A DNA stretch of 64,000 bases from Cognatundibacterium aquatile (lineage in GTDB: Bacteria > Pseudomonadota > Gammaproteobacteria > Burkholderiales > Burkholderiaceae_D), in contig NZ_JACOFT010000002.1 in assembly GCF_014699135.1 (NCBI RefSeq), positions 1-64,000 on the forward strand, written 5' to 3'. Position 1 is the first letter of the stretch; every line of letters starts with the position of its first letter. Positions 1 through 64,000 of this stretch are shown piece by piece. The notes beneath the pieces were generated by a model. That model was not told where the DNA came from. It did no database searches and was given only the letters and a program-made list of their open reading frames with translations. The position numbers and the translations under genes are program-made.

Positions 1-78
1 ATCCCGAACAGGACCGTGAAACGACTCTGCGCCAATGATAGTGCTGCAACCAGTGTGAAAGTAGGTTATCGTCAGGCT
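1..78 (+). rRNA. rrf: 5S ribosomal RNA, 3' part
   Basis: The first ~78 bases match the conserved 3' two thirds of a betaproteobacterial 5S rRNA: ATCCCGAACAGGACCGTGAA at the start, a GATGATAGT-like segment in the middle, and GTGTGAAAGTAGG followed by ATCGTCAGGC at the end. The 5' part lies outside the window, so an rRNA operon transcribed on the plus strand ends here. The exact 3' end (77-79) is estimated from the family. Confidence 0.93.
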
Positions 79-89
79 TGTATTCTGCG

Positions 90-121
90 AACCCCCCGTT
101 ACTAGCGTAACGGGGGGTTTT
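90..121 (+). terminator. rRNA operon intrinsic terminator
   Basis: A strong hairpin, AACCCCCCGTTAC / GTAACGGGGGGTT with a short AGC loop, is followed by a T-rich stretch (TTTTGCTTTTTG). It lies about 12 bases after the 5S end, where an rRNA operon terminator belongs. Confidence 0.93.
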
Positions 122-261
122 GCTTTTTGCGCGCAGGATTATCATGTTTCGGCGCTGGTGGCTTTATTTCTGATCCCGACGCCTCTTCCCATTACCACTC
201 CTTATTCAGCCGTCTTCTGCTCTTCGATCTTACTGACCAGCGGTCAGTACGCCGGGTAAAG

Positions 262-282
262 AAAAAGGAGCCCGCAGGCTCC
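262..282 (-). terminator. intrinsic terminator downstream of the pagL remnant
   Basis: Stem GGAGCC (267-272), loop CGCA, stem GGCTCC (277-282). On the minus strand it is followed by five T (262-266). It sits ~35 bases past the stop of the pagL fragment and was presumably its terminator. It may now serve the histidine kinase operon, which has no closer terminator. Confidence 0.85.
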
Positions 283-315
283 TTTGTTTGCTTTGCTGCC
301 CCGATTCTCTACAAC

Positions 316-492
316 TTAGAAGTGGTAGCCAACTTTAACCGTGGCGACATTTACCCCGGGGTTGGGCTTTTTAATAGCGCCGTTGGAGAAATGCTGAATC
401 TTGAGGCCTGCTTCCCAGCCGTTGTTGAACACGTAGCCTACGCCGATGTGATCTCCGAACTGGAATGCGGTGGAAAAGGCGCGGCCGTTATT
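316..492 (-). pseudogene. pagL: 3' remnant of pagL (lipid A 3-O-deacylase)
   Basis: On the minus strand an open frame of 58 codons ends in TAA at 316-318 and is closed upstream by a stop at 493-495. It has no start codon. The peptide contains GDHIGVGYVFNNGWEAG, then IQHFSNGAIKKPNPG, and ends TVKVGYHF. The H-x-S-N segment is the PagL active-site His/Ser motif and the aromatic end is typical of an outer membrane beta-barrel. Full PagL proteins are about 150-190 residues, so roughly the N-terminal two thirds are missing. The next 14 bases lead into the 3' end of the histidine kinase gene at 507. I infer a deletion or insertion that removed the 5' part. The retained terminator supports a formerly working gene. 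Confidence 0.8.
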
Positions 493-506
493 TTACTGGT
501 TTACGA

Positions 507-2537
507 CTACGCTTTATTGCCAGCAATTCTGGCTAAGACTTCGTAAAGGATAGCGCGGTTGATTGGTTTGGTGAGGTATCCATCAAGGCCGGATTTTAAT
601 GCTTCTTCTTTTTCGTCCAACATCGCCGAAGCTGTTAATGCGTATATCGGTATTTTGTAAGCGGTCTTTTTTTCTTCTTCAAATTTACGTATTTCTTTCG
701 TTGCTTCCATGCCCCCCATGACTGGCATTTGCATGTCCATTAAAATCAGATCAAATTCATTTTCTTTCCAGTAATTAATCGCTTCCAAGCCATTATTTGC
801 CAAAGTAGTGGAGTGTCCTTGCCGTTCAACTAAATTTGTAATCAGCGTTTGATTAACGAGATTGTCCTCAGCAATTAAAACTTTTAACTGACGTTGAACT
901 GAACTTTGATGTTGACGTTGTTTCCGTTCGCCTGACAGGGTTTGTTTCTCAGAAAATTTCAATGGAAAACTGAATGTGAACTTACTTCCTTTTCCTACTT
1001 CACTTTGTATGGAAATGCGCCCACCCATGAGTTGTGCCAGTTTATGGCTGATACTGAGCCCCAGGCCTGTGCCGCCAAAGCGACGTGTGGTAGAGGCATC
1101 TTGCTGAGAAAATGCGTCAAAGATATAGGTTTGTTCTGATGCCGGGATACCAATACCTGAGTCAGTAACTGAAACGAGTAACTGAGGCGCATCTTTTACA
1201 TCGCGACTAACGGCAACATCGAAATGAACGCCTCCCCGATCTGTAAATTTCACTGCATTCGCAAGCAGATTGTGAACGATCTGGCGGATGCGAACTGGAT
1301 CGCCGACGATGACATCGGGTAAATCTTCAGCGAAATGACATTGCATACTGAGGTTTTTCTTATGAGCGCTAATTTCGTGTAACTTGAATATTTCATGCAA
1401 TAAGTCATGCAGTTCAATATCGATGAACTCCAGTTCAATTTTGTCGGCCTCTATTTTGCTGAAATCAAGAATATCGTTGATGATGACCAGCAAATTTTTA
1501 GCGGAACTATGCGCCATATTCAGGAATTCTCGTTGCTCAGCCGTGAGTGGCGTATCCATGCTTAGCTCCAGCATGCCGATCACACCATTCATTGGTGTCC
1601 GTATCTCGTGACTCATATTCGCGAGGAATGCACTCTTTGCCTTGTTGGCTCCTTCCGCAGCTTCTTTCGCTGTTATCAGATCCTGTCGTATCTGTTCGGC
1701 TTCAGCTACCAGTTTTTCTATGCTGCTCAGAATGACGGAAATATTTTCTCCTTCTATAGGTTTATCTTTGACGTCAGGTAGCAGGCTGATCAGAATTTGT
1801 TTGAGTGAAGTGAGGGTGTTTTCGCGTTCATTGAGTTCAGTGCGCAGTTGACTCGCAGTGTTTTGCAAGGCGATCAGTGTTGCTCTGATTTCCAGTGGTG
1901 CATTCTGGATCAGTTTGGCATATTCACTGTCGTGACCGCTCAGTGTTCCCAGTTGTAAAACCTTTGATTTTTGCAGACTTCCCAGCCAGAGTTTAAGGGG
2001 GAACCAAATCAATATCAGACCGAACAGGAAACTCGCTAACGTCAATGCTGACGCTACCTGCATCATTTGCCACATTCGATAAGCAATTTGGGCGTCATCG
2101 TAAACCAGTCGCAATACTCCGTAATCTTCGCCGCCGACTTTGATGACGCGATTATCGTCATACAGATGATCTTCTACCCGACGAATAATCCACGAAGGAA
2201 TATCATTTTTATTGATGTTGCTTCTCTGAGAGCTTTCGATAAGACCTTGCTGCATGGGGATGAATTTTGCTGCAGCAAAATTAGGGCTGAGTACCATGCT
2301 GTCTAGCGTATGTTTGATACTGTCATAATCCCCGATGACGGCGCTGTCGGTAACGGTTCTCGCTGCGACTTCTAGCATGGAACTGGCGGATTCCTGCACC
2401 TCTTCAATTTCCTGCGTAAAACGCGTTTCGTAATATAAGGCAACGCCGGTACACATCAATAACAGCCAGGTGGCGGAGTACAGCAAGTACACTCGCAGTA
2501 CCAGCGATTTCGGTAGAAAAAATCTTGAGAGTCGCAC
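507..2537 (-). CDS. hybrid sensor histidine kinase with receiver domain
   Basis: 676 residues. TM1 at about 15-36 and TM2 at about 159-182 enclose a periplasmic domain of ~120 residues; its segment [20 protein letters not shown] resembles CHASE8-type sensors. A linker with coiled-coil character (~215-300) leads to HisKA with the phospho-acceptor H310 in [10 protein letters not shown]. HATPase_c follows (N-box near 423-428, GIGIP at 461-465, GGTGLGL at 488-494), then a C-terminal receiver with D601 in [11 protein letters not shown] and KP at 657-658. No Hpt domain is present, so a separate phosphotransferase or regulator is expected. The start is GTG at 2537, 23 bases after the PhnD-like gene, so the two look co-transcribed. 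Partnership with that binding protein is inference from position. The ligand is unknown. Confidence 0.93.
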
Positions 2538-2560
2538 GTGATGGGCTTTTTAAGAAAGAT

Positions 2561-3430
2561 TCAACGTAAGCTTGCAGGAGCCGATTGATAAAATTTTCTG
2601 TAACTCGCGTATTCACTGCCATCCGATGGGATGAAGTAAGTATCGCCCGTCAGGCCGATTTTTGTGGACGCCTGATGCAATATCTCTTTTCCTTGCGGAT
2701 CATTTTTCATATTGAAGAAAGCGTCTGAGACTGCTTTTAAATCGGCTGGTTTTACTTTATTCGACGCCATCAATGCCAGATCATAATAAGGTTCAGACGA
2801 CCACAGAATGCGGAATTTTTTCTTTTCGCGGGTTGAATAAGCAGCGATTAATTGCGAATTACCGCCGGTCGCCTGCACTTTACCTGCCAGTAACTGTGCG
2901 AGGGCGCCGTTCTGATTGCCGCCAAAAATAACATTCACGTCAATACCTTTGCTGATCAGGTGTGCCATCGGCACTTTGTAAGCGACCAGCGCTTCAGGGC
3001 CAGGAAAAGTGATGTCCTTACCTTTCAGTTGACTGATGTCGGTAATTGGTGAATCTTCAGGGACGACGATTTGGCCGCTGACGGGCGGCACATTTCTGCG
3101 ACCAAACACTTTCCAGCCTAACTTTTCGCGATCAGGGGAAAATAAATGATTGGTAAATGCAAAATCGACTTCTTTGGCCAAAACAAAACTGGTTGTATCA
3201 GCAGATGTTCTGCCTATTTTTAAACTTAGTTTGACGCCGCTTTTCTCTGAGACATAATTAATGATCGGATTCCAGTATGCGGCGGTCAGATTGATGTCGT
3301 ATTGATTGACCGGCGAGAAGCGGTACGCGGTATTTTCAGCGTATCCTTTCAATGGAACGAAGGTACAGACGATCAAGGCGACAGAGAGTAATTGTTGCCA
3401 GTAGTGGCGAAAAACAGTCGGATTCAACAT
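2561..3430 (-). CDS. PhnD-like periplasmic substrate-binding protein
   Basis: 289 residues with a Sec signal peptide (hydrophobic core LLSVALIVCTFVPL, cleavage probably after GYA at ~31). The body has phosphate/phosphonate-binding (PhnD) hallmarks: an early YWNPIINYVSEKSGV segment, a DFAFTNHL region, and VVPEDSPITDISQLKGKDI followed by FPGPEA. No ABC permease or ATPase gene is adjacent; the downstream gene is a membrane histidine kinase. In other bacteria PhnD-family proteins (for example AioX beside the arsenite sensor AioS) act as periplasmic ligand receptors for kinases. I infer such a role here rather than uptake. The ligand cannot be read from sequence. A short AGG lies ~6 bases before ATG 3430. 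Confidence 0.88.
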   Translation of the reverse strand: MLNPTVFRHYWQQLLSVALIVCTFVPLKGYAENTAYRFSPVNQYDINLTAAYWNPIINYVSEKSGVKLSLKIGRTSADTTSFVLAKEVDFAFTNHLFSPDREKLGWKVFGRRNVPPVSGQIVVPEDSPITDISQLKGKDITFPGPEALVAYKVPMAHLISKGIDVNVIFGGNQNGALAQLLAGKVQATGGNSQLIAAYSTREKKKFRILWSSEPYYDLALMASNKVKPADLKAVSDAFFNMKNDPQGKEILHQASTKIGLTGDTYFIPSDGSEYASYRKFYQSAPASLR

Positions 3431-3635
3431 GATTGACCTGATCAGATATGGTTGTCAGTGGAAGATTATAGTCATGTTGAAAAATGACAATGTAAATTCT
3501 CTATTCGTCGGATTGCTTACGAATGAATCGCCGTGAAGGAAATAGAGGATATCTTGCGCTTCAGTTTCATATCCGTGTCAACATGCGGCGGCACTTTTGC
3601 GTTATTACTGGATGCGATCTTTTTGGGAGTCAGAC

Positions 3636-4181
3636 ATGCGAACTAAAATACTGGTAACGACGTTGGTGATTACGGCACTTTCCGGCTGTGCAAATCAACG
3701 CTATACCGAAAACTACCCACAGCAATATCCAAATCAATATCCGCACCAGCATTCCCGACAATATCCGGATCGTCAGCCGAATACATATCCTCAGTATCAG
3801 AATCAATACCAGAACCAGTATCAGAATCAGCAAAATTATGGCGAACTGGCAACAATCGTCGGTATGCGTAATGTTGCTGTTGACGGAAATGTATCGGGTG
3901 CGGGAACCGTGGTTGGTGCGCTGGTTGGTGGTGTGCTTGGACATCAGGTCGGTAAAGGCACTGGCAATGACCTGGCAACGATAGGCGGTGCCATTGCTGG
4001 CGGTATCGTCGGTAACCAGATGGAGCGTGGTTCGGTAGGGCAGAAAATGCGCACCGAACTGACCGTACAATTTCCTAACGGCGAGACACGCACCATGCTG
4101 ATCGATAACCACGCCGGTTACCGTGTCGGCGACCGGATACGGGTGACAACGCAAAACGGTCAGCTCGTCCCGATGCAGTAA
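3636..4181 (+). CDS. glycine-zipper outer membrane lipoprotein
   Basis: 181 residues from ATG 3636, chosen because GGGAG lies just upstream and it gives a proper lipoprotein signal with lipobox ALSGC (Cys18). An earlier in-frame ATG at 3597 would add 13 polar residues before the signal. Residues ~22-68 are a low-complexity Tyr/Gln/Pro/Asn tract built from repeated QYPNQYP and QYQNQ units. Residues ~85-130 form a glycine-zipper 2TM domain (GALVGGVLGHQVGKG, GGAIAGGIVGNQ) like SlyB/17-kDa antigens. The C-terminal ~45 residues resemble the small beta domain of that family. Likely an outer membrane stability or envelope stress lipoprotein. Transcribed alone and ended by the hairpin at 4261. Confidence 0.9.
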   Translation: MRTKILVTTLVITALSGCANQRYTENYPQQYPNQYPHQHSRQYPDRQPNTYPQYQNQYQNQYQNQQNYGELATIVGMRNVAVDGNVSGAGTVVGALVGGVLGHQVGKGTGNDLATIGGAIAGGIVGNQMERGSVGQKMRTELTVQFPNGETRTMLIDNHAGYRVGDRIRVTTQNGQLVPMQ

Positions 4182-4257
4182 GTTATCTATCGTGTCTATC
4201 TTCGGAAAACGAAGGGGCTATCACAGCATGGTCACGTTTTTAAGATAACAAAAGTCA

Positions 4258-4290
4258 ATGTTGAGCGTCGATCAGGCGCTCAATTTTTTA
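4258..4290 (+). terminator. terminator hairpin that is an exact 33-bp copy of the moeA 5' coding region
   Basis: Stem TTGAGCG (4261-4267), 9-base loop, stem CGCTCAA (4277-4283), then six T. This is a plausible intrinsic terminator ~75 bases after the lipoprotein gene. The whole 33-bp block 4258-4290 is identical to 5591-5623, which encodes residues 7-17 of MoeA. Flanking bases on both sides differ between the copies. Confidence 0.8.
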
Positions 4291-4644
4291 CCATCAACAA
4301 TAGAGTCAGATCAAGCCGTGGTGGATGAAATCTGTTTAACCTCGTGCGTCACTTATCTAGTGCGGTAGTTTGTTACATTTCGCTTCTACTGGTAGGGTCC
4401 CGTCCTTGAATCTAAGAGGCTCATCGCATAGCACGTTGTGAGTACTTCGCGTATGAATGAGCCAGCGCGCGTTTTTCGAGCACATTCAACGAGTTCACTT
4501 ATAGATTGCTTTGATGCTCATTGTAAATGTTGCATCTGTGTGATCTATTTATTGTTGCTTTATACTTTCTTACCGCTTATTAAAAAGCATCATATATTTC
4601 TTGAGTTATCATAATTTAATTAATAACAATCTGTGAGGGTTGCA
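4291..4644. other. AT-rich intergenic region upstream of the secreted orphan gene
   Basis: No open frame of note. The last ~130 bases (4500-4632) are strongly AT-rich and probably carry the promoter of the gene at 4645. Candidate -10 boxes such as TATACT and CATATA occur, but none has a convincing -35. An inverted pair GGCTCAT (near 4428) / ATGAGCC (near 4466) is visible. No RNA gene is recognised. Confidence 0.5.
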
Positions 4645-5442
4645 ATGACGTTTGCCAAGTTGAATCAATTCGTCTTCGGTGTTGTGGCATTGTTTGCCAT
4701 TAGTGGTGCTGCCCAAGCGGAACTTTGCCCGGGTGTGCAAAAGATCAGCCTTATGTATGGCGGCAATGAATTGACCCATTGGGAAGGTAGCTCCAGTCAG
4801 ATCCACAAGCTGACGTTGCCCAATGGTTTTGTGCTGGGTGTGAAAACCGAGCAGGGGGCAAGGGAAATTTATGAGCGCGATTTTCAGCGCAGTCTGACGC
4901 AGACAACAGAATTGGTCAAAATCAGTCTGTATGATTATTCTGCCGCCGTACCACGTTATCTGACATCGACCTGGGGCGGCAGCCAATCCCAGCAGGGCTA
5001 TGGCCCCAAGGGCGGTGCTGACCGCGTGGATGAATTGGGAAGCGGCATCGTCCTGAATCTGGAGAAGCCAGCCTGCACTATTACCAAACTGGATCTGGCG
5101 GCCATCCCGACGGAAAAAGAACTGGGGCAAAGCAGTGAATCAATGATTCCGGATGAAAAAACAAAACAATGGATGCAGGTTGCCCAGCAGGACATCGCAA
5201 AAAAACGTTATGTGCTGTCGATGTTTAAAGATAGCCTGCCACCTGAGGTGGGAACCAGGTTAGCACAGTTGCTGAACAAGGACGGTATTGAGCTGGAACT
5301 CATAAAGTCTGGCGATGCGCATGATGCTAAAGCGTATATGGTGGGCTATGCTCAAACCATGCTAAGCGCTATTGAGACTCAATTCGGCAAAGAACATGGT
5401 AGAGATATCGAGCGCCAGTTAAAGTCTGAATTTGGGTTTTGA
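4645..5442 (+). CDS. secreted protein of unknown function
   Basis: 265 residues from ATG 4645, preceded by GTGAGGG at 4633-4639. The N-terminus is a clear Sec signal peptide (FVFGVVALFAISGAAQA, cleavage near residue 25). The mature part begins ELCPGVQKISLMYGG and has one further Cys near residue 148, so a disulfide is possible. The C-terminal ~90 residues look helical, with alternating charged and Leu-rich stretches. I do not recognise the family. It lies between the two copies of the 33-bp direct repeat (4258-4290 and 5591-5623), so repeat recombination could remove it in one step. Cargo acquired or lost as a unit is possible; this is inference. Confidence 0.8.
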   Translation: MTFAKLNQFVFGVVALFAISGAAQAELCPGVQKISLMYGGNELTHWEGSSSQIHKLTLPNGFVLGVKTEQGAREIYERDFQRSLTQTTELVKISLYDYSAAVPRYLTSTWGGSQSQQGYGPKGGADRVDELGSGIVLNLEKPACTITKLDLAAIPTEKELGQSSESMIPDEKTKQWMQVAQQDIAKKRYVLSMFKDSLPPEVGTRLAQLLNKDGIELELIKSGDAHDAKAYMVGYAQTMLSAIETQFGKEHGRDIERQLKSEFGF

Positions 5443-5572
5443 TAAATTACGTGTATTCAATGATTGTTAGCCAAGTTAGCTAGTACTGTGTCATCTAAAG
5501 GTAGCAGTGTGTCATTGCTGCCTTCGGGATACAATGCGGGAATACGTACTTCATCATTCCTGAGCATGTGAT

Positions 5573-6778
5573 ATGACCGAAAAAAAATCTATGTTGAGCG
5601 TCGATCAGGCGCTCAATTTTTTATTGTCAGCGGCACGCCCGCTGGCTGACACCAATCTCATTCCGACGATCGATGCGCATGGCCGCGTGCTGGCACAGAC
5701 ACAGTCTTCACTGCTGCACGTGCCACCGATAGACAACACGCAAATGGACGGCTACGCGGTGCGGGCAGCCGATTGCGCCAGCGGCGAAGCGCGCCTGCGG
5801 GTCGCTCAGCGGATTCCAGCCGGACATATAAGCACGCCATTGGAAGCCGGAACGGCTGCACGTATTTTTACCGGAGCGATGATCCCAGCCGGAGCCGACG
5901 CAGTCGTCATGCAAGAGCAATGCGTGGTTGACGGTGACTATGTCGTCATCCGTCATCAACCGCAAACTGGCGAATGGATACGCCGTCAGGGTGAAGATAT
6001 CGCTGCTGGTGCGACCATATTACAACCCGGAACCCGCTTGCGGGCGCAGGAACTTGGGCTGGCGGCCTCGGTTGGACTGGCGCAATTACCCGTCATCCGC
6101 AAACCACGGGTTGCGGTGTTTTTTACCGGTGACGAACTGGCGATGCCGGGTGAAGCGTTGAAACCGGGTGCAATCTATAACTCCAATCGTTTTACGCTCA
6201 CTGGTCTGCTACAAGACATGGGCTGCGACATCACCGACTACGGCATCGTGCCGGACACACTGGCGGCGACGCGCGAAACCTTGTGTAAAGCGGCACAGGC
6301 ACATGATTTGATTATTACCTCCGGTGGTGTTTCCGTCGGTGAAGAGGATCACATCAAGCCGGCGGTGGAAGCCGAAGGGCGCCTGAACATGTGGCAGATC
6401 GCTGTCAAGCCCGGTAAGCCGCTCGCCTTTGGCGAGGTTGGGCAGGCGTTTTTCCTCGGTCTGCCGGGAAATCCGGTGTCGAGTTATGTGACTTTCCTGT
6501 TATTTGTGCGCCCGTTTCTGTTACGTATGCAAGGTGTTGAGCAGGTCGCGCCGCAATCTTACGTCATGCGTGCCGATTTCAACTGGCCTAAACCCGATCG
6601 CCGTAATGAGTTTTTGCGCGCCCGCATCAATCCGCAAGGCGGGCTGGATTTATTCCCGAATCAGAGTTCAGGCGTGCTGACATCTACCGTCTGGGGCGAT
6701 GGTCTGATTGACGTGGCACCGGGACAGGTCATTCAGGCTGGCGACCAGGTACGTTTTTTACCGTTCGCATCATTTTAG
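5573..6778 (+). CDS. moeA: molybdopterin molybdenumtransferase MoeA (copy 1)
   Basis: 401 residues, the normal MoeA length. MoeA inserts molybdenum into adenylylated molybdopterin in the cytoplasm. Visible signatures: IDNTQMDGYAV (domain I), FTGAMIPAGADAVVMQEQ, IRRQGEDIAAG, FFTGDEL, ITSGGVSVGEEDH (the MoCF/MPT-binding motif) and GLPGNPVSS. It begins the cluster moeA-moaD-moaE. The ribosome-binding site before ATG 5573 is weak; an in-frame ATG at 5591 starts exactly at the repeated block. Codons 7-17 form a terminator-like hairpin with a T6 run, identical to the hairpin after the lipoprotein gene. A second moeA lies at 53127-54425. Confidence 0.96.
   Translation: MTEKKSMLSVDQALNFLLSAARPLADTNLIPTIDAHGRVLAQTQSSLLHVPPIDNTQMDGYAVRAADCASGEARLRVAQRIPAGHISTPLEAGTAARIFTGAMIPAGADAVVMQEQCVVDGDYVVIRHQPQTGEWIRRQGEDIAAGATILQPGTRLRAQELGLAASVGLAQLPVIRKPRVAVFFTGDELAMPGEALKPGAIYNSNRFTLTGLLQDMGCDITDYGIVPDTLAATRETLCKAAQAHDLIITSGGVSVGEEDHIKPAVEAEGRLNMWQIAVKPGKPLAFGEVGQAFFLGLPGNPVSSYVTFLLFVRPFLLRMQGVEQVAPQSYVMRADFNWPKPDRRNEFLRARINPQGGLDLFPNQSSGVLTSTVWGDGLIDVAPGQVIQAGDQVRFLPFASF
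5591..5623 (+). repeat. 33-bp exact repeat, second copy, inside moeA
   Basis: Identical over 33 bases to 4258-4290. Here it is read as codons 7-17 of moeA (MLSVDQALNFL), and it folds as TTGAGCG / CGCTCAA followed by six T. The two copies are direct repeats whose starts are 1333 bases apart, flanking the secreted orphan gene. Confidence 0.95.
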
Positions 6779-6808
6779 ATTTTTCCGCCTTACCGATAAA
6801 ATTGCATC

Positions 6809-7066
6809 ATGAAAATTCAATTACGTTTTTTTGCCAGCGTTCGTGAAAAACTCGGCTTATCTGAAGAAACCGTTACTTTGCCGGATGAAGTCACCACCGT
6901 CGGCGGTGTGCGGGCGTATCTGCAGTCGCGTGGCGGTCTCTGGGCCGACGTGCTGGCCGATGACCGCGCGTTGCGCATGGCGTTTGCACATGTGATGTGC
7001 GATGCGGAAACACCCATCAGCGAAGGCGGTGAAGTGGCATTCTTCCCACCTGTGACCGGAGGTTAA
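6809..7066 (+). CDS. moaD: molybdopterin synthase sulfur carrier subunit MoaD
   Basis: 85 residues with a ubiquitin-like fold, ending in the diagnostic ...FFPPVTGG. The terminal Gly-Gly is adenylylated and thiocarboxylated to donate sulfur to precursor Z. It starts MKIQLRFFASVREKLG, typical of MoaD. It lies 30 bases after moeA and 3 bases before moaE, so the three genes are almost certainly one transcript. Length is standard (80-85). MoaD and MoaE together form the heterotetrameric molybdopterin synthase. Confidence 0.96.
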   Translation: MKIQLRFFASVREKLGLSEETVTLPDEVTTVGGVRAYLQSRGGLWADVLADDRALRMAFAHVMCDAETPISEGGEVAFFPPVTGG

Positions 7067-7069
7067 ATC

Positions 7070-7573
7070 ATGACTGTGCGCGTGCAGACAGCAGATTTTG
7101 ATCTGAGTACCGAAGTCGCCAACCTGCGTAAAAACAATACCGCGATTGGTGCCATCGTCAGTTTTGTCGGCGTTGTGCGTGATCTGAATGATGGTCAGAA
7201 TGTGTCAGCGATGGAGCTGGAACATTATCCCGTGATGACGGAAAAAGCACTCGACGACATCGTTGCACAGGCAAACGCGCGCTGGGCGCTGCTCGATACG
7301 CTGGTCATTCATCGCGTCGGTGCTTTGATGCCTGCCGATCAGATCGTGCTCGTGGTTACTGCATCGAAGCACCGTGGCGAAGCATTTGCGGCCTGCGAAT
7401 TCATCATGGATTATCTGAAAACGCAGGCGCCGTTCTGGAAAAAAGAACAGGCGCCGGAAGGAGCACGCTGGGTTGATGCGCGTGAAGCCGATGATCAGGC
7501 GTTGAACAAATGGGGCATCTCTGCAAACAATGCCGCGACAGATTCTGCCTCACCTGACGGAGCGTCAGCATGA
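7070..7573 (+). CDS. moaE: molybdopterin synthase catalytic subunit MoaE
   Basis: 167 residues, standard MoaE length plus a short variable tail. Key features are FVGVVRDLNDG (residues ~28-38), the LEHYPVMTEKALDDI segment, IHRVG.L (MoaE HRVG motif near 83) and TASKHRGEAFAACEFIMDYLKTQAPFWK, which carries the catalytic lysines near the MoaD tail. It follows moaD by 3 bases. Its last bases overlap the start of crcB as ATGA (7570-7573), indicating translational coupling of the fluoride channel gene to the Moco operon. Confidence 0.96.
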   Translation: MTVRVQTADFDLSTEVANLRKNNTAIGAIVSFVGVVRDLNDGQNVSAMELEHYPVMTEKALDDIVAQANARWALLDTLVIHRVGALMPADQIVLVVTASKHRGEAFAACEFIMDYLKTQAPFWKKEQAPEGARWVDAREADDQALNKWGISANNAATDSASPDGASA

Positions 7574-7953
7574 ACTGGCTGGGCTGGCTGGCGGTTGGCA
7601 GCGGTGCTGCAATAGGAGCGTGGGCACGCTGGGGACTGGGTTTGTGGCTCAATGGCGTAGTGGCCCAATTACCGGTGGGAACGTTGGCAGCAAATCTGGG
7701 CGGCGGTTATATCATCGGGCTGGCTGTGGCTTTCTTTACGGCTTACCCCGATTTGTCTCCGGCGTGGCGATTATTTCTGGTGACCGGATTTCTCGGTGGA
7801 CTGACCACTTTCTCCACGTTTTCAGCAGAATCCATGACCTTGCTGCAGCGGGGCGAGTTTGGCTGGGCGCTGGCACATATCAGCGTGCATTTGCTGGGCT
7901 CTATTCTGTGCTGTTTTGCCGGCTTTGCCAGCTACCGCGCTATCGCTGGTTGA
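7570..7953 (+). CDS. crcB: fluoride channel CrcB/Fluc
   Basis: 127 residues, four hydrophobic segments. Fluc signatures are all present: GAAIGAWARWGLG near the N-terminus, GTLAANLGGGYIIG (normally NxxG), and GFLGGLTTFSTFS, the conserved pore/Na+ site segment. The protein works as an antiparallel dimer exporting fluoride passively. The gene overlaps moaE by 4 bases. No fluoride riboswitch is seen upstream, as expected for a gene inside an operon. It is followed by palindromic repeat copy A. Confidence 0.95.
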   Translation: MNWLGWLAVGSGAAIGAWARWGLGLWLNGVVAQLPVGTLAANLGGGYIIGLAVAFFTAYPDLSPAWRLFLVTGFLGGLTTFSTFSAESMTLLQRGEFGWALAHISVHLLGSILCCFAGFASYRAIAG

Positions 7954-7965
7954 ATTACTGAAAAA

Positions 7966-8043
7966 GGGGGAGTATGTGCTGTTTTTGCCTTATTCTCAGC
8001 GAAAACAAAGGGCTTTAAAATATACTCGGGGGAGTATATTTAG
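7966..8043 (+). repeat. palindromic dispersed repeat, copy A
   Basis: Starts with GGGGGAGTAT, carries the shared segment TTATTCTCAGCG and GGGCTTTAAAATATACTC, and ends in a hairpin AAATATACTC (8018-8027) / GAGTATATTT (8032-8041). The same arrangement recurs at 27611-27689 (same orientation) and 57796-57882 (opposite), with a diverged version at 42524-42612. It lies between crcB and pip. Confidence 0.85.
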
Positions 8044-8160
8044 CTCTGAAAAGGCTGTTTTTTCTTGTTTTTGGCTTGCTGCAACTATTGCGCCGTGCCG
8101 GGTGTCCCCCTGCACATACTTTCCCTTCCGTAAACCACATCATCTGACTGAACTGACATC

Positions 8161-9129
8161 ATGACAAGCGACACCATGCGCACTGTTTTTCCTGAAATCG
8201 AACCTTACCGAACCGGCACGCTGGCAGTGGATGAAATGCATACCCTGTACTGGGAAGAGTGCGGCAATCCTGATGGTCAGCCTGTGCTGTTCCTGCACGG
8301 TGGTCCCGGTGCGGGTACTTCACCGTCGCACCGACGCTTCTTTGATCCTGCGCATTACCGCATCGTGTTGTTCGATCAGCGTGGCGCCGGTAAATCTACC
8401 CCGCTGGGCGAATATCGGAATAACACCACAGCGCTGCTGATTGATGACATAGAAAAAATCCGCGTCATGCTCGGCATACAGCAATGGCTGGTCTTTGGCG
8501 GTTCCTGGGGTTCCACGCTGGCACTGGCGTACGGCGAAGCTCATCCTGAACGTTGTCTCGGCTTTGTCCTGCGTGGCATTTTCCTGTGCACCAGGGCCGA
8601 GGTTGATTGGTTCGTCAATGGCATGGGATATTTTTATCCTGAAATTCATCAGCGCTTTGCAGAAGCGATTCCTGTTGAAGAACGTGGTGATCTGCTGCAA
8701 GCGTATGTGAAGCGCCTGTTCTGTGATGACCCTGCGATCTACATGGAAGCAGCACGTAACTGGAGCCGCTACGAAGGTTCCTGCCTGTTTCTGAAACCGC
8801 AAGCTGAGGCAATTGCCAGTTTCGAGTCCGATGAGGTCAGTCTCGGCATCGGTCGCCTGGAAGCGCACTACATGCAGCATGGCGCTTTCATGGATGACGA
8901 TGCCTTAATCCGCAACATCGCCAAAATCCGTCATCTGCCGGCCGTGATCGTACAAGGGCGTTATGACGTGATCTGTCCACCCGTATCGGCCTATCGCCTG
9001 CATCAGGCGTGGCCGGAAGCAGCCTACCATGTGGTTGGTGACGCCGGTCATGCCGCGATGGAGCCGGGGATTGCCTCTGCGCTGGTACAGGCCACCGAAG
9101 ATTTCAAAACGCTGCGCCGATTTTCCTGA
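8161..9129 (+). CDS. pip: proline iminopeptidase
   Basis: 322 residues, S33 alpha/beta hydrolase that releases N-terminal proline from peptides in the cytoplasm. Visible are the oxyanion HGGPGAGTS (~41-49), FDQRGAGKS, the nucleophile elbow GGSWGS (Ser near 112), the acid in GRYDVICPP (~272) and the catalytic His in DAGHAAMEPG (~298). Length fits the 310-320 family. It starts at ATG 8161; a second ATG 15 bases later is possible. It stands alone between repeat A and the clpB promoter. Confidence 0.93.
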   Translation: MTSDTMRTVFPEIEPYRTGTLAVDEMHTLYWEECGNPDGQPVLFLHGGPGAGTSPSHRRFFDPAHYRIVLFDQRGAGKSTPLGEYRNNTTALLIDDIEKIRVMLGIQQWLVFGGSWGSTLALAYGEAHPERCLGFVLRGIFLCTRAEVDWFVNGMGYFYPEIHQRFAEAIPVEERGDLLQAYVKRLFCDDPAIYMEAARNWSRYEGSCLFLKPQAEAIASFESDEVSLGIGRLEAHYMQHGAFMDDDALIRNIAKIRHLPAVIVQGRYDVICPPVSAYRLHQAWPEAAYHVVGDAGHAAMEPGIASALVQATEDFKTLRRFS

Positions 9130-9335
9130 GCCCGGCCACATCTGTTGTAGTTGGTCATCGATTGCCTCTGAACTGTTCTTCTGAACAGCTCAGATTGTTT
9201 CTGACTTGCCAAAATTTGCGTCGTCAGAAAGTACCGCCGGAAAAGCGTGATATGGCGCAAACAAAGCGTAATTCAAGGCATATATTTTTAAATTTGATTT
9301 GCCGAAAAATAAGGCAGGCAGTATCGTTGAGAATG

Positions 9336-9362
9336 CTTGAAATCAGCATAGCCGTCCCAAAT
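9336..9362 (+). promoter_or_regulatory. sigma-32 (heat-shock) promoter of clpB
   Basis: CTTGAAA at 9336-9342, a 13-base spacer, then CCCAAAT at 9356-9362. This matches the sigma-32 pattern CTTGAAA-N11-16-CCCCATNT well and sits ~33 bases before the clpB start. A ribosome-binding site CAGGAG follows at ~9383-9388. Confidence 0.85.
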
Positions 9363-9394
9363 TGTAGCGATAATTCATCATACAGGAGCAGCAA

Positions 9395-11989
9395 ATGCGT
9401 CTCGACAAACTCACTACCAAGTTGCAGGAAGCACTGGCTGACGCGCAAAGTCAGGCAGTCGGCAATGACAATCAATATATAGAGCCAGTACATGTGCTGC
9501 TGGCCTTAATCAATCAGGATGACGGCGGCAGCCGTTCACTGCTGCAGCGGGCGGGCGTGAATGTCAATGCGCTTGTGAACGCGCTGAAAAGTGCGGTGGA
9601 CCGTCTGCCGAAAGTCACCGGCACCGATGGTCAGGTACAGATAGGCCGTGAATTAACGGGCTTATTGAATCTGGCCGACAAAGAATCGCAAAAACGTGGC
9701 GACGAGTTTCTTGCCAGCGAAATGGTGTTGCTGGCACTGACGGATGATAAGTCCGAAGCGGGTAAACTGGCGCGTGAAAACGGCCTGACCCGTAAATCCT
9801 TAGAGGCGGCGATTTCAGCGGTACGCGGTGGCGGTAACGTCAATTCGCAGGATGCCGAGGGACAGCGCGAAGCACTGAAAAAATACACACTCGATCTGAC
9901 CGAACGGGCACGTCTGGGTAAGCTTGATCCTGTGATCGGGCGTGATGATGAAATCCGTCGCGCGATTCAGATTTTGCAGCGTCGCAGTAAAAATAATCCG
10001 GTGCTGATCGGTGAGCCTGGTGTCGGTAAAACCGCGATTGTCGAAGGTCTGGCGCAACGTATCGTGAATGGCGAAGTGCCGGATAGTCTGAAATCCAAAC
10101 GCGTCTTATCACTCGATATGGCGGCATTGCTGGCCGGTGCCAAATTCCGTGGTGAATTTGAAGAGCGTCTGAAAGCAGTGCTGAAAGAAATCGCGCTCGA
10201 TGAAGGGCAAACCATCGTCTTTATCGACGAGTTGCATACCATGGTCGGCGCGGGTAAAGCAGAAGGTGCGATGGATGCCGGCAATATGCTGAAACCGGCA
10301 CTGGCACGCGGCGAATTGCATTGCGTCGGTGCGACCACGCTCGATGAATACCGCAAGTACATAGAAAAAGACGCGGCACTCGAGCGTCGTTTCCAGAAAA
10401 TTATTGTTGATGAGCCTAGCGTCGAGGCAACGATTGCGATTCTGCGCGGCTTGCAGGAAAAATACGAAGTGCATCATGGTGTCGATATCACCGATCCGGC
10501 GATCGTCGCTGCGGCTGAATTGTCGCATCGCTATATCACCGACCGCTTTTTGCCTGATAAGGCAATTGATCTGATTGATGAAGCTGCATCAAAAATCAAG
10601 ATCGAGATCGATTCGAAACCAGAGGTGATGGATAAGCTCGATCGTCGTCTGATTCAGTTGAAAATCGAACGTGAAGCGGTGAAACGTGAAAAGGATGAAG
10701 CGTCCCATAAACGTCTGGCGCTGATCGAGGAAGAAATCGACAAACTGTCGCGTGAATATGCTGATTTGGAAGAAGTCTGGAAAGCCGAAAAAGCCATGGT
10801 GCAGGGCAGTACGCACATCAAGGAAGAGATAGAGAAAATCCGCGTCCAGATGGAGGAGGCAAAACGCAAGGGTGACTGGCAAACCATGTCAGAGTTGCAG
10901 TACGGACGTTTGCCTGAGCTGGAGGCTCAGCTCAAACAAGCTGACAAACAGTCAGATAAAGAGCCCGAGGCTGACGGCAGCAAGCTGAAATTACTTCGTA
11001 CGCAAGTGGGCGCAGAAGAAATTGCCGAAATTGTTTCACGTGCTACCGGTATCCCGGTTTCTCGCATGATGCAGGGCGAGCGCGAAAAATTGCTACACAT
11101 GGAAGATGCGCTGCATGAACGCGTAGTTGGTCAGCACGAGGCGATCGTTGCTGTTTCTGATGCGATCCGCCGTTCGCGTGCCGGTCTGGGTGATCCTGGC
11201 CGTCCGTACGGTTCTTTCCTGTTCCTTGGCCCGACCGGTGTCGGTAAAACTGAGCTGTGTAAAGCGCTGGCAAATTTCATGTTCGATACCGAAGAGTCGT
11301 TGATTCGTATCGATATGAGTGAATTCATGGAAAAACACAGCGTGGCTCGGCTGATCGGTGCGCCTCCGGGTTATGTCGGCTATGAGGAGGGTGGTTATCT
11401 GACCGAAGCAGTACGCCGCAAACCATACAGTGTGATTTTGCTTGATGAGGTGGAAAAAGCACATCACGATGTATTTAATGTCTTGTTGCAGGTGCTGGAC
11501 GATGGTCGTATGACCGACGGACAAGGTCGCACTGTGGACTTTAAAAATACCGTGATCGTAATGACATCGAATCTGGGCTCGCATCAGATACAGGCGATGG
11601 AAGGCAGTGATCCTGAGGTCGTGAAAATGGCAGTCATGGGCGAAGTGAAAACCCATTTCCGGCCTGAATTCATTAACCGGATTGATGAGATCGTGGTATT
11701 CCATGCGCTGGACGCTAAAAACATCGGTGCGATTGCGAAGATACAGCTCAAAACGCTGGAGCAACGTTTGTCGCAAATGGAGATGGGCTTACAAGTCAGC
11801 GATGCTGCCTTGCTGAAAATTGCCGAAGCTGGCTTCGATCCTGTGTATGGCGCACGTCCTTTGAAACGTGCGATACAGCAGGAAATCGAAAATGTTTTGT
11901 CGAAGCAAATTTTGCAAGGAAAATTCGGACCGAAAGATATTATTTCGGTTGATGCGAAAGATGGTGAACTTGTTTTCGGTAAAGTGTGA
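9395..11989 (+). CDS. clpB: ATP-dependent disaggregase ClpB
   Basis: 864 residues, full ClpB length. Order: N domain (1-145), NBD1 with Walker A GEPGVGKT (206-213) and Walker B VFIDELHT, the coiled-coil middle domain (~405-525), NBD2 with Walker [10 protein letters not shown] (~608), Walker [11 protein letters not shown] and sensor motifs, and the C-terminal small domain ending DGELVFGKV. It works with DnaK to solubilise aggregated proteins after heat shock, in agreement with the sigma-32 promoter. No internal truncation is seen. A single-gene unit closed by the terminator at 12013. Confidence 0.98.
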
Positions 11990-12012
11990 TTAAATAGCCG
12001 GGAGCAAGTTAC

Positions 12013-12039
12013 GGCGGTGCATCAGCACCGCCTTTTTTT
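12013..12039 (+). terminator. clpB intrinsic terminator
   Basis: GGCGGTGC (12013-12020), ATCA loop, GCACCGCC (12025-12032), then seven T. The T run overlaps the stop codon of the convergent araC-type gene at 12038-12040. Confidence 0.95.
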
Positions 12040-12862
12040 ATGTCTGCTGAATTGAGTTGCTGTTTTTTCTGCTGAGAGGTCTTCTATTAAAGAAAATAGT
12101 CGGAGTTGTACCCAGCGTCTTTTTGAACATCGCAGAAAAAGCAGACTGACTGGTATAGCCGAGTTCTGTTGCGACTTGTGATAATGACATGCCTGATGCG
12201 ATGAGCGGCGTTGCCATCGCAAGACGCATTTGCTGACGCCAGTGACTGAAACTCATGCTTAGCTCTTTGTGAAATAAACGGCTCAGAGTTCGCGCTGATG
12301 CGCCACTATGTTTTGCCAACAGATCCAGACTTTCCTGATTGGCGGGATTGCTGAGCAGACGTTCGCATAAGTTTTTGAGCCTTTTGTCTTGAGGCATGGG
12401 TAAGTGAATGGGCAGCGGTCTGGCTGCCCGCAATTCGTCAAAGATCACTTCAAACAGGTGAGTTTCACGACTGCATCCCCGCTCAAATTGTGCCATTGCC
12501 GCGATCAGCTCGCGTAACAGGCCAGATACTTCGATGATTACGCAACTGTCGGTGGGAAATGGATTGAAATCCTTGTGTATTTGTAGCACGCGTAACTGCG
12601 AATTTGCAAAGGTGCGCACTTCATGCACCATGTCTGGCGGTATCCATACTGCACGCATTGGTGGTACAAACCAGATATTGCCATCAGCAAGCACCTGTAG
12701 CATTCCTTGAGGTGTATAGGTTAGTTGTCCCCATGCGTGCTGATGTGCTTCCAGATTTCTGGCATGTTTCATATCCCTGGAATTGAGCCGTATCGGACGC
12801 ATTGGTGTCGGATGTCTTTCCGGCGGATGTGGTTGATAGCGCGTCAGTTGGCGAGTACGCAT
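12038..12862 (-). CDS. AraC-family transcriptional regulator (NimR-like)
   Basis: 274 residues. An N-terminal cupin-type AraC sensing domain (residues ~35-120, with HQHAWGQLTYTPQGMLQV and the VPPMRAVWIPPDMVHEV strand) is followed by a C-terminal AraC DNA-binding domain with two helix-turn-helix units (~168-262, including SGASARTLSRLFHKELSMSF and SQVATELGYTSQSAFSAMFK). The closest type I recall is NimR/YeaM. It is divergent from the MFS gene at 12962, and NimR controls a divergent MFS exporter (NimT) in enterics, so local control of that transporter is likely. The start at ATG 12862 has no clear ribosome-binding site; ATG at residue 21 is an alternative. Confidence 0.88.
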   Translation of the reverse strand: MRTRQLTRYQPHPPERHPTPMRPIRLNSRDMKHARNLEAHQHAWGQLTYTPQGMLQVLADGNIWFVPPMRAVWIPPDMVHEVRTFANSQLRVLQIHKDFNPFPTDSCVIIEVSGLLRELIAAMAQFERGCSRETHLFEVIFDELRAARPLPIHLPMPQDKRLKNLCERLLSNPANQESLDLLAKHSGASARTLSRLFHKELSMSFSHWRQQMRLAMATPLIASGMSLSQVATELGYTSQSAFSAMFKKTLGTTPTIFFNRRPLSRKNSNSIQQT

Positions 12863-12961
12863 AATATGGCAGTTTTGAGATAAATAATGTCATGTTATCT
12901 TAAATCTGCCTGAGGGAAATTCCTTAGACTGACGCTGTTTTCTTCAAATTCCGGAGTTTTT

Positions 12962-14206
12962 ATGTCTACAGCAGAAATTGTGCCCGGCTCGCCAGTGCCG
13001 CCTACTCAGGTAAAACAAGATGCGATGGTGATAGGTCTGGTCGGCGTCGCCCACGCTATTTCGCATTTTTTTCATATGATTCTGGCACCTTTGTTTCCCT
13101 GGATTAAAGAAGCCTTCAGTTTGTCGTATGCCGAACTTGGCTTGTTGATGACGGTGTTCTTTGTCATTTCAGGTATAGGGCAGGCTTTGTCCGGGTTTGT
13201 CGTCGATAAACTCGGTGCACGTACGGTCTTATTCTTTGGTATCAGTTGCCTTGGATTTGCCGCGCTGGTGCTGTCATCGGCACAAAATTATGCAATGTTG
13301 TTGCTGGGGGCGATGCTGGCCGGTGTTGGTAACAGTGTGTTCCATCCTTCTGACTATACTTTGCTGAATAAACGGGTGTCACCAGCGCGGCTGGGATACG
13401 CATTTTCTGTGCACGGCATCAGCGGTAATCTGGGCTGGGCTGCGGCGCCTGTTTTTCTGGTCACGATTGCGCAATTCACGACCTGGCGCACCGCCTTATT
13501 TTGTGCAGCCTTTCTGCCTTTCATGGTGCTGACGCTCTTGTTTATTTATCGCGATTTATTGCATACCGATATCGTTCATCCGGCGCATCCACATGCCAGT
13601 GCTCATACGAAAGAAGGTGTGCTGGATTTCCTGAAACTTCCCGCGATCTGGATGTGCTTCGGTTTCTTTTTTATGTCGGCGATGGCGCTGGGTGGCATAC
13701 AAAGTTTTTCCGCCGCGGGTTTGCGTGACCTGTATGGCATGTCCTTAAACGCAGCGACCACGGCTTACACCATGTTCATGCTGGCGTCGGCATGCGGCAT
13801 GTTGCTGGGCGGTTTTCTGGCCGCCAGAGCCAGTCACCACGACAGAATTATTACGCTTGCATTCAGTCTGGCCGGTGTGTTTTCACTGTTGCTGGCGACC
13901 GGTTGGTCGAACACGCTGATGGCGATAGTGCTGATGGCGGGAATCGGCTTTGGTTCCGGTATCGCCGGACCATCCCGTGATTTGTTGATTCGCGCTGCAA
14001 CGCCGAAAAATGCGACTGGCCGCGTGTATGGCATCGTCTATTCCGGTCTGGATTCCGGGCTGGCAGTTGCGCCGTTGCTGTTTGGCGCCATCATGGATGG
14101 CCGTCATTCTTCGTGGGTGTTTATCTGCGTCGGTGTATTTCAGGTGCTGACGATACTGACTGCAGTCAATGTCGGCGGTCGTACCCGGGCATTGGCTGCC
14201 GCATAG
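12962..14206 (+). CDS. MFS transporter, Fsr-like
   Basis: 414 residues, about 12 transmembrane segments. Near the N-terminus AHAISHFFHMILAPLFPWI and the loop DKLGARTVLFFG (MFS motif A position) are typical of the fosmidomycin-resistance/FarB-like branch of MFS. A cytoplasmic loop rich in His (HPAHPHASAHT, ~205-215) separates the two halves. GGAG lies upstream of ATG 12962. It is divergent from the AraC regulator, with ~100 bases between them that must hold both promoters. The substrate is unknown; an exporter of a small toxic compound or metabolite is the likeliest role. Confidence 0.85.
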   Translation: MSTAEIVPGSPVPPTQVKQDAMVIGLVGVAHAISHFFHMILAPLFPWIKEAFSLSYAELGLLMTVFFVISGIGQALSGFVVDKLGARTVLFFGISCLGFAALVLSSAQNYAMLLLGAMLAGVGNSVFHPSDYTLLNKRVSPARLGYAFSVHGISGNLGWAAAPVFLVTIAQFTTWRTALFCAAFLPFMVLTLLFIYRDLLHTDIVHPAHPHASAHTKEGVLDFLKLPAIWMCFGFFFMSAMALGGIQSFSAAGLRDLYGMSLNAATTAYTMFMLASACGMLLGGFLAARASHHDRIITLAFSLAGVFSLLLATGWSNTLMAIVLMAGIGFGSGIAGPSRDLLIRAATPKNATGRVYGIVYSGLDSGLAVAPLLFGAIMDGRHSSWVFICVGVFQVLTILTAVNVGGRTRALAAA

Positions 14207-14272
14207 TCTCAGGCTAAAATGATTCGGTCTGCCACTTTTGGCAGGCTTGAATAATAAGAAAGAGGACAACTC

Positions 14273-14767
14273 ATGAGCTTTGCAAGCTGCGATATCTGTG
14301 ATGCTAACGAAGATAAATTGGCGAGCGGTGAGCTGGCAGCACTGCCACCGGTATTCAAGAGTTACGGGGCGATGACAAAGTTCAGCGGACCTGCTACCAC
14401 CCTGAAAGCGTTTGAAGATAATGGCATGGTGCGCTCAGTGCTGGAGACTCCGGGTAACGGTCATGTTCTCGTGATTGATGGCGGAGGAAGTCTGCGCTGT
14501 GCTTTAGTTGGCGGCAATCTGGCGGTGCTGGCTGAGAAAAATGGCTGGGCCGGTATCGTCGTTCATGGTTGTATTCGCGATGTCGATGAAATTAACGCCT
14601 GTAACATCGGTGTCCGCGCGTTGGCTGCGATGCCCGTCAAGAGCGTCAAACGGGGCGGCGGTGAGCAGAATCTGCGCATCGCTATTGCTGGCGTTGCGGT
14701 TTCTCCAGGAGACTGGATCTACGCGGATGCCGATGGCGTGCTGGTCGCCAGACAACAATTACACTGA
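14273..14767 (+). CDS. RraA-family protein (RNase E inhibitor / HMG aldolase fold)
   Basis: 164 residues, matching the RraA/4-hydroxy-4-methyl-2-oxoglutarate aldolase family. Visible are the N-terminal CDICDAN, the [23 protein letters not shown] segment, the metal/substrate site [13 protein letters not shown], and the C-terminal [13 protein letters not shown]. In many betaproteobacteria such proteins are aldolases rather than true RNase E regulators; the sequence does not decide between them. AGAGG lies about 7 bases before ATG 14273. It is 48 bases upstream of tatD and may share its transcript. Confidence 0.88.
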
Positions 14768-14814
14768 CCCGCAAACGCTGTGATACAGAAAAAGACTTAA
14801 GGAAAGTTATCTGC

Positions 14815-15657
14815 ATGTGGATAGACACACACTGCCATCTTGATGCTTCTGAATTTGCCGGGGCATCCCTTGCTCTGGCTGAGGCAGCGGCGAAATCAGG
14901 TGTGTCTGCAATCGTGATTCCTGCAGTACATAAAAATAATTTTGCCGCCGTCGAAGCTTTATCGCAACAACGTGAGGATTGTTTTTACGCGCTCGGTATT
15001 CATCCTATGTATGTGCCGACTTCGGATGAAAAAGACTTATTGTTTTTGCGTGAAAAAGTGGCTGCATTGATGAACCGGGACAACACGTCAAATGTGGTGA
15101 CAGATGTGCAGAATCAACAGCCTGCGAATCGCTTTGTCGCCATCGGTGAAATCGGGCTCGATTTTTTTGTCCCCGCGTTGAAAGAAAGTCCTTTGCGGGA
15201 AAAGCAGGAATTTTTTTTTAGCGAGCAACTGAAAATTGCCCGCGAGTTTGAACTTCCGGTGTTACTACATGTGCGACGTTCGCAGGACACGGTACTCAAG
15301 TATCTGCGCCGTATTCGCGTACTGGGTGGTATTGCCCATGCGTTTAACGGCAGCCATCAGCAGGCGCAGACATTTATCGATCTCGGTTTTAAGCTGGGGC
15401 TGGGTGGGGCGATGACCTATACGCGTGCGTTGCAAATCAGGCGGCTGGCGACAGAGTTACCCCTGACTTCGCTGGTGTTGGAAACAGATGCGCCGGACAT
15501 GTCTCCGAGTTGGATTCCGCACGCGATCAATACACCGGCAGAATTGCCCGCCATTGCTGCGGTGCTTGCCGGGTTGCGCGGCGTGACGCCTGCCGACGTC
15601 GGCATGGCAACGACCGCCAATGCACAGGCGGTGCTGCCGCGCATGCGCAGATCCTGA
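14815..15657 (+). CDS. tatD: TatD-family metal-dependent deoxyribonuclease
   Basis: 280 residues. The metal-binding pattern of the TatD/YcfH family is complete: DTHCHLD at 4-10, GIHPMYV (~62), GEIGLDFF (~109), LLHVRRSQD (~143), HAFNGS and LETDAPDM (~223). TatD enzymes are 3'-5' exonucleases on single-stranded DNA and RNA with a TIM-barrel fold. An insertion of ~20 polar residues (~83-103, NRDNTSNVVTDVQNQQPANR) is unusual and lengthens the protein. tatD ends one base before the likely comEC start. Confidence 0.93.
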   Translation: MWIDTHCHLDASEFAGASLALAEAAAKSGVSAIVIPAVHKNNFAAVEALSQQREDCFYALGIHPMYVPTSDEKDLLFLREKVAALMNRDNTSNVVTDVQNQQPANRFVAIGEIGLDFFVPALKESPLREKQEFFFSEQLKIAREFELPVLLHVRRSQDTVLKYLRRIRVLGGIAHAFNGSHQQAQTFIDLGFKLGLGGAMTYTRALQIRRLATELPLTSLVLETDAPDMSPSWIPHAINTPAELPAIAAVLAGLRGVTPADVGMATTANAQAVLPRMRRS

Positions 15658-15658
15658 T

Positions 15659-18076
15659 ATGCAGGCACTGTGCATCGGCCTTGCGATCGGTGTCACTTTG
15701 TTGCAGCAGCAAGCTGCCTTGCTGGAGGTGCATACTCTTTTCTTGATGTTGTTTGCTGCAGTCTTGCTGATGCTGGCAAGCTACCGTTTTTCTATCTATC
15801 AGAAACTGCCTGCCGTCGTAAGAGTGTTATGCCAGATGCTGTTTGCTGGCATTGTTGGCTTTGTCTGGGCCAGTCTGTTCGCCCATTTTTATCTGACGAG
15901 GTCTTTGCCGGCAAAGTATGAAGGCAAAGATCTGGTTGTGCTGGGAACGATAGATAGTTTGCCCGCAAATTTTGACCAGGGTGAACGATTTAATTTTGCT
16001 GTGGAACACGTTATCAGTCCCGATTTATCGGTCGACGAGCAGCGACATTTTCCAGAAAAACTCGCTCTGTCGGCGTATCAAGGCACTGAAGATTTGCATG
16101 TGCGGCCGGGCGAGCGTTGGCAATTCAATCTGCGTTTAAAACGCCCACATGGTTCTGCTAATCCACATGGCTTTGATTACGAGGTCTGGTTGCTGGAGCA
16201 GGGAATACGCGCAACGGGAACCGTCAGACCAGCATCATCTGCTTATCCGAATCAACGTCTGCAAGAATTTGTCTGGAATATTTCTAACGTCGTTGAGCGT
16301 TGCCGCGCCACGCTGCGCGATCATATTCATGCCGCGTTGCCCGGGAAAGCCTATGCCGGAGTGATTGTTGCGCTGGTGATCGGCGACCAGCGCGAAATCT
16401 CACAATCGGACTGGACGGTGTTCAATCGGGCAGGGATTGGGCACCTCATCAGCATCTCAGGATTACACATCACAATGATCGCCGGTTTGTTCGCCGGGCT
16501 GATTTCTTTTCTCTGGCGACATTCGTTTTTCCTCAACTTATCACTGCCGTTGATGGTGCCTGCGCAAAAAGTAGCGGCGCTTGCCGGAGCGGTTATTGCG
16601 TTTTTGTATGTGGCATTAGCGGGATTTGGTGTGCCCGCGCAGCGTACCTTATACATGCTGTGCGTCGTTGCGCTGGCCGTCTGGAATGGTCGGGTGACCA
16701 GTTTTTCATCGGTATTGTGTCTGGCACTGGGATTGGTTGTGGTACTTGATCCGTGGGCCGTGCTGTCGGCCGGATTTTGGCTTTCTTTCGGCGCGGTCGG
16801 CGTTATTTTATTTGCTGTAGTTGGCTATGAAGACAGTGGTGCTGTCACCCAGCGACAGCAGCTTGCATCGTCCTTGCGTGTGGCGACGCGAACGCAGTAT
16901 GCCGTGACCGTGGGGTTGGTTCCTCTGACGATGTTTTTGTTTGGGCAGTTTTCCCTGATCAGTCCGCTTGCCAACGCCGTCGCGATTCCTCTGATCAGTT
17001 TTGTTGTGACACCTCTCGCTTTGCTGGGAAGCGTTCTGCCTTCAGGTGCGTCTGCTGTGGTGTTGTCGCTGGCGCATGACACTGTGCAAATGCTGGCAAC
17101 TGTTCTGAGTTGGCTGAGCACTTTCCCGGCAGCCGTATGGACTGCGGCTTATCCTCCTTTCTGGGTGTTTGCGCTGGCACTGGCAGGTGTTGTCTGGATG
17201 CTGCTACCGAAAGCCTGGCCTATGCGCTGGCTAGGGATATTTTGCTGTCTGCCTTTAATTTCTTTTCAGCTCGTGCCAGTCGCTGAGGGGCAACTGAAAG
17301 TGACTGCGCTGGATGTTGGGCAGGGCATGGCTTTGTTAATCGAGACCAGCACACATCGGCTGTTGTATGACACCGGCCCGGCTTATTCTGCGGAATCGGA
17401 TAGCGGCAGCAGAATTATTTTGCCTTACCTGAAAGCGCAAGGTATCAATGGGCTCGATGCCATGATCGTGTCGCATAACGACAGCGATCATTCGGGTGGT
17501 GCATTGAGCATACTGAAGCAAATGCCTGTCAGTCTGGTGCTGAGTTCATTGAATTCTGACAGTGCGATTGTGGCTGAATCGCGACAACATCGGCGTTGCC
17601 AGTCCGGTCAGGTATGGCGCTGGGATGGCATTTTGTTCGAGATATTGCAGCCGGGTGCGGCGAGCTATGACAGTACGAAATGGAAGCCGAATGCGCGCAG
17701 TTGCGTCTTGAAAGTATCGACCAGTCATTACGCCATGTTATTGCCGGGAGATATCGAGGCAGTGCAGGAAGATGAGCTGGTGAACAGTATTCCGGATAAG
17801 CTCAGAGCTGATGTGTTGCTGGCGCCGCATCACGGCAGCGGCACATCGTCCACGCCGGAGTTTCTGCAAGCTGTGCGGCCAGAGTTAGCTATTTTTCAGT
17901 TGGGCTATCTGAATCGTTACCACCATCCTAAAACTGAAGTGTGGAATCGCTACGCCGATTTTGGAATAAAACGTCTAAGAACCGATGAATCGGGTGCAAT
18001 CACATTACAATTCGGTACATCATTGCAGTTTTCTCAATTCAGACAGGAGCATGCGCGTTATTGGTACGCACAATAA
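15659..18076 (+). CDS. comEC: DNA internalisation competence protein ComEC/Rec2
   Basis: 805 residues from ATG 15659, directly after the tatD stop; a longer frame from 15620 would overlap tatD. The N-terminal DUF4131 region is followed by the multi-TM competence domain (~205-480, including VIGDQREISQSDWTVFNRAGIGHLISISGLH split over the pore-forming segment). The C-terminal metallo-beta-lactamase domain (~545-780) has VGQGMALLI, SHNDSDHSGG and APHHGSGTS. ComEC translocates one DNA strand across the inner membrane during transformation. A ComEA-like gene occurs at 51749. The protein looks intact. Confidence 0.95.
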   Translation: MQALCIGLAIGVTLLQQQAALLEVHTLFLMLFAAVLLMLASYRFSIYQKLPAVVRVLCQMLFAGIVGFVWASLFAHFYLTRSLPAKYEGKDLVVLGTIDSLPANFDQGERFNFAVEHVISPDLSVDEQRHFPEKLALSAYQGTEDLHVRPGERWQFNLRLKRPHGSANPHGFDYEVWLLEQGIRATGTVRPASSAYPNQRLQEFVWNISNVVERCRATLRDHIHAALPGKAYAGVIVALVIGDQREISQSDWTVFNRAGIGHLISISGLHITMIAGLFAGLISFLWRHSFFLNLSLPLMVPAQKVAALAGAVIAFLYVALAGFGVPAQRTLYMLCVVALAVWNGRVTSFSSVLCLALGLVVVLDPWAVLSAGFWLSFGAVGVILFAVVGYEDSGAVTQRQQLASSLRVATRTQYAVTVGLVPLTMFLFGQFSLISPLANAVAIPLISFVVTPLALLGSVLPSGASAVVLSLAHDTVQMLATVLSWLSTFPAAVWTAAYPPFWVFALALAGVVWMLLPKAWPMRWLGIFCCLPLISFQLVPVAEGQLKVTALDVGQGMALLIETSTHRLLYDTGPAYSAESDSGSRIILPYLKAQGINGLDAMIVSHNDSDHSGGALSILKQMPVSLVLSSLNSDSAIVAESRQHRRCQSGQVWRWDGILFEILQPGAASYDSTKWKPNARSCVLKVSTSHYAMLLPGDIEAVQEDELVNSIPDKLRADVLLAPHHGSGTSSTPEFLQAVRPELAIFQLGYLNRYHHPKTEVWNRYADFGIKRLRTDESGAITLQFGTSLQFSQFRQEHARYWYAQ

Positions 18077-18089
18077 TGCAGTATTCATT

Positions 18090-18905
18090 ATGGTGGAAAA
18101 AACCGCTAAGCCAGTCCTTCATTTTGTTCATGGGAATAGTTTCCCTTCCGGTACTTACAGGCTTTTTCTTGATCAGTTGCGTGATGTCTATGATGTGCAT
18201 TCCACGGATATGGTTGGTCATAACGCTGCTTATCCAGTGACGGATGGCTGGCCTTGCCTCGTGCAGGAATTGATAGCAACTCTGCTTGAACGCTACACAC
18301 AACCAGTGATACTGGTGGGGCACTCTCTGGGCGGCATTCTCTGCTTGCTTGCTGCTTCTGAACGTCCAGATTTGGTAAGGGGCGTGGTTGTTCTGGATTC
18401 GCCTATCGTCGCTGGCTGGCGCGCTTTCCTGCTGCGTATATTCAAGGCATTTGATCTGGATAAAAAAGTGTCGCCAGCACGCTTTGCTGAAAAGCGCAGG
18501 CATATCTGGAAAGATAAGGAAGCAGCCTACCAGCATTTCGCTGCCAAAGAATTATTCGCCATCTGGCCGCCTGAGGTATTGTGGGATTACATACATGCAG
18601 GCGTTAAGCCTTGTCCTGAAGGTGTGACTTTACGTTTTACACGCGAAGTGGAAACAGCAATTTATCGTACCTTGCCGCACAATTTGGGACGTTTGCTGCG
18701 GCAGCCACCGCAGGTACCTATCGGTTTTGTCGGTGGAACTGAGTCTGTTGAGTGTCGTCAGGCGGGAGACTTTTACACTAAAAAACTGATGGGTAAGCAC
18801 TACACCCTGATACAGGGTGGGCATCTGATCCCGATGGAAGTGCCCTTGCAAACAGCGGCTGCGGTTCTGCAGATGCTGACTGAATTAAATTTATATCCGA
18901 AATAA
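18090..18905 (+). CDS. alpha/beta hydrolase
   Basis: About 271 residues from ATG 18090. Earlier in-frame starts at 17985 and 18051 exist; 17985 lies well inside comEC, and the AGGAG near 18045 is only one base from ATG 18051, too close to be comfortable. Motifs: HGNSFPSGTYRLF (oxyanion side), VGHSLGGI (nucleophile Ser), and a late GGHLIPMEVP His. The sequence resembles the serine hydrolases often found next to comEC or tatD in betaproteobacteria. The substrate is unknown. It ends 3 bases before the lpxR-like gene. Confidence 0.85.
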   Translation: MVEKTAKPVLHFVHGNSFPSGTYRLFLDQLRDVYDVHSTDMVGHNAAYPVTDGWPCLVQELIATLLERYTQPVILVGHSLGGILCLLAASERPDLVRGVVVLDSPIVAGWRAFLLRIFKAFDLDKKVSPARFAEKRRHIWKDKEAAYQHFAAKELFAIWPPEVLWDYIHAGVKPCPEGVTLRFTREVETAIYRTLPHNLGRLLRQPPQVPIGFVGGTESVECRQAGDFYTKKLMGKHYTLIQGGHLIPMEVPLQTAAAVLQMLTELNLYPK

Positions 18906-18908
18906 AAA

Positions 18909-19859
18909 ATGATGAGATCAAGAAAATTAGTTTTATCTTTGTCTGCGCTGACGACGTTGTGTCTGAGCAGTTTTGCTTTTGCCGACGACAGCGTTATCTT
19001 GCCATCCTGGTCTGAATTTGTGCAGGTCAGGGAATCGGGAAAAGCCATCTGGCAACTGGAAATTGAAAACGATAGTCTGTTGATGAATAAGGACGATCGT
19101 TTTTATACCAGCGGTAATCATTTGCAGCAAAGCTTTGTCCGTCAGACAGCCGAGCAATCGACCGAATACGGATGGCGTATTGGGCAGGATTTATATACAT
19201 CGTCCGACATCAAACTACTGCCGTCGCAGTTGGCGCGAAATGACCATCCCTATGCCGGCTGGTTATATGCCGGGGTGTTCGGTCAGAAAACGCAGATGAC
19301 AGGACGCAGCTGGCGCTGGAGCGTGGATGTTGGCTGCCTCGGACCTTGCGCTGGCGGCGAGTGGACGCAAAATCATCTGCACCGTATTTTGCAGCAGGCG
19401 CAGCCTCAAGCCTGGAGCACGCAATTGCGCAACGAGTGGGGTCTGGTTTTGGGTACAGAAATGTCGCCGGGACGTTTATTGCCGTTTGAGGGAGTGGATA
19501 TTTCGCCACGCTTCAAAGCGCGGTTCGGCAATATATTTACGGATGCCAGCGCACAACTGGAGTTGCGTGCCGGCACCTTGAATCGCCTGCCGCACCAGCC
19601 TGCAAGTTATGCATTTGCCAGAGCAGAGGCAAAAGTCGTGGGCTATAACGCAACGATACAAGGCGGCTACTTCAATAACGAACAGGGAAAGCTCACACCT
19701 AAACGATCTGGCGGCGAAATAGAGTTGGGTTATTTATGGCAGGCTGAAAAATATGCTGTCAGTGCATCCGTGTTGCGAAGAGCAAATGAAATCAAGGAAA
19801 TATCGGATGCGACTGGCGCACAAAATTTTGTCAGATTGCAATTTTCTTATGCGATGTAA
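18909..19859 (+). CDS. LpxR-like lipid A deacylase, outer membrane beta-barrel
   Basis: 316 residues with a signal peptide (LVLSLSALTTLCLSSFAFA). This is the DUF2219/LpxR family, which removes the 3'-acyloxyacyl chain from lipid A in the outer membrane. Diagnostic segments are IENDSLLMNKDDRFYTSG (Asn-Asp and Asp/Tyr/Ser active-site positions), YTSSDIKLLPSQL and NDHPYAGWLYAG. The expected later His is in ENQ-like WTQNHLHRIL. The C-terminus ends FVRLQFSYAM with the aromatic alternation of a barrel strand. Together with the pagL stump at 316-492, this shows two lipid A remodelling activities in the lineage, one now lost. Confidence 0.87.
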   Translation: MMRSRKLVLSLSALTTLCLSSFAFADDSVILPSWSEFVQVRESGKAIWQLEIENDSLLMNKDDRFYTSGNHLQQSFVRQTAEQSTEYGWRIGQDLYTSSDIKLLPSQLARNDHPYAGWLYAGVFGQKTQMTGRSWRWSVDVGCLGPCAGGEWTQNHLHRILQQAQPQAWSTQLRNEWGLVLGTEMSPGRLLPFEGVDISPRFKARFGNIFTDASAQLELRAGTLNRLPHQPASYAFARAEAKVVGYNATIQGGYFNNEQGKLTPKRSGGEIELGYLWQAEKYAVSASVLRRANEIKEISDATGAQNFVRLQFSYAM

Positions 19860-19913
19860 GGCAAAATAAGTTGTTAGTGCGAAGGGGGAATTCGCGTACA
19901 TGTCCGAGAGTGA

Positions 19914-21596
<1,683 letters not shown>

Positions 21597-21598
21597 GC

Positions 21599-22453
21599 AT
21601 GAAATTATGCGGATTTGATGTTGGTCTCGACCAGCCGTTCTTCTTAATCGCTGGTCCTTGTGTGATCGAATCTCAGCAAATGGCGTTTGATACTGCAGGT
21701 CAGTTGAAAGAGATTACGCAAGTATTGGGGATTCCGTTTATCTACAAATCCTCTTTTGACAAAGCGAATCGTTCGTCCGGTACTTCTTTCCGCGGCCTCG
21801 GCATGGAAAAGGGATTGGACATTCTGGCTGAAGTTAAAAAGCAGATTGGTGTTCCAGTATTGACGGACATCCATGCGATAGATGAAATCGCGCCAGTTGC
21901 GGCGGTGGTCGATGTGCTGCAAACGCCCGCTTTTCTGTGCCGTCAGACTGACTTCATCGAAGCTTGTGGTCGCTCCGGTAAGCCAGTGAATATCAAGAAG
22001 GGGCAGTTTCTGGCACCGCATGATATGGTCAACGTGATTGCTAAAGCGCGAGCAGCGGCGAAAGCGGCTGGTCTGAATGAAGATAATTTCATGGCCTGTG
22101 AACGTGGTGCTTCGTTCGGCTATAACAATCTGGTGTCAGATATGCGCTCGCTGGCGATTATGCGTGAAACCAATTGCCCGGTCGTTTTCGATGCAACGCA
22201 TTCTGTGCAATTGCCAGGTGGGCAAGGTACAACATCAGGTGGGCAGCGTGAGTTCGTGCCTGTGCTGGCGCGTGCCGCGGTTGCGGTTGGCGTTTCTGGT
22301 TTGTTTATGGAAACACATCCGAATCCGGCGGTGGCAATGTCTGATGGTCCGAATGCAGTACCTTTGGGACGCATGAAAGAGTTGTTAGCCACTCTGATTG
22401 ATCTGGATCGTGTGGTTAAAAAGAACGGATTCCTCGAATCCAGCTTCGCATAA
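21599..22453 (+). CDS. kdsA: 3-deoxy-8-phosphooctulonate synthase
   Basis: 284 residues. KdsA condenses phosphoenolpyruvate with arabinose-5-phosphate to make KDO-8-phosphate for the lipopolysaccharide inner core. Signatures: AGPCVIES (~18-25), [43 protein letters not shown] and [13 protein letters not shown]. The Asn in DKANRS is typical of the metal-independent class. It is directly downstream of pyrG and probably translated from the same mRNA. Confidence 0.98.
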
Positions 22454-22650
22454 ATTGACATGTGCATGATTCGCCGCTGTCGACAGTGAATGGCAGCCGG
22501 CGAAAGATAAAGCGACGTTTTCTCCGCGATGTCCGGCTCTGTGATGAGTGGGGCGTCGCGATAGTTTTATCTGCAGCTTGGTTTTCCGCTGTGTGCAGAG
22601 TCAGAACAGGTTTTACTTTGTTATCTATATTGATCGTTGAGGAGAATTAA

Positions 22651-23934
<1,284 letters not shown>

Positions 23935-23956
23935 TCTGGTAACATGGTGCAAAAAA

Positions 23957-23978
23957 GGGGAACGCTGTTCCCCTTTTT
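23957..23978 (+). terminator. eno intrinsic terminator
   Basis: GGGGAAC (23957-23963), GCT loop, GTTCCCC (23967-23973), then five T. The upstream A run makes it potentially bidirectional. Confidence 0.93.
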
Positions 23979-24005
23979 ACTATTTTTATTCTGATGTGAG
24001 TCTTT

Positions 24006-24347
24006 GTGCGACTGATTGCTGTTTCCTTCGTTATTTTGCTGGCGCTGATCCAATATCCTTTGTGGTTGGGGAAGGGCGGCTGGTTGCGTGTGTGGGAATT
24101 TGAACGTCAGGTCGCTCAGGCGCAAAGTCAGAATGAAAAACTCAAAGAACGTAATGCCAAACTGGAATCGGAAGTCGCCGATCTGAAAACCGGTACCGAC
24201 TCTGTCGAAGAGCGTGCCCGGTTTGAATTAGGCATGATCAAAAAAGATGAGATTTTTGTTCAGATTCTGGATAAAAATGCGCCATCTCCCGCTTCTGTCA
24301 CCAGCACTTCTCCCGCCGAAAAGTCGCAAGCCGTCATTAGTCACTGA
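24006..24347 (+). CDS. ftsB: cell division protein FtsB
   Basis: 113 residues with a GTG start at 24006. Short cytoplasmic tip, one transmembrane helix (~3-21, [20 protein letters not shown]), then a periplasmic coiled coil (~33-68, [19 protein letters not shown]) and the FtsB/DivIC motif [20 protein letters not shown]. FtsB forms a complex with FtsL and FtsQ at the divisome. Position immediately downstream of eno is the conserved one. The C-terminal Ser/Pro tail is variable. Confidence 0.95.
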
Positions 24348-24573
24348 TTCATCCCCGATTCGACGCTGATGCAACGCGGATGTTGTTGCTATTCTTTTTT
24401 CTGTTTTTTTCTTAGTTTTTTCTTTGCTTTATTAACGTGAAGTTGCCACGTCTCGCGTTATCATAAGAAAACAGTTGAAAAATATCCAATGATGTCAGTC
24501 TTTCTGTGTGCCTGAATTCTGCATGATGAAAACGGGCAAACAGCTTGAATGTAATGATGCAGGAGTCGTGAAT

Positions 24574-26094
24574 ATGATACGAGTAGTCGCTGTCGTTGGT
24601 GCCGGTGCGATGGGGCGCGGCATTGCGCAGATCAGTGCTCAGGCTGGCTTGCAGGTATTGTTATTCGACACAAATGCGGCGGTTGTTGAAAAAGCCCGGG
24701 CTGATATTTTTGCGCAGTGGGATAAGTTGCAGCAAAAAGAAAAAATCACCCATCATCAATGTTCTGTCGCTAAATCAAAACTACATATCGTCAATGAGTT
24801 GCAGGCACTGGCTGCCAGCGATCTGGTGATCGAAGCCGTCGTCGAAAATATTGACATCAAACGCGATCTTTTCCGCCAGCTTGATCAGATTGTTCGCGAC
24901 GATTGCATACTGGCGACGAATACATCATCCCTTTCTGTGACTGCGATTGCCGCTTCCGGCAAGCTGCCGCAACGCGTGGCCGGACTACATTTTTTCAATC
25001 CCGTGCCGCTGATGAAAGTGGTTGAAGTGATCGACGGCTTGCTGACCGATGCGACGATAGCGCCACGGCTGATGAGTTTTGTTGGTGAGCTAGGTCATAC
25101 GCCCGTCAGGGCAAAAGATACCCCCGGCTTTATCGTTAATCACGCTGGCCGCGCATACGTGACGGAGGCGTTGCGGCTGCTGCAGGAAAACGTGGCGGAC
25201 TTTTCCCAGATCGACCAGATCATGCGCGACGCTGCGGGGTTCAGGCTGGGGCCGTTTGAATTGATGGATCTGACCGGCCTCGACGTCTCACATCCGGTGA
25301 TGGAAGCGATCTACCACCAATATTATGAAGAGCCACGTTATCGCCCCAGCGTGATTGCCGCACAACGCGTGCAGGCGGGCATACTCGGGCGCAAAACCGG
25401 GCGCGGGTTTTACACGTATCCGGCGGAGCCAGTCGCACCACGGCTACCTGACAGCACAGCCTGGACAGGTAAAGTCTGGCTCAGTCATGAAAATATGCTG
25501 GCGTCAGATGCCCTGACTGATTTATTTGTGCGTAGTGACGTCATCATCGATGAGAATGAGGCGCCATCGCCAGAATCAATTTGCATCGTCAGCCCTGATG
25601 GCGAGGATGTGAGTACCTGTGTTGCGCGGCTGGGATTAGACGCTCGCCGTACGCTGGGAATCGATAGTCTGACCGGCTGTCACGGCCACCTGACTCTGAT
25701 GTTGAATCCGGCATCCGATCCGGCTTTGGCACAGCGATTGGCGCTGAGTTTGGGTAAATATGGGCAGTCTGTGAGCCTGATACGCGATAGCTACGGCTTT
25801 GTCGTGCAGCGTATGCTGGCAAGTATCGTCAATGTTGCTTGCGATATTGTGCAGCAGGGCATCTGTACGCCGCAGGATCTGGATAAAGCGGTCGTTGCTG
25901 GCCTGGCTTATCCAATCGGGCCGCTCGCGTGGGGCGACAAACTGGGTGCTTTGCGTATACTATTGATACTAAGAAATTTGTTGAACAGCACAGGTGATCC
26001 CCGTTATCGCCCTAGTCCGTGGCTGGTGCGCAGGGCGCAACTGGGTTTATCGCTGTTGCACGTATCACCTGCAGAAGGAATCTCTGTCAGTTAA
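24574..26094 (+). CDS. 3-hydroxyacyl-CoA dehydrogenase (PaaH/PaaC type)
   Basis: 506 residues from ATG 24574, chosen because AGGAG is at 24561-24565; the open frame extends 22 codons further upstream. NAD-binding GAGAMGRGIAQ is at the N-terminus. HFFNPVPLMKVVEVI carries the catalytic His, and FIVNHAGRAYVTEALRLL leads to the first helical domain. A second 3HCDH C-terminal domain is at ~400-500 (DSYGFVVQRMLASIVNVAC). This two-C-domain arrangement is typical of 3-hydroxyadipyl-CoA/3-hydroxybutyryl-CoA dehydrogenases of the PaaH type. No paa genes are nearby. It lies beside glutaryl-CoA dehydrogenase, which suggests a role in dicarboxyl-CoA or aromatic breakdown. Confidence 0.9.
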   Translation: MIRVVAVVGAGAMGRGIAQISAQAGLQVLLFDTNAAVVEKARADIFAQWDKLQQKEKITHHQCSVAKSKLHIVNELQALAASDLVIEAVVENIDIKRDLFRQLDQIVRDDCILATNTSSLSVTAIAASGKLPQRVAGLHFFNPVPLMKVVEVIDGLLTDATIAPRLMSFVGELGHTPVRAKDTPGFIVNHAGRAYVTEALRLLQENVADFSQIDQIMRDAAGFRLGPFELMDLTGLDVSHPVMEAIYHQYYEEPRYRPSVIAAQRVQAGILGRKTGRGFYTYPAEPVAPRLPDSTAWTGKVWLSHENMLASDALTDLFVRSDVIIDENEAPSPESICIVSPDGEDVSTCVARLGLDARRTLGIDSLTGCHGHLTLMLNPASDPALAQRLALSLGKYGQSVSLIRDSYGFVVQRMLASIVNVACDIVQQGICTPQDLDKAVVAGLAYPIGPLAWGDKLGALRILLILRNLLNSTGDPRYRPSPWLVRRAQLGLSLLHVSPAEGISVS

Positions 26095-26300
26095 GAGATT
26101 CCGGTACGGTAGCCCGATACATGGAAAACAAATTTCAAGAGACAGCAATCAGAGTGGAAAGCAGTGCATGAATCAGGATAAATCACTGGCGTATGAAGGC
26201 ATATCAAAATACGTTGTCAGCTTCATCCGTCCGGTGTATGCGGTTTATGTGCTTGCGGGATTCAGATTAATAAAATTCAAAAATCATTCAGGAGAATTTG

Positions 26301-27476
26301 ATGGCCAAGGCAGTATTCAGTTGGGAAGATCCTTTATTGTTGTCCTCGCAGTTAACGGATGAAGAGCGCATGGTACAAGATGCCGCCCGCGCTTATTGCG
26401 AAGAAAAGCTGGCGCCGCGTGTGCTGGAGGCTTTCCGTCACGAGCGCACTGATCCATCGATTTTCCGTGAAATGGGCGAGCTGGGTCTGCTTGGTTCTAT
26501 GATCCCTTCCCAATATGGTGGTGCGGGCCTGAATTACGTTTGTTATGGTCTGGTCGCGCGTGAAGTCGAGCGCATTGATTCCGGCTACCGCTCTATGATG
26601 AGCGTGCAAAGTTCGCTGGTGATGGTGCCTATCAATGAATTCGGTAGTGAAGCGCAAAAGCAGAAATATTTGCCGAAACTGGCGTCGGGTGAATACATAG
26701 GATGCTTCGGCCTGACAGAGCCAGATCACGGTTCTGACCCCGGCAGCATGGTCACTCGCGCCAAAACGGTACCGGGCGGCTATTTGCTGACGGGCGCCAA
26801 AATGTGGATCACCAATAGCCCGATTGCCGATATTTTTGTGGTGTGGGCAAAAACAGATGATGGCCGTATCCGCGGCTTTATTCTGGAAAAAGGCTGGGAA
26901 GGTCTGACTGCACCGGCGATACACGGCAAGGTAGGCTTACGTGCATCCATTACCGGTGAAATTGTGATGGATGAGGTTTTTGTTCCCGAAGAAAACCTGT
27001 TGCCGCATGTCGAAGGCTTGAAAGGGCCATTCACCTGTCTGAATTCAGCGCGTTATGGTATCGCTTGGGGTGCGTTGGGTGCGGCAGAATTTTGCTGGCA
27101 CACGGCACGCCAGTACACACTCGACCGTCTGCAATTCGGTCGCCCGCTGGCGGCAAATCAGCTCGTGCAGAAAAAGCTGGCGGATATGCAGACCGAAATC
27201 ACACTGGCGCTGCAAGGTTGCCTGCGCTTGGGACGCATGAAAGACGAAGGCACGGCCGCAGTCGAAATCACCTCTATCATGAAGCGTAATTCCTGCGGTA
27301 AGTCGCTCGAAATCGCCCGCACTGCACGCGATATGCTGGGCGGCAACGGTATTTCAGATGAGTATGGCATTGCGCGCCATCTGGTGAACCTGGAAGTTGT
27401 GAACACCTACGAGGGCACACATGATATTCACGCCCTGATTCTGGGCCGGGCGCAAACGGGGATCGCCGCATTCTGA
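26301..27476 (+). CDS. gcdH: glutaryl-CoA dehydrogenase
   Basis: 391 residues from ATG 26301 (AGGAG at 26290-26294). Acyl-CoA dehydrogenase fold with the glutaryl-CoA-specific features [30 protein letters not shown] (FAD and substrate loop), [10 protein letters not shown] (substrate Arg), and [19 protein letters not shown] containing the catalytic Glu. The enzyme oxidises and decarboxylates glutaryl-CoA to crotonyl-CoA in lysine and tryptophan degradation. It follows the 3-hydroxyacyl-CoA dehydrogenase by 206 bases and probably has its own promoter. Closed by the terminator at 27499. Confidence 0.94.
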
Positions 27477-27498
27477 TTGCGTCGCCATTCAAAAAAAA

Positions 27499-27523
27499 CC
27501 GCAGTGTTCGCTGCGGTTTTTTT
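27499..27523 (+). terminator. gcdH intrinsic terminator
   Basis: CCGCAG (27499-27504), TGTTCG loop, CTGCGG (27511-27516), then seven T. An upstream A8 run allows function in both directions. Confidence 0.93.
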
Positions 27524-27610
27524 ATTTCTGGATACTGCTGACAACTGCATCGTATCGGCCGGGTGTGGCGCACACATCTGCCTTCCAGATTCAAAAAAAA
27601 TAGCAATTCC

Positions 27611-27689
27611 AGGGGAGTATATTGCGTTTTTTGCTTATTCTCAGCGTAAATGCTGGGCTTTAAAATATACTCCGGGGAGTATATTTACC
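27611..27689 (+). repeat. palindromic dispersed repeat, copy B
   Basis: Same orientation and layout as copy A at 7966: AGGGGAGTAT start, the shared TTATTCTCAGCG, GGGCTTTAAAATATACTC, and the terminal hairpin AAATATACTCC (27663-27673) / GGAGTATATTT (27676-27686). It lies ~90 bases after the gcdH terminator. Confidence 0.85.
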
Positions 27690-28108
27690 CTGTTTTTAGC
27701 TGTTTTCATTTGTTTTTGCCTGTCCGTGACGAGTTTTGCACAGTCAGCCTTGAAGAAAAAAATGGCGGCGAAATGCGTATTCCAGTAAAAACCAACCATT
27801 CATTCCAGTTCAAAAACAGCCAACCATTCTCGTTCAATGGCGGCCAGTGATTTCGATCCGCAGTAGTCCATTGATTCCAGTCGGATACCGAAACGCCAGA
27901 AGTGATCATGTGAATTTGGAATGATGATTTTATATAACCGACGGCTTTCGCCCCGTTGCGGACATACGATTTTCTCAATAGCGGACATTCAATTCGGCAT
28001 AACTCACTGAATTTTTTCTTCGGATGGGCTAAAGCCAATAGGTGTTCAGTCGCAATGAATTTCGTAATTAGAGGTTACGCTCGTTAACAAGCTCCATTGT
28101 TAGCCGGG
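27690..28108. other. non-coding, repeat-rich spacer at the edge of the accessory patch
   Basis: No convincing gene. Three loosely repeated ~20-bp blocks (27792, 27820, ~27866; pattern CCAACCATTCATTCCAGTTC) lie here, followed by two minus-oriented copies of the short motif seen between the orphan genes (27950-27967 and 27974-27990). An imperfect hairpin GTTAACAA / TTGTTAGC sits at ~28083-28104, just after the stop of the 152-residue gene. A minus-strand frame at 27706-28038 reads through these repeats and is not believed. Confidence 0.5.
27950..27990 (-). repeat. two spacer-motif copies, minus orientation
   Basis: Read on the minus strand these give GAATGTCCGCTATTGAG (27974-27990) and GTATGTCCGCAACGGGGC (27950-27967). 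Both match the first half of the motif GAAYGNCCGCTWCTGGCCGA found in plus orientation at 28610, 28999, 29479 and 30567. Confidence 0.6.
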
Positions 28109-28567
28109 TCATATTTCAAGCGAACTTGCTCTGGTCGCAATATCTACAGGATAGTTTGGGGACACGTAAATCGTTGCTGTGGGACGCTCTGGACTCAGCT
28201 GATTGATGGCGATTGTGGCCAATTCAAGGTTGAACTTGTCCAAGTTGGCATTCATCGCTTCGAGAAAACCTTGGAAGCCATTGACTTCCCAATCAATGTC
28301 CATGCTGTGGAACTCCGCCATTATGTCGTACACATACTGGCCTTCGTTGAACGGCTTGCGCAACGCTACTTCAACGTTTTGAAATAAGCACCACGGCAGC
28401 CAATATGTCTCGCCAGTCTCAATAAGGCGCATTCCGACGGCCTCATTTTCATAAACCAACTCAAATGCGCGCGGACTACGTTTAACGGAAACCGGAGGCG
28501 TCTCGGTTGAGACCAATGGCTGTTCCGCCTTCGTTTTCTTTCCAAAAATTTTCGATAGGAAATTCAT
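28109..28567 (-). CDS. orphan protein of unknown function, 152 aa
   Basis: No family recognised. It begins MNFLSKIFGKKTKAEQ, a short basic amphipathic start rather than a signal peptide. The middle, GETYWLPWCLFQNVEVAL, and acidic DIMAEFHSMDIDWEVNGFQGF are compact and look like a small alpha/beta cytoplasmic protein, compatible with the immunity-protein size class. It is the last of four small minus-strand genes (29498, 29019, 28629, 28109) separated by short spacers that share a motif. Composition is AT-richer than the flanking core genes. Confidence 0.65.
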   Translation of the reverse strand: MNFLSKIFGKKTKAEQPLVSTETPPVSVKRSPRAFELVYENEAVGMRLIETGETYWLPWCLFQNVEVALRKPFNEGQYVYDIMAEFHSMDIDWEVNGFQGFLEAMNANLDKFNLELATIAINQLSPERPTATIYVSPNYPVDIATRASSLEI

Positions 28568-28609
28568 TCAAAATTCTAACGTTGTTATTCGCGGGTAAAC
28601 ATTTCATTT

Positions 28610-28628
28610 CACCTTCCGCTTCTGGCCG
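28610..28628 (+). repeat. spacer motif copy 1
   Basis: CACCTTCCGCTTCTGGCCG. On the minus strand it begins one base-step after the TGA stop (28629-28631) of the 117-residue gene. Confidence 0.65.
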
Positions 28629-28982
28629 TCAATCGCCATCGCTCAATTTATCTATCAATACAGAATCGAACCATACATCCTCGTACTCAGGAGCCAGCAA
28701 GACACGCCATCCTGGCGGCAGAGCTAAGTATGGAACAATCTTAGGGCAGCGGTCCACTAGATGAGCAATGTGAAGTGGCTGATAAAAATCGGGACCGTCC
28801 GAACTCTCTCCTCCATAGATATACCAGCCGCTTGCGCCGTTCTCTGGGTTTATGCGAAGAGCATTAAGTGGTAATTTACCAAGGGAACCGAGAGCAATTC
28901 CTACCTTCTCATTTTCTTCAGGTGGCATGTGTCCTGCGCCGAAACGCTGACAGACACCCAACTGGCCATTTTCTTTCGTCAT
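28629..28982 (-). CDS. small protein resembling Imm33-type immunity proteins
   Basis: 117 residues, no signal peptide. The segments ASGWYIYGGE, PDFYQPLHIAHL and PYLALPPGWRVLL with YEDVWFD resemble, from memory, the Imm33-like domain of small proteins that protect against polymorphic toxins. No toxin gene is adjacent in the window, so if correct it is an orphan immunity gene. The spacer to the upstream 123-residue gene is only 36 bases. The family assignment needs a profile search and is tentative. Confidence 0.6.
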   Translation of the reverse strand: MTKENGQLGVCQRFGAGHMPPEENEKVGIALGSLGKLPLNALRINPENGASGWYIYGGESSDGPDFYQPLHIAHLVDRCPKIVPYLALPPGWRVLLAPEYEDVWFDSVLIDKLSDGD

Positions 28983-28998
28983 AAATTATCGATTACAT

Positions 28999-29018
28999 GA
29001 ACGGCAGCTTCTGGCCGA
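28999..29018 (+). repeat. spacer motif copy 2
   Basis: GAACGGCAGCTTCTGGCCGA, filling most of the 36-base spacer between two genes. On the minus strand it directly abuts the TAG stop (29019-29021) of the 123-residue gene. Confidence 0.65.
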
Positions 29019-29390
29019 CTAGTGCCTTTGTAAAGCGTCTAATGGCGGAAAGGAGCATTGATAAACCAGAACTACCTTTCGTCCTCTATTGAGGTCAAGG
29101 CACATTTCACCATCAATCATATAAAGATATTTACCGTCTGGCCCTATGTATAGTGGAGTTATTTCCAACCTAAAACCGGCGTCTAATTTCCGTACGGAAT
29201 ATTCAAAATCATATTTTTCTTTATTGACGTTGTAATTACTTGACGCCCAGCTTTTCGCGACAATTAGAACATCTTTATCTGCCGTATTAAGTACGTATGA
29301 CTTCTTTGGAATCCATTTACTTTCATAGCTAACAAAAGCAAATGACGATGAAGATGTTACAAACAATAAGAATGCCCAGATGAATTTCAT
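29019..29390 (-). CDS. exported orphan protein, 123 aa
   Basis: No family recognised. The N-terminus MKFIWAFLLFVTSSSSFAF is a short Sec signal peptide with cleavage near residue 18, giving a mature protein of ~105 residues. The rest is polar with alternating Lys/Tyr-rich strands (NVNKEKYDFEYSVRKLD, LYIGPDGKYLYMIDG) and one Cys pair (GEMCLDL ... YQCSFPP). It is followed, one base-step after the TAG stop, by spacer motif copy 2. The upstream spacer of 107 bases is very AT-rich (TATATTATTAAC) and could hold a promoter. Confidence 0.6.
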   Translation of the reverse strand: MKFIWAFLLFVTSSSSFAFVSYESKWIPKKSYVLNTADKDVLIVAKSWASSNYNVNKEKYDFEYSVRKLDAGFRLEITPLYIGPDGKYLYMIDGEMCLDLNRGRKVVLVYQCSFPPLDALQRH

Positions 29391-29478
29391 GCGTTGCTTC
29401 GCTAGTCAAGTTTGAAGGAGAGGCCAGATACATTATTACATAAAGTTAATAATATAGCATCTAATTGAGAGCATGGTC

Positions 29479-29497
29479 GAATGACCGTTATTGGCCG
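29479..29497 (+). repeat. spacer motif copy 3
   Basis: GAATGACCGTTATTGGCCG. On the minus strand it directly abuts the TAG stop (29498-29500) of the small membrane protein gene. Confidence 0.65.
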
Positions 29498-29734
29498 CTA
29501 GGCGCCTTTTTTGCGAGAAAAATTCTGCCAACAACTAATTAAAACTAATGCCAGAAATGCGGATGGGAATGCGGTCACCAAATGCTCAGGTAAGACAAAC
29601 GGAAATACCTTGTCGAAAATTGTGTAGGCTAGTGAGAAGAACCAAGCCAACGACAAGACCCACTGCTTACGCCAAGCGTAGGCTGCGCTCGCAATAACAG
29701 TACCAACAAGAATCAAAATAGTAGCGATTTGCAT
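29498..29734 (-). CDS. small membrane protein, 78 aa
   Basis: Start set at ATG 29734 because GAGG lies 6 bases upstream on the minus strand; the open frame reaches 29866, but that part overlaps the hydrolase gene and is Ser/Arg-rich. Three hydrophobic segments are visible: IATILILVGTVIASAAYAW, VLSLAWFFSLAYTIF and FPSAFLALVLISCW, ending in a basic tail FSRKKGA. Function is unknown. It lies 67 bases downstream of the hydrolase gene and just before spacer motif copy 3. Confidence 0.6.
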   Translation of the reverse strand: MQIATILILVGTVIASAAYAWRKQWVLSLAWFFSLAYTIFDKVFPFVLPEHLVTAFPSAFLALVLISCWQNFSRKKGA

Positions 29735-29801
29735 TTTAAGCCTCATAAAAATTTGAGCGTCCGCTCCTGGCACATTCTTCCACTGGTACGCCTTGCGCTT
29801 C

Positions 29802-30488
29802 TCAACTGAAGAGGAACTTGCTGACCTCGAGATTGAGCTGGGCGAAAAACGGTTCGCGTTTCTCAATAGTATCTACGACGTTTGGCGGCAGTTCGTTCAT
29901 GAAGGAGAAGTGACCTGCACCCTCAATAAAACGGGCGTCCACCAGCGAACCCAGGGTGTTTTTTAGAAATACGGTCTGAGACGGGAGGGTAATAGAATCT
30001 AGCAAACCGGCCCACGCTTGCATCGGAGTGCGCACCTCATCAAGAGCGCCAGGCACTGTGAAGAAATCCATTGCCGGAGTGAACACCACCATTCGTTCTA
30101 TTCTTTTGTCTGCTTCAAAGTCTAGCTTTTTGCCGTCATGCATCCACATTTGACCGCCGGCCAAACCAATCAGTATCGCTGAGCCTATCGAATGTCCGAC
30201 GGCGTAGATAGCTTGTTCCGCTCGCGCTGCGAAGTCGAGTGCGAGACGAAGCCTCCGAATCCTCATTGCCAGTTCAGTCGCCGAAACCAAGCGGCTAGTT
30301 ATCCGCTCGAAGTGGGGCGCTATTACCGTACATCCCTGTTCAGCCAACATGTTCAACAGAGGCATGTGGCGACACGGGTTCCCACCGCCCCCCACTGCGA
30401 AAAGTACAGTCCGGGATGCACCAGGTGGCTGGAAGATGGAAACCGTAAATTCTCCCGTATCGTCTTTAAGTACAATTTGCTTGTTCAT
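29802..30488 (-). CDS. alpha/beta hydrolase of the accessory patch
   Basis: 228 residues from ATG 30488 (MNKQIVLKDDTGEF), preceded by GGAAAT; the frame extends to 30614 without a better ribosome site. Alpha/beta hydrolase features: an oxyanion region LFAVGGGGNPCRH, the nucleophile elbow AVGHSIGSA, and a late His in GAGHFSFMNELPP. Such serine hydrolases with unknown substrates are common. It is the first gene of the minus-strand run down to 28109. A spacer motif copy (30567-30588) lies upstream of it. Confidence 0.75.
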   Translation of the reverse strand: MNKQIVLKDDTGEFTVSIFQPPGASRTVLFAVGGGGNPCRHMPLLNMLAEQGCTVIAPHFERITSRLVSATELAMRIRRLRLALDFAARAEQAIYAVGHSIGSAILIGLAGGQMWMHDGKKLDFEADKRIERMVVFTPAMDFFTVPGALDEVRTPMQAWAGLLDSITLPSQTVFLKNTLGSLVDARFIEGAGHFSFMNELPPNVVDTIEKREPFFAQLNLEVSKFLFS

Positions 30489-30788
30489 ATTTCCGATATC
30501 CGAAAAAAGGCGTTTTATACTGTCACGATTCATTTGGCAGAACAACATCAGATTGGAGAGTGGCGTGATTGTCCGCAACTGGCCGAACTCGGACTGTGTC
30601 CGTAAGGATAGCATCTTGCTTCGCTGAAAAATAGGTGGAATATCACAACTTCGAATGGCGATGCCGACAATTCCACGAACACTAGCCGAGCTTCAAACTA
30701 TCCTTAGAATGGATGGCATTGGGCCGGAACGAGCAGCATGGCTGGAGCGAGAACAGCCGACGGAAGTAGATGAGAATACGCAGTGAAA
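30489..30788. other. spacer between the accessory patch and hslO
   Basis: Holds one more copy of the spacer motif (30567-30588) and a plus-strand 43-codon frame from ATG 30655 to 30786 (MAMPTIPRTLAELQTILRMD...), which may be a gene fragment but has no ribosome-binding site or recognised family. Nothing else is supported. Confidence 0.4.
30567..30588 (+). repeat. spacer motif copy 4
   Basis: GATTGTCCGCAACTGGCCGA plus AC. Same orientation as copies 1-3; it lies upstream of the alpha/beta hydrolase gene, at the outer edge of the orphan gene run. Confidence 0.55.
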
Positions 30789-30815
30789 TAAAAAAAGCTG
30801 CCAGAGTGTGGCAGC
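30789..30815 (-). terminator. hslO intrinsic terminator
   Basis: On the minus strand GCTGCCA (complement of 30809-30815), loop of 5, TGGCAGC (complement of 30797-30803), then eight T (30789-30796). It lies ~24 bases after the hslO stop. Confidence 0.92.
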
Positions 30816-30838
30816 CTTCTTTGAAAAAGTACGGCAGA

Positions 30839-31765
30839 TCAGTGCTTGCTGTCGCCCGGGGGCAGGATGCCTTCTGCCAATGTTTTAGCAACGAATAACT
30901 GGGCGCAATCAACCGGATCGAAACCGTAATGTTTGCCGCAAAAATCGCAATTGATATCGAGCTTGCCGAATTCTGCAATCGCGCTTTCCACTTCATCTAT
31001 CCCCAGCATTTTCAGCATGTCGCCGACTTTTTCGCGGGTACAGCTGCAATGAAAACTCGGCTGCAGCGGGTCGAATACGCGCAGCGTCTGTTCCCAGAAT
31101 AAGCGGTGCATCAGCGTTGCGATGTCGTGATTCAACATTTCGTCTTTTTTTAAAGTATCACCCAGCATCACCGCGTGATTCCAGGCTTCGGCTTCATCCT
31201 CGACCTGCGATTCGCTGCCACCGGTTTTCGGTAACTTTTGCAGCAACATACCGCGCGTGACTTTATCGTTGGCGGCCAGCCAGAGTTTGGTGTCTAGCTG
31301 TTCTGAACGCTGCATATAATTTTCAATGACGGTCGCAATGCTGTCGCCATCGAGCGGGACGATGCCCTGATACGCCTGTTGCCCCGGCATTTTGTCATTC
31401 GGATCCAGCGTAATCACAAAGCGCCCATGTCCGTGCGCATGCACCAGATCTTTCAGGGTTTCATGGTCTTCGATCACGGCGTCGTCGGCCAGTTTTGCCG
31501 TGGCACGCAGACGCAGTTCAGAGTCGCATTCAACCACCATCAATTTGACCGGGCCATCACCGTGAATCTGCATGATCATCGTGCCGTTGAACTTCAGATT
31601 GGCAGAGAGCAGGGCAGCGGCGGCCATCAGTTCGCCAAGCATCGTTTGCACCGCAGGCGGATAGGTTTGGTGCGACTGCATTTGTTGCCAGGCGCTTTCC
31701 ATTTCGACCAGCTCGCCGCGTACGCCAGCGTGTTCGAACATAAATTTTTGTAAGGTGTCTGTCAT
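30839..31765 (-). CDS. hslO: redox-regulated chaperone Hsp33
   Basis: 308 residues from ATG 31765 (MTDTLQKFMFEHAGVRGELV, the conserved Hsp33 start); the open frame runs 18 codons further but without similarity. The C-terminal zinc switch is complete: CSCTREKV (CxC) and CDFCGKHYGF (CxxC). Under oxidative unfolding stress these cysteines form disulfides and activate holdase function in the cytoplasm. The gene is minus-strand with its own terminator and follows the gamma-carbonic-anhydrase-like gene by 72 bases, so co-transcription is likely. Confidence 0.97.
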   Translation of the reverse strand: MTDTLQKFMFEHAGVRGELVEMESAWQQMQSHQTYPPAVQTMLGELMAAAALLSANLKFNGTMIMQIHGDGPVKLMVVECDSELRLRATAKLADDAVIEDHETLKDLVHAHGHGRFVITLDPNDKMPGQQAYQGIVPLDGDSIATVIENYMQRSEQLDTKLWLAANDKVTRGMLLQKLPKTGGSESQVEDEAEAWNHAVMLGDTLKKDEMLNHDIATLMHRLFWEQTLRVFDPLQPSFHCSCTREKVGDMLKMLGIDEVESAIAEFGKLDINCDFCGKHYGFDPVDCAQLFVAKTLAEGILPPGDSKH

Positions 31766-31837
31766 GGTGATTCTGTTTTTCTGAAGCGGGTAAAAATTTT
31801 CAGGATGCCGCCAATACAAGCCAGCATCCTTTCATTT

Positions 31838-32362
31838 TTAATCAATACGTTTGAGTTGTGTTTTATACGCCTGGCCACGGCTGGCATAGTTTTCAGCGTT
31901 GTAGCGCATGCCCAGAATATCTTGTTCTGTCAGTTGGCGCACGGCTTTGGCCGGAGTGCCGATAATCAGCGAATTATCGGGGAATTCTTTGCCTTCGGTG
32001 ACCAGCGCGCCAGCACCGACCAGACAATTTTTACCGATCTTCGCGCCATTCAATATCACTGCCTGTATGCCAACCAGTGAACCGTCACCGATGGTGCAGC
32101 CATGCAGCATCGCCTGATGGCCTATGGTCACGTTTTTGCCTACCGTCAGCGGGTAGCCGGGGTCGGTATGCAGGATGCAGCCTTCCTGCACATTGCTTTT
32201 TTCGCTGATCGTGATCAGTTCATTGTCGCCGCGTATCGTGACATCAAACCAGATGCTGGCTTGCGCTTCGATTTTCACCTTGCCGATAATTTTTGCGGTA
32301 TCGGTGATGTAAGCGGAGGCATCGATTTCCGGCGCGATATCGCCTAATTGGTAGATGGGCAT
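31838..32362 (-). CDS. gamma-carbonic anhydrase-like hexapeptide protein
   Basis: 174 residues from ATG 32362 (MPIYQLGDIAPEIDASAYI); GGAA lies upstream. The longer frame to 32536 has no family support. A left-handed beta-helix of hexapeptide repeats is evident: KIIGKVKIEAQASIWFDVTI, IGHQAMLHGCTIGDGSLVG, GAKIGKNCLVGAGALV. Metal-ligand histidines are in CILHTD and GHQAMLHGC, as in the YrdA/PaaY/CaiE branch. Activity may be carbonic anhydrase or thioesterase; the sequence does not decide. It lies upstream of hslO in the same direction. Confidence 0.92.
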   Translation of the reverse strand: MPIYQLGDIAPEIDASAYITDTAKIIGKVKIEAQASIWFDVTIRGDNELITISEKSNVQEGCILHTDPGYPLTVGKNVTIGHQAMLHGCTIGDGSLVGIQAVILNGAKIGKNCLVGAGALVTEGKEFPDNSLIIGTPAKAVRQLTEQDILGMRYNAENYASRGQAYKTQLKRID

Positions 32363-32587
32363 GATAATTCCGTAAAATAGCGGCTGATAAAACTTCGTTT
32401 GCGGTCGCTCACACAAGCAAGGGCATAGTTGTGTGACGATAGTAACAAAGACTGCGTTTCGAACTGGTATCGATGCAGCATGACCGTGACTCGGATGAAG
32501 CTGCGGACTGGCCTGGCCTTGCTGATGCATCGACAAGTATTTAACCCGTTATTTTAACGCTCCGCGCCCGATGATGCCGGAGTAATT

Positions 32588-32687
32588 AGGATTGACGGAA
32601 AATTGCCCCGGCAAGGCGTGGCGACGAAGACAGTACGAATGTACGGCTAGGAGCCATAACGCAGCTGGGGCGGTTTTCCGTTAGTCC
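32588..32687 (+). mobile_element. MITE-like element, copy 1
   Basis: About 100 bases with inverted ends AGGATTGACGGAAAATTGCC / GGTTTTCCGTTAGTCC. Its core GACGAAGACAGTACGAATG and GTACGGCTAGGAGCCATAAC is shared with 36234-36334 and, in inverse orientation, with 42616-42808. Non-coding. It lies between the gamma-carbonic-anhydrase-like gene and the DUF455 gene. Confidence 0.8.
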
Positions 32688-32727
32688 GATAATCGATAAG
32701 AAGAGTATTTTGCAAACAAATTCACCT

Positions 32728-33507
32728 ATGGAATTACGCGCTGCGGCACTGTCTGCTTTGTTGGCCAACGACACCGGCGTTAAATGCGCAACCCTGCGGG
32801 CGATAGCGGATGATGCGCCCATCGATACGCAGCAGCAGTTCGCGATTCCCGACGGCATCCCCGGGCGTCCTGCCAAGCCAGAGCTGATTCCTCCCGGTCA
32901 GGTCGGGCGTAGGTCGATGCAGACGCTGGAGGGCAGACGCATCCTGATCCACGCACTCGCGCATATCGAGATGAATGCGATTAATCTGGCAGCTGATATT
33001 CTGTGGCGCTTTGCCGGGATGCCAGAGCAGTTTTATCGTGACTGGCTGAAAGTGGCGAAAGAAGAGGCATATCACTTTCAGTTGCTGGAAACGCATTTGC
33101 ATTCGATGGATAGTTACTACGGCGCTTATCCTGCCCACAATAGTTTGTGGGAAATGGCAGAAAAAACCCGCGACGATTTGCTGGCAAGGCTGGCGCTGGT
33201 GCCGCGCACACTCGAAGCACGCGGGCTCGATGTCACGCCCGGTGTTTCTGCGAAACTGGCGCAGGCAGGGGATAAAGCCGGTGCTGATATTCTGATGATT
33301 ATTTATCGCGATGAAATCGGCCATGTCGCGATTGGCAATGCATGGTACAAGCGTCTGTGTGATGAGCAGGGGCTGGATGTGATTGCGACCTATGCGCGCC
33401 TGGCCACACAATACGCAGCACCGAAATTACGCGGCCCTTTCAATCTGGAAGCCAGACGTAGCGCCGGTTTCAATGAAGATGAGCTGACGGCATTGCATCA
33501 GGCCTAA
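32728..33507 (+). CDS. DUF455 ferritin-like protein
   Basis: 259 residues from ATG 32728; a TTG at 32710 in the same frame is an alternative start. The helical bundle has ferritin-like metal positions: HALAHIEMNAINLAAD (ExxH-type on helix 2), KVAKEEAYHFQLLETHL and IIYRDEIGHVAIGNAWY. DUF455 proteins are related to MiaE-like diiron hydroxylases, but their reaction is not established. The gene begins ~40 bases after MITE copy 1, so its promoter is either within the element or very short. Confidence 0.88.
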   Translation: MELRAAALSALLANDTGVKCATLRAIADDAPIDTQQQFAIPDGIPGRPAKPELIPPGQVGRRSMQTLEGRRILIHALAHIEMNAINLAADILWRFAGMPEQFYRDWLKVAKEEAYHFQLLETHLHSMDSYYGAYPAHNSLWEMAEKTRDDLLARLALVPRTLEARGLDVTPGVSAKLAQAGDKAGADILMIIYRDEIGHVAIGNAWYKRLCDEQGLDVIATYARLATQYAAPKLRGPFNLEARRSAGFNEDELTALHQA

Positions 33508-33558
33508 CCTGCGTTTCTCTGCCTGATTTGCCAGTTATCGTTCAAGCAGCATTGACGC

Positions 33559-33588
33559 AAAAAATCCCCGGAAGGCAGTCTTCCGGGG
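33559..33588 (-). terminator. intrinsic terminator of the GIN-domain gene
   Basis: Perfect stem CCCCGGAAG (33566-33574) / CTTCCGGGG (33580-33588) with a 5-base loop. On the minus strand it is followed by ATTTTTTG (33558-33565). It also lies ~60 bases after the DUF455 stop and could serve both convergent genes. Confidence 0.88.
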
Positions 33589-33691
33589 TAAAACCCTCCT
33601 GCTATTACTCTTGCTCGCGGCGACTAAGGAATAAACCGCCGCGTGTATTTGATCTGCATTTGATCTGCACGCCATTGCGCTCGATCTACAC

Positions 33692-34312
33692 TCAGTCGCC
33701 CGCCTTGATGCTGCCTATGCCTTCGACCGATTTACTCAGGCTGCGCGGATTGCCGTAATACGTCAGACTGCCTATGCCCTGTACCGAAGCATTCAGCCTG
33801 TCACGCGCATACACAGAAACGGCACCCACGCCTTCGATGTTGACATCAGCACGCTCTGCTATTAATTCCTTGGTGTCGACTAAACCGATACCGCGTGCCG
33901 CGAGATGCAGCGAGCGGGTTTTGCCGCTGGCCACCAGCTTGCCTGCACCTTCATAAGAAATAGAAAAATCATTGGCATTGATATTTTTCAGCCGCGTCAC
34001 ACCCGCACCTTCCATTTTGAAACTATTTAATTCCGGCACTGTGATGATGACTTGTGCGTCATCGGCAATCCGCACCGAATTTTTTTCTTTATACGAGATC
34101 AGCAGTTCATTGCCGAATACTTCGGTCACCACCTTGCCGGTAAATTTGTCATTGCCACGGATAGTGATGGACTGCGCTTTGCCGACTTCGACCGTGACAT
34201 TAAACGCACTGCGGCTGCGGATGGTATTGAAGGCAGGCACATCGCGGCTGACATCTTCAGCCGATGCAAGGCATGAGATGAACAGTAAAGGCAAAATCAA
34301 CATATAGCGCAT
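33692..34312 (-). CDS. exported GIN-domain (DUF2807) protein
   Basis: 206 residues with a signal peptide (MLILPLLFISCLASAE). The mature part is a repetitive beta-helix of the DUF2807/GIN auto-transporter adhesin-like family: the start DVPAFNTIRSRSAFNVTVEVG, then IRGNDKFTGKVVTEVFGNELL, and GVG/GIG-rich rungs near the end (EGVGAVSVYARDRL, VQGIGSLTYYG, SVEGIGSIKAGD). Likely periplasmic or outer-membrane located. The molecular role of this family is not established. A single-gene unit. Confidence 0.9.
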   Translation of the reverse strand: MRYMLILPLLFISCLASAEDVSRDVPAFNTIRSRSAFNVTVEVGKAQSITIRGNDKFTGKVVTEVFGNELLISYKEKNSVRIADDAQVIITVPELNSFKMEGAGVTRLKNINANDFSISYEGAGKLVASGKTRSLHLAARGIGLVDTKELIAERADVNIEGVGAVSVYARDRLNASVQGIGSLTYYGNPRSLSKSVEGIGSIKAGD

Positions 34313-34715
34313 GAGGCTCTCCGGTAAAGTTGAAACGGTAGTGATCCACTATGAATCCTTGCATCAACGATGCGTGATCGCTGAGTGATGGGGCAGAGTA
34401 TGTGCCGCGAAAAATGGAAAGCCCAGCGATTTGCGATGGAATGCAAAATCCGTGGTTTGGGCTGCGTAATCGACGAACCATCCGGTGGGGCGTGGTGATG
34501 AACGTTTCCCAGTTCTATCGCTTTAGTACGCTAAAAATGATGTGCGTTGGTAGTGTGCTTCCCATGCACTAACTCCCAATGGAAACGTCAGCGAAAATTA
34601 ATAGTCACAAGCATTTTGAGAGGGGTGAAACCTTGTTGCTAAAATTGCATTGGTATGTTAACGTCGGTTTTTTTCGCTTTAAAACAAGTTATGTCGTTCA
34701 ATAGGAGTCGACGCA
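34313..34715. other. intergenic region upstream of the HEPN gene
   Basis: No gene. The last 150 bases are AT-rich and end with TAGGAG 9 bases before ATG 34716. A GTTATGT at 34688-34694 is a one-mismatch candidate for the upstream cassette junction (G/TTRRRY) that would pair with the attC-like site at 35557. This junction is weak. Confidence 0.4.
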
Positions 34716-35546
34716 ATGAGTAGCACAAAGGAATGGTGGTTTGACCAAATCGAATCTAAGAGAAACAAGCGGTTAGCTGATCTACTCGGCATCACCAATG
34801 ACGAGCTTGAGCAGATCAGCTACGAAATCGACGTTGATCAGAGCGATGACGGGTTGGTGTATGGCCACATTGTGCAGTTTGATGCCGACAACAACCCAGC
34901 AATAATGTCAAAGATTATTGGACTTGAATCTGGCTCATATGTGAGCTTGTCGCCATGGGATCTAGATGACCCTGAAGAGGATGAGCTTGAGTGGGAGGTT
35001 GATAACTCCGAGCAGCTTAGAACGTTCAACAAGCATTTATCCAAAGTGCCGCAACTCCTCCTAATTGACGTAGATGTGAATATTCAATTCAGTCTTCTTG
35101 TCATGATGCAAGTCCATATTGTTTCCGCTCTTGAGCAATTCTTGTCTGCAACATTCATACACAACGTAACTAACTCGGATGTCCTGACGAGAAAGCTATT
35201 AGAAACAGACCCTGAGTTTGGATGTCGAAAATTCACTATCAACGAGATCTACGCTCAATATAGCAATATCAAGTCGACAGTGGCCGTGTACCTGAAGGAT
35301 ATAATTTTTCATGACATGCGTAAGGTCAAGCCAATGTATGCAAATGTGCTCGGTTATGATTTTGGAGACATTGCGTGGCTATTTAAGGCAGTGCGTCTAA
35401 GGCATGATTGTGCTCACAGGGCAGGTTATGACAAGGAAGGCAATCAAGTTTCCGTGTCGGTGGCGAGCATCAATGAGCTGGTTGCACAATGTCGGCATTT
35501 GGCTGAGAGCATAGATGCGCATGTTCAGAAAATTAACACACAATGA
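34716..35546 (+). CDS. HEPN-domain protein of unknown role, probable cassette gene
   Basis: 276 residues, clear TAGGAG ribosome-binding site. The N-terminal ~110 residues are acidic (DDPEEDELEWEVD) with no recognised fold. The C-terminal half is helical and carries LRHDCAHRAG, in which R229-x4-H234 fits the HEPN ribonuclease/nucleotidyltransferase-partner motif (R-x4-6-H). HEPN proteins occur in toxin-antitoxin, abortive infection and other defence systems. No partner gene is adjacent. Base composition is AT-richer than its neighbours and the gene is followed after 10 bases by an attC-like site, so acquisition as a mobile integron cassette is likely. Confidence 0.8.
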   Translation: MSSTKEWWFDQIESKRNKRLADLLGITNDELEQISYEIDVDQSDDGLVYGHIVQFDADNNPAIMSKIIGLESGSYVSLSPWDLDDPEEDELEWEVDNSEQLRTFNKHLSKVPQLLLIDVDVNIQFSLLVMMQVHIVSALEQFLSATFIHNVTNSDVLTRKLLETDPEFGCRKFTINEIYAQYSNIKSTVAVYLKDIIFHDMRKVKPMYANVLGYDFGDIAWLFKAVRLRHDCAHRAGYDKEGNQVSVSVASINELVAQCRHLAESIDAHVQKINTQ

Positions 35547-35556
35547 CATACCTTTC

Positions 35557-35611
35557 GCTCAACACACACCCGCGCAAACCCGGCGCGCGCCGGTTAGCTC
35601 GGATGTTAGGC
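35557..35611 (+). mobile_element. attC: attC-like integron recombination site
   Basis: GCTCAAC (35557-35563, fits R'' RYYYAAC), then an L''-like arm 35568-35579, a perfect 14-bp palindrome CCGGCGCGCGCCGG (35580-35593), an L'-like arm 35593-35604 that complements L'' at 9 of 12 positions, and GTTAGGC (35605-35611, fits R' GTTRRRY). Length 55 bases. It stands 10 bases after the stop of the HEPN gene in cassette orientation. No integrase gene is in the window, so this is an isolated cassette. The folded score was not computed. Confidence 0.7.
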
Positions 35612-35651
35612 TCATCCGCACCACACGCAAACCAATCATCGTCATAAGCGC

Positions 35652-36188
35652 TCAGATAATCGCGAACTCGCTCCCATGTTTTTCGTAATGCAGTAAATCC
35701 ATCCAGACACCGTGGCGCAATACTGCTTGCCGTGAGTGGCCGTATTGTTGGAATCCGCATTTGCGCATCACGGCCTGTGATTGCAGATTATCGGCAATCA
35801 CCACGGCTTCAATGCGCCAGAGATTGAGTGAGCGGAACGCTTCTTCGACCACATGATTGACCGCCTGACTGGCGTAGCCTTTGCCGCCGTGCTGTGCGCT
35901 GAAACGATAGCCGAGCGAGGCTTTGAAATAATGTTCGCGTTCTGCGCCGCGCAGAGTCACGCGACCGACGATGGCATCGTTGACCCAGGCCAGATAGTGA
36001 TATTCCTTTTGCGCATTTCTTGCCCATTGCGCCTGTTCCAGACTGCTGCGAACGGCTGTAGCATTATAAAAAGCATCGCCGCGGCTGGCGATCCATTGTT
36101 CAAAATGCGTGCGGTTGTCGAGTTCAAAGGCGAGCAGGGCATCGGTGTGCTCTGGCATGGCGAGTGTGATGCGTAAGTCGTGGTTCAT
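35652..36188 (-). CDS. GNAT-family N-acetyltransferase (RimJ/RimL-like)
   Basis: 178 residues from ATG 36188; the open frame to 36305 runs into MITE copy 2 and is rejected. GNAT features: LAWVNDAIVGRVTLRG (beta-4), the acetyl-CoA loop SAQHGGKGYASQAV, FRSLNLWRIEAVVIADNLQSQAVMRKCGF (beta-5/helix-4) and the terminal RHGVWMDLLHYE. It is in the ribosomal-protein/amino-group acetyltransferase branch; the substrate is unknown. The gene lies between the attC-like site and MITE copy 2, converging on the HEPN cassette. Confidence 0.88.
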   Translation of the reverse strand: MNHDLRITLAMPEHTDALLAFELDNRTHFEQWIASRGDAFYNATAVRSSLEQAQWARNAQKEYHYLAWVNDAIVGRVTLRGAEREHYFKASLGYRFSAQHGGKGYASQAVNHVVEEAFRSLNLWRIEAVVIADNLQSQAVMRKCGFQQYGHSRQAVLRHGVWMDLLHYEKHGSEFAII

Positions 36189-36233
36189 GTGCGTTTCAGA
36201 TCGGGGTGTTATCGTTTGATGTCTCATTGATGT

Positions 36234-36334
36234 AGGGCTTACGCAAAGTTGTACCAGCAAGGCATGGCGACGAAGACAGTACGAAAGTACGGCTAGGAGC
36301 CACAACGCCGCTGGGGCGGCTTTGCGTAAGCCCT
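36234..36334 (+). mobile_element. MITE-like element, copy 2 (most intact)
   Basis: 101 bases with perfect 15-bp inverted ends AGGGCTTACGCAAAG (36234-36248) / CTTTGCGTAAGCCCT (36320-36334). The core contains GCAAGGCATGGCGACGAAGA and GTACGGCTAGGAGCCACAAC. No transposase is encoded. A target duplication is not obvious. It lies between the start of the GNAT gene and the promoter region of the FlgT-like gene. Confidence 0.85.
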
Positions 36335-36472
36335 GTGATGGTTCAGCGATATTTCAGCGGTATTTAAGGTGAAATATAAGCGTGCCATCCGTTTCTGTTT
36401 GCAGTTTATCTGAATCCGGCGGGCTGCTATGATGAAACGGTATTTAAACGGTATTCAACCTGAGAGAAAATC

Positions 36473-37096
36473 ATGCGCGTTTATCGATTGGCGGTCATTC
36501 ACTATTTTTTGCTTACTCTCGCCTGCATCACGCCTTTGATCGTGCATGCGCAGACGCCTGAGTTATCGCCGGATGGCGCGCGCAGTATTTTGTTGACGGG
36601 GTTTGCGGTGAACAAGCAGGCACAACTGAAAGACATTGATAATATTGCGCAAGGCATGCCAAGGGAAATCGGACATCGCCTTGAAAAGCAGTTATGGAAA
36701 GTGAAAACGACGCCGGATTTATTATCGACGGAGTGGCGCTTGTCTCCGGCGAGCCCGCAACTGTTGGGGCAAATCGCCGGTTTATATGATGTGCGCTATG
36801 TGGTCGCGGGTGAAGTCCGCGATGCCGGTATCAGCACGCAGTCGATGTTGTGGGGATTGCGTGAGAAGCAGAGCCGGGTGATTGATATTGAGATCAGGGT
36901 TTATGATGCGCGCGCTGGCAGTTTGCTGGGGCGTTTTGATTTCAGCGGCAAGGCCAGCGGTGATGTGCTGATCGGGGCGGAACATGTCTTCGCCGGTGAT
37001 GCTTTCCGTTCAACCGCGTATGGCAAGGCGATTGATGAAGTGATAGAGCAGGCGGCGCAGGCGATCAGCGCCACCTTGCTGAGTCAGGCGCAATAA
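36473..37096 (+). CDS. exported protein resembling FlgT/CsgG-type assembly proteins
   Basis: 207 residues with a signal peptide (FLLTLACITPLIVHAQ). The mature part has the alternating alpha/beta pattern of the FlgT middle/CsgG/TolB-N fold: ARSILLTGFAVNKQ, a helix around RLEKQL, a GQIAGLYDVRYVVAGEVRDAG strand-helix typical of CsgG-like proteins, and IEIRVYDARAGSLLGRFDFSG. No flagellar genes are in the window. It is not a lipoprotein (no lipobox). Function is inferred only from fold resemblance. Confidence 0.7.
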   Translation: MRVYRLAVIHYFLLTLACITPLIVHAQTPELSPDGARSILLTGFAVNKQAQLKDIDNIAQGMPREIGHRLEKQLWKVKTTPDLLSTEWRLSPASPQLLGQIAGLYDVRYVVAGEVRDAGISTQSMLWGLREKQSRVIDIEIRVYDARAGSLLGRFDFSGKASGDVLIGAEHVFAGDAFRSTAYGKAIDEVIEQAAQAISATLLSQAQ

Positions 37097-37126
37097 GCCG
37101 CTGCTTATCTGCTACGCCTTTGCTGC

Positions 37127-38830
37127 TTAATCGCCGTTTTTATTCGCACGTTCCAGCTCCTGCAAACGTAATACCCGTCTTTGCACTTTGCCTGTCGTTG
37201 TCATCGGCAGGGCGGCGATAAATTCAATTTCTTTTGGATATTCATACGGTGCGAGTTTGCCGCGCACATGCGCCTGCAATTCCTTGGTCAGCTTGTCATT
37301 CGCTTTGATGCCGGGGCTTAATACGACGTAGGCTTTGACCAGATTGCCGCGCTCTTTGTCTGGCTTGGGTACGACAGCGACGTTGGCGACCGCCGGGTGT
37401 TTGATCAGGCAGTTTTCTATTTCAGACGGGCCGATTCTGTAACCGGCAGCTTTAAACATATCGTCGGCACGACCCTGATACCAGAGATAACCGTCGTCGT
37501 CGCGCAGAGCCAGATCACCGGTACGGCACCAGTCGCCGGTAAATTTATTACGGGTTGCTTCATCGTTTTTCCAGTAGCCGAGAAAAAACACAGGATCAGG
37601 GTGACCATGAATGTCGTAGCGGTTCACGGCGACTTCACCGGTTTCGCCAGTGCTGACTTCATGCCCGTCATCGTCAATCACTGCAACCCTGTGGCCGGGA
37701 TACGGGCGTCCCATGCTGCCGGGCTTTGCGGGCCATTGCTGATGGCTATTGCCGACGATGTAATTCATTTCTGTTTGTCCGAACATTTCATTCGGCGTGA
37801 CTTTCAGTGCTTTTTCACACCAGTGAAACACGGTGTCGCCAACGGCTTCGCCTGCGCTCATGATGGCGCGCAATTTCAGCCTGTATTTGTCGCGTGGGGC
37901 GGGGACTGCCTTCATCATCATTTTCAGGGCAGTCGGGAACAAAAAGGTGTTGGTCACCTTGTATTTATCGAGCAGGTAAAACGCGGTTTCAGCGGTAAAT
38001 CTGCCCTGATAGCCAACGATAGGTTTGCCAAAATACAGTGCCGGTAACAATGCATCCATCAGGCCACCAGTCCAGGCCCAGTCTGCCGGTGACCAGAACA
38101 CATCGTGCTTTTTAGGGAACCAGTTTTGCGAAGCGACGAAGCCGCTGAGATTGCCTATCATCGCTGAATGCGGAATCAGTGCGCCTTTTGGTGCCCCGGT
38201 GGTGCCGCTGGTGTAAATCAGAATCGCGGGGTCGGTCGCCCGCGTTTTTTCACAGGTGAATTCAGCGGGCATGTTGGCGGTATAGGCTTCCCATTCCAGC
38301 GGATGAAAATCGGCAGGCGCATCGGGACAATCGACCGTGATCACCGTTTTTAAATGCGGGCAACGCGCTGCAATCTCCAGATAGGCATCCAGGCCACTGG
38401 CATCGAGCACCAGTGCAACGGCTTCACTATGCTGCAAGCGATATTCCAGTGCTTCCGGGCCAAACAAAAATGACAGCGGCATCGCAATCGCACCCAGTTG
38501 CAGGCAAGCCATCAGCGTAATGGCTGTTTCGGGGCGTTGCGGCATGATGCTGGCGACGACATCGCCGCGATCCACCCCTTGTAGACGGAGTAAATTAGCG
38601 AGCTGATTTGCCTGTCTTTGCAGCTCTGCATAGGTCAGACGACCGCTGATTCCTTCGCTGTTTTCATGAAAAATAGCAACGCGTTTTGGGTCGTCGGCCC
38701 AACGATGGCAGCAGACTTCGGCGATATTAAAATGTTCGGGAACGTTCCAGCGGAAGTCTTGGTACAGTTGCGGATAGTGATCAGTTGGCGTTGATTTTTT
38801 CTTTGAGGATGTTGTTTTCAGCGGCTTCAT
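37127..38830 (-). CDS. acyl-CoA synthetase (AMP-forming)
   Basis: 567 residues of the ANL superfamily. AMP-binding motif YTSGTTGAPKGA (~209-220), A5-like MFGQTEMNYIVGN, GDLALRDDDGYLWYQGRADDMFKAAGYRIGPSEIE split over A7-A8, and the catalytic Lys in TTTGKVQRR near the end. Closest in type to medium-chain/acetyl-CoA-synthetase-like ligases with an N-terminal FNIAEVCCHRWADDP. It activates a carboxylic acid to its CoA thioester; the acid is unknown. The upstream region holds a TetR-type operator palindrome, and the divergent gene is a hydrolase. Confidence 0.92.
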   Translation of the reverse strand: MKPLKTTSSKKKSTPTDHYPQLYQDFRWNVPEHFNIAEVCCHRWADDPKRVAIFHENSEGISGRLTYAELQRQANQLANLLRLQGVDRGDVVASIMPQRPETAITLMACLQLGAIAMPLSFLFGPEALEYRLQHSEAVALVLDASGLDAYLEIAARCPHLKTVITVDCPDAPADFHPLEWEAYTANMPAEFTCEKTRATDPAILIYTSGTTGAPKGALIPHSAMIGNLSGFVASQNWFPKKHDVFWSPADWAWTGGLMDALLPALYFGKPIVGYQGRFTAETAFYLLDKYKVTNTFLFPTALKMMMKAVPAPRDKYRLKLRAIMSAGEAVGDTVFHWCEKALKVTPNEMFGQTEMNYIVGNSHQQWPAKPGSMGRPYPGHRVAVIDDDGHEVSTGETGEVAVNRYDIHGHPDPVFFLGYWKNDEATRNKFTGDWCRTGDLALRDDDGYLWYQGRADDMFKAAGYRIGPSEIENCLIKHPAVANVAVVPKPDKERGNLVKAYVVLSPGIKANDKLTKELQAHVRGKLAPYEYPKEIEFIAALPMTTTGKVQRRVLRLQELERANKNGD

Positions 38831-38851
38831 TCTGTCTCCGTTATAATTATC

Positions 38852-38863
38852 GAACGGTCGTTC
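38852..38863 (-). promoter_or_regulatory. TetR-type operator upstream of the acyl-CoA synthetase gene
   Basis: Palindrome GAACGGTCGTTC, within ATCGAACGGTCGTTCTAT. This matches the ACCGNNCGGT/GAACGNNCGTTC class bound by TetR regulators of fatty-acid and organic-acid genes in betaproteobacteria. It lies 22-33 bases upstream of ATG 38830 and overlaps a TATAAT-like element (38841-38850 region), so it would act by occlusion. No tetR gene is adjacent. Confidence 0.6.
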
Positions 38864-38967
38864 TATTGTTGTTATTGTTTTGACGGCCTACATTTGCATC
38901 CTACTGCATATCTCTGCGTCTGAAGATGGATGGCACAGAGTTTCTTGATGAAAAAAATTAATTTGCC

Positions 38968-39858
38968 ATGACAATTGCCCGTAATGCCTCCCGCTCTGAA
39001 TTCATTCCCATCCGTGGTTTGCAATACCATATCCGCCACTGGGGTAATGAAGACGCGCCAAAAATCTTTATGCTGCATGGCTGGATGGATGTGTCTGCCT
39101 CGTTTCAGTTTGTCGTTGATCATCTGCAGCAAGACTGGCACGTGATCGCGCCTGATTTGCGCGGCTTTGGTCTGACGGAAGCGCCGGGCAGCGACACCTA
39201 CTGGTTTCCTGATTATCTGGGTGATCTGGATGCGATTTTGCTGCACTACGCACCGGAAGGCGCAATCAATTTGCTGGGTCACAGTATGGGTGCAAACGTG
39301 GTCGGCTTGTATGCCGGTGTGCGCCCTGAGCGGGTGCGTCGATTGGTGAATCTGGAAGGGTTTGGTTTGCCGACGACATTCCCGGCACAGGCACCGGGGC
39401 GCTATGCGAAATGGCTGAATGAATTGCGCCAGCCGCCGGTATTGCGCACTTATGCTTCGCAAGCGGAGGTGGCAGCACGTCTGCAAAAAACTAATCCGCG
39501 TTTATCGGATGAGCGTGCCAACTTTTTATCGGCGTTCTGGTCGAAACAGAATGCCGACGGGCGCTGGGAAATTCTCGGTGATCCTGCGCATAAACAAACC
39601 AGCCCTTTGTTGTTTCAGGTAGAAGAGGTGATGGCGTGCTGGAAAAAAATCAGCGCGCCGGTACTGTGGATGCAGGCCGATGATACCGATGTCTGGCACT
39701 GGATGGGACCAAGAGAGCAGGCACAGGTAGAAATTGACCGTCGTCTGACCCATATTCCTGATCTGCAAAAAGAAATGATCGCTGATGCAGGACACATGTT
39801 GCATCACGATCAGCCTGAATTACTGGCACAATTGATTGAAGCGTTTTTCTTAAAATAA
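38968..39858 (+). CDS. alpha/beta hydrolase, epoxide-hydrolase-like
   Basis: 296 residues. HGWMDVSASFQ (oxyanion side, ~37), DLRGFGLTEAPG, the nucleophile elbow LGHSMGANV (Ser near 104), and the late DAGHMLHHDQP (His near 277). The Ser nucleophile argues for esterase/peptidase-like chemistry rather than true epoxide hydrolase, which uses Asp. Divergent from the acyl-CoA synthetase across 137 bases containing the TetR-type palindrome, so both may be controlled together. Confidence 0.88.
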   Translation: MTIARNASRSEFIPIRGLQYHIRHWGNEDAPKIFMLHGWMDVSASFQFVVDHLQQDWHVIAPDLRGFGLTEAPGSDTYWFPDYLGDLDAILLHYAPEGAINLLGHSMGANVVGLYAGVRPERVRRLVNLEGFGLPTTFPAQAPGRYAKWLNELRQPPVLRTYASQAEVAARLQKTNPRLSDERANFLSAFWSKQNADGRWEILGDPAHKQTSPLLFQVEEVMACWKKISAPVLWMQADDTDVWHWMGPREQAQVEIDRRLTHIPDLQKEMIADAGHMLHHDQPELLAQLIEAFFLK

Positions 39859-39932
39859 AGCACGTCCGGCACGCTATCGATGGCCGTGTAATTTGTATCA
39901 GTGCTGCGGTCTCAAACGATATGTTTTAAAAG

Positions 39933-41057
39933 ATGTCATTTAAAGGATGTGTTTTGCCGGATCAGAATTTATTTGTCTCAACTGTTGACGAAGCACGGCC
40001 AGAGCGCGCGCCTGACAATGAACAGTTTCAGCGTTGTCTGGTCATGGCGGGCGGTGGTTTTCGGTTTGGCTATTATCTCGGCATGTATCGCGCATGTCAG
40101 TTGCAGGGAAAAGCGCCGGATGTGATCGTTGCCAGTTGCGGTGCGGCAATTGCCGGCGCACTGATTCGCCATCTGCCGGACGATGAGCAACGTCTGGCGT
40201 GGATCAGTTCGCCGCAGATGCATTCGTTCTGGCGTGGCTTGCAAGCCAATCCCGATATCAGTTTGTGGCGCGCAATCCGGGCCTTAGCCCAGCGCGCTTT
40301 GTTCGCCAACGATGCCAGACGTATTCCTGATCTGTTTCAGGATTATTTGTTCGATATTCCACCTGATTTACCGCTGCCGCCGGAAATGAGTTATCCCGCT
40401 GCGCCTGCGCTGGCGATTGTTGCGGGGCGTTTGTTATACGGGCAGGACGAAGTAGGCACACTCCGGGGCGGGAAAAAATTATTTGCTGAAACCATTTTTA
40501 CGGAGCCGCGCGTTGCTGGGTTGTTAGCTGGTATGCCTTCGCCGATTGCCAGCAATGCCCACAAAAACAGCGTGGTTGCGCCGCAAATCGAGTTTGAAAC
40601 GCAGATCGCGGTTGCCGATGCGGTGCGCGCCTCGATTGCGGATATGTATTATTTCCGTTGCCATCAGATCGGTGAGCATTATTATTCGGGCGGTGTGATT
40701 GATCTGTTTCCGATAGAAATCGCCCGCCGTCTGGCGAAGGAAGTCATGATGGAACGCAAGGGCTGGTATGGCCGACATATAGAGTTGCCTGCTTTACGCA
40801 TGGTGTTGGGCATCAACGGTAATCACCGTCTGCGCCATGTCTTGCAGCAAGAAGCGGATGTCTGGATCGATACGGCGGATATGGAAACGGCGTTGGTGCA
40901 GCATCAGATCAGCAAGCAAATTCAGTGGCTGCGCAATCGTATCGTCTTGCGTGTGCCGGAGCGTTACGATGGCTTTGTCAGCATGGTCAGACTGCAATGG
41001 GAATACGGCTATCAACGCGCATCGCAGGCGCTGGCGCAGGCTGCAGGCAACAGGTGA
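39933..41057 (+). CDS. patatin-like phospholipase with altered catalytic dyad
   Basis: 374 residues. The patatin oxyanion loop MAGGGFRFGYYLG (38-50) is followed by the nucleophile region VIVASCGAAIAG, with Ser68 in an A-S-C-G-A context in place of the usual G-x-S-x-G. The region where patatins carry the dyad aspartate in D-G-G/A reads YYSGGVIDLFPIEI, so the expected Asp (position 252) is Ser. The fold is clear but lipase activity is doubtful or uses a displaced acid such as D257. It follows the hydrolase by 74 bases in the same direction. Confidence 0.85.
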   Translation: MSFKGCVLPDQNLFVSTVDEARPERAPDNEQFQRCLVMAGGGFRFGYYLGMYRACQLQGKAPDVIVASCGAAIAGALIRHLPDDEQRLAWISSPQMHSFWRGLQANPDISLWRAIRALAQRALFANDARRIPDLFQDYLFDIPPDLPLPPEMSYPAAPALAIVAGRLLYGQDEVGTLRGGKKLFAETIFTEPRVAGLLAGMPSPIASNAHKNSVVAPQIEFETQIAVADAVRASIADMYYFRCHQIGEHYYSGGVIDLFPIEIARRLAKEVMMERKGWYGRHIELPALRMVLGINGNHRLRHVLQQEADVWIDTADMETALVQHQISKQIQWLRNRIVLRVPERYDGFVSMVRLQWEYGYQRASQALAQAAGNR

Positions 41058-41120
41058 TGACTTTGGTCTGAGCCAGTTCAGGTGCGGCTAATTTCTTTTG
41101 ATAAGGTCAATTTTGTGCCG

Positions 41121-41159
41121 CGCTCGGTCGGATACGTGTTTGCCCGCTCGGTCGGATGC
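41121..41159 (+). repeat. direct repeat in the leader of the PLP-enzyme gene
   Basis: CGCTCGGTCGGATAC (41121-41135) and CGCTCGGTCGGATGC (41145-41159), 14 of 15 identical and 24 bases apart start to start. Spacing close to two helical turns suggests tandem binding of one regulator, ~60 bases before ATG 41219. Confidence 0.5.
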
Positions 41160-41218
41160 CGACATCTGGAGTACACTGGCAGTCTTCCTGTTAGCAGCAA
41201 CTTTGCGTATTTCTGATC

Positions 41219-42460
41219 ATGAACGAAAAAAATTCCTACGGTTTTACCACGACTATTCTGCATAGCGATAGACAAAAAAACATTGAACACGGCTCTGTCC
41301 ATAAACCTGTCCATACTTCGGTTTTGTTTGGTTACAAGGATGCGCGCGACTTAGCCGCCGTCTTTCAGGGCAAACAATCCGGTTATCGTTATGGACGTCA
41401 GGGTAATCCCACGGTGTCTGCGCTAGAAGACAAAATCACCAGCATGGAAGCGGGTGTCTCGACGATTACCTTTGCAACTGGCATGGCGGCGATTGGCGCG
41501 GTGTTTCAGGCATTGTTGCGTGCAGGTGATCATATTGTTTCGTCGAAATTCTTATTCGGAAATACGAATAGTCTCTGGCAAACAGCGAGTGCACAGGGTT
41601 TGGACGTATCTTTGGTGGATGCCACTGCCGTTGCCAATGTTGAAGCCGCACTGACGCCAGCGACCCGTATGGTGTTTGTGGAAACCATAGCGAATCCGCG
41701 GACGCAGATCGCTGATCTCAAGCGCATTGGCCGCTTATGTCAGGAACGCGGCATTTTATTTGTCGTTGATAACACCATCACCTCGCCTTATTTATTTCAG
41801 CCTAAGACCGTGGGCGCCAGTCTGGTCGTGAATTCGCTGACTAAATATATCGCCGGACATGGCAATGTACTCGGCGGGGCATTGACTGACACTGGCTTAT
41901 TTGACTGGGCTGCGTATCCAAATATTGCCGATAATTTCCGTAAGCAGGCACCTGCTCAGCAAGGCATGGCGCAGGTGCGTGCCAAAGCCTTGCGTGATTT
42001 CGGCGCGACCTTATCGCCTGAAGCTGCTCATCAGATCGCGGTTGGCGCTGAAACCATGGCGTTGCGGATGGAACGTGAATGTGCGAATGCGATGGCGATT
42101 GCGACGATGTTGGCAGCAGACCCGCGCGTGGCAGCAGTGCATTACCCGGGGCTGGCATCGCATCCGCAACATGCGCTGGCGAATGAATTGTTCCTTGCCT
42201 ATGGCGCTTTGTTCAGTTTTGAGCTGAAGCCGGAAATCGATTGTTTTGATTATCTGAACCGTCTGAATCTGGCCATTAATGCGACCCATCTCGGCGATAC
42301 CCGTACGCTGGTGATACCGGTGGCGCATACCATTTTCTTTGAAATGGGCGCTGAACGCCGTGCCGAAATGGGGATTGCTGATTCCCTGATCCGCGTTTCT
42401 GTCGGCATCGAAGACACTCAGGATTTGCTGGACGATTTCAGTCAGGCGTTGAATTCCTGA
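41219..42460 (+). CDS. PLP-dependent Cys/Met metabolism enzyme (cystathionine gamma-synthase family)
   Basis: 413 residues. Family features: YRYGRQGNPTVSALEDKI (Tyr/Arg binding PLP phosphate of the neighbouring subunit), the FATGMAAIGAVF loop, VFVETIANPRTQIADL, VVDNTITSPYLFQP (Asp contacting the PLP nitrogen) and NSLTKYIAGHGNVLGG with the Schiff-base Lys. The fold covers cystathionine gamma-synthase, O-acylhomoserine sulfhydrylase and methionine gamma-lyase; the sequence alone does not choose. The gene is alone, with a direct repeat in its leader that may be a regulator site, and palindromic repeat D just after it. Confidence 0.9.
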   Translation: MNEKNSYGFTTTILHSDRQKNIEHGSVHKPVHTSVLFGYKDARDLAAVFQGKQSGYRYGRQGNPTVSALEDKITSMEAGVSTITFATGMAAIGAVFQALLRAGDHIVSSKFLFGNTNSLWQTASAQGLDVSLVDATAVANVEAALTPATRMVFVETIANPRTQIADLKRIGRLCQERGILFVVDNTITSPYLFQPKTVGASLVVNSLTKYIAGHGNVLGGALTDTGLFDWAAYPNIADNFRKQAPAQQGMAQVRAKALRDFGATLSPEAAHQIAVGAETMALRMERECANAMAIATMLAADPRVAAVHYPGLASHPQHALANELFLAYGALFSFELKPEIDCFDYLNRLNLAINATHLGDTRTLVIPVAHTIFFEMGAERRAEMGIADSLIRVSVGIEDTQDLLDDFSQALNS

Positions 42461-42523
42461 TCATCTGCGCTTGCTGTGACTGCCGCCCGGCGTCTGTTGA
42501 TGCACAGAATACGTTCAGAAGGC

Positions 42524-42612
42524 AAAAATATACTGGGGGGAGTATGTTAAAACATGCCTCTATCCCCATTTAAATATGTAGGGAGTAATTGATTTCTGGT
42601 CGATACTCCCTA
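42524..42612 (+). repeat. palindromic dispersed repeat, diverged copy D
   Basis: Two hairpins: AAATATACT (42526-42534) with a G6 loop and AGTATGTT (42541-42548), then TAGGGAGTA (42579-42587) / TACTCCCTA (42604-42612), a perfect 9-bp stem. The first matches the core of copies A, B and C; the middle TTATTCTCAGC block is not preserved. Confidence 0.65.
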
Positions 42613-42615
42613 TTT

Positions 42616-42808
42616 AGGACTGACGTAAAATCGCCCCTGCGGCGTTATGGCTCCTAGCCGTACTGTTCGTACGGTCTTCGTCGCCATGGTGTAGCCAGGG
42701 TTTCAGGCAACATGTTGCCTGCTGGCGAAACGGACATCGCTTACCAGCGATGTTTCCCAAAGCAGAAAAAAGCTTTTTAGTTTTACCGGGGCAAATTGCG
42801 TCAGCCCT
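42616..42808 (-). mobile_element. MITE-like element, copy 3, with internal insertion
   Basis: Inverted ends AGGACTGACGTAAAATCG / GCAAATTGCGTCAGCCCT; the core CGTTATGGCTCCTAGCCGTA with CTTCGTCGCCATG is the reverse complement of copies 1 and 2. It is ~93 bases longer than those because of an internal stretch (about 42692-42785) with its own perfect palindromes (42704-42721, and an 8-bp stem at 42734-42753). ATTT flanks both ends and could be a 4-bp target duplication. It abuts repeat D. Confidence 0.78.
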
Positions 42809-42939
42809 ATTTTTACTCATGTCAGCAGTGTGGCAAGGCTTTTGGCGCTGTTTATGTAGCGCAGCGACCTGCCAGAGATGTTGATATTGTTGTTATTCCT
42901 GATGTAGTCGATGTTGATCTTTCTGGAAAAGGTAGGCGA

Positions 42940-45465
42940 ATGATATTTGGTTTATCCTGGCGTATGACCATGCGCGACTGGCGTGCGGGTGAGTTGCGGT
43001 TTCTGATCATTGCATTAATGGTTGCCGTGGCTTCCTTATCTTCGGTCGGATTTTTTACCGACAGACTGCGCAGCGGTCTGAACCGTGACGCGCATCAATT
43101 GCTGGGAGCGGATTTACTCGTCAGCGCAGACCAGCCGGTGAAGCAGGAATGGCGCACTGAAGCGGAACGACGCGGATTACGTGTTGCAGAAACTGTCGTT
43201 TTCCCCAGCATGGCGATTGCCGGTGAGGGCGATCAGGCACAAGCAAAGCTGGTGTCCTTGAAAGCGGTCAGTCATGCCTATCCTTTACGCGGCAATCTGA
43301 AATTACATCAGCTTGGCGGCGCGCAAAACAAGTCAGGTGCGGCTGAAGTTCTGACGCAGGATATTCCGGCTTCACGCACGGTCTGGCTTGATCCTGCTTT
43401 GCAACTGGCGCTGAACCTTAAAATCGGCGATAAACTGAAGCTGGGTGATCTGGAATTCAGTTTTACGCAGACGATTGCGAATGAACCTGATCGTGGTGCA
43501 GGTTTTATGAACTTCGCCCCGCGCGCGATGATTTCCTTAGACGATTTAGCCGCGACTGGCTTGATACAAGATGGCTCACGCGTCACTTATCGCTTGCTGA
43601 TGGCGGGTGATGCGAAAGCGATTGCGGCTTATCAGACACAACTCAAACAAACGATAGAACGTGAACAACTGAAAGGCGTACGTCTGGAATCGCTGGATTC
43701 CGGTCGCCCTGAAATGCGCGCGACGCTGGATCGTGCTGAGCAGTTTTTATCGCTGGTGAGCTTGTTGTCAGCGATGCTGGCGGCAGTGGCGATTGCGATG
43801 GCCGCACGGCGTTTCATGCTGCGCCATCTGGATGCCTGTGCGATGCTGCGTTGTCTGGGTCTGACGCAAAATCAGGTCAGCGCCATGTATCTGATCGAAT
43901 TTCTGATGCTGGGGCTGGTCGGCAGCGTGGCCGGCGTCGTGCTTGGTTATGCCGGACATTATGTGTTGCTGGAATGGCTGGGCTCGCTGGTCGCCAAAGA
44001 TCTGCCGCTGGCGGGCTGGTTGCCTGCAGCGCAGGGTGTTGCGACTGGTTTGCTGTTACTGGTTGGTTTTGCATTGCCGCCGGTGCTGCAGTTGCGCAAT
44101 GTGCCGCACAACCGCGTCATTCGTCGCGAACAAGATGCACCGCAGCCGCTGACACTGGCGACTTATGCGCTGGGTCTGGCGATGTTTCTTGGCTTGTTGT
44201 TATGGCAGACGGGCGATCTCAAACTCGGCATGTTGACTGCGGCTGGTTTCCTCGGCGGCATGCTGTTGTTTGCACTGATTGCGTGGGCGGGCGTGCTGTC
44301 GCTCAAACGTATGCGGAATCTGTTTCATTTTTCTGCGTGGCGCTTTGCCGTCACCGCATTGCAGCGGCGCCCGGGTGCCACGGTGATACAAGTCGTTTCG
44401 CTGGCATTGGGCTTGATGGCGTTACTGTTGCTGACTGTGGTGCGCGGTGATCTGATCACTGCGTGGAAAAAATCGACACCACCGGACGCACCGAATCAGT
44501 TTGTCATCAATATCCAGCCCGATCAGAAAGACGAGATCGCGCAGCGTCTTGCGAGCTTTGGGCAGCCACGCATGTACCCGATGATACGTGGCCGTCTGAT
44601 CGCGGTGAACAGCAATGCGATTGGCCCTGATACTTATGTCGAGGATCAGGCGCGACGCATGGTGGACAGAGAGTTTAATCTCTCGACGATGACAGAATTG
44701 CCGGAGCTGAATAAGCTGACAGCCGGAAAATGGTATGACGATGCCAACGCAACGGTACCTGAAGCATCTGTGGAAGAGGGGATTGCCAAAACACTCAAGC
44801 TCAAACTTGGCGATCAGTTGACGTTTGATATTGCCGGGCAGCAGACCACGGCAAAAATCACCAGCTTGCGTAAGCTGGATTGGGGTTCCATGCGGGTGAA
44901 TTTTTTTGTGGTGATCAACCCCAAGGCCATGGTTGATATGCCACAAACCTGGATTACCGCATTTCGTGTCCCGCCATCACAAATGGCGTTCATTAACCAG
45001 TTGACGCTGGATTACCCGAATCTGACGGTGGTGGATGTCGGCGCGATGATCAAACAATTGCAGGATGTGCTTGATCAGGTCATCACTGCGGTTGAATTTT
45101 TATTCATGTTCACACTGGCTTCCGGCGTTCTGGTGTTGTATGCGGCACTGGCTGGCTCGCAGGACGTGCGTATGCGTGAAGCAGCCTTGCTCAGAGCCTT
45201 AGGCGCGACCCGTTCGCAATTATCCCGCGCGCAGTGGGTGGAATTTTTACTGATCGGCGGCCTCGCTGGTTTACTCGCTGCCAGCGGCGCTTCGGCAATA
45301 GGCTGGGCATTGGCGAAATTCAGTTTCAATTTTGAATGGACGTTTTCACCATTGGTCTGGATCGCAGGCTTGTTTGTCGGCGCCATCTGCGCGATGATCG
45401 GCGGCTGGCTGGGTTTGCGGAATGTCCTGAATCAGCCGCCGTTGCTGAGTTTGCGCGAAGCCTGA
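42940..45465 (+). CDS. FtsX-like ABC transporter permease (YbbP type)
   Basis: 841 residues from ATG 42940 (AAAGGTAGG upstream); the open frame continues back into MITE copy 3 and that part is not believed. TM1 is at ~22-42 (FLIIALMVAVASLSSVGFF), a large periplasmic MacB-PCD-like domain follows, then a first FtsX block of TMs (~240-330), a further TM group, a second periplasmic domain and a final FtsX block (~715-835). This double layout matches YbbP-family permeases that pair with a YbbA ATPase and extract lipids or lipoproteins. The ATPase gene is not in the window. Confidence 0.9.
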   Translation: MIFGLSWRMTMRDWRAGELRFLIIALMVAVASLSSVGFFTDRLRSGLNRDAHQLLGADLLVSADQPVKQEWRTEAERRGLRVAETVVFPSMAIAGEGDQAQAKLVSLKAVSHAYPLRGNLKLHQLGGAQNKSGAAEVLTQDIPASRTVWLDPALQLALNLKIGDKLKLGDLEFSFTQTIANEPDRGAGFMNFAPRAMISLDDLAATGLIQDGSRVTYRLLMAGDAKAIAAYQTQLKQTIEREQLKGVRLESLDSGRPEMRATLDRAEQFLSLVSLLSAMLAAVAIAMAARRFMLRHLDACAMLRCLGLTQNQVSAMYLIEFLMLGLVGSVAGVVLGYAGHYVLLEWLGSLVAKDLPLAGWLPAAQGVATGLLLLVGFALPPVLQLRNVPHNRVIRREQDAPQPLTLATYALGLAMFLGLLLWQTGDLKLGMLTAAGFLGGMLLFALIAWAGVLSLKRMRNLFHFSAWRFAVTALQRRPGATVIQVVSLALGLMALLLLTVVRGDLITAWKKSTPPDAPNQFVINIQPDQKDEIAQRLASFGQPRMYPMIRGRLIAVNSNAIGPDTYVEDQARRMVDREFNLSTMTELPELNKLTAGKWYDDANATVPEASVEEGIAKTLKLKLGDQLTFDIAGQQTTAKITSLRKLDWGSMRVNFFVVINPKAMVDMPQTWITAFRVPPSQMAFINQLTLDYPNLTVVDVGAMIKQLQDVLDQVITAVEFLFMFTLASGVLVLYAALAGSQDVRMREAALLRALGATRSQLSRAQWVEFLLIGGLAGLLAASGASAIGWALAKFSFNFEWTFSPLVWIAGLFVGAICAMIGGWLGLRNVLNQPPLLSLREA

Positions 45466-45505
45466 AGACAAAATAGCAAATACAAAATTTATAGAAAAAA
45501 TGTGA

Positions 45506-46180
<675 letters not shown>

Positions 46181-46267
46181 GAACCTATCGCAGACGCGTA
46201 TCTGACGGCGGACAGATAACATAACAGCAAAACAGTGACTTACACGTTTAGTGGCAAAGAGTGAACA

Positions 46268-46717
46268 ATGAATCAAGACGAGCAAACAGCAAACGCAGCA
46301 ACAACAACGGCGACAAGCGTTGACATCGAAGAAGAAAAATCCAATCTGTATGAACTGATCGGCGGCGCTGAAAAATTGCGCGAAATGGTTGATCGTTTTT
46401 ATGATCTGATGGAACTGGAACCTGAATTTGCTGGCATACGGGTCATGCACCCGACGCCGCTGGATAGTTCGCGTGACAAGCTGTTCTGGTTTTTATCCGG
46501 CTGGATGGGCGGGCCGGATTTGTATATCAGCCAGTTCGGTCATCCGCGTTTGCGTGCGCGTCACTTGCCGTATGCGATTGCCAGTGATGAGCGCGATCAA
46601 TGGCTGCGTTGCATGGCGTGGGCGATGCAGGATGTCGGCATTGCAGAACCCTTGCAACAACACCTGATGCAGTCGTTTTATCAGACCGCGGACTGGATGC
46701 GCAACACGCCGGGCTAA
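46268..46717 (+). CDS. group II truncated haemoglobin
   Basis: 149 residues. The 2-on-2 globin core is visible: YELIGGAEKLREMVDRFYDLM (helices A/B with the B10-type Tyr), FLSGWMGGPDLYISQFGHPRLRARHLPYAI (E-F region with the proximal His in RHLPY), and WLRCMAWAMQDVG with the conserved Trp of group II. The first ~20 residues form a polar extension. Group II proteins bind O2 or NO and are often next to redox genes; here the neighbour upstream is a glutathione transferase. Confidence 0.93.
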   Translation: MNQDEQTANAATTTATSVDIEEEKSNLYELIGGAEKLREMVDRFYDLMELEPEFAGIRVMHPTPLDSSRDKLFWFLSGWMGGPDLYISQFGHPRLRARHLPYAIASDERDQWLRCMAWAMQDVGIAEPLQQHLMQSFYQTADWMRNTPG

Positions 46718-46810
46718 GCTGTAATAAGGTATCAGGCAACGACGTAGCTTGATGCCTGGTTCAATGCCCGATACTGCCCCTGTTTTATTTGTCGTCGATA
46801 TTCTTCACAC

Positions 46811-48283
46811 ATGACTTTATTTGAAATTCTGATCCTGATTGCATTGACGGTTTTGATCGTCTTAACGGCGATCGTATTGTTGCGTCACCGTTCCGGCCAT
46901 AGTGATGCGCAGACGCTGGATTTGCTGGCGCTGCAAAATTTTTTGCAACAGGCGCAGCAACAGCAAATGCTGAGTCAGGAGCGCACTGAACGTTCGTTAC
47001 GTGAGCAAGTACAGTCAACCGCGCTGGCAACCCGTCAGGAATTAGGTGCCAATTTCAGCCGGTTTCAGCAAGGTCTGGCGACACAATTAACCAGTGTGGC
47101 GACCTTGCAGAAAAATCAGATTGATGGTTTTTCCCAGCAGTTGGTCAAGCTCAGCGAAAGCAATGCACAGCAGCTGGAGCAGATGCGTCTGGCCTTGATA
47201 CAGCAAAGCCAAAGTGCGCGCGAAGAGCAGGGCGTCAGTCTGAAAGCATTTGCGGACACGCTGAATCAGACCTTGACCAGCCTGACCGAATCCAATGCCC
47301 AGCGTATGGCGGAAATCCGTGCGACGCTGGAGCAGAAAATACAGCAACTGCAAGCTGAAAATGCCAGCAAGCTCGAGGAAATGCGCAAGACCGTGGATGA
47401 AAAACTGCATGCAACACTGGAGCAGCGCTTAGGCGAATCATTTAAGCTGGTGTCTGATCGTCTCGAAAAAGTTCATCAGGGGCTCGGCGAGATGCAGCAG
47501 CTGGCGATAGGTGTCGGTGATTTAAAACGTGTGCTCACCAATGTGAAAACCCGCGGCACCTGGGGGGAAGTGCAACTGGAAATGGTGCTGGAGCAGATGC
47601 TGACACCGGATCAATATGCGAAAAATGTTGAAACGATACCGGGCACAGGCGAACGGGTCGAGTTCGCGATTAAATTGCCAGGCAAGGAAGATGACAAAGC
47701 CCCGGTCTGGATGCCGATCGATGCCAAGTTTCCGAAAGAGCAGTATGAGCGTTTGCTCGATGCAGCCGAGCGTGCCGATGCCGAGGGTGTGGCGACGGCT
47801 GGTAAAGAATTGGAGCGTGCCATACGTGGCGAAGCAAAAACGATTTCTGAGAAATATCTGTCGCCGCCATTGACGACCGACTTTGCGATTCTGTTTTTGC
47901 CGACCGAAGGTTTATATGCGGAAGTCATGCGTCGCCCCGGTCTGGCGGATGACTTGCAACGTTCCTGCCGCGTTTCTATCGCTGGCCCTTCCACGTTATC
48001 GGCCTTGCTGAATAGTCTGCAAATGGGATTCCGTACGCTGGTACTGGAAAAACGTTCATCCGAAGTCTGGCAGGTGCTGGGGGCCGTGAAAACTGAATTT
48101 GGTAAGTTTGGCGATGTGCTGGCAGCGACCAAACTGACGCTGGAACGGGCGGCGAAAAATATCGACAATGTCGAAGTACGAACCCGTCAAATGACGCGCA
48201 AACTCAAGCAGGTAGAGGCGTTGCCGACCGATGTTGCGCAAAGTTTGCTGGGTGTTGCTGACGATGATTTAAGTTCAGAATAG
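46811..48283 (+). CDS. rmuC: DNA recombination protein RmuC
   Basis: 490 residues. One N-terminal transmembrane segment (ILILIALTVLIVLTAIVLL), a long coiled coil (~35-215, rich in Gln/Glu/Leu), then the RmuC nuclease-like domain with WGEVQLEMVLEQML, VEFAIKLPG, VWMPIDAKFPKEQYERLL and the FLPTEGLYAEV segment. RmuC limits inversion events in E. coli and its family has a restriction-endonuclease-like core (Asp in PIDAKFP). The length fits. It is convergent with the diguanylate cyclase operon, ~52 bases away. Confidence 0.95.
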   Translation: MTLFEILILIALTVLIVLTAIVLLRHRSGHSDAQTLDLLALQNFLQQAQQQQMLSQERTERSLREQVQSTALATRQELGANFSRFQQGLATQLTSVATLQKNQIDGFSQQLVKLSESNAQQLEQMRLALIQQSQSAREEQGVSLKAFADTLNQTLTSLTESNAQRMAEIRATLEQKIQQLQAENASKLEEMRKTVDEKLHATLEQRLGESFKLVSDRLEKVHQGLGEMQQLAIGVGDLKRVLTNVKTRGTWGEVQLEMVLEQMLTPDQYAKNVETIPGTGERVEFAIKLPGKEDDKAPVWMPIDAKFPKEQYERLLDAAERADAEGVATAGKELERAIRGEAKTISEKYLSPPLTTDFAILFLPTEGLYAEVMRRPGLADDLQRSCRVSIAGPSTLSALLNSLQMGFRTLVLEKRSSEVWQVLGAVKTEFGKFGDVLAATKLTLERAAKNIDNVEVRTRQMTRKLKQVEALPTDVAQSLLGVADDDLSSE

Positions 48284-48335
48284 CGATTTCGCAGCATAGC
48301 TCTTTTTATTCTGCTGCATTTTGAATAGCCCGCGC

Positions 48336-49967
48336 TCAGATGGATTGCGGCTGATCTGGGCTTGTTTCGTATCTGGCGATCGCATACGCGCTGCGGCCGC
48401 TTTGTTTCGCTTCATACATGGCCAGATCCGTTTCGGCGAGCAATTTGTCTGCCGAAAAAGAGTCCCCCGAAGCGTAATTGATACCGATGCTGGCGCCGGT
48501 GCTTGCGCTGATTCCATGACCAATATCGATAGGGCGACATGCTTCGGTAATGATCTTGCCTGCGATTTCTATCGCCTTCTCCTGATCGCTCATGTCGCAT
48601 AACAGGACGACAAATTCGTCGCCGCCAAGGCGGGCAATGAAGTCGGTTTTTCTTAATATGCTTGTCAAGACGTTGCTGAAATAAATCAGCACCATGTCGC
48701 CCGCTTTATGACCGTAAGTGTCGTTGACTTCCTTAAATTTATCGAGGTCGATCAATAGCAGAAAAAATGGAGAGGGATGCCCGTGCGCGTTTTCCTTCAT
48801 CAGGTGAGCGAGTTTACGCTCTAAGCCCAAGCGATTGTTCAGTCCGGTTAAATGGTCGGTGATCGCCAGTTGCTGCGCTGCTTCTTCTTTGTACTTGCGC
48901 TCAGTAATGTCGTTGATTAAGCCTTGCAGTAAATCATTTTCAGCCGCATGCAAAACAATATTGATCCATTTTTTCTCTTTCAGTCTGCCTGGCTCTATGC
49001 AAAAATCTTCCGATACCACCCGGGATTCATTTAAGGCCGCATCGATCATCAGATGCAGACGTAATTCCTGCCCGCTGATCAGCTCAAGCAGCGCCGCGGA
49101 AGGTGCGCCGTCGTCAGTTGCAATGTTGAGCATGCGTGTCAGAGCCTGATTGTAAGAGAGTAGTTCACCCTTGCAGTTCATTTTGAAAATACCTGTTTCA
49201 GCATTTTCAAAAAAGGTTTGAAATTTTCTTTCTTCTAATGCATGTTGAAGCCGCAGATTTTTTTCTTCGTCGAGCGACGAAACCAGATCGGCGATAATTT
49301 GATTCACGTCGTTAACTAAACGCCCCAATTCATTTTCCTTATTGTTTTCAGGGTGTTTCAGTAACTCGCCTTTTTGTGGTGACAAGGCATGTAATCTGTC
49401 AGATATTATTTTGATTGGGCGCGTAAAAAAGACGAAGACGATCAACGATAAAACAGATGCGATCAGCAAATTCTGAAACAGCAGCAATTCAACAATAAAA
49501 AGGGCTTTATCCGTACTGTTTTTATTGACGGTTGCCTGATTGATTTCCATGTTTACCGTACATACTTTTTCTCTGGGATTGAATGGCGAGAAAATTTCTC
49601 TGCTGATGAAATCCGGATAGTGCTTGAAGGCGAACGGCAATTCAAATGATGTGGGAATCGAAGTTTTTTGTGATACGGCCAGCATTGTTTTCCCGCTATG
49701 AATCGTAACTTTGCTGACGACATTATTTTTACTGATGCCGTTGACGACTTCATTGGCAAGATTTTTGTCAGACAGGTAGCAGGCGATACTGGCGGTATTT
49801 TCTGCTGAATTCAGCAGATCCTGCATGGTGCTGATGGTGTGCTTTTGTTCGTCATCAAAAAAATAAACATAGCTGGCCAATGAAAAAAAGATGCCGATGA
49901 CCAAGCTGACTCCCAGCAAGGCGAGGGAGCTGCGTATCGCGATATTATTTCGAATAAGTTGGCGCAT
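48336..49967 (-). CDS. membrane diguanylate cyclase (CHASE8-like, HAMP, PAS, GGDEF)
   Basis: 543 residues. TM1 (~12-36), a periplasmic sensor (~40-155) whose AENTASIACYLSDKNLANEVV resembles CHASE8 domains, TM2 (~157-181), HAMP starting TRPIKIISDRL, PAS (~245-350), then GGDEF with the intact active site R-L-G-G-D-E-F (448-452) and an allosteric I-site R439-x-x-D442 placed five residues before it. It should make c-di-GMP and be product-inhibited. It is the last gene of a three-gene minus-strand operon with a PstS-like protein (12-base gap) and a porin. Sensing through that binding protein is inference. Confidence 0.93.
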   Translation of the reverse strand: MRQLIRNNIAIRSSLALLGVSLVIGIFFSLASYVYFFDDEQKHTISTMQDLLNSAENTASIACYLSDKNLANEVVNGISKNNVVSKVTIHSGKTMLAVSQKTSIPTSFELPFAFKHYPDFISREIFSPFNPREKVCTVNMEINQATVNKNSTDKALFIVELLLFQNLLIASVLSLIVFVFFTRPIKIISDRLHALSPQKGELLKHPENNKENELGRLVNDVNQIIADLVSSLDEEKNLRLQHALEERKFQTFFENAETGIFKMNCKGELLSYNQALTRMLNIATDDGAPSAALLELISGQELRLHLMIDAALNESRVVSEDFCIEPGRLKEKKWINIVLHAAENDLLQGLINDITERKYKEEAAQQLAITDHLTGLNNRLGLERKLAHLMKENAHGHPSPFFLLLIDLDKFKEVNDTYGHKAGDMVLIYFSNVLTSILRKTDFIARLGGDEFVVLLCDMSDQEKAIEIAGKIITEACRPIDIGHGISASTGASIGINYASGDSFSADKLLAETDLAMYEAKQSGRSAYAIARYETSPDQPQSI

Positions 49968-49979
49968 GCAGAAGGGGAA

Positions 49980-50405
49980 TCAGTTGCTCAGAAGGAGTAT
50001 GAGTTTAACTCTTTTGTCGATTTTCTTACTGTCAATATAGGCAATTGCACCTTTATTCTCACTGACGAGATTGATTGCATCTTCCATGCTGTTGACTTGT
50101 AATGGCGGTTGCCCGAGTCCGGAGAAACGTAATCTGGCCCAATACGAGTTGATCTCTGCCAGTTCTTTACCTACCAGCAGAGAGTAAAACTGCATTTTTT
50201 CATGATGGGTATTACTCAGATCGATGGGCATGCCGGTTAAACCATTCGGTAACTTTCTGGTTCTCCCCATATAAATGTTGATGACTTCGTCTTTGCTGAG
50301 TTTATCTATGCCGCTATTGAGGTTCGCAACCACGGCAAGCTCTGCTGATGCGTTGCCGCTGATCAGCAGCAACACCAGACATAAAAATTTGATCAGGTAT
50401 GGCAT
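49980..50405 (-). CDS. PstS-like periplasmic phosphate-binding-family protein, short form
   Basis: 141 residues with a signal peptide (FLCLVLLLISGNASAE). The mature ~120 residues match the second lobe-type unit of PstS-like proteins: DKLSKDEVINIYMGRTRKLPNGLTG, the FYSLLVGKELAEINSYWARLRFSG segment, and ENKGAIAYIDSKKI near the end. It is about half the length of a full PstS and has no ABC partner genes. It lies 6 bases after the porin gene and 12 bases before the diguanylate cyclase gene. A soluble ligand receptor for the cyclase is the most economical role, not established by sequence alone. Confidence 0.85.
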   Translation of the reverse strand: MPYLIKFLCLVLLLISGNASAELAVVANLNSGIDKLSKDEVINIYMGRTRKLPNGLTGMPIDLSNTHHEKMQFYSLLVGKELAEINSYWARLRFSGLGQPPLQVNSMEDAINLVSENKGAIAYIDSKKIDKRVKLILLLSN

Positions 50406-50411
50406 GCAGAT

Positions 50412-51650
50412 TCAGAATACAAAATTGTAGGCAACACTCAGCAGGTTCGCATGGCCATCCCATCCTTCTTGTGGATTGCGAACCAGGAAATGTTTCTGAC
50501 TGCGGATATGATCGAATTGCACTTTGATATTGGCGTTGTCGCCGAGATCGTAACGGATACCTGCGGTAAAAGTCTGCTGGCCGTTTGGTGTCAGTTGTTT
50601 GTTGATTCCGGAAATTGTATTCCTCAGGCGTGTTGACAGCGCCGGGTCTGTCGTTATTTGCTTATCAGCACCTTGCTGGCGGGAAGCTGAAACTGTAGCG
50701 TAGGGGGTCCATTTTTTTATGCGGTAACTCATCGTCAGATACGCTGCATCTGAGTTTTGCAATAGCACTGAATCAGATTCTATGCGGCCCAGCATGAATT
50801 GCGCCTGAAGCGATCCATGGTCAAGCACGGCGCCAATTGACGTATATTTTAATTTTTTCCCATGCGTAGTCAGCTGATCTGCGATACCCGACGATGCCGG
50901 AACGGTTGCTGCGATTGACGGGGATGTTAGCTCTGCCACAATGGGGTCAAACGGTCGGTAGTCGTCGGCGAGTTTCAGTTCAGAATAGCCTGCCCTGATT
51001 GTCCAGTTTTTTTGCTGGTACTCAAGATGAGCGCCGCTTAACTCCGAATGATTCAGCGAGTAGTATTTTTCCGGTGACCCGAGGTAAATTTTTTCACGTG
51101 CTAATCCATAAAAAAATTTCGCCTTGAGATTACCATTTCCCAGAGGGTGGGACAGCACTGTGTCAACACCGTCAAAATAAGACACAACGAGTCTGCCGAA
51201 AAAATCTACAGGCGGTCGTACCCATGTGTAGGAATAGCCGATATTTCTGGAATCTGCCAGCATATAGACGTCAAATCCTAAACGCCCTGCGCGTAGTTGA
51301 AATTTGTCGTCGGGGCTGTAGCTGGCATAGGCCCAAGTCACAGTGGGGGTGAAATTATCTGCACTTTTCCGGCTGACGACCTGGATTGCCGCATCAAAAT
51401 TGTCGCTGAAGCTGCGGTTGATTTGCAGGCCCAGATTACTGTCGATACCAGCATCGGTCTGGCGCGTGTAGCCAACCCCGGATTCCTGCGATAAATCACG
51501 CACAATGTCTGCTTGACGGGTATCGCTGTGTGATATGCCCAGGGTGCCGAAACCCGTAATTGAGTAGTCTTTTTCGTCAGCAGCGGCAGTGTTTTGTGTG
51601 CTGAGTACGGCAAGCGCCAGGATGGGAAATTTTAATGACCAGGCAGACAT
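50412..51650 (-). CDS. outer membrane porin-like protein
   Basis: 412 residues with a signal peptide (FPILALAVLSTQNTAAAD). The mature chain is beta-barrel like: ITGFGTLGISHSD at the start, alternating aromatic strands (VVSRKSADNFTPTVTWAYASYS, FQLRAGRLGFDVYMLADS), and a C-terminal LLSVAYNFVF ending in Phe, the outer-membrane assembly signal. It resembles porins/OprO-like proteins that head operons with PstS-like and GGDEF genes. ATG 51650 has no Shine-Dalgarno sequence, and a strong hairpin (51669-51699) lies just upstream. First gene of the operon. Confidence 0.85.
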   Translation of the reverse strand: MSAWSLKFPILALAVLSTQNTAAADEKDYSITGFGTLGISHSDTRQADIVRDLSQESGVGYTRQTDAGIDSNLGLQINRSFSDNFDAAIQVVSRKSADNFTPTVTWAYASYSPDDKFQLRAGRLGFDVYMLADSRNIGYSYTWVRPPVDFFGRLVVSYFDGVDTVLSHPLGNGNLKAKFFYGLAREKIYLGSPEKYYSLNHSELSGAHLEYQQKNWTIRAGYSELKLADDYRPFDPIVAELTSPSIAATVPASSGIADQLTTHGKKLKYTSIGAVLDHGSLQAQFMLGRIESDSVLLQNSDAAYLTMSYRIKKWTPYATVSASRQQGADKQITTDPALSTRLRNTISGINKQLTPNGQQTFTAGIRYDLGDNANIKVQFDHIRSQKHFLVRNPQEGWDGHANLLSVAYNFVF

Positions 51651-51668
51651 AGATGCATTTTTATATTG

Positions 51669-51699
51669 CGCTACCCGTTGTGTTTAGCAGCGGGTAGCG
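51669..51699 (-). promoter_or_regulatory. leader hairpin of the porin operon
   Basis: Perfect 9-bp stem CGCTACCCG (51669-51677) / CGGGTAGCG (51691-51699) with a 13-base loop, placed 19-49 bases upstream of the porin ATG on the minus strand. It has no T run on that strand, so it is not an obvious terminator of the comEA-like gene. The porin gene lacks a ribosome-binding site, so an RNA-level control element is possible. Confidence 0.5.
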
Positions 51700-51748
51700 G
51701 ATTCCGGCAGTGTTGAATAATGCTCTGATTTTTGTCTGAACAAAGGGC

Positions 51749-52087
51749 TTATTTCTTTTCAGCTGGCTTTTGTTTGGCGATGATCAGATCTTTGATGCCG
51801 TTGTACACGTCTTTCGTCAGAATTTTTTTCGTCAGCAATTCATCTTTACCTTTGTAAGGGCGACCTTTGATGATGGCATCAGAACGGACATCGCCAATTT
51901 TTGGCAGGGTCGCCAATTCTTCTTTGCTGGCGTTGTTAATGTCTAGCAGTTCAGTCTTCGCACTTGCGGAAGCAGAGGCTGCCGCCGGCGCTGGCGCTTT
52001 CTTTACCTCATCTTTAGCATGAACGGCACCAGTTGCAAGTAAAGTAAAACCCGCACATATCAACAATTTCTTTAACGTATTCTTCAT
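51749..52087 (-). CDS. ComEA-like helix-hairpin-helix protein
   Basis: 112 residues from ATG 52087, with GGGAG six bases upstream. A signal peptide (LLICAGFTLLATGAVHA) is followed by an Ala/Pro/Ser linker (KKAPAPAAASASASA) and one HhH domain (LLDINNASKEELATLPKIG, then RSDAIIKGRPYKGKDEL). This is the layout of short ComEA proteins, which bind incoming DNA in the periplasm during transformation. comEC is at 15659. The fold also occurs in proteins of other roles, so competence is likely but not certain. Confidence 0.85.
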   Translation of the reverse strand: MKNTLKKLLICAGFTLLATGAVHAKDEVKKAPAPAAASASASAKTELLDINNASKEELATLPKIGDVRSDAIIKGRPYKGKDELLTKKILTKDVYNGIKDLIIAKQKPAEKK

Positions 52088-52216
52088 ATTAACTCCCATA
52101 CCAGGTTGAATAACTAAGGCCATGTTGTACGTGATGCGTACATGATTTAATCGATATTTATCGACGAAATGCTATTGGTATGGATAGCATACAGCAGCTA
52201 TCCATACACGCACATC

Positions 52217-53056
52217 TTATTGCGTTTGCTTTGCTGAAGTAATGAAGACCGGAGTCACAGGAACATTACTCAAACCACCTTGTGTTGATACTGGTACCAC
52301 GCGGATCAGATCAACCACATCCAGACCCGCAACGACTTTACCAAACACCGCATAACCGGCATTCGTGCTGCTGTAATCAAAAGCAGTGTTATCGACAGTG
52401 TTGAAATAGAATTGAGATGTTGCAGAATCCGCGACACTGGTGCGTGCCATGCCGATGGTGCCACGGGTATTGCTCAGACCATTACTTGATTCAAGCTTAA
52501 TTGCCGCAGAGGTTGTTGCCAGTTGCAGATCAGAGGTATAACCGCCACCCTGAACCACAAGATTGGCTTCAACACGGTGGAAGATTTTATTTGGATAAAA
52601 TCCGCTCTCGACGTAATTAAGGAAGTTATCAACGGTGACGGGTGCTTTGGCCGGATTTAATTCGATGAGGATATTACCTTTGCTGGTACCCATCGTGACT
52701 TGTGGCTGAGCGCTCAGTGAGGATGTCAGCGAAGCCTGATACAAACTGCCACCGTTGGCATTGGTGATGGTTGCTACGCCTGTACCAACACCGACGATTT
52801 TGCACGTGAATGTACGTTTTGTGGCAGAACCGCCTGCGACTTCCGTCAGGCTAAGGCAGAGTGGGTTAACAACAGTAATTCCCTTATCCAGATTCTGGCC
52901 ATTGACTGTCATCGTGTATGTTTTACGATAAGCAATCTGGGAATTTTCGACGCTGCTGACCGTTGCAAGCACGGTCGGCGTGTCTTTAGAACCGCCGCAG
53001 CCGCTCAGTAAAACGAGGGATGTACATGTACCCAGTAACCATGTTGAAGCTTTCAC
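52217..53056 (-). CDS. cyclophilin-type peptidyl-prolyl isomerase lipoprotein
   Basis: 279 residues. Lipobox LLSGC gives a lipidated Cys at ~20. Residues ~30-115 form an unrelated N-terminal domain of Ig/IPT-like strands (SVENSQIAYRKTYTMTVNG). The C-terminal cyclophilin domain has VTMGTSKGNILIELNPAKAP, NYVESGFYPNKIFHRV, VVQGGGYTSDL and TIGMARTSVADSATSQFYFN, with the active-site Arg in FHRV. Likely a periplasm-facing fold-assisting enzyme attached to the membrane. The added N-terminal domain is uncommon for PpiA/PpiB-type cyclophilins. Confidence 0.92.
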   Translation of the reverse strand: MKASTWLLGTCTSLVLLSGCGGSKDTPTVLATVSSVENSQIAYRKTYTMTVNGQNLDKGITVVNPLCLSLTEVAGGSATKRTFTCKIVGVGTGVATITNANGGSLYQASLTSSLSAQPQVTMGTSKGNILIELNPAKAPVTVDNFLNYVESGFYPNKIFHRVEANLVVQGGGYTSDLQLATTSAAIKLESSNGLSNTRGTIGMARTSVADSATSQFYFNTVDNTAFDYSSTNAGYAVFGKVVAGLDVVDLIRVVPVSTQGGLSNVPVTPVFITSAKQTQ

Positions 53057-53126
53057 TCTGATCTCCGTCTAAATAGAAAAATGAATTGTACTTTGTCTCA
53101 TGCCAGAATAGCTGGAAATGATGGTT

Positions 53127-54425
53127 TTATAGCATTCCGTCGAACAGCAGAACAGTGACTTTGTCGCCGGCCGACACCTGATCCTGATCGTGCTGCAAAA
53201 CGATCATGCAATTGGCTTCGGACATCGAGCGCAGGATACCCGAGCCTTGCGAGCCGGTCACGCTGACTTCTAACTCGCCATTGGTGTTCGTCGTGAGAAT
53301 GCCGCGTTGGTATTCAGTGCGTCCGGGGCGCTTGCGTATCGCGGTTTTGCTGATGACCGGAATCAACGGCAGCGGCGCTGCATCCGCGCCCATCATGTGC
53401 AGCAAAGCCTGGCGTGCAAAGAAATAAAACGTCACCATCACAGCGACCGGATTACCTGGCAAGCCGAACAGATAGGCGCTTTTCCCTTGCGAATGAATTT
53501 TGCCGAACGCCATAGGTCGTCCTGGACGCATACCGATAGTCCAGAATGCGACATCGCCCAGCTTGCCCATGATTTGTTTGGTGTAGTCGGCGGCACCGAC
53601 GGACACACCGCCCGAGGTGATGATGGCATCGGCATTTTCGCAGGCGGAGCGGAAAGCGGCTTCCAGCTCGGCCGGATCATCCTTGATGACGCCCATATCT
53701 ATCATGTCGCAACCGAGACGGCTCAGCATGCCATACAAGGTATAGCGGTTGCTGTCGTACACGCAGCCTTCATCCAGTGGTTCACCAAGTGAGCGCAGTT
53801 CGTCGCCGGTTGAAAAAAAAGCGACGCGCAGACGACGCTGTACCGGCACTTCTGCAACACCGAGCGAGGCCAGCAGACCAAGATCTGCCGGGCGCAAAAT
53901 TTTGCCGCGTTGTAAAGCTGTTTTGCCATTCGCCAGGTCTTCACCTTTCAGGCGCCGGTTGTCACCAGTACGCACTTTCCCGGCTGGAATGCCGACCTGG
54001 TCGTCGCTGGCATTTACAGTAAATTCTTGTGGAATCACGGTGTCGCACGACGCAGGCATGACCGCGCCTGTCATGATGCGCACACATTCTCCGGCACCGA
54101 CGTCGCCGTGATAGGCTCGTCCGGCAAAGGCCGTACCGATTATTCTGACATCACGGACGCCGGTAGCTGGCAGGTCGCTGCCGTTGAGAGCATAACCGTC
54201 CATCGCCGAATTATCGTGCGCCGGAACGTCAATGCCGGAAACGATATCCGTTGCCAGCACGCGGCCTAATGCCTGACGAATCGCCAACTTTTCGATTGCC
54301 TGAACCGGTGTGATGAATTGCGCAATGATGTCTTGCGCTTTGGTGACGGGAAGCGCATGCGGATCGTAATCCGACATACAACTGACGATGTCGTGCAAGC
54401 TGGATGGGCTGGAAGCGTGAGTCAT
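53127..54425 (-). CDS. moeA: molybdopterin molybdenumtransferase MoeA (copy 2)
   Basis: 432 residues from ATG 54425, which lies one base after the mobA stop (TGA-T-ATG), so the two are translationally linked. The first ~28 residues (THASSPSSLHDIVSCMSDYD) extend beyond copy 1. Signatures: DNSAMDGYAL, RIMTGAVMPASCDTVIPQEF, NRRLKGEDLANG, FFSTGDEL, ITSGGVSVGAADY and GLPGNPVAV. GGVSVGAAD replaces the GGVSVGEED of copy 1. In copy 2 the neighbours are mobA and moaA, in copy 1 moaD and moaE, so the copies may be specialised, for example in serving different molybdenum or tungsten enzymes. Confidence 0.95.
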   Translation of the reverse strand: MTHASSPSSLHDIVSCMSDYDPHALPVTKAQDIIAQFITPVQAIEKLAIRQALGRVLATDIVSGIDVPAHDNSAMDGYALNGSDLPATGVRDVRIIGTAFAGRAYHGDVGAGECVRIMTGAVMPASCDTVIPQEFTVNASDDQVGIPAGKVRTGDNRRLKGEDLANGKTALQRGKILRPADLGLLASLGVAEVPVQRRLRVAFFSTGDELRSLGEPLDEGCVYDSNRYTLYGMLSRLGCDMIDMGVIKDDPAELEAAFRSACENADAIITSGGVSVGAADYTKQIMGKLGDVAFWTIGMRPGRPMAFGKIHSQGKSAYLFGLPGNPVAVMVTFYFFARQALLHMMGADAAPLPLIPVISKTAIRKRPGRTEYQRGILTTNTNGELEVSVTGSQGSGILRSMSEANCMIVLQHDQDQVSAGDKVTVLLFDGML

Positions 54426-54426
54426 A

Positions 54427-55038
54427 TCAGGTCTCGAATTGTCGTAGTTCTTGCAGGGTATTAATATTACGAAAGCCAGTATTGTCCTCGAAAACGACTT
54501 CAGCAATACGCAAATGTTGGAACCATGCGTCAACTTTGCGGCCGCCCTGCATCAGAAAAGCGGTCAGGTCATCCAGTAACGAGGCTTTCATCAGAGAAAA
54601 TACCGGATGAGACTGACGGCGGGCAATGCCATCTTCATATTCTGTGGTGACTGCAACTGCCAGATCGGCATCATTACTCAGCAGACCTAACGATAAACGC
54701 TCGGCCAGATCAGTTGGTAAAAAAGGTGAATCGCATGGCACTGTCAGCAGATACGGCGTTTCGCAATGCACCAGACCGGCCTGTACCCCCGCCAGCGGGC
54801 CAGCGTAGCCGTCGATCTGATCCGGCCAGACTTGCGTGCCGAAACTTTCATAGACCGCGAGATTCTGATTCGCGTTAATGATCATTTCGCCGACTTGCGG
54901 TGACAGCCGCATCAAGGCATGCAGGGCCATCGGCGCACCGCGAAAATTCTGTAAGCCCTTATCGACCTGGCCCATGCGGGTGCCACGTCCACCGGCCAGA
55001 ATCAAGCCGGTGATCAGTTGTTTATCTATGCCAGTCAT
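54427..55038 (-). CDS. mobA: molybdenum cofactor guanylyltransferase MobA
   Basis: 203 residues. MobA joins GMP to Mo-molybdopterin to form the bis-MGD precursor. Visible: the GTP-binding LILAGGRGTRMGQVDKGLQ, the PDQIDGYAGPLAGVQAGL segment and the VPCDSPFLPTDL metal/GTP site. Length is standard (~195-210). It lies between moaA (96 bases upstream) and moeA2. Its presence means the organism makes guanine-dinucleotide cofactor, as used by nitrate reductases and other DMSO-reductase family enzymes. Confidence 0.96.
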   Translation of the reverse strand: MTGIDKQLITGLILAGGRGTRMGQVDKGLQNFRGAPMALHALMRLSPQVGEMIINANQNLAVYESFGTQVWPDQIDGYAGPLAGVQAGLVHCETPYLLTVPCDSPFLPTDLAERLSLGLLSNDADLAVAVTTEYEDGIARRQSHPVFSLMKASLLDDLTAFLMQGGRKVDAWFQHLRIAEVVFEDNTGFRNINTLQELRQFET

Positions 55039-55134
55039 GTTGTTTGTCTTTACTCTGAAGTGTTTGTTTATTGTGGCGCTGATTTTTTGGATTGATCTGC
55101 GGCATTGCTGCTTTTCAAGCAGAGCCGTTGCCGG

Positions 55135-56259
55135 TCAGCCGCCGATGTACGACATTTCTATCTTTTTACGCTGTTCCTGATCGGCATCCGTTTGTTGGCT
55201 GCGCAGTTCGGAATAACGATCACTTCTCGCTTGCCAGATGCTGGCGACGACATTGGCGATCGCGAGGTCGGAATGGTTCGCCGGGTCGCGCAACAATGCC
55301 CGCAAATCATGGCCGTGGGTGGCAAACAGGCAGGTGTACAACTTACCCTCGGTGGATAAGCGCACACGGCTGCAATCTTGGCAGAACGCATGGGTGACGC
55401 TGGAAATGACGCCGATTTCACTCTGGCTTCCCAGATGCTGCCAGCGTTCTGCGGTTTCCCCTGCATAGTTAGCGGCCATGGCCTTGAGCGGCATGCCTGC
55501 ATCCTGAATGCGCTGAACGATCTGCGCCGATGGAATAACTTCATCCAGTTTCCAGCCGTTCGACGCGCCGACGTCCATGTATTCAATGAAGCGCAGTATA
55601 TGCGGTGTGTCTTTGAAATAGCGCGCCATGGCCGCGACTTCGTGGTCGTTGACTCCCGCCTTGACCACCATGTTGATTTTGATCGGGCCTAGTCCTGCCG
55701 CCTGCGCCGCATCGATGCCATCAAGTACCTGCGCGACAGAAAAATCGACATCGTTCATACGTTTGAAAATGACGTCATCCAGCGAGTCGAGTGACACCGT
55801 TACGCGATTTAATCCGGCATCTTTCAGGCTTTGCGCTTTTTTTGTGAGCAGCGAGCCATTGGTTGTCAGCGTCAGATCGGGCGGGCTGCCATCGGCAGTG
55901 CGCAGGTTAGCCAGCATCCCGACTAGTCTTTCTATATTTTTTCTGAGCAGGGGTTCGCCCCCGGTCAGGCGAATTTTTTTGACGCCATGTGCAATGAAAA
56001 TGCGCGCAATGCGGGTAATTTCTTCGAAGCTCAGTAATGAGGTATGCGGCAGATATTGATAGTCTTTATCGAAGACTTCTTTTGGCATGCAGTACACGCA
56101 ACGGAAGTTGCAACGATCTGTGACCGAGATGCGTAAATCGTGCAATGGCCGCGCCAGCGTATCGCTGAGAAAACCGTCAGGCTCGACGAGCCGAGTCGGT
56201 ATTTTCAGTTGCGATAACTGCTGTCTCAGGTCGGTCAGGGGGATAAATTTTTCCGTCAT
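55135..56259 (-). CDS. moaA: GTP 3',8-cyclase MoaA
   Basis: 374 residues, ~40 longer than E. coli MoaA because of an N-terminal extension. The radical-SAM cluster motif CNFRCVYC (Cx3Cx2C) and [11 protein letters not shown] are at the N-terminal half. The C-terminal cluster ligands are in [21 protein letters not shown] (C-x2-C-x13-C), and the chain ends in GG, needed for GTP cyclisation. It makes the 3',8-cyclo-GTP that leads to cyclic pyranopterin monophosphate. moaC, its usual partner, is not in the window. It is first gene of the minus-strand moaA-mobA-moeA cluster. Confidence 0.97.
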
Positions 56260-56349
56260 TGAAGTGCTAGCTCAGACTGTTTTTTGCATAAGCCGAGACA
56301 ATACCATGAGAACGAAAATAAGATTTCTCCCCGCTTGTTTCAGGTAGAT

Positions 56350-57678
56350 TCAGATCAATTTTTGACACAACAATCCAAGCACGCCAAATATGGCCAGCAA
56401 AGTTATTGTGCCGGGTTTGAAGCGAAATACGAGGATACAGGCGAGCAGCGTTAAGGCGATGGCGGGCACATCCCATTGTTGTTGCTCAGTATAAAAAACG
56501 TGGCTCGCAAAGAATACTGCCAAGCTGACGATCACGCCGACCACGGCGGCTGAAATTGCACTCAGCGGCGCGGTGAAGCGCAGTTGGTTGCGGGTCGATT
56601 CAACCAGCGGACCACCGGCCAGAATGAAAATAAACGATGGCAGAAAAGTGAAGAAAAAAGCGATACAGGCACCCAGCAATCCGGCCAGTAACTGGCTGTC
56701 TGCGCCCAGTGGCAGTTGATTCCAGCCGCTGACGAAACCGACAAAGGCTACCACCATAATCAGCGGTCCCGGCGTGGTTTCTCCCAATGCCAGACCATCC
56801 ATCATTTGCGCCGCGCTCAGCCATTGAAAATGATCGACCGCTGACTGAAAAACATACGGTAGCACGGCGTAGGCACCGCCGAAACTCAGCAATGCTGTTT
56901 TCGTGAATAACCATGCCATTTCGGTCAATGGATTGTGCCAGCCCGTCGCATAAGCAATCAGGCTCCAGCCGCCAGCGCACAATATCAGGCCAGCGAGAGC
57001 AACCAGTATCAGATGGCGCAGTGAAAAACGTGCATGCGCTGGTGTGGGGGTGTCATCGTCGATCAGCGCGCGCGGATGGGTTCTTTGCCCGCTGTCTGCC
57101 GCTGCGTGTGACGGTGGTAACTGACAATGTTGTCTGAATAAGGCCCCTGCAACTGCGGCGAGCAGAACGATGGCGGGGAAGGGCAGCTTAAGCACAGTGA
57201 TGGCAAGGAAAGCGCAGGCGGCAATCCCTTTCAGAAAATGCGTGCGCAGGCTGCGGCTGCCGATACGCCAGGCCGCTGCCAGTACAATCGGGACGATCGC
57301 CGGTTTAATCCCATACAACACGCCGGAAACGATATGGTGTTTGCCAAAGACCATATACGCCCACGACAGACCAATCAAAATAAACAGGCTGGGCAGGATA
57401 AACAAGATACCCGCCATCAGCCCGCCTATGGTTCTGTGCATTAGCCAGCCGATATACACCGCCAGTTGCGTCGCTTCCGGCCCCGGCAGCAGCATGCAGT
57501 AGTTGAGTGCGTGTAAAAAACGTCGCTCTGAAATCCAGCGTCGCTGATCGACCAGTTCTGCATGCATCATCGCTATTTGTCCGGCTGGACCACCGAAACT
57601 GATAAAACCTAATTTCAGCCAGTACCAGAATGCAGTTTTGAGAGAAATAGCCTGATCAGGATGGGTGGTCGGTTCCAT
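56350..57678 (-). CDS. chrA: chromate transporter ChrA (CHR family)
   Basis: 442 residues, two homologous CHR halves, about 10-12 transmembrane segments. N-terminal half: LKLGFISFGGPAGQIAMMHAELV and NYCMLLPGPEATQLAVYIGW. C-terminal half: FTKTALLSFGGAYAVLPYVF and DGLALGETTPGPLIMVVAFVGF. These repeated FGG/PGP patterns define the family. Members export chromate; in chromate-free settings the role is uncertain. A cytoplasmic loop (~195-225, His/Thr-rich) links the halves. It starts at ATG 57678 and is upstream of moaA by ~90 bases, same direction. Confidence 0.93.
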   Translation of the reverse strand: MEPTTHPDQAISLKTAFWYWLKLGFISFGGPAGQIAMMHAELVDQRRWISERRFLHALNYCMLLPGPEATQLAVYIGWLMHRTIGGLMAGILFILPSLFILIGLSWAYMVFGKHHIVSGVLYGIKPAIVPIVLAAAWRIGSRSLRTHFLKGIAACAFLAITVLKLPFPAIVLLAAVAGALFRQHCQLPPSHAAADSGQRTHPRALIDDDTPTPAHARFSLRHLILVALAGLILCAGGWSLIAYATGWHNPLTEMAWLFTKTALLSFGGAYAVLPYVFQSAVDHFQWLSAAQMMDGLALGETTPGPLIMVVAFVGFVSGWNQLPLGADSQLLAGLLGACIAFFFTFLPSFIFILAGGPLVESTRNQLRFTAPLSAISAAVVGVIVSLAVFFASHVFYTEQQQWDVPAIALTLLACILVFRFKPGTITLLAIFGVLGLLCQKLI

Positions 57679-57795
57679 GGCGTCGATATTGATATTGGCT
57701 GGTGAGGGTTGAATGCTTAAGATTGCATCGGGGCGGTGATTTCACGTCAGCATGCAGTTGTCGCGACGCACGGTGTAAAAATGCCTGATTATCGG

Positions 57796-57882
57796 GGTAA
57801 ATATACTCCCGGGAGTATATTTACAAGCCCTTTAAACATGCTGAGAATAGCCCGATTTATCTAAATAATGGGGGGAGTATCC
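57796..57882 (-). repeat. palindromic dispersed repeat, copy C
   Basis: Contains a perfect 28-bp palindrome at 57797-57824, centred on ACTCCCGGGAGT with flanks GTAAATAT / ATATTTAC. On the minus strand the shared TTCTCAGC and GGGCTT blocks precede it, in the same order as in copies A and B. A GGGGGAGTAT block lies at 57871-57880. It lies between the rne terminator and the chrA gene. Confidence 0.85.
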
Positions 57883-57891
57883 AATAAAAGT

Positions 57892-57925
57892 AAAAAAGTC
57901 GGCAAACTTTTTGAGTTTGCCGACT
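57892..57925 (-). terminator. rne intrinsic terminator
   Basis: Perfect 12-bp stem AGTCGGCAAACT (57897-57908) / AGTTTGCCGACT (57914-57925) with a 5-base loop. On the minus strand it runs into six T (57892-57897). It lies ~53 bases after the rne stop codon. Confidence 0.95.
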
Positions 57926-57978
57926 TTGTATAACGCTGTATATCAGCGTTGGATAACCGCGTTATGTTGCGTTTCCGA

Positions 57979-60900
57979 TTAATGGCGTGTTTCAACCAGA
58001 ACCAAAGGCTCAGTCGATGCCGGAGGCAATGGCTTGCGTTCGCGTGGCACACGTGCCGGCGCTGTTGTCTGGCTGACGCTGTCCTGCGCTGCACGCAGCT
58101 TCTCAGGGTTGGTCACGGCCAGTTCCAGGCCTGCTGCGCTCAGCATTTGCTTCAGTTCTTCAACAGGCATGCTGGCTGCTGCAGGCTTGGTGCGGACTGG
58201 CGCAGGCGCTGGCACTGCTGTTGGTGCTGGTGTTGACACCGCTACCGGAGCAGATTCGACCAGCGTTGGCGCTACTGTTGCTGCCGGTACTTCTGCTGTT
58301 TTTGCTGTTTCAGCTACTTCGGTTACGACAACTGCTACAGGCTCAACGCTGGTAACGACGGCTGGTGTTGGTTCAGCCGCAACTGCTGCCACTTCAGTCT
58401 GCGTTGCTACTGGTACGATCGCTGCCGGTGCTACGACTTCTGCTGGTGCAGAAACAGGTGCTGCTTTTACTTCGGCAATCTCAACCGGCGCAGCAGCGAC
58501 ATTAACAACATCGATCGATGCAGGTGCAACTGGTGCGCTGCTAGTTTCTGTGACCAGCGCCGGTGCAGGAGCAACGGACACGGCAGGCGCTTCCTGAACA
58601 GACTGAACAACTGGCGTTGCTGCGATGGCTGCTGCTGCAGTTGTAACAGGTACAACTGCAGGTGCAACTGCTTCGATGACAGGTGCCGACGTCACTATCG
58701 TTACCGGTGCAACTTCACTGCTTGCTTCGGTTGCGACCGGGACAAAAGCTTCTGTGCCAGATTCAGCAATCACTTCGCCTTGCTCATTCAATTCACCTGG
58801 TTCGCGATCACGGCGATTGCGGTTGCGGCCACCACGACGGCGACGGCGACGGCGCTCTTCGCTTTGCTCCGCATTCTCGTTGTCTGCAACAGGTTCGACA
58901 CCATTGACGGGCGCGGCTTCCGGAACAACTTGCACTGGCACCGGATCAAGATGCTTCTGAATCAGATCGTCGGTCTTCGCATCGGCTGTCAGTGCTTCTT
59001 TGCGTTCTTCGCGCTGACGTTGTTGACGTTCGCGGCGACCTTCCTGGCCTTCTTTCGGCTCACGTGGCTCGCGTGGTTCACGGGCTTGCTTCGCTTGCTT
59101 TGGGGGACGTGTCGATTCTTGCGTTATCGCTGGTTTGTCGCTATCCGCTTTTTCAACTTTGTCGTTGCGGCCATTTGCGTTGGTCGGGCGATCTTCACGT
59201 TCATCGCGGTCACGATTGCGACGGTTGCGATTGCGTGGATTGTTGCGAGAGTTACGGCCATTACGATCGCGCTCAGCCGATTTATCTTCGCTGACGACAG
59301 GTGTTTCGACTGTGGCTGGCGCTTCGGATTTGCCGAACAGGAAGCCCATTACCTTGCTGAAAAAGCCTGGCGCAGGCGCTGCAGCTGCAACCGGAGTCGT
59401 TACCTCTTTGCGTTCAACGATAGGCGCCTGATCAGGCGTGATACTTTTCACGACAGCTTCCTGACGTGGTTTGATATCTTCTTTCTGGCGTTTGCTGTAG
59501 CCGATATCAGTATCTGCCTGCTCTGCCATGGCGTAGCTGGCGTGATGTTCTTCCAGACGCGGATCATCTGTTTTCAGACGATCCAGTTTGTAATGTGGCG
59601 TTTCGAGGTGCGTGTTCGGAATCAGGATCACCGTCACGCGATGACGCGTTTCGATTTTCAGAATTTCGCCACGTTTTTCATTCAGCAGGAACGCAGCAAC
59701 ATCGACCGGCACCTGAACATGGATCGCGGCTGAATTTTCCTTCATTGCTTCTTCCTGGATGATGCGCAGGACTTGCAATGCAGAAGATTCAGTATCGCGA
59801 ATGTGGCCAGTGCCATTGCAGCGTGGGCAAGTGACGTGGCTGCCTTCAGAGAGGGAAGGGCGCAGACGCTGGCGTGATAATTCCATCAGGCCAAAGCGGG
59901 AAATCTTGCCCATCTGTACGCGTGCGCGGTCATAGCGCAGTGCATCTTTGAGGCGGGTTTCGACTTCGCGTTGATTCTTGGCGTTTTCCATGTCGATAAA
60001 ATCGATCACGATCAGGCCGCCTAAGTCACGCAGACGCAGTTGACGGGCAACTTCTTCTGCTGCTTCCAGGTTTGTGTTGAATGCCGTGGTTTCAATATCG
60101 CCACCACGAGTGGAGCGTGCTGAGTTGACGTCAACTGAGACCAATGCTTCGGTGTGATCGATAACGATCGCGCCGCCGGATGGCAATGGTACGGTACGGC
60201 TGTAAGCAGTTTCGATCTGATGTTCGATCTGGAAGCGTGAGAACAGTGGTACGTCATCGCTATAGCGTTTCACGCGATGCACCATATCCGGCATCACATG
60301 GCTCATAAACTGCTGCGCCTGTTCGTAAATTTCGTCGGTGTCGATCAGGATCTCGCCGATATCCGGCTGGAAGTAATCACGGATCGCACGAATGACGAGT
60401 GAAGATTCCTGGTAAATCAGGAAGGCACCCGGCGTGGATTTGCCAGCGCCTTCAATCGCACGCCAGAGTTGCATCAGGTAATTCAGATCCCATTGCAATT
60501 CATCGACATTGCGGCCGATGCCTGCAGTGCGGGCAATCACGGACATGCCGGTCGGCAGATCCAGCTTATCCATGGTGTCGCGTAATTCCTGACGGTCTTC
60601 ACCTTCAACCCGGCGCGATACACCGCCGCCACGTGGGTTGTTCGGCATCAGCACCAGATAGCGGCCTGCCAGTGAAATGAAAGAAGTCAGCGCGGCGCCT
60701 TTATTGCCACGTTCTTCTTTTTCCACCTGCACCATGATTTCCTGGCCTTCACGCAAGGCTTCTTTGATAGAAGTATTGCGGACGTCGATACCTTCTTTGA
60801 AATAAGAGCGGGCGACTTCTTTGAATGGAAGGAAACCGTGACGTTCTTCGCCGTAGTTGACGAAGCATGCTTCGAGAGAAGGTTCGATGCGGGTGATGAC

Positions 60901-61032
60901 ACCCTTGTAGATGTTTGACTTACGTAATTCGCGACCGGCGGTCTCGATATCAATGTCGATGAGTTTTTGCCCATTGACGATGGCAACACGCAGTTCTTCT
61001 TGCTGTGTTGCGTTGAACAGCATACGTTTCAT
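57979..61032 (-). CDS. rne: ribonuclease E
   Basis: 1017 residues from ATG 61032 (GGAG seven bases upstream). Catalytic half: start MKRMLFNATQQEELRVAI, S1 domain (~35-118), DNase-I-like site with VSVDVNSARSTRG and LIVIDFIDM (the two catalytic Asp), and the Zn-link CPRCNGTGH. The C-terminal half is a disordered scaffold: an Arg-rich stretch (~600-760, many RNRR/RERQQRQRE clusters that would bind RNA), then a ~220-residue Ala/Val/Pro low-complexity tract, then a short conserved end PVEELKQMLSAAGLEL. Enolase, a usual degradosome partner, is encoded at 22651. Divergent from rluC, as in many proteobacteria. Confidence 0.97.
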   Translation of the reverse strand: MKRMLFNATQQEELRVAIVNGQKLIDIDIETAGRELRKSNIYKGVITRIEPSLEACFVNYGEERHGFLPFKEVARSYFKEGIDVRNTSIKEALREGQEIMVQVEKEERGNKGAALTSFISLAGRYLVLMPNNPRGGGVSRRVEGEDRQELRDTMDKLDLPTGMSVIARTAGIGRNVDELQWDLNYLMQLWRAIEGAGKSTPGAFLIYQESSLVIRAIRDYFQPDIGEILIDTDEIYEQAQQFMSHVMPDMVHRVKRYSDDVPLFSRFQIEHQIETAYSRTVPLPSGGAIVIDHTEALVSVDVNSARSTRGGDIETTAFNTNLEAAEEVARQLRLRDLGGLIVIDFIDMENAKNQREVETRLKDALRYDRARVQMGKISRFGLMELSRQRLRPSLSEGSHVTCPRCNGTGHIRDTESSALQVLRIIQEEAMKENSAAIHVQVPVDVAAFLLNEKRGEILKIETRHRVTVILIPNTHLETPHYKLDRLKTDDPRLEEHHASYAMAEQADTDIGYSKRQKEDIKPRQEAVVKSITPDQAPIVERKEVTTPVAAAAPAPGFFSKVMGFLFGKSEAPATVETPVVSEDKSAERDRNGRNSRNNPRNRNRRNRDRDEREDRPTNANGRNDKVEKADSDKPAITQESTRPPKQAKQAREPREPREPKEGQEGRRERQQRQREERKEALTADAKTDDLIQKHLDPVPVQVVPEAAPVNGVEPVADNENAEQSEERRRRRRRGGRNRNRRDREPGELNEQGEVIAESGTEAFVPVATEASSEVAPVTIVTSAPVIEAVAPAVVPVTTAAAAIAATPVVQSVQEAPAVSVAPAPALVTETSSAPVAPASIDVVNVAAAPVEIAEVKAAPVSAPAEVVAPAAIVPVATQTEVAAVAAEPTPAVVTSVEPVAVVVTEVAETAKTAEVPAATVAPTLVESAPVAVSTPAPTAVPAPAPVRTKPAAASMPVEELKQMLSAAGLELAVTNPEKLRAAQDSVSQTTAPARVPRERKPLPPASTEPLVLVETRH

Positions 61033-61672
61033 GTTTTTACTCCGTGACCTGTTGGTCATCTTTTGTCACACATTCATTAAATGAGCATGTGACTGTACTG
61101 ATATGGGGATGTATGCCAGGAAGGAGCGTCTGAAGGAGGGGGAAATGCCTGTGGCGCAGCAGGATAATATCGCTATCAGTGATGAAACTGCTTTGCGACG
61201 AAAATTAAATTCAATTTTTATTCTGCTTCGCGCCGGGCGCGTCTGATTCTGGTACGAAGTCGAGTGCACATGTCCCCCGCGTTGTCTGATCTTGCTATAT
61301 TTGTGCAATAGCGAAGTACAACGCCAGGCGATGAGCAACTTTGGTGTCAGACCATCTTATTGTGTTGTGTCTGACGGAATCGCCTTTACTACCAAAATCA
61401 TCATAGGCAAGCGTGCTTATTCATCATAAACCAGCATCTCTTGCCTAACTTATCCTTACTATTCAAACGCTCCGATCCAACCTCGTTTCACTGAAGTCCG
61501 ACAGCAACAATTGGTTGCCACCTTGACCTGTAAACGATGCTGCATACACATCTTTTCCATCATATTTGCAAACTGGCGAGGCTGATGGACTGACCCCTGT
61601 GTAAAATAGCCGTTTATTTCTATTACACTGCTAAAGCGTAATTGCTGAAGCGAAAATGATTATATATTCAAA
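61033..61672. other. long divergent rne/rluC intergenic region
   Basis: 640 bases without a convincing gene. In enterics rne has a ~360-base leader through which RNase E controls its own mRNA. A long untranslated leader is likely here too, and a GC-rich inverted stretch CGCGCCGGGCGCG lies at ~61229-61241. The rluC promoter should be near its right end, which is AT-rich (TTATATATTC). Structure was not computed. Confidence 0.5.
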
Positions 61673-62683
61673 ATGAAGGACTTAGCGATAATTAATGGGG
61701 GAAGGCATCAAAAACAGATGCAAAATATGCCCCCGCAAGAGCCTTCAGCTTCTGCGCCCAGAGTACAGCTCCTGACAATCTCTGAAGAAGAGGCTGGTCA
61801 GCGGATTGATAATTTCCTCTTACGTATATGTAAAGGCGTACCGAAAAGTCACGTTTACCGTGTATTGCGCTCTGGAGAAGTGCGCGTCAATAAAGGACGT
61901 GTCGATCAGTTATACAGACTGGTGGAGGGGGATGTTGTCCGTATTCCGCCTATACGTATGGCCGAGCAATCGACGCAAGTTGTTCCTAAACTTGAGTTTC
62001 CTGTTCTGTTTGAGGATAACTATCTGCTGATCATCGATAAGCCTGCGGGTGTTGCAGTCCATGGTGGTTCTGGCGTCAGTTACGGTGTGATCGAGCAATT
62101 ACGGGCATCGCGGCCAGATGCCAAGTTTCTGGAGCTGGTGCACCGGCTTGATCGCGAAACATCCGGGATTCTGCTGATCGCAAAAAAACGGACTGCCTTA
62201 ACAAATTTGCATGAGCAGATGCGTGATGGTCTGACCGATAAGCGTTACTACACGCTGGTCTCCGGCGATTGGAAAAATGCCAGACAACATGTGAAGCTAC
62301 CTTTGCATAAATACACCACGGGCGATGGTGAGCGACGTGTCAGGGTGCAGGCGGATGGCATGGCGTCGCACACGATCTTTACTCTTAAGAAGAAGTTTAA
62401 AGAATTTGCGTTGTTGGAAGCGGAATTAAAAACCGGGCGCACGCACCAGATTCGTGTGCATTTGTCTGCCAGTGGGTTTGCGATTGCTGGCGATGATAAA
62501 TACGGGGATTTTCCTTTAAATAAAGCATTGCAGAAGGCGACGGCAACACGTGGCGCCCTCAAGCGCATGTTCTTGCATGCTCATCAGATTACTTTCACGC
62601 ACCCCGAGACTGGCAAACAGATGACAGTCAATGCCCGGCTTCCGGAAGAGTGCGAACACTTTCTGCGCAGCCTGGAGGCGTAG
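61673..62683 (+). CDS. rluC: 23S rRNA pseudouridine synthase RluC
   Basis: 336 residues from ATG 61673; in-frame ATGs at 61718 and 61727 are alternatives and none has a strong ribosome-binding site. S4-like N-terminal domain (EEAGQRIDNFLLRICKGVPKSH), then the RsuA/RluC catalytic domain with LVHRLDRETSGILLIAK (catalytic Asp), the KRYYTLVSGDW strand and the LKTGRTHQIRVHLSASG motif. RluC modifies U955, U2504 and U2580 of E. coli 23S rRNA. Position divergent from rne and upstream of a HAD phosphatase is the conserved betaproteobacterial arrangement. Confidence 0.95.
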   Translation: MKDLAIINGGRHQKQMQNMPPQEPSASAPRVQLLTISEEEAGQRIDNFLLRICKGVPKSHVYRVLRSGEVRVNKGRVDQLYRLVEGDVVRIPPIRMAEQSTQVVPKLEFPVLFEDNYLLIIDKPAGVAVHGGSGVSYGVIEQLRASRPDAKFLELVHRLDRETSGILLIAKKRTALTNLHEQMRDGLTDKRYYTLVSGDWKNARQHVKLPLHKYTTGDGERRVRVQADGMASHTIFTLKKKFKEFALLEAELKTGRTHQIRVHLSASGFAIAGDDKYGDFPLNKALQKATATRGALKRMFLHAHQITFTHPETGKQMTVNARLPEECEHFLRSLEA

Positions 62684-62775
62684 CAGAAAAACTTGAACGT
62701 TTATTAATGGTATGATCGAGGTACTCACAAGCAACATCAGTCCCCACCTGAAATGGCGGGGAGTTCATTCTTAAT

Positions 62776-63435
62776 ATGGCAAAAAAGCAATTTGATTTTA
62801 TCGTGTTTGACTGGGATGGCACTCTCATGGACAGTACTGCCACCATCGTCAAATGTATTCAGGCGGCAGCAAAAGATCTGGGCTTGCCCATACCTGGCGA
62901 TCATTCGGCAGCGTATGTGATCGGCTTATCGCTTCTTGAGGCGATGAAAGCCGCGGTTCCCGATGTTGATCCGAAATACTATCCGCGCATGGTGGAGCGT
63001 TATCGTTATCACTATTTGTTAAAAGATCATGAGTTGCCATTGTTTGATGGTGTGCGAGATATGCTCAATGAATTGTCTCAGGATGGTTATTTTTTGGCAG
63101 TCGCAACCGGAAAAAGCCGTGTTGGCCTGAGCCGGGCATTACACACGGCCGAGTTGACATCCTTGTTTGATGCGACACGCTGTTCTGATGAAACGTTCTC
63201 CAAACCGCACCCGGCGATGCTGCAAGAGCTGACCAGAGAATTAGGGCAGGATATGCAACGCACACTGATGGTCGGTGATACCACCCATGATTTGCAAATG
63301 GCAAATAACGCCGGTGCAGCAGCCGTTGCTGTTGAGTATGGCGCACACGACGCGCATTTACTGTCTGGTTTCAATCCTCTGTATTCAGCAAAGACCGTAG
63401 CAGAGTTACATCAATGGCTCAGAGAAAATGCCTGA
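62776..63435 (+). CDS. HAD-family phosphatase (phosphoglycolate phosphatase-like)
   Basis: 219 residues. HAD motif I FDWDGTLMDST (nucleophile and general-acid Asp near residues 11-13), motif II AVATGKSR, motif III/IV KPHPAM and VGDTTHDLQMA. The helical cap after motif I is of the Gph type. The substrate is uncertain (phosphoglycolate, phosphosugar or nucleotide). A GC-rich inverted stretch CCCCACC...GGCGGGG (62742-62761) lies in the leader. The gene is 92 bases after rluC and 15 bases before the Rieske gene, likely one operon. Confidence 0.92.
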   Translation: MAKKQFDFIVFDWDGTLMDSTATIVKCIQAAAKDLGLPIPGDHSAAYVIGLSLLEAMKAAVPDVDPKYYPRMVERYRYHYLLKDHELPLFDGVRDMLNELSQDGYFLAVATGKSRVGLSRALHTAELTSLFDATRCSDETFSKPHPAMLQELTRELGQDMQRTLMVGDTTHDLQMANNAGAAAVAVEYGAHDAHLLSGFNPLYSAKTVAELHQWLRENA

Positions 63436-63450
63436 GTGGAGTCGCGTTGA

Positions 63451-63816
63451 ATGAAATCTATTGCAATCTGTCAATCTGAAGAACTGATCAACGGTGGAAA
63501 AGGGGTGCGTTTTCCGCTGACAGCAGGCAGTGACGATGCCGTTGGTTTCGTCATTCGCTACGCCGATGAAGTGCATGCTTACCTAAATCGTTGCGCTCAT
63601 GTGCCGGTAGCGCTGGATTGGAATCCGGGTGAGTTTATTGAATCCAGCGGCTTATTCATTATGTGTGCAACGCATGGAGCAATTTATCAGCCAGAAACAG
63701 GATATTGCTCCGGCGGACCTTGCCGCGGGAGTCGGCTCAGGAAAATTGAGGTTAGCGAGTCGGATGGAACGGTTTACTGGCATCCGGATGATTATATTCA
63801 GCCTGTAATTGCCTGA
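63451..63816 (+). CDS. Rieske [2Fe-2S] ferredoxin-like protein
   Basis: 121 residues. The cluster motifs are NRCAHV (C-x-H) and IMCATHGAIYQPETGYCSGGPC, with the second Cys/His pair in CATHG. This is a soluble Rieske-type protein of the kind found next to HAD phosphatase and sppA genes in betaproteobacteria. No signal peptide and no membrane segment. The electron-transfer partner is unknown. Consistent operon position: rluC, HAD, Rieske, sppA. Confidence 0.93.
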   Translation: MKSIAICQSEELINGGKGVRFPLTAGSDDAVGFVIRYADEVHAYLNRCAHVPVALDWNPGEFIESSGLFIMCATHGAIYQPETGYCSGGPCRGSRLRKIEVSESDGTVYWHPDDYIQPVIA

Positions 63817-63833
63817 AAGAACACAAAGGTAAG

Positions 63834-64000
63834 ATGATGAACGACCCGTTGTTTGAAAAAAAGCCAGCTGACAGCACAGAAAATGCATCTGCAACCTGGG
63901 ATAGGACAGTTTTAGAGAAACTGCTGTTCGAGTCTCTGCGTGAGCAGCGATTGCGACGTCGTTGGGGAATATTTTTTAAATTCACCTTTCTTCTGCTTAT
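63834..64000 (+). CDS. sppA: signal peptide peptidase SppA (S49 family), 5' part
   Basis: Starts at ATG 63834 or 63837 (AAAGGT upstream) and runs off the window. The ~55 residues visible read MNDPLFEKKPADS, then WDRTVLEKLLFESLREQRLRRRWGIFFKF, and enter a transmembrane helix. This is the typical N-terminus of betaproteobacterial S49 peptidases, a cytoplasmic helical tip followed by one membrane anchor. The catalytic domain is outside the window. Same direction as, and close to, the Rieske gene (18 bases). Confidence 0.85.
   Translation, partial: MMNDPLFEKKPADSTENASATWDRTVLEKLLFESLREQRLRRRWGIFFKFTFLLL

Follow-up and report, generated by a model that had tools for sequence, protein, structure and literature searches.

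Among bacterial gene-cassette systems integrons are the standard case, and their attC sites are marked by the boxes RYYYAAC and GTTRRRY. Inverted arms about a 6-bp centre are one layout used by tyrosine recombinases, for example at dif sites. The dif modules of Acinetobacter plasmids have two-armed sites with a 6-bp spacer, a recombinase acting in trans and rearrangements between sites of like spacer, according to the part of PMC13141974 available. The IS1202 family consists of insertion sequences that target pdif (available part of PMC10132070), and Pseudomonas fluorescens carries palindromic, intergenic repeats such as R6 and R178 (available part of PMC2718517).

The locus described here lies in a window of 64 kb (the whole stretch of DNA analysed) and resembles sedentary integron cassettes and CALINs in its tandem, codirectional small genes with end sites, shuffled as units; CALINs also provide examples of arrays without a neighbouring integrase. 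Unlike integrons, it has spacers without attC R boxes, a 34-bp site with a near-constant CGGCCA and an inverted closing site, the arrays of the genus have single sites between cassettes with several arrays per genome, and no linked IntI was found (genome G000; 30 IntI loci). As in dif modules, inverted arms about a 6-bp centre bound the units, a likeness of layout. However, relative to the dif modules in the available part of that account, these arrays are on large contigs of many Proteobacteria and have a different centre, and where dif sites alternate, the interior sites of the genus are direct repeats and only the closing site is inverted. The cassettes thus read as analogous to both systems and are filed under neither, because the window spacers lack attC boxes and no linked integrase was found. 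The open-access literature, searched by sequence words and by concept, yielded no description of such cassettes among the papers listed.

The 34-bp site and the array in the window

An acyl-CoA dehydrogenase gene (26298-27476, plus strand) and hslO (30839-31765, minus strand) enclose five ORFs on the minus strand. A preliminary description had named the flanking genes gcdH and hslO; hslO scores over its cut-off, but gcdH can be kept only as an acyl-CoA dehydrogenase gene, as its 22 NCBIfam matches, including the glutaryl-CoA dehydrogenase model, are all below their cut-offs. That description had also proposed a five-gene accessory patch sharing a 19-bp motif, and this holds. With up to three mismatches, CGGCCARWAGCGGHCRTTC has four matches in the 64 kb, all on the minus strand (28610-28628, 28999-29017, 29479-29497 and, as the fourth copy already proposed, 30567-30585), against 0.26 expected by chance (100 shuffles, largest count 2).

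The motif belongs to a larger site, A, of 34 bp, in which inverted arms flank the near-constant CGGCCA; it makes up the right half. The earlier view of an ORF with a fixed tail survives as cassette logic, but the supposed 3' tail is only one half of a site with two arms. Across 119 sequences site A is an element with sharp edges; the search pattern fixed 17 of the 34 positions and restricted two more, so the constancy of the core comes partly from selection and the free evidence consists of the edges and the left arm. In the genus of the window the left arm is weakly conserved, and the two arm pairs in which both positions could vary freely showed no clear covariation (120 sequences). Among 41 close site pairs (less than 130 bp apart), 36 are spaced 33-35, 46-48, 57-59 or 67-71 bp. 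Rfam returned nothing at gathering score, and the short pattern is not enriched genome-wide, with 7 matches versus 10 for the control in 60 relatives (one mismatch) and 62 versus 110 in nine congeners (two mismatches).

The order in the window is A, gene, A, gene and so on, and the end is marked by site B, an inverted variant of A with the centre GGGGCG. Site A1 (30566..30599, minus strand, centre CGGCCA), found by the motif search, forms the upstream end; its left arm is hslO-side chromosome and its right arm belongs to the first cassette. The gene of cassette 1 (29802..30488, minus strand) is alpha/beta-hydrolase-like on a weak Abhydrolase_6 match below cut-off. Its ORF as listed, from 30614, reads through site A1, and the start is therefore probably further in, at ATG 30548, 30533 or 30488. 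Site A2 (29754..29787, minus strand), found by the site scan between the hydrolase and membrane genes, is a fifth A copy beyond the four listed earlier; its centre, GTGCCA, marks it as a decayed copy or a variant. The gene of cassette 2, mem (29498..29746, minus strand), encodes a small hydrophobic protein of 82 aa with a weak DUF7670 match below cut-off, and most likely starts at ATG 29746, as its congener counterpart does, rather than at the listed TTG 29866. Its stop, TAG, is inside site A3 (29478..29511, minus strand), directly before the centre. Cassette 3 carries sec (29019..29390, minus strand; 123 aa, with an apparent N-terminal signal sequence as judged by eye), whose TAG ends one base before the centre of site A4 (28998..29031, minus strand). 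Cassette 4 encodes an Imm33-like protein (28629..28982, minus strand; PF24719, Pfam E 1.1e-37, over cut-off), and its TGA is directly before the centre of site A5 (28609..28642, minus strand). The 152-aa product of cassette 5 (28109..28567, minus strand) has no Pfam, NCBIfam or PADLOC match.

Beyond cassette 5, where two inverse half copies had been proposed at 27950-27990, inverse copies do exist, but as one whole site, B (27935..27968, plus strand; GGGGCG in gene direction), with an adjoining half copy of a B-type arm (GAATGTCCGCTATTG, 27976..27990, minus strand, read from the sequence) that may be left over from a cassette end since lost. The region beyond site B (27802..27934) is common to the other array locus of the congener G028, at 72% identity over 166 bp including part of B.

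The array had further been taken for one of immunity or defence genes. In that form this lacks support: the only family match of the kind is that of the Imm33-like protein, and PADLOC, which searches for known anti-phage defence genes, matched none of the five window proteins at E 0.01; a defence role is suggested by homology for one gene of the five.

Cassettes recur elsewhere as whole units, in changed order

In the close congener G028 the gcdH-hslO locus, a comparison called for in the preliminary description, has the same flanks as the window and different genes, and the alignment between the two breaks at the centre of the first A and resumes at the centre of B. A different locus of G028 carries sec and mem again, with 97% and 94% protein identity (L045:8521-8892 and L045:8921-9169). 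There sec is upstream of mem, so that their order is swapped relative to the window, and they stand alongside two other genes. At site A2, comparison with the congener site before mem gives 28/30 equal bases to the right of the centre and 12/30 to the left. A second congener, G023, has one cassette in two of its arrays with a single difference and unlike neighbours, and two further arrays share a second cassette (99% over 469 bp). Relatives thus differ in gene order, in locus and in neighbours, which excludes a fixed gene order among them. Among five genus cassette pairs that are at least 90% identical, one (L294/L296) is not bounded by recognised sites at each of its two ends. A second G028 array is absent from G000, but the difference spans 3.48 kb, more than the array itself, and its ends do not coincide with the sites, so that no clean empty site was seen in G000 at that locus.

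The layout of A sites followed by an inverse B was seen in 10 of the 12 genus arrays read; in L296 and L299 no B was seen in the parts displayed. L296 also has a 115-bp repeat downstream of cassette genes, which was considered as an attC and proved to be a separate palindromic repeat. At the three interior motif copies in the window the distance from the stop to the CGGCCA centre is 0, 1 and 0 bp, in agreement with the earlier claim that the motif ends at stop codons, but across the genus the distance varies. When ORF ends were sought within 95 bp upstream of each A site in ten genus array loci, 31/40 sites (raw count) had a codirectional ORF of 60 codons or more ending 0-46 bp upstream, with a median of 15 bp and a distance of 0-3 bp at 8 of the 31. 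Exact contact with the stop, as in the window, is the short end of a distance range. Random placement of the motif relative to stops does not fit these arrays.

Could the sites be dispersed palindromic repeats, REP or MITE-like, that have no role in recombination, fill spacers and so catch breakpoints? They are dispersed palindromic intergenic repeats, as REP, BIME and MITE elements are, which alone does not explain cassette exchange. Such repeats are common in Pseudomonas (PMC2718517, available part), in the same genus as many copies of the site, and families such as R6 or R178 may include site A; that source describes them as repeats, some perhaps MITEs or terminators; cassette exchange does not figure in the available part, and the word "cassette" is absent from its main text. 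Many site copies are also single or paired in loci without an evident array, and one centre in the window deviates (GTGCCA). We nevertheless regard this reading as unlikely. At each of 15 junctions, chosen from block ends that coincide with a site, 25-30/30 bases are equal on one side of the centre and 6-17/30 on the other, so all 15 fall at one 6-bp centre although the window spacers span 36-107 bp. Near-identical whole cassettes stand in two arrays of the one genome G023. The largest ORF is codirectional with A in 26/26 ORF-bearing intervals of the genus (31 intervals, the other five without an ORF of 60 aa; shared cassettes counted repeatedly).

Integrases, recombinases and insertion sequences

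A second alternative is that IntI moves the cassettes and that the sites are an unusual class of attC. In other Gamma- and Betaproteobacteria similar sites are often B-A composites; these measure 68-93 bp and, like attC, consist of two inverted core sites with a linker between them. IntI (E 1e-40) was found in 23/36 site-bearing versus 95/240 site-free genomes of a class sample (odds ratio 2.7, p 0.007), and the cargo (small orphans, SUKH, cupin, SnoaL) is of the kind that integrons carry. However, RYYYAAC and GTTRRRY boxes occur in 0/6 window spacers on both strands, a site at score 18 was within 1.5 kb of 0/30 IntI loci, and G075 and G215, the genomes richest in matches, lack IntI at E 1e-40. 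In the genus of the window a single A site separates neighbouring cassettes, and the integron integrase model found nothing over cut-off in G000. Movement by IntI is accordingly improbable, and the earlier proposal of an acquired cassette array on a site unlike classical attC is strongly supported, with units at other loci and in other orders and no attC boxes.

The search for a recombinase covered PF00589 in nine congeners. Twenty stretches, which together cover the majority of the non-Xer hits in G000 and G028 plus eight from G023, contained no site at score 15. A family of 339-aa tyrosine recombinases from L301 was rejected as the array enzyme; it is present in 27/43 congeners (E 1e-20), with and without arrays, and four members inspected had no convincing site alongside. 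At score 17, 29 of the 30 PF00589 loci in eight site-bearing genomes were without a site and the other, L416, had one site-like match with the centre CAGCCA, and the 20 loci scanned in eight genomes behind named loci had none. No recombinase was thus linked to the arrays among the PF00589 and IntI loci scanned.

A third possibility is mobilisation of the units in trans by an IS1182-family DDE transposase, or by some other transposase targeting palindromes, in which case the cassettes would be non-autonomous insertions in palindrome centres. IS1182-type termini (CTTTTTCAACA..AATCGGCC) end at the site centre, 5/11 of those in Pseudomonas contigs run directly into CGGCCAGAAG, and in L046 such a terminus adjoins a transposase over the IS1182 cut-off. 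This would parallel IS1202 at pdif, as presented in the available part of PMC10132070, in a different IS family. The association is biased, as the loci were chosen by the site core; the cassettes have no terminal inverted repeat beyond the site arms, and tandem, in-register cassettes sharing one site each are unlike insertions with independent ends. We consider this improbable too, slightly more so than the other two alternatives.

Proposed mechanism and distribution

Genome comparisons establish the site and the architecture, the recurrence of whole units elsewhere and in changed order, and breakpoints at the centre; in these comparisons the cassettes appear shuffled as units, with the crossover at a fixed point of the site. 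On this comparative basis the patch is likely to be an array of gene cassettes that site-specific recombination can move. A cassette, usually one small gene, would occupy the stretch between the centres of two successive A sites. A site-specific recombinase would pair two A sites and exchange strands within or at CGGCCA, so that whole cassettes could be excised, inserted and reordered in register, and each junction would be left as a hybrid with the left arm from one cassette and the right arm from the next. Arrays are found at several loci of the chromosome and end in an inverted B, whose centre differs from that of A. We infer a dedicated recombinase acting in trans, with circles as the intermediate; it is most likely a tyrosine recombinase, because inverted arms about a 6-bp centre suit such enzymes, as at dif.

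Outside the genus the sites also bound larger units. In Luteimonas an 8.2-kb A...B metal-efflux unit with a CzcA-family pump is 99.8% identical in two species (14 mismatches and one gap), and the host arms outside it are unlike; units ending at A are also found in Halomonas, Pseudomonas and Stenotrophomonas. Of 93 shared blocks in other taxa, 13 end at a site in both loci, two of them at both ends, and in sampled loci the largest ORF runs against A in 50/79 ORF-bearing intervals and with A in 29. A plasmid search with one composite site gave five matches, all partial; of three inspected, L258 and L260 each show a single site-like match at score 15, and L259 shows five within 12 kb, none of them centred on CGGCCA. 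A phage search for the site gave no match.

The evidence is evenly poised on the broader proposal that this is a third bacterial cassette system beside integrons and dif modules, with its own trans-acting recombinase, that would have supplied and rearranged small accessory genes at many chromosomal loci in Gamma- and Betaproteobacteria and moved multi-kb units such as a metal-efflux operon too. The near-constant 6-bp centre offers a simple handle for finding cassettes, and the missing recombinase is now a directly testable question. If the proposal is true, part of the small orphan genes of proteobacteria would be a mobile, shuffled pool that attC and integrase searches have missed.

The window motif and the two-armed site

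In the window, a row of five small genes on the minus strand separates the acyl-CoA dehydrogenase gene from hslO. Three of these genes have a motif near CGGCCAGAAGCGGHCRTTC after the stop codon, and one further copy lies on the hslO side. The stop-proximal motif reported in the preliminary description is real: with up to three mismatches allowed over the 64 kb, CGGCCAGAAGCGGHCRTTC gave four matches versus 0.26 expected, and the distance from stop codon to motif centre at the three copies is 0, 1 and 0 bases. A fifth copy, with the centre GTGCCA, separates genes one and two, and the gcdH side of the row is closed by an inverted copy. As GTGCCA is also the centre of copies resembling the site on two enterobacterial plasmids, it may represent a variant and not decay. 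On the Enterobacter plasmid pENT01 (locus L259), a 5-kb stretch (3439-8192) has five site-like copies in which CGGCCA is replaced by other centres, GTGCCA among them; they may be a variant form that this site family takes in Enterobacteriaceae. A separate interspersed repeat, GGGGAGTATATT ... AATATACTCCCC, is present in the window at 27612-27721, 7967-8076 and 57795-57849; the copy at 27612-27721 adjoins the array and matches the other two at 78% over 111 bp and 82% over 55 bp respectively.

Judged from alignment, CGGCCAGAAGCGGHCRTTC is half of a larger two-armed site. When 84,980 species genomes were scanned for the exact core, at least 120 stretches matched, compared to about ten expected by chance in the whole collection (our own arithmetic). 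Among the 120 listed matches, assigned by record title, about 94 are from Gamma- and Betaproteobacteria, about 20 from other groups and 6 from unassigned Proteobacteria, and part of the scattered matches may be due to chance. The alignment of 119 sequences produced a sharply bounded 34-bp element, TGAAYGKCCGCTWT-CGGCCA-GAAGCGGWCRTTCA, in which a 6-bp centre is flanked by two inverted arms (site A); its 19-base core was largely set by the search pattern, and the left arm and edges were free. A related site, site B, has the centre CGACCC or CGCCCC and is found in inverse orientation. For neighbouring site pairs less than 130 bp apart, spacings of 33-35, 46-48, 57-59 or 67-71 bp were found in 36 of 41, and the linkers of composite B-A sites are similar inside several genomes but different between genomes.

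Array architecture and cassette boundaries

The order A, gene, A, gene and so on to an inverse B was found in 10 of the 12 genus arrays read; B was not seen in the displayed parts of loci L296 and L299. A minimal array, in the congener G023, has one gene. With L299 left out of the count, simple ORF picking detected an ORF of 60 aa or more in 26 of 31 genus A-A intervals (median 480 bp; ORF median 135 aa), and the largest was codirectional with A in all 26. At 31 of 40 A sites in ten array loci a codirectional ORF ends 0-46 bp upstream (median 15), and the exact stop contact in the window is therefore the short end of this range. At loci of other taxa the largest ORF runs opposite to A in 50 of 79 ORF-bearing intervals. 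Within a single species, or between the two close congeners, certain arrays have about 45-160 bp in common beyond B. A strongly palindromic 115-bp repeat, neither A nor B, was observed 3' of two cassette genes in L296 (7770-7891 and 8468-8589) and again in L298 of genome G064 (6487-6594).

The earlier suggestion that the window genes are acquired cassettes is supported by the close congener G028 (hslO 99% identical), where sec and mem, the genes for the apparently secreted and the small membrane protein (97% and 94% protein identity), are carried on another contig in reversed order. Two other small genes come next there, and a site separates each gene from its neighbour. Gene content at the gcdH-hslO locus also differs between these relatives: the flanks share 90-91% DNA identity, the genes inside differ, and the alignment breaks at the first A centre and restarts at the B centre. 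In G023 one 112-aa gene is present in two arrays with differing neighbours; from one site centre to the other a single base distinguishes the copies, and identity begins at CGGCCA and stops three bases short of the next CGGCCA. A 125-aa gene is likewise shared by another pair of G023 arrays. Separately, the window genome lacks the second G028 array together with 1.5 kb of preceding and 0.3 kb of following sequence, a 3.48-kb difference (L045:6883-10364, compared with L487) whose ends are not at sites.

Fifteen junctions were picked from block ends lying at a site, and 30 bases each side were compared: both ends of two window cassettes, both gcdH-hslO locus ends, four G023 ends, one end each from Halomonas, Pseudomonas and Stenotrophomonas, and the two ends of a Luteimonas unit of 8.2 kb. 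In all 15, one flank of the centre matches at 25-30 of 30 bases, compared with 6-17 of 30 for the opposite flank. The Luteimonas unit (L470:8837 to L471:1097 and L476:14019 to L477:4279) is bounded by A and inverse B and encodes a weakly CDF-like protein and a CzcA-family RND pump. It is 99.8% identical between L. colneyensis and L. padinae (14 mismatches and one gap) with differing host arms outside, and is apparently a recent transfer. There is also evidence to the contrary. Of the five genus cassette pairs with 90% identity or more, one (L294/L296) is not bounded by recognised sites at both of its ends. In a comparison of 131 loci of other taxa, 93 blocks are shared; for 13 of these a block end coincides with a site in both loci, and for 2 both ends do, and the remainder look like homologous genes or repeats.

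Distribution and cargo

The distribution of the system is patchy. Using a model built from 60 sequences, arrays were recognised in at least 6 of 43 genus genomes (G000, the window genome; G028, G023, G026, G064 and G066), and in the class sample 36 of 276 genomes matched at E 0.003, the richest with at least 25 matches. The short pattern showed no genome-wide excess in 60 relatives (7 matches versus 10 in the control) or in nine congeners (62 versus 110). Several sites lie a few hundred bases or less from the end of a contig (G075, G219, G280 and others), suggesting that the repeats break assemblies and that draft copy numbers are possibly underestimates.

The proposed immunity or defence role of the window array is not established, as only the Imm33-like protein has a clear family match and PADLOC matched none of the five window proteins. 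Of 30 further genus-array proteins, 17 had no Pfam match at E 0.01; those over the cut-off are SUKH-1, LprI lysozyme inhibitor, cupin, SnoaL, SIMPL, LMWPc and three DUFs, and an Imm32 match was weak.

Candidate recombinases and known systems

No recombinase for the arrays was found in the integrase search of the window genome, where no integron integrase (IntI) exceeded the cut-off, at 30 IntI loci, none of which has a site within at most 1.5 kb, or in the family of a 339-aa tyrosine recombinase. The latter, carried by the window genome and G028, is also present in array-free congeners. Across the class sample, site-bearing genomes have IntI more often than site-free ones (23/36 versus 95/240, p 0.007), but the two genomes with most site matches lack it at E 1e-40. 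In G181 (L409 and L415) two integron integrase genes both terminate in almost identical short stretches of foreign appearance, VAPGVLP..ATLVHPVRRIPM; the codon position is about equal in the two genes, which would fit two insertions of one repeat. In L046 and in Pseudomonas contigs (L100, L102, L108, L114, L172, L188 and L046 in all), IS1182-type termini reach just to the centre of an A site or of a palindrome resembling A, as if this family targets site A.

A trans-acting tyrosine recombinase would be the likeliest mover of the cassettes, because the inverted arms lie about a 6-bp centre, as PMC13141974 describes for pdif sites. A 2-bp crossover at the GG which the centres of A and B share would be compatible as well. 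In its way of working the system is like the cassettes of integrons or like dif modules. It differs from the former in the tests for attC, the integron cassette site, and for a linked integrase, and from the latter in the alternating-site test; it is therefore filed as neither.
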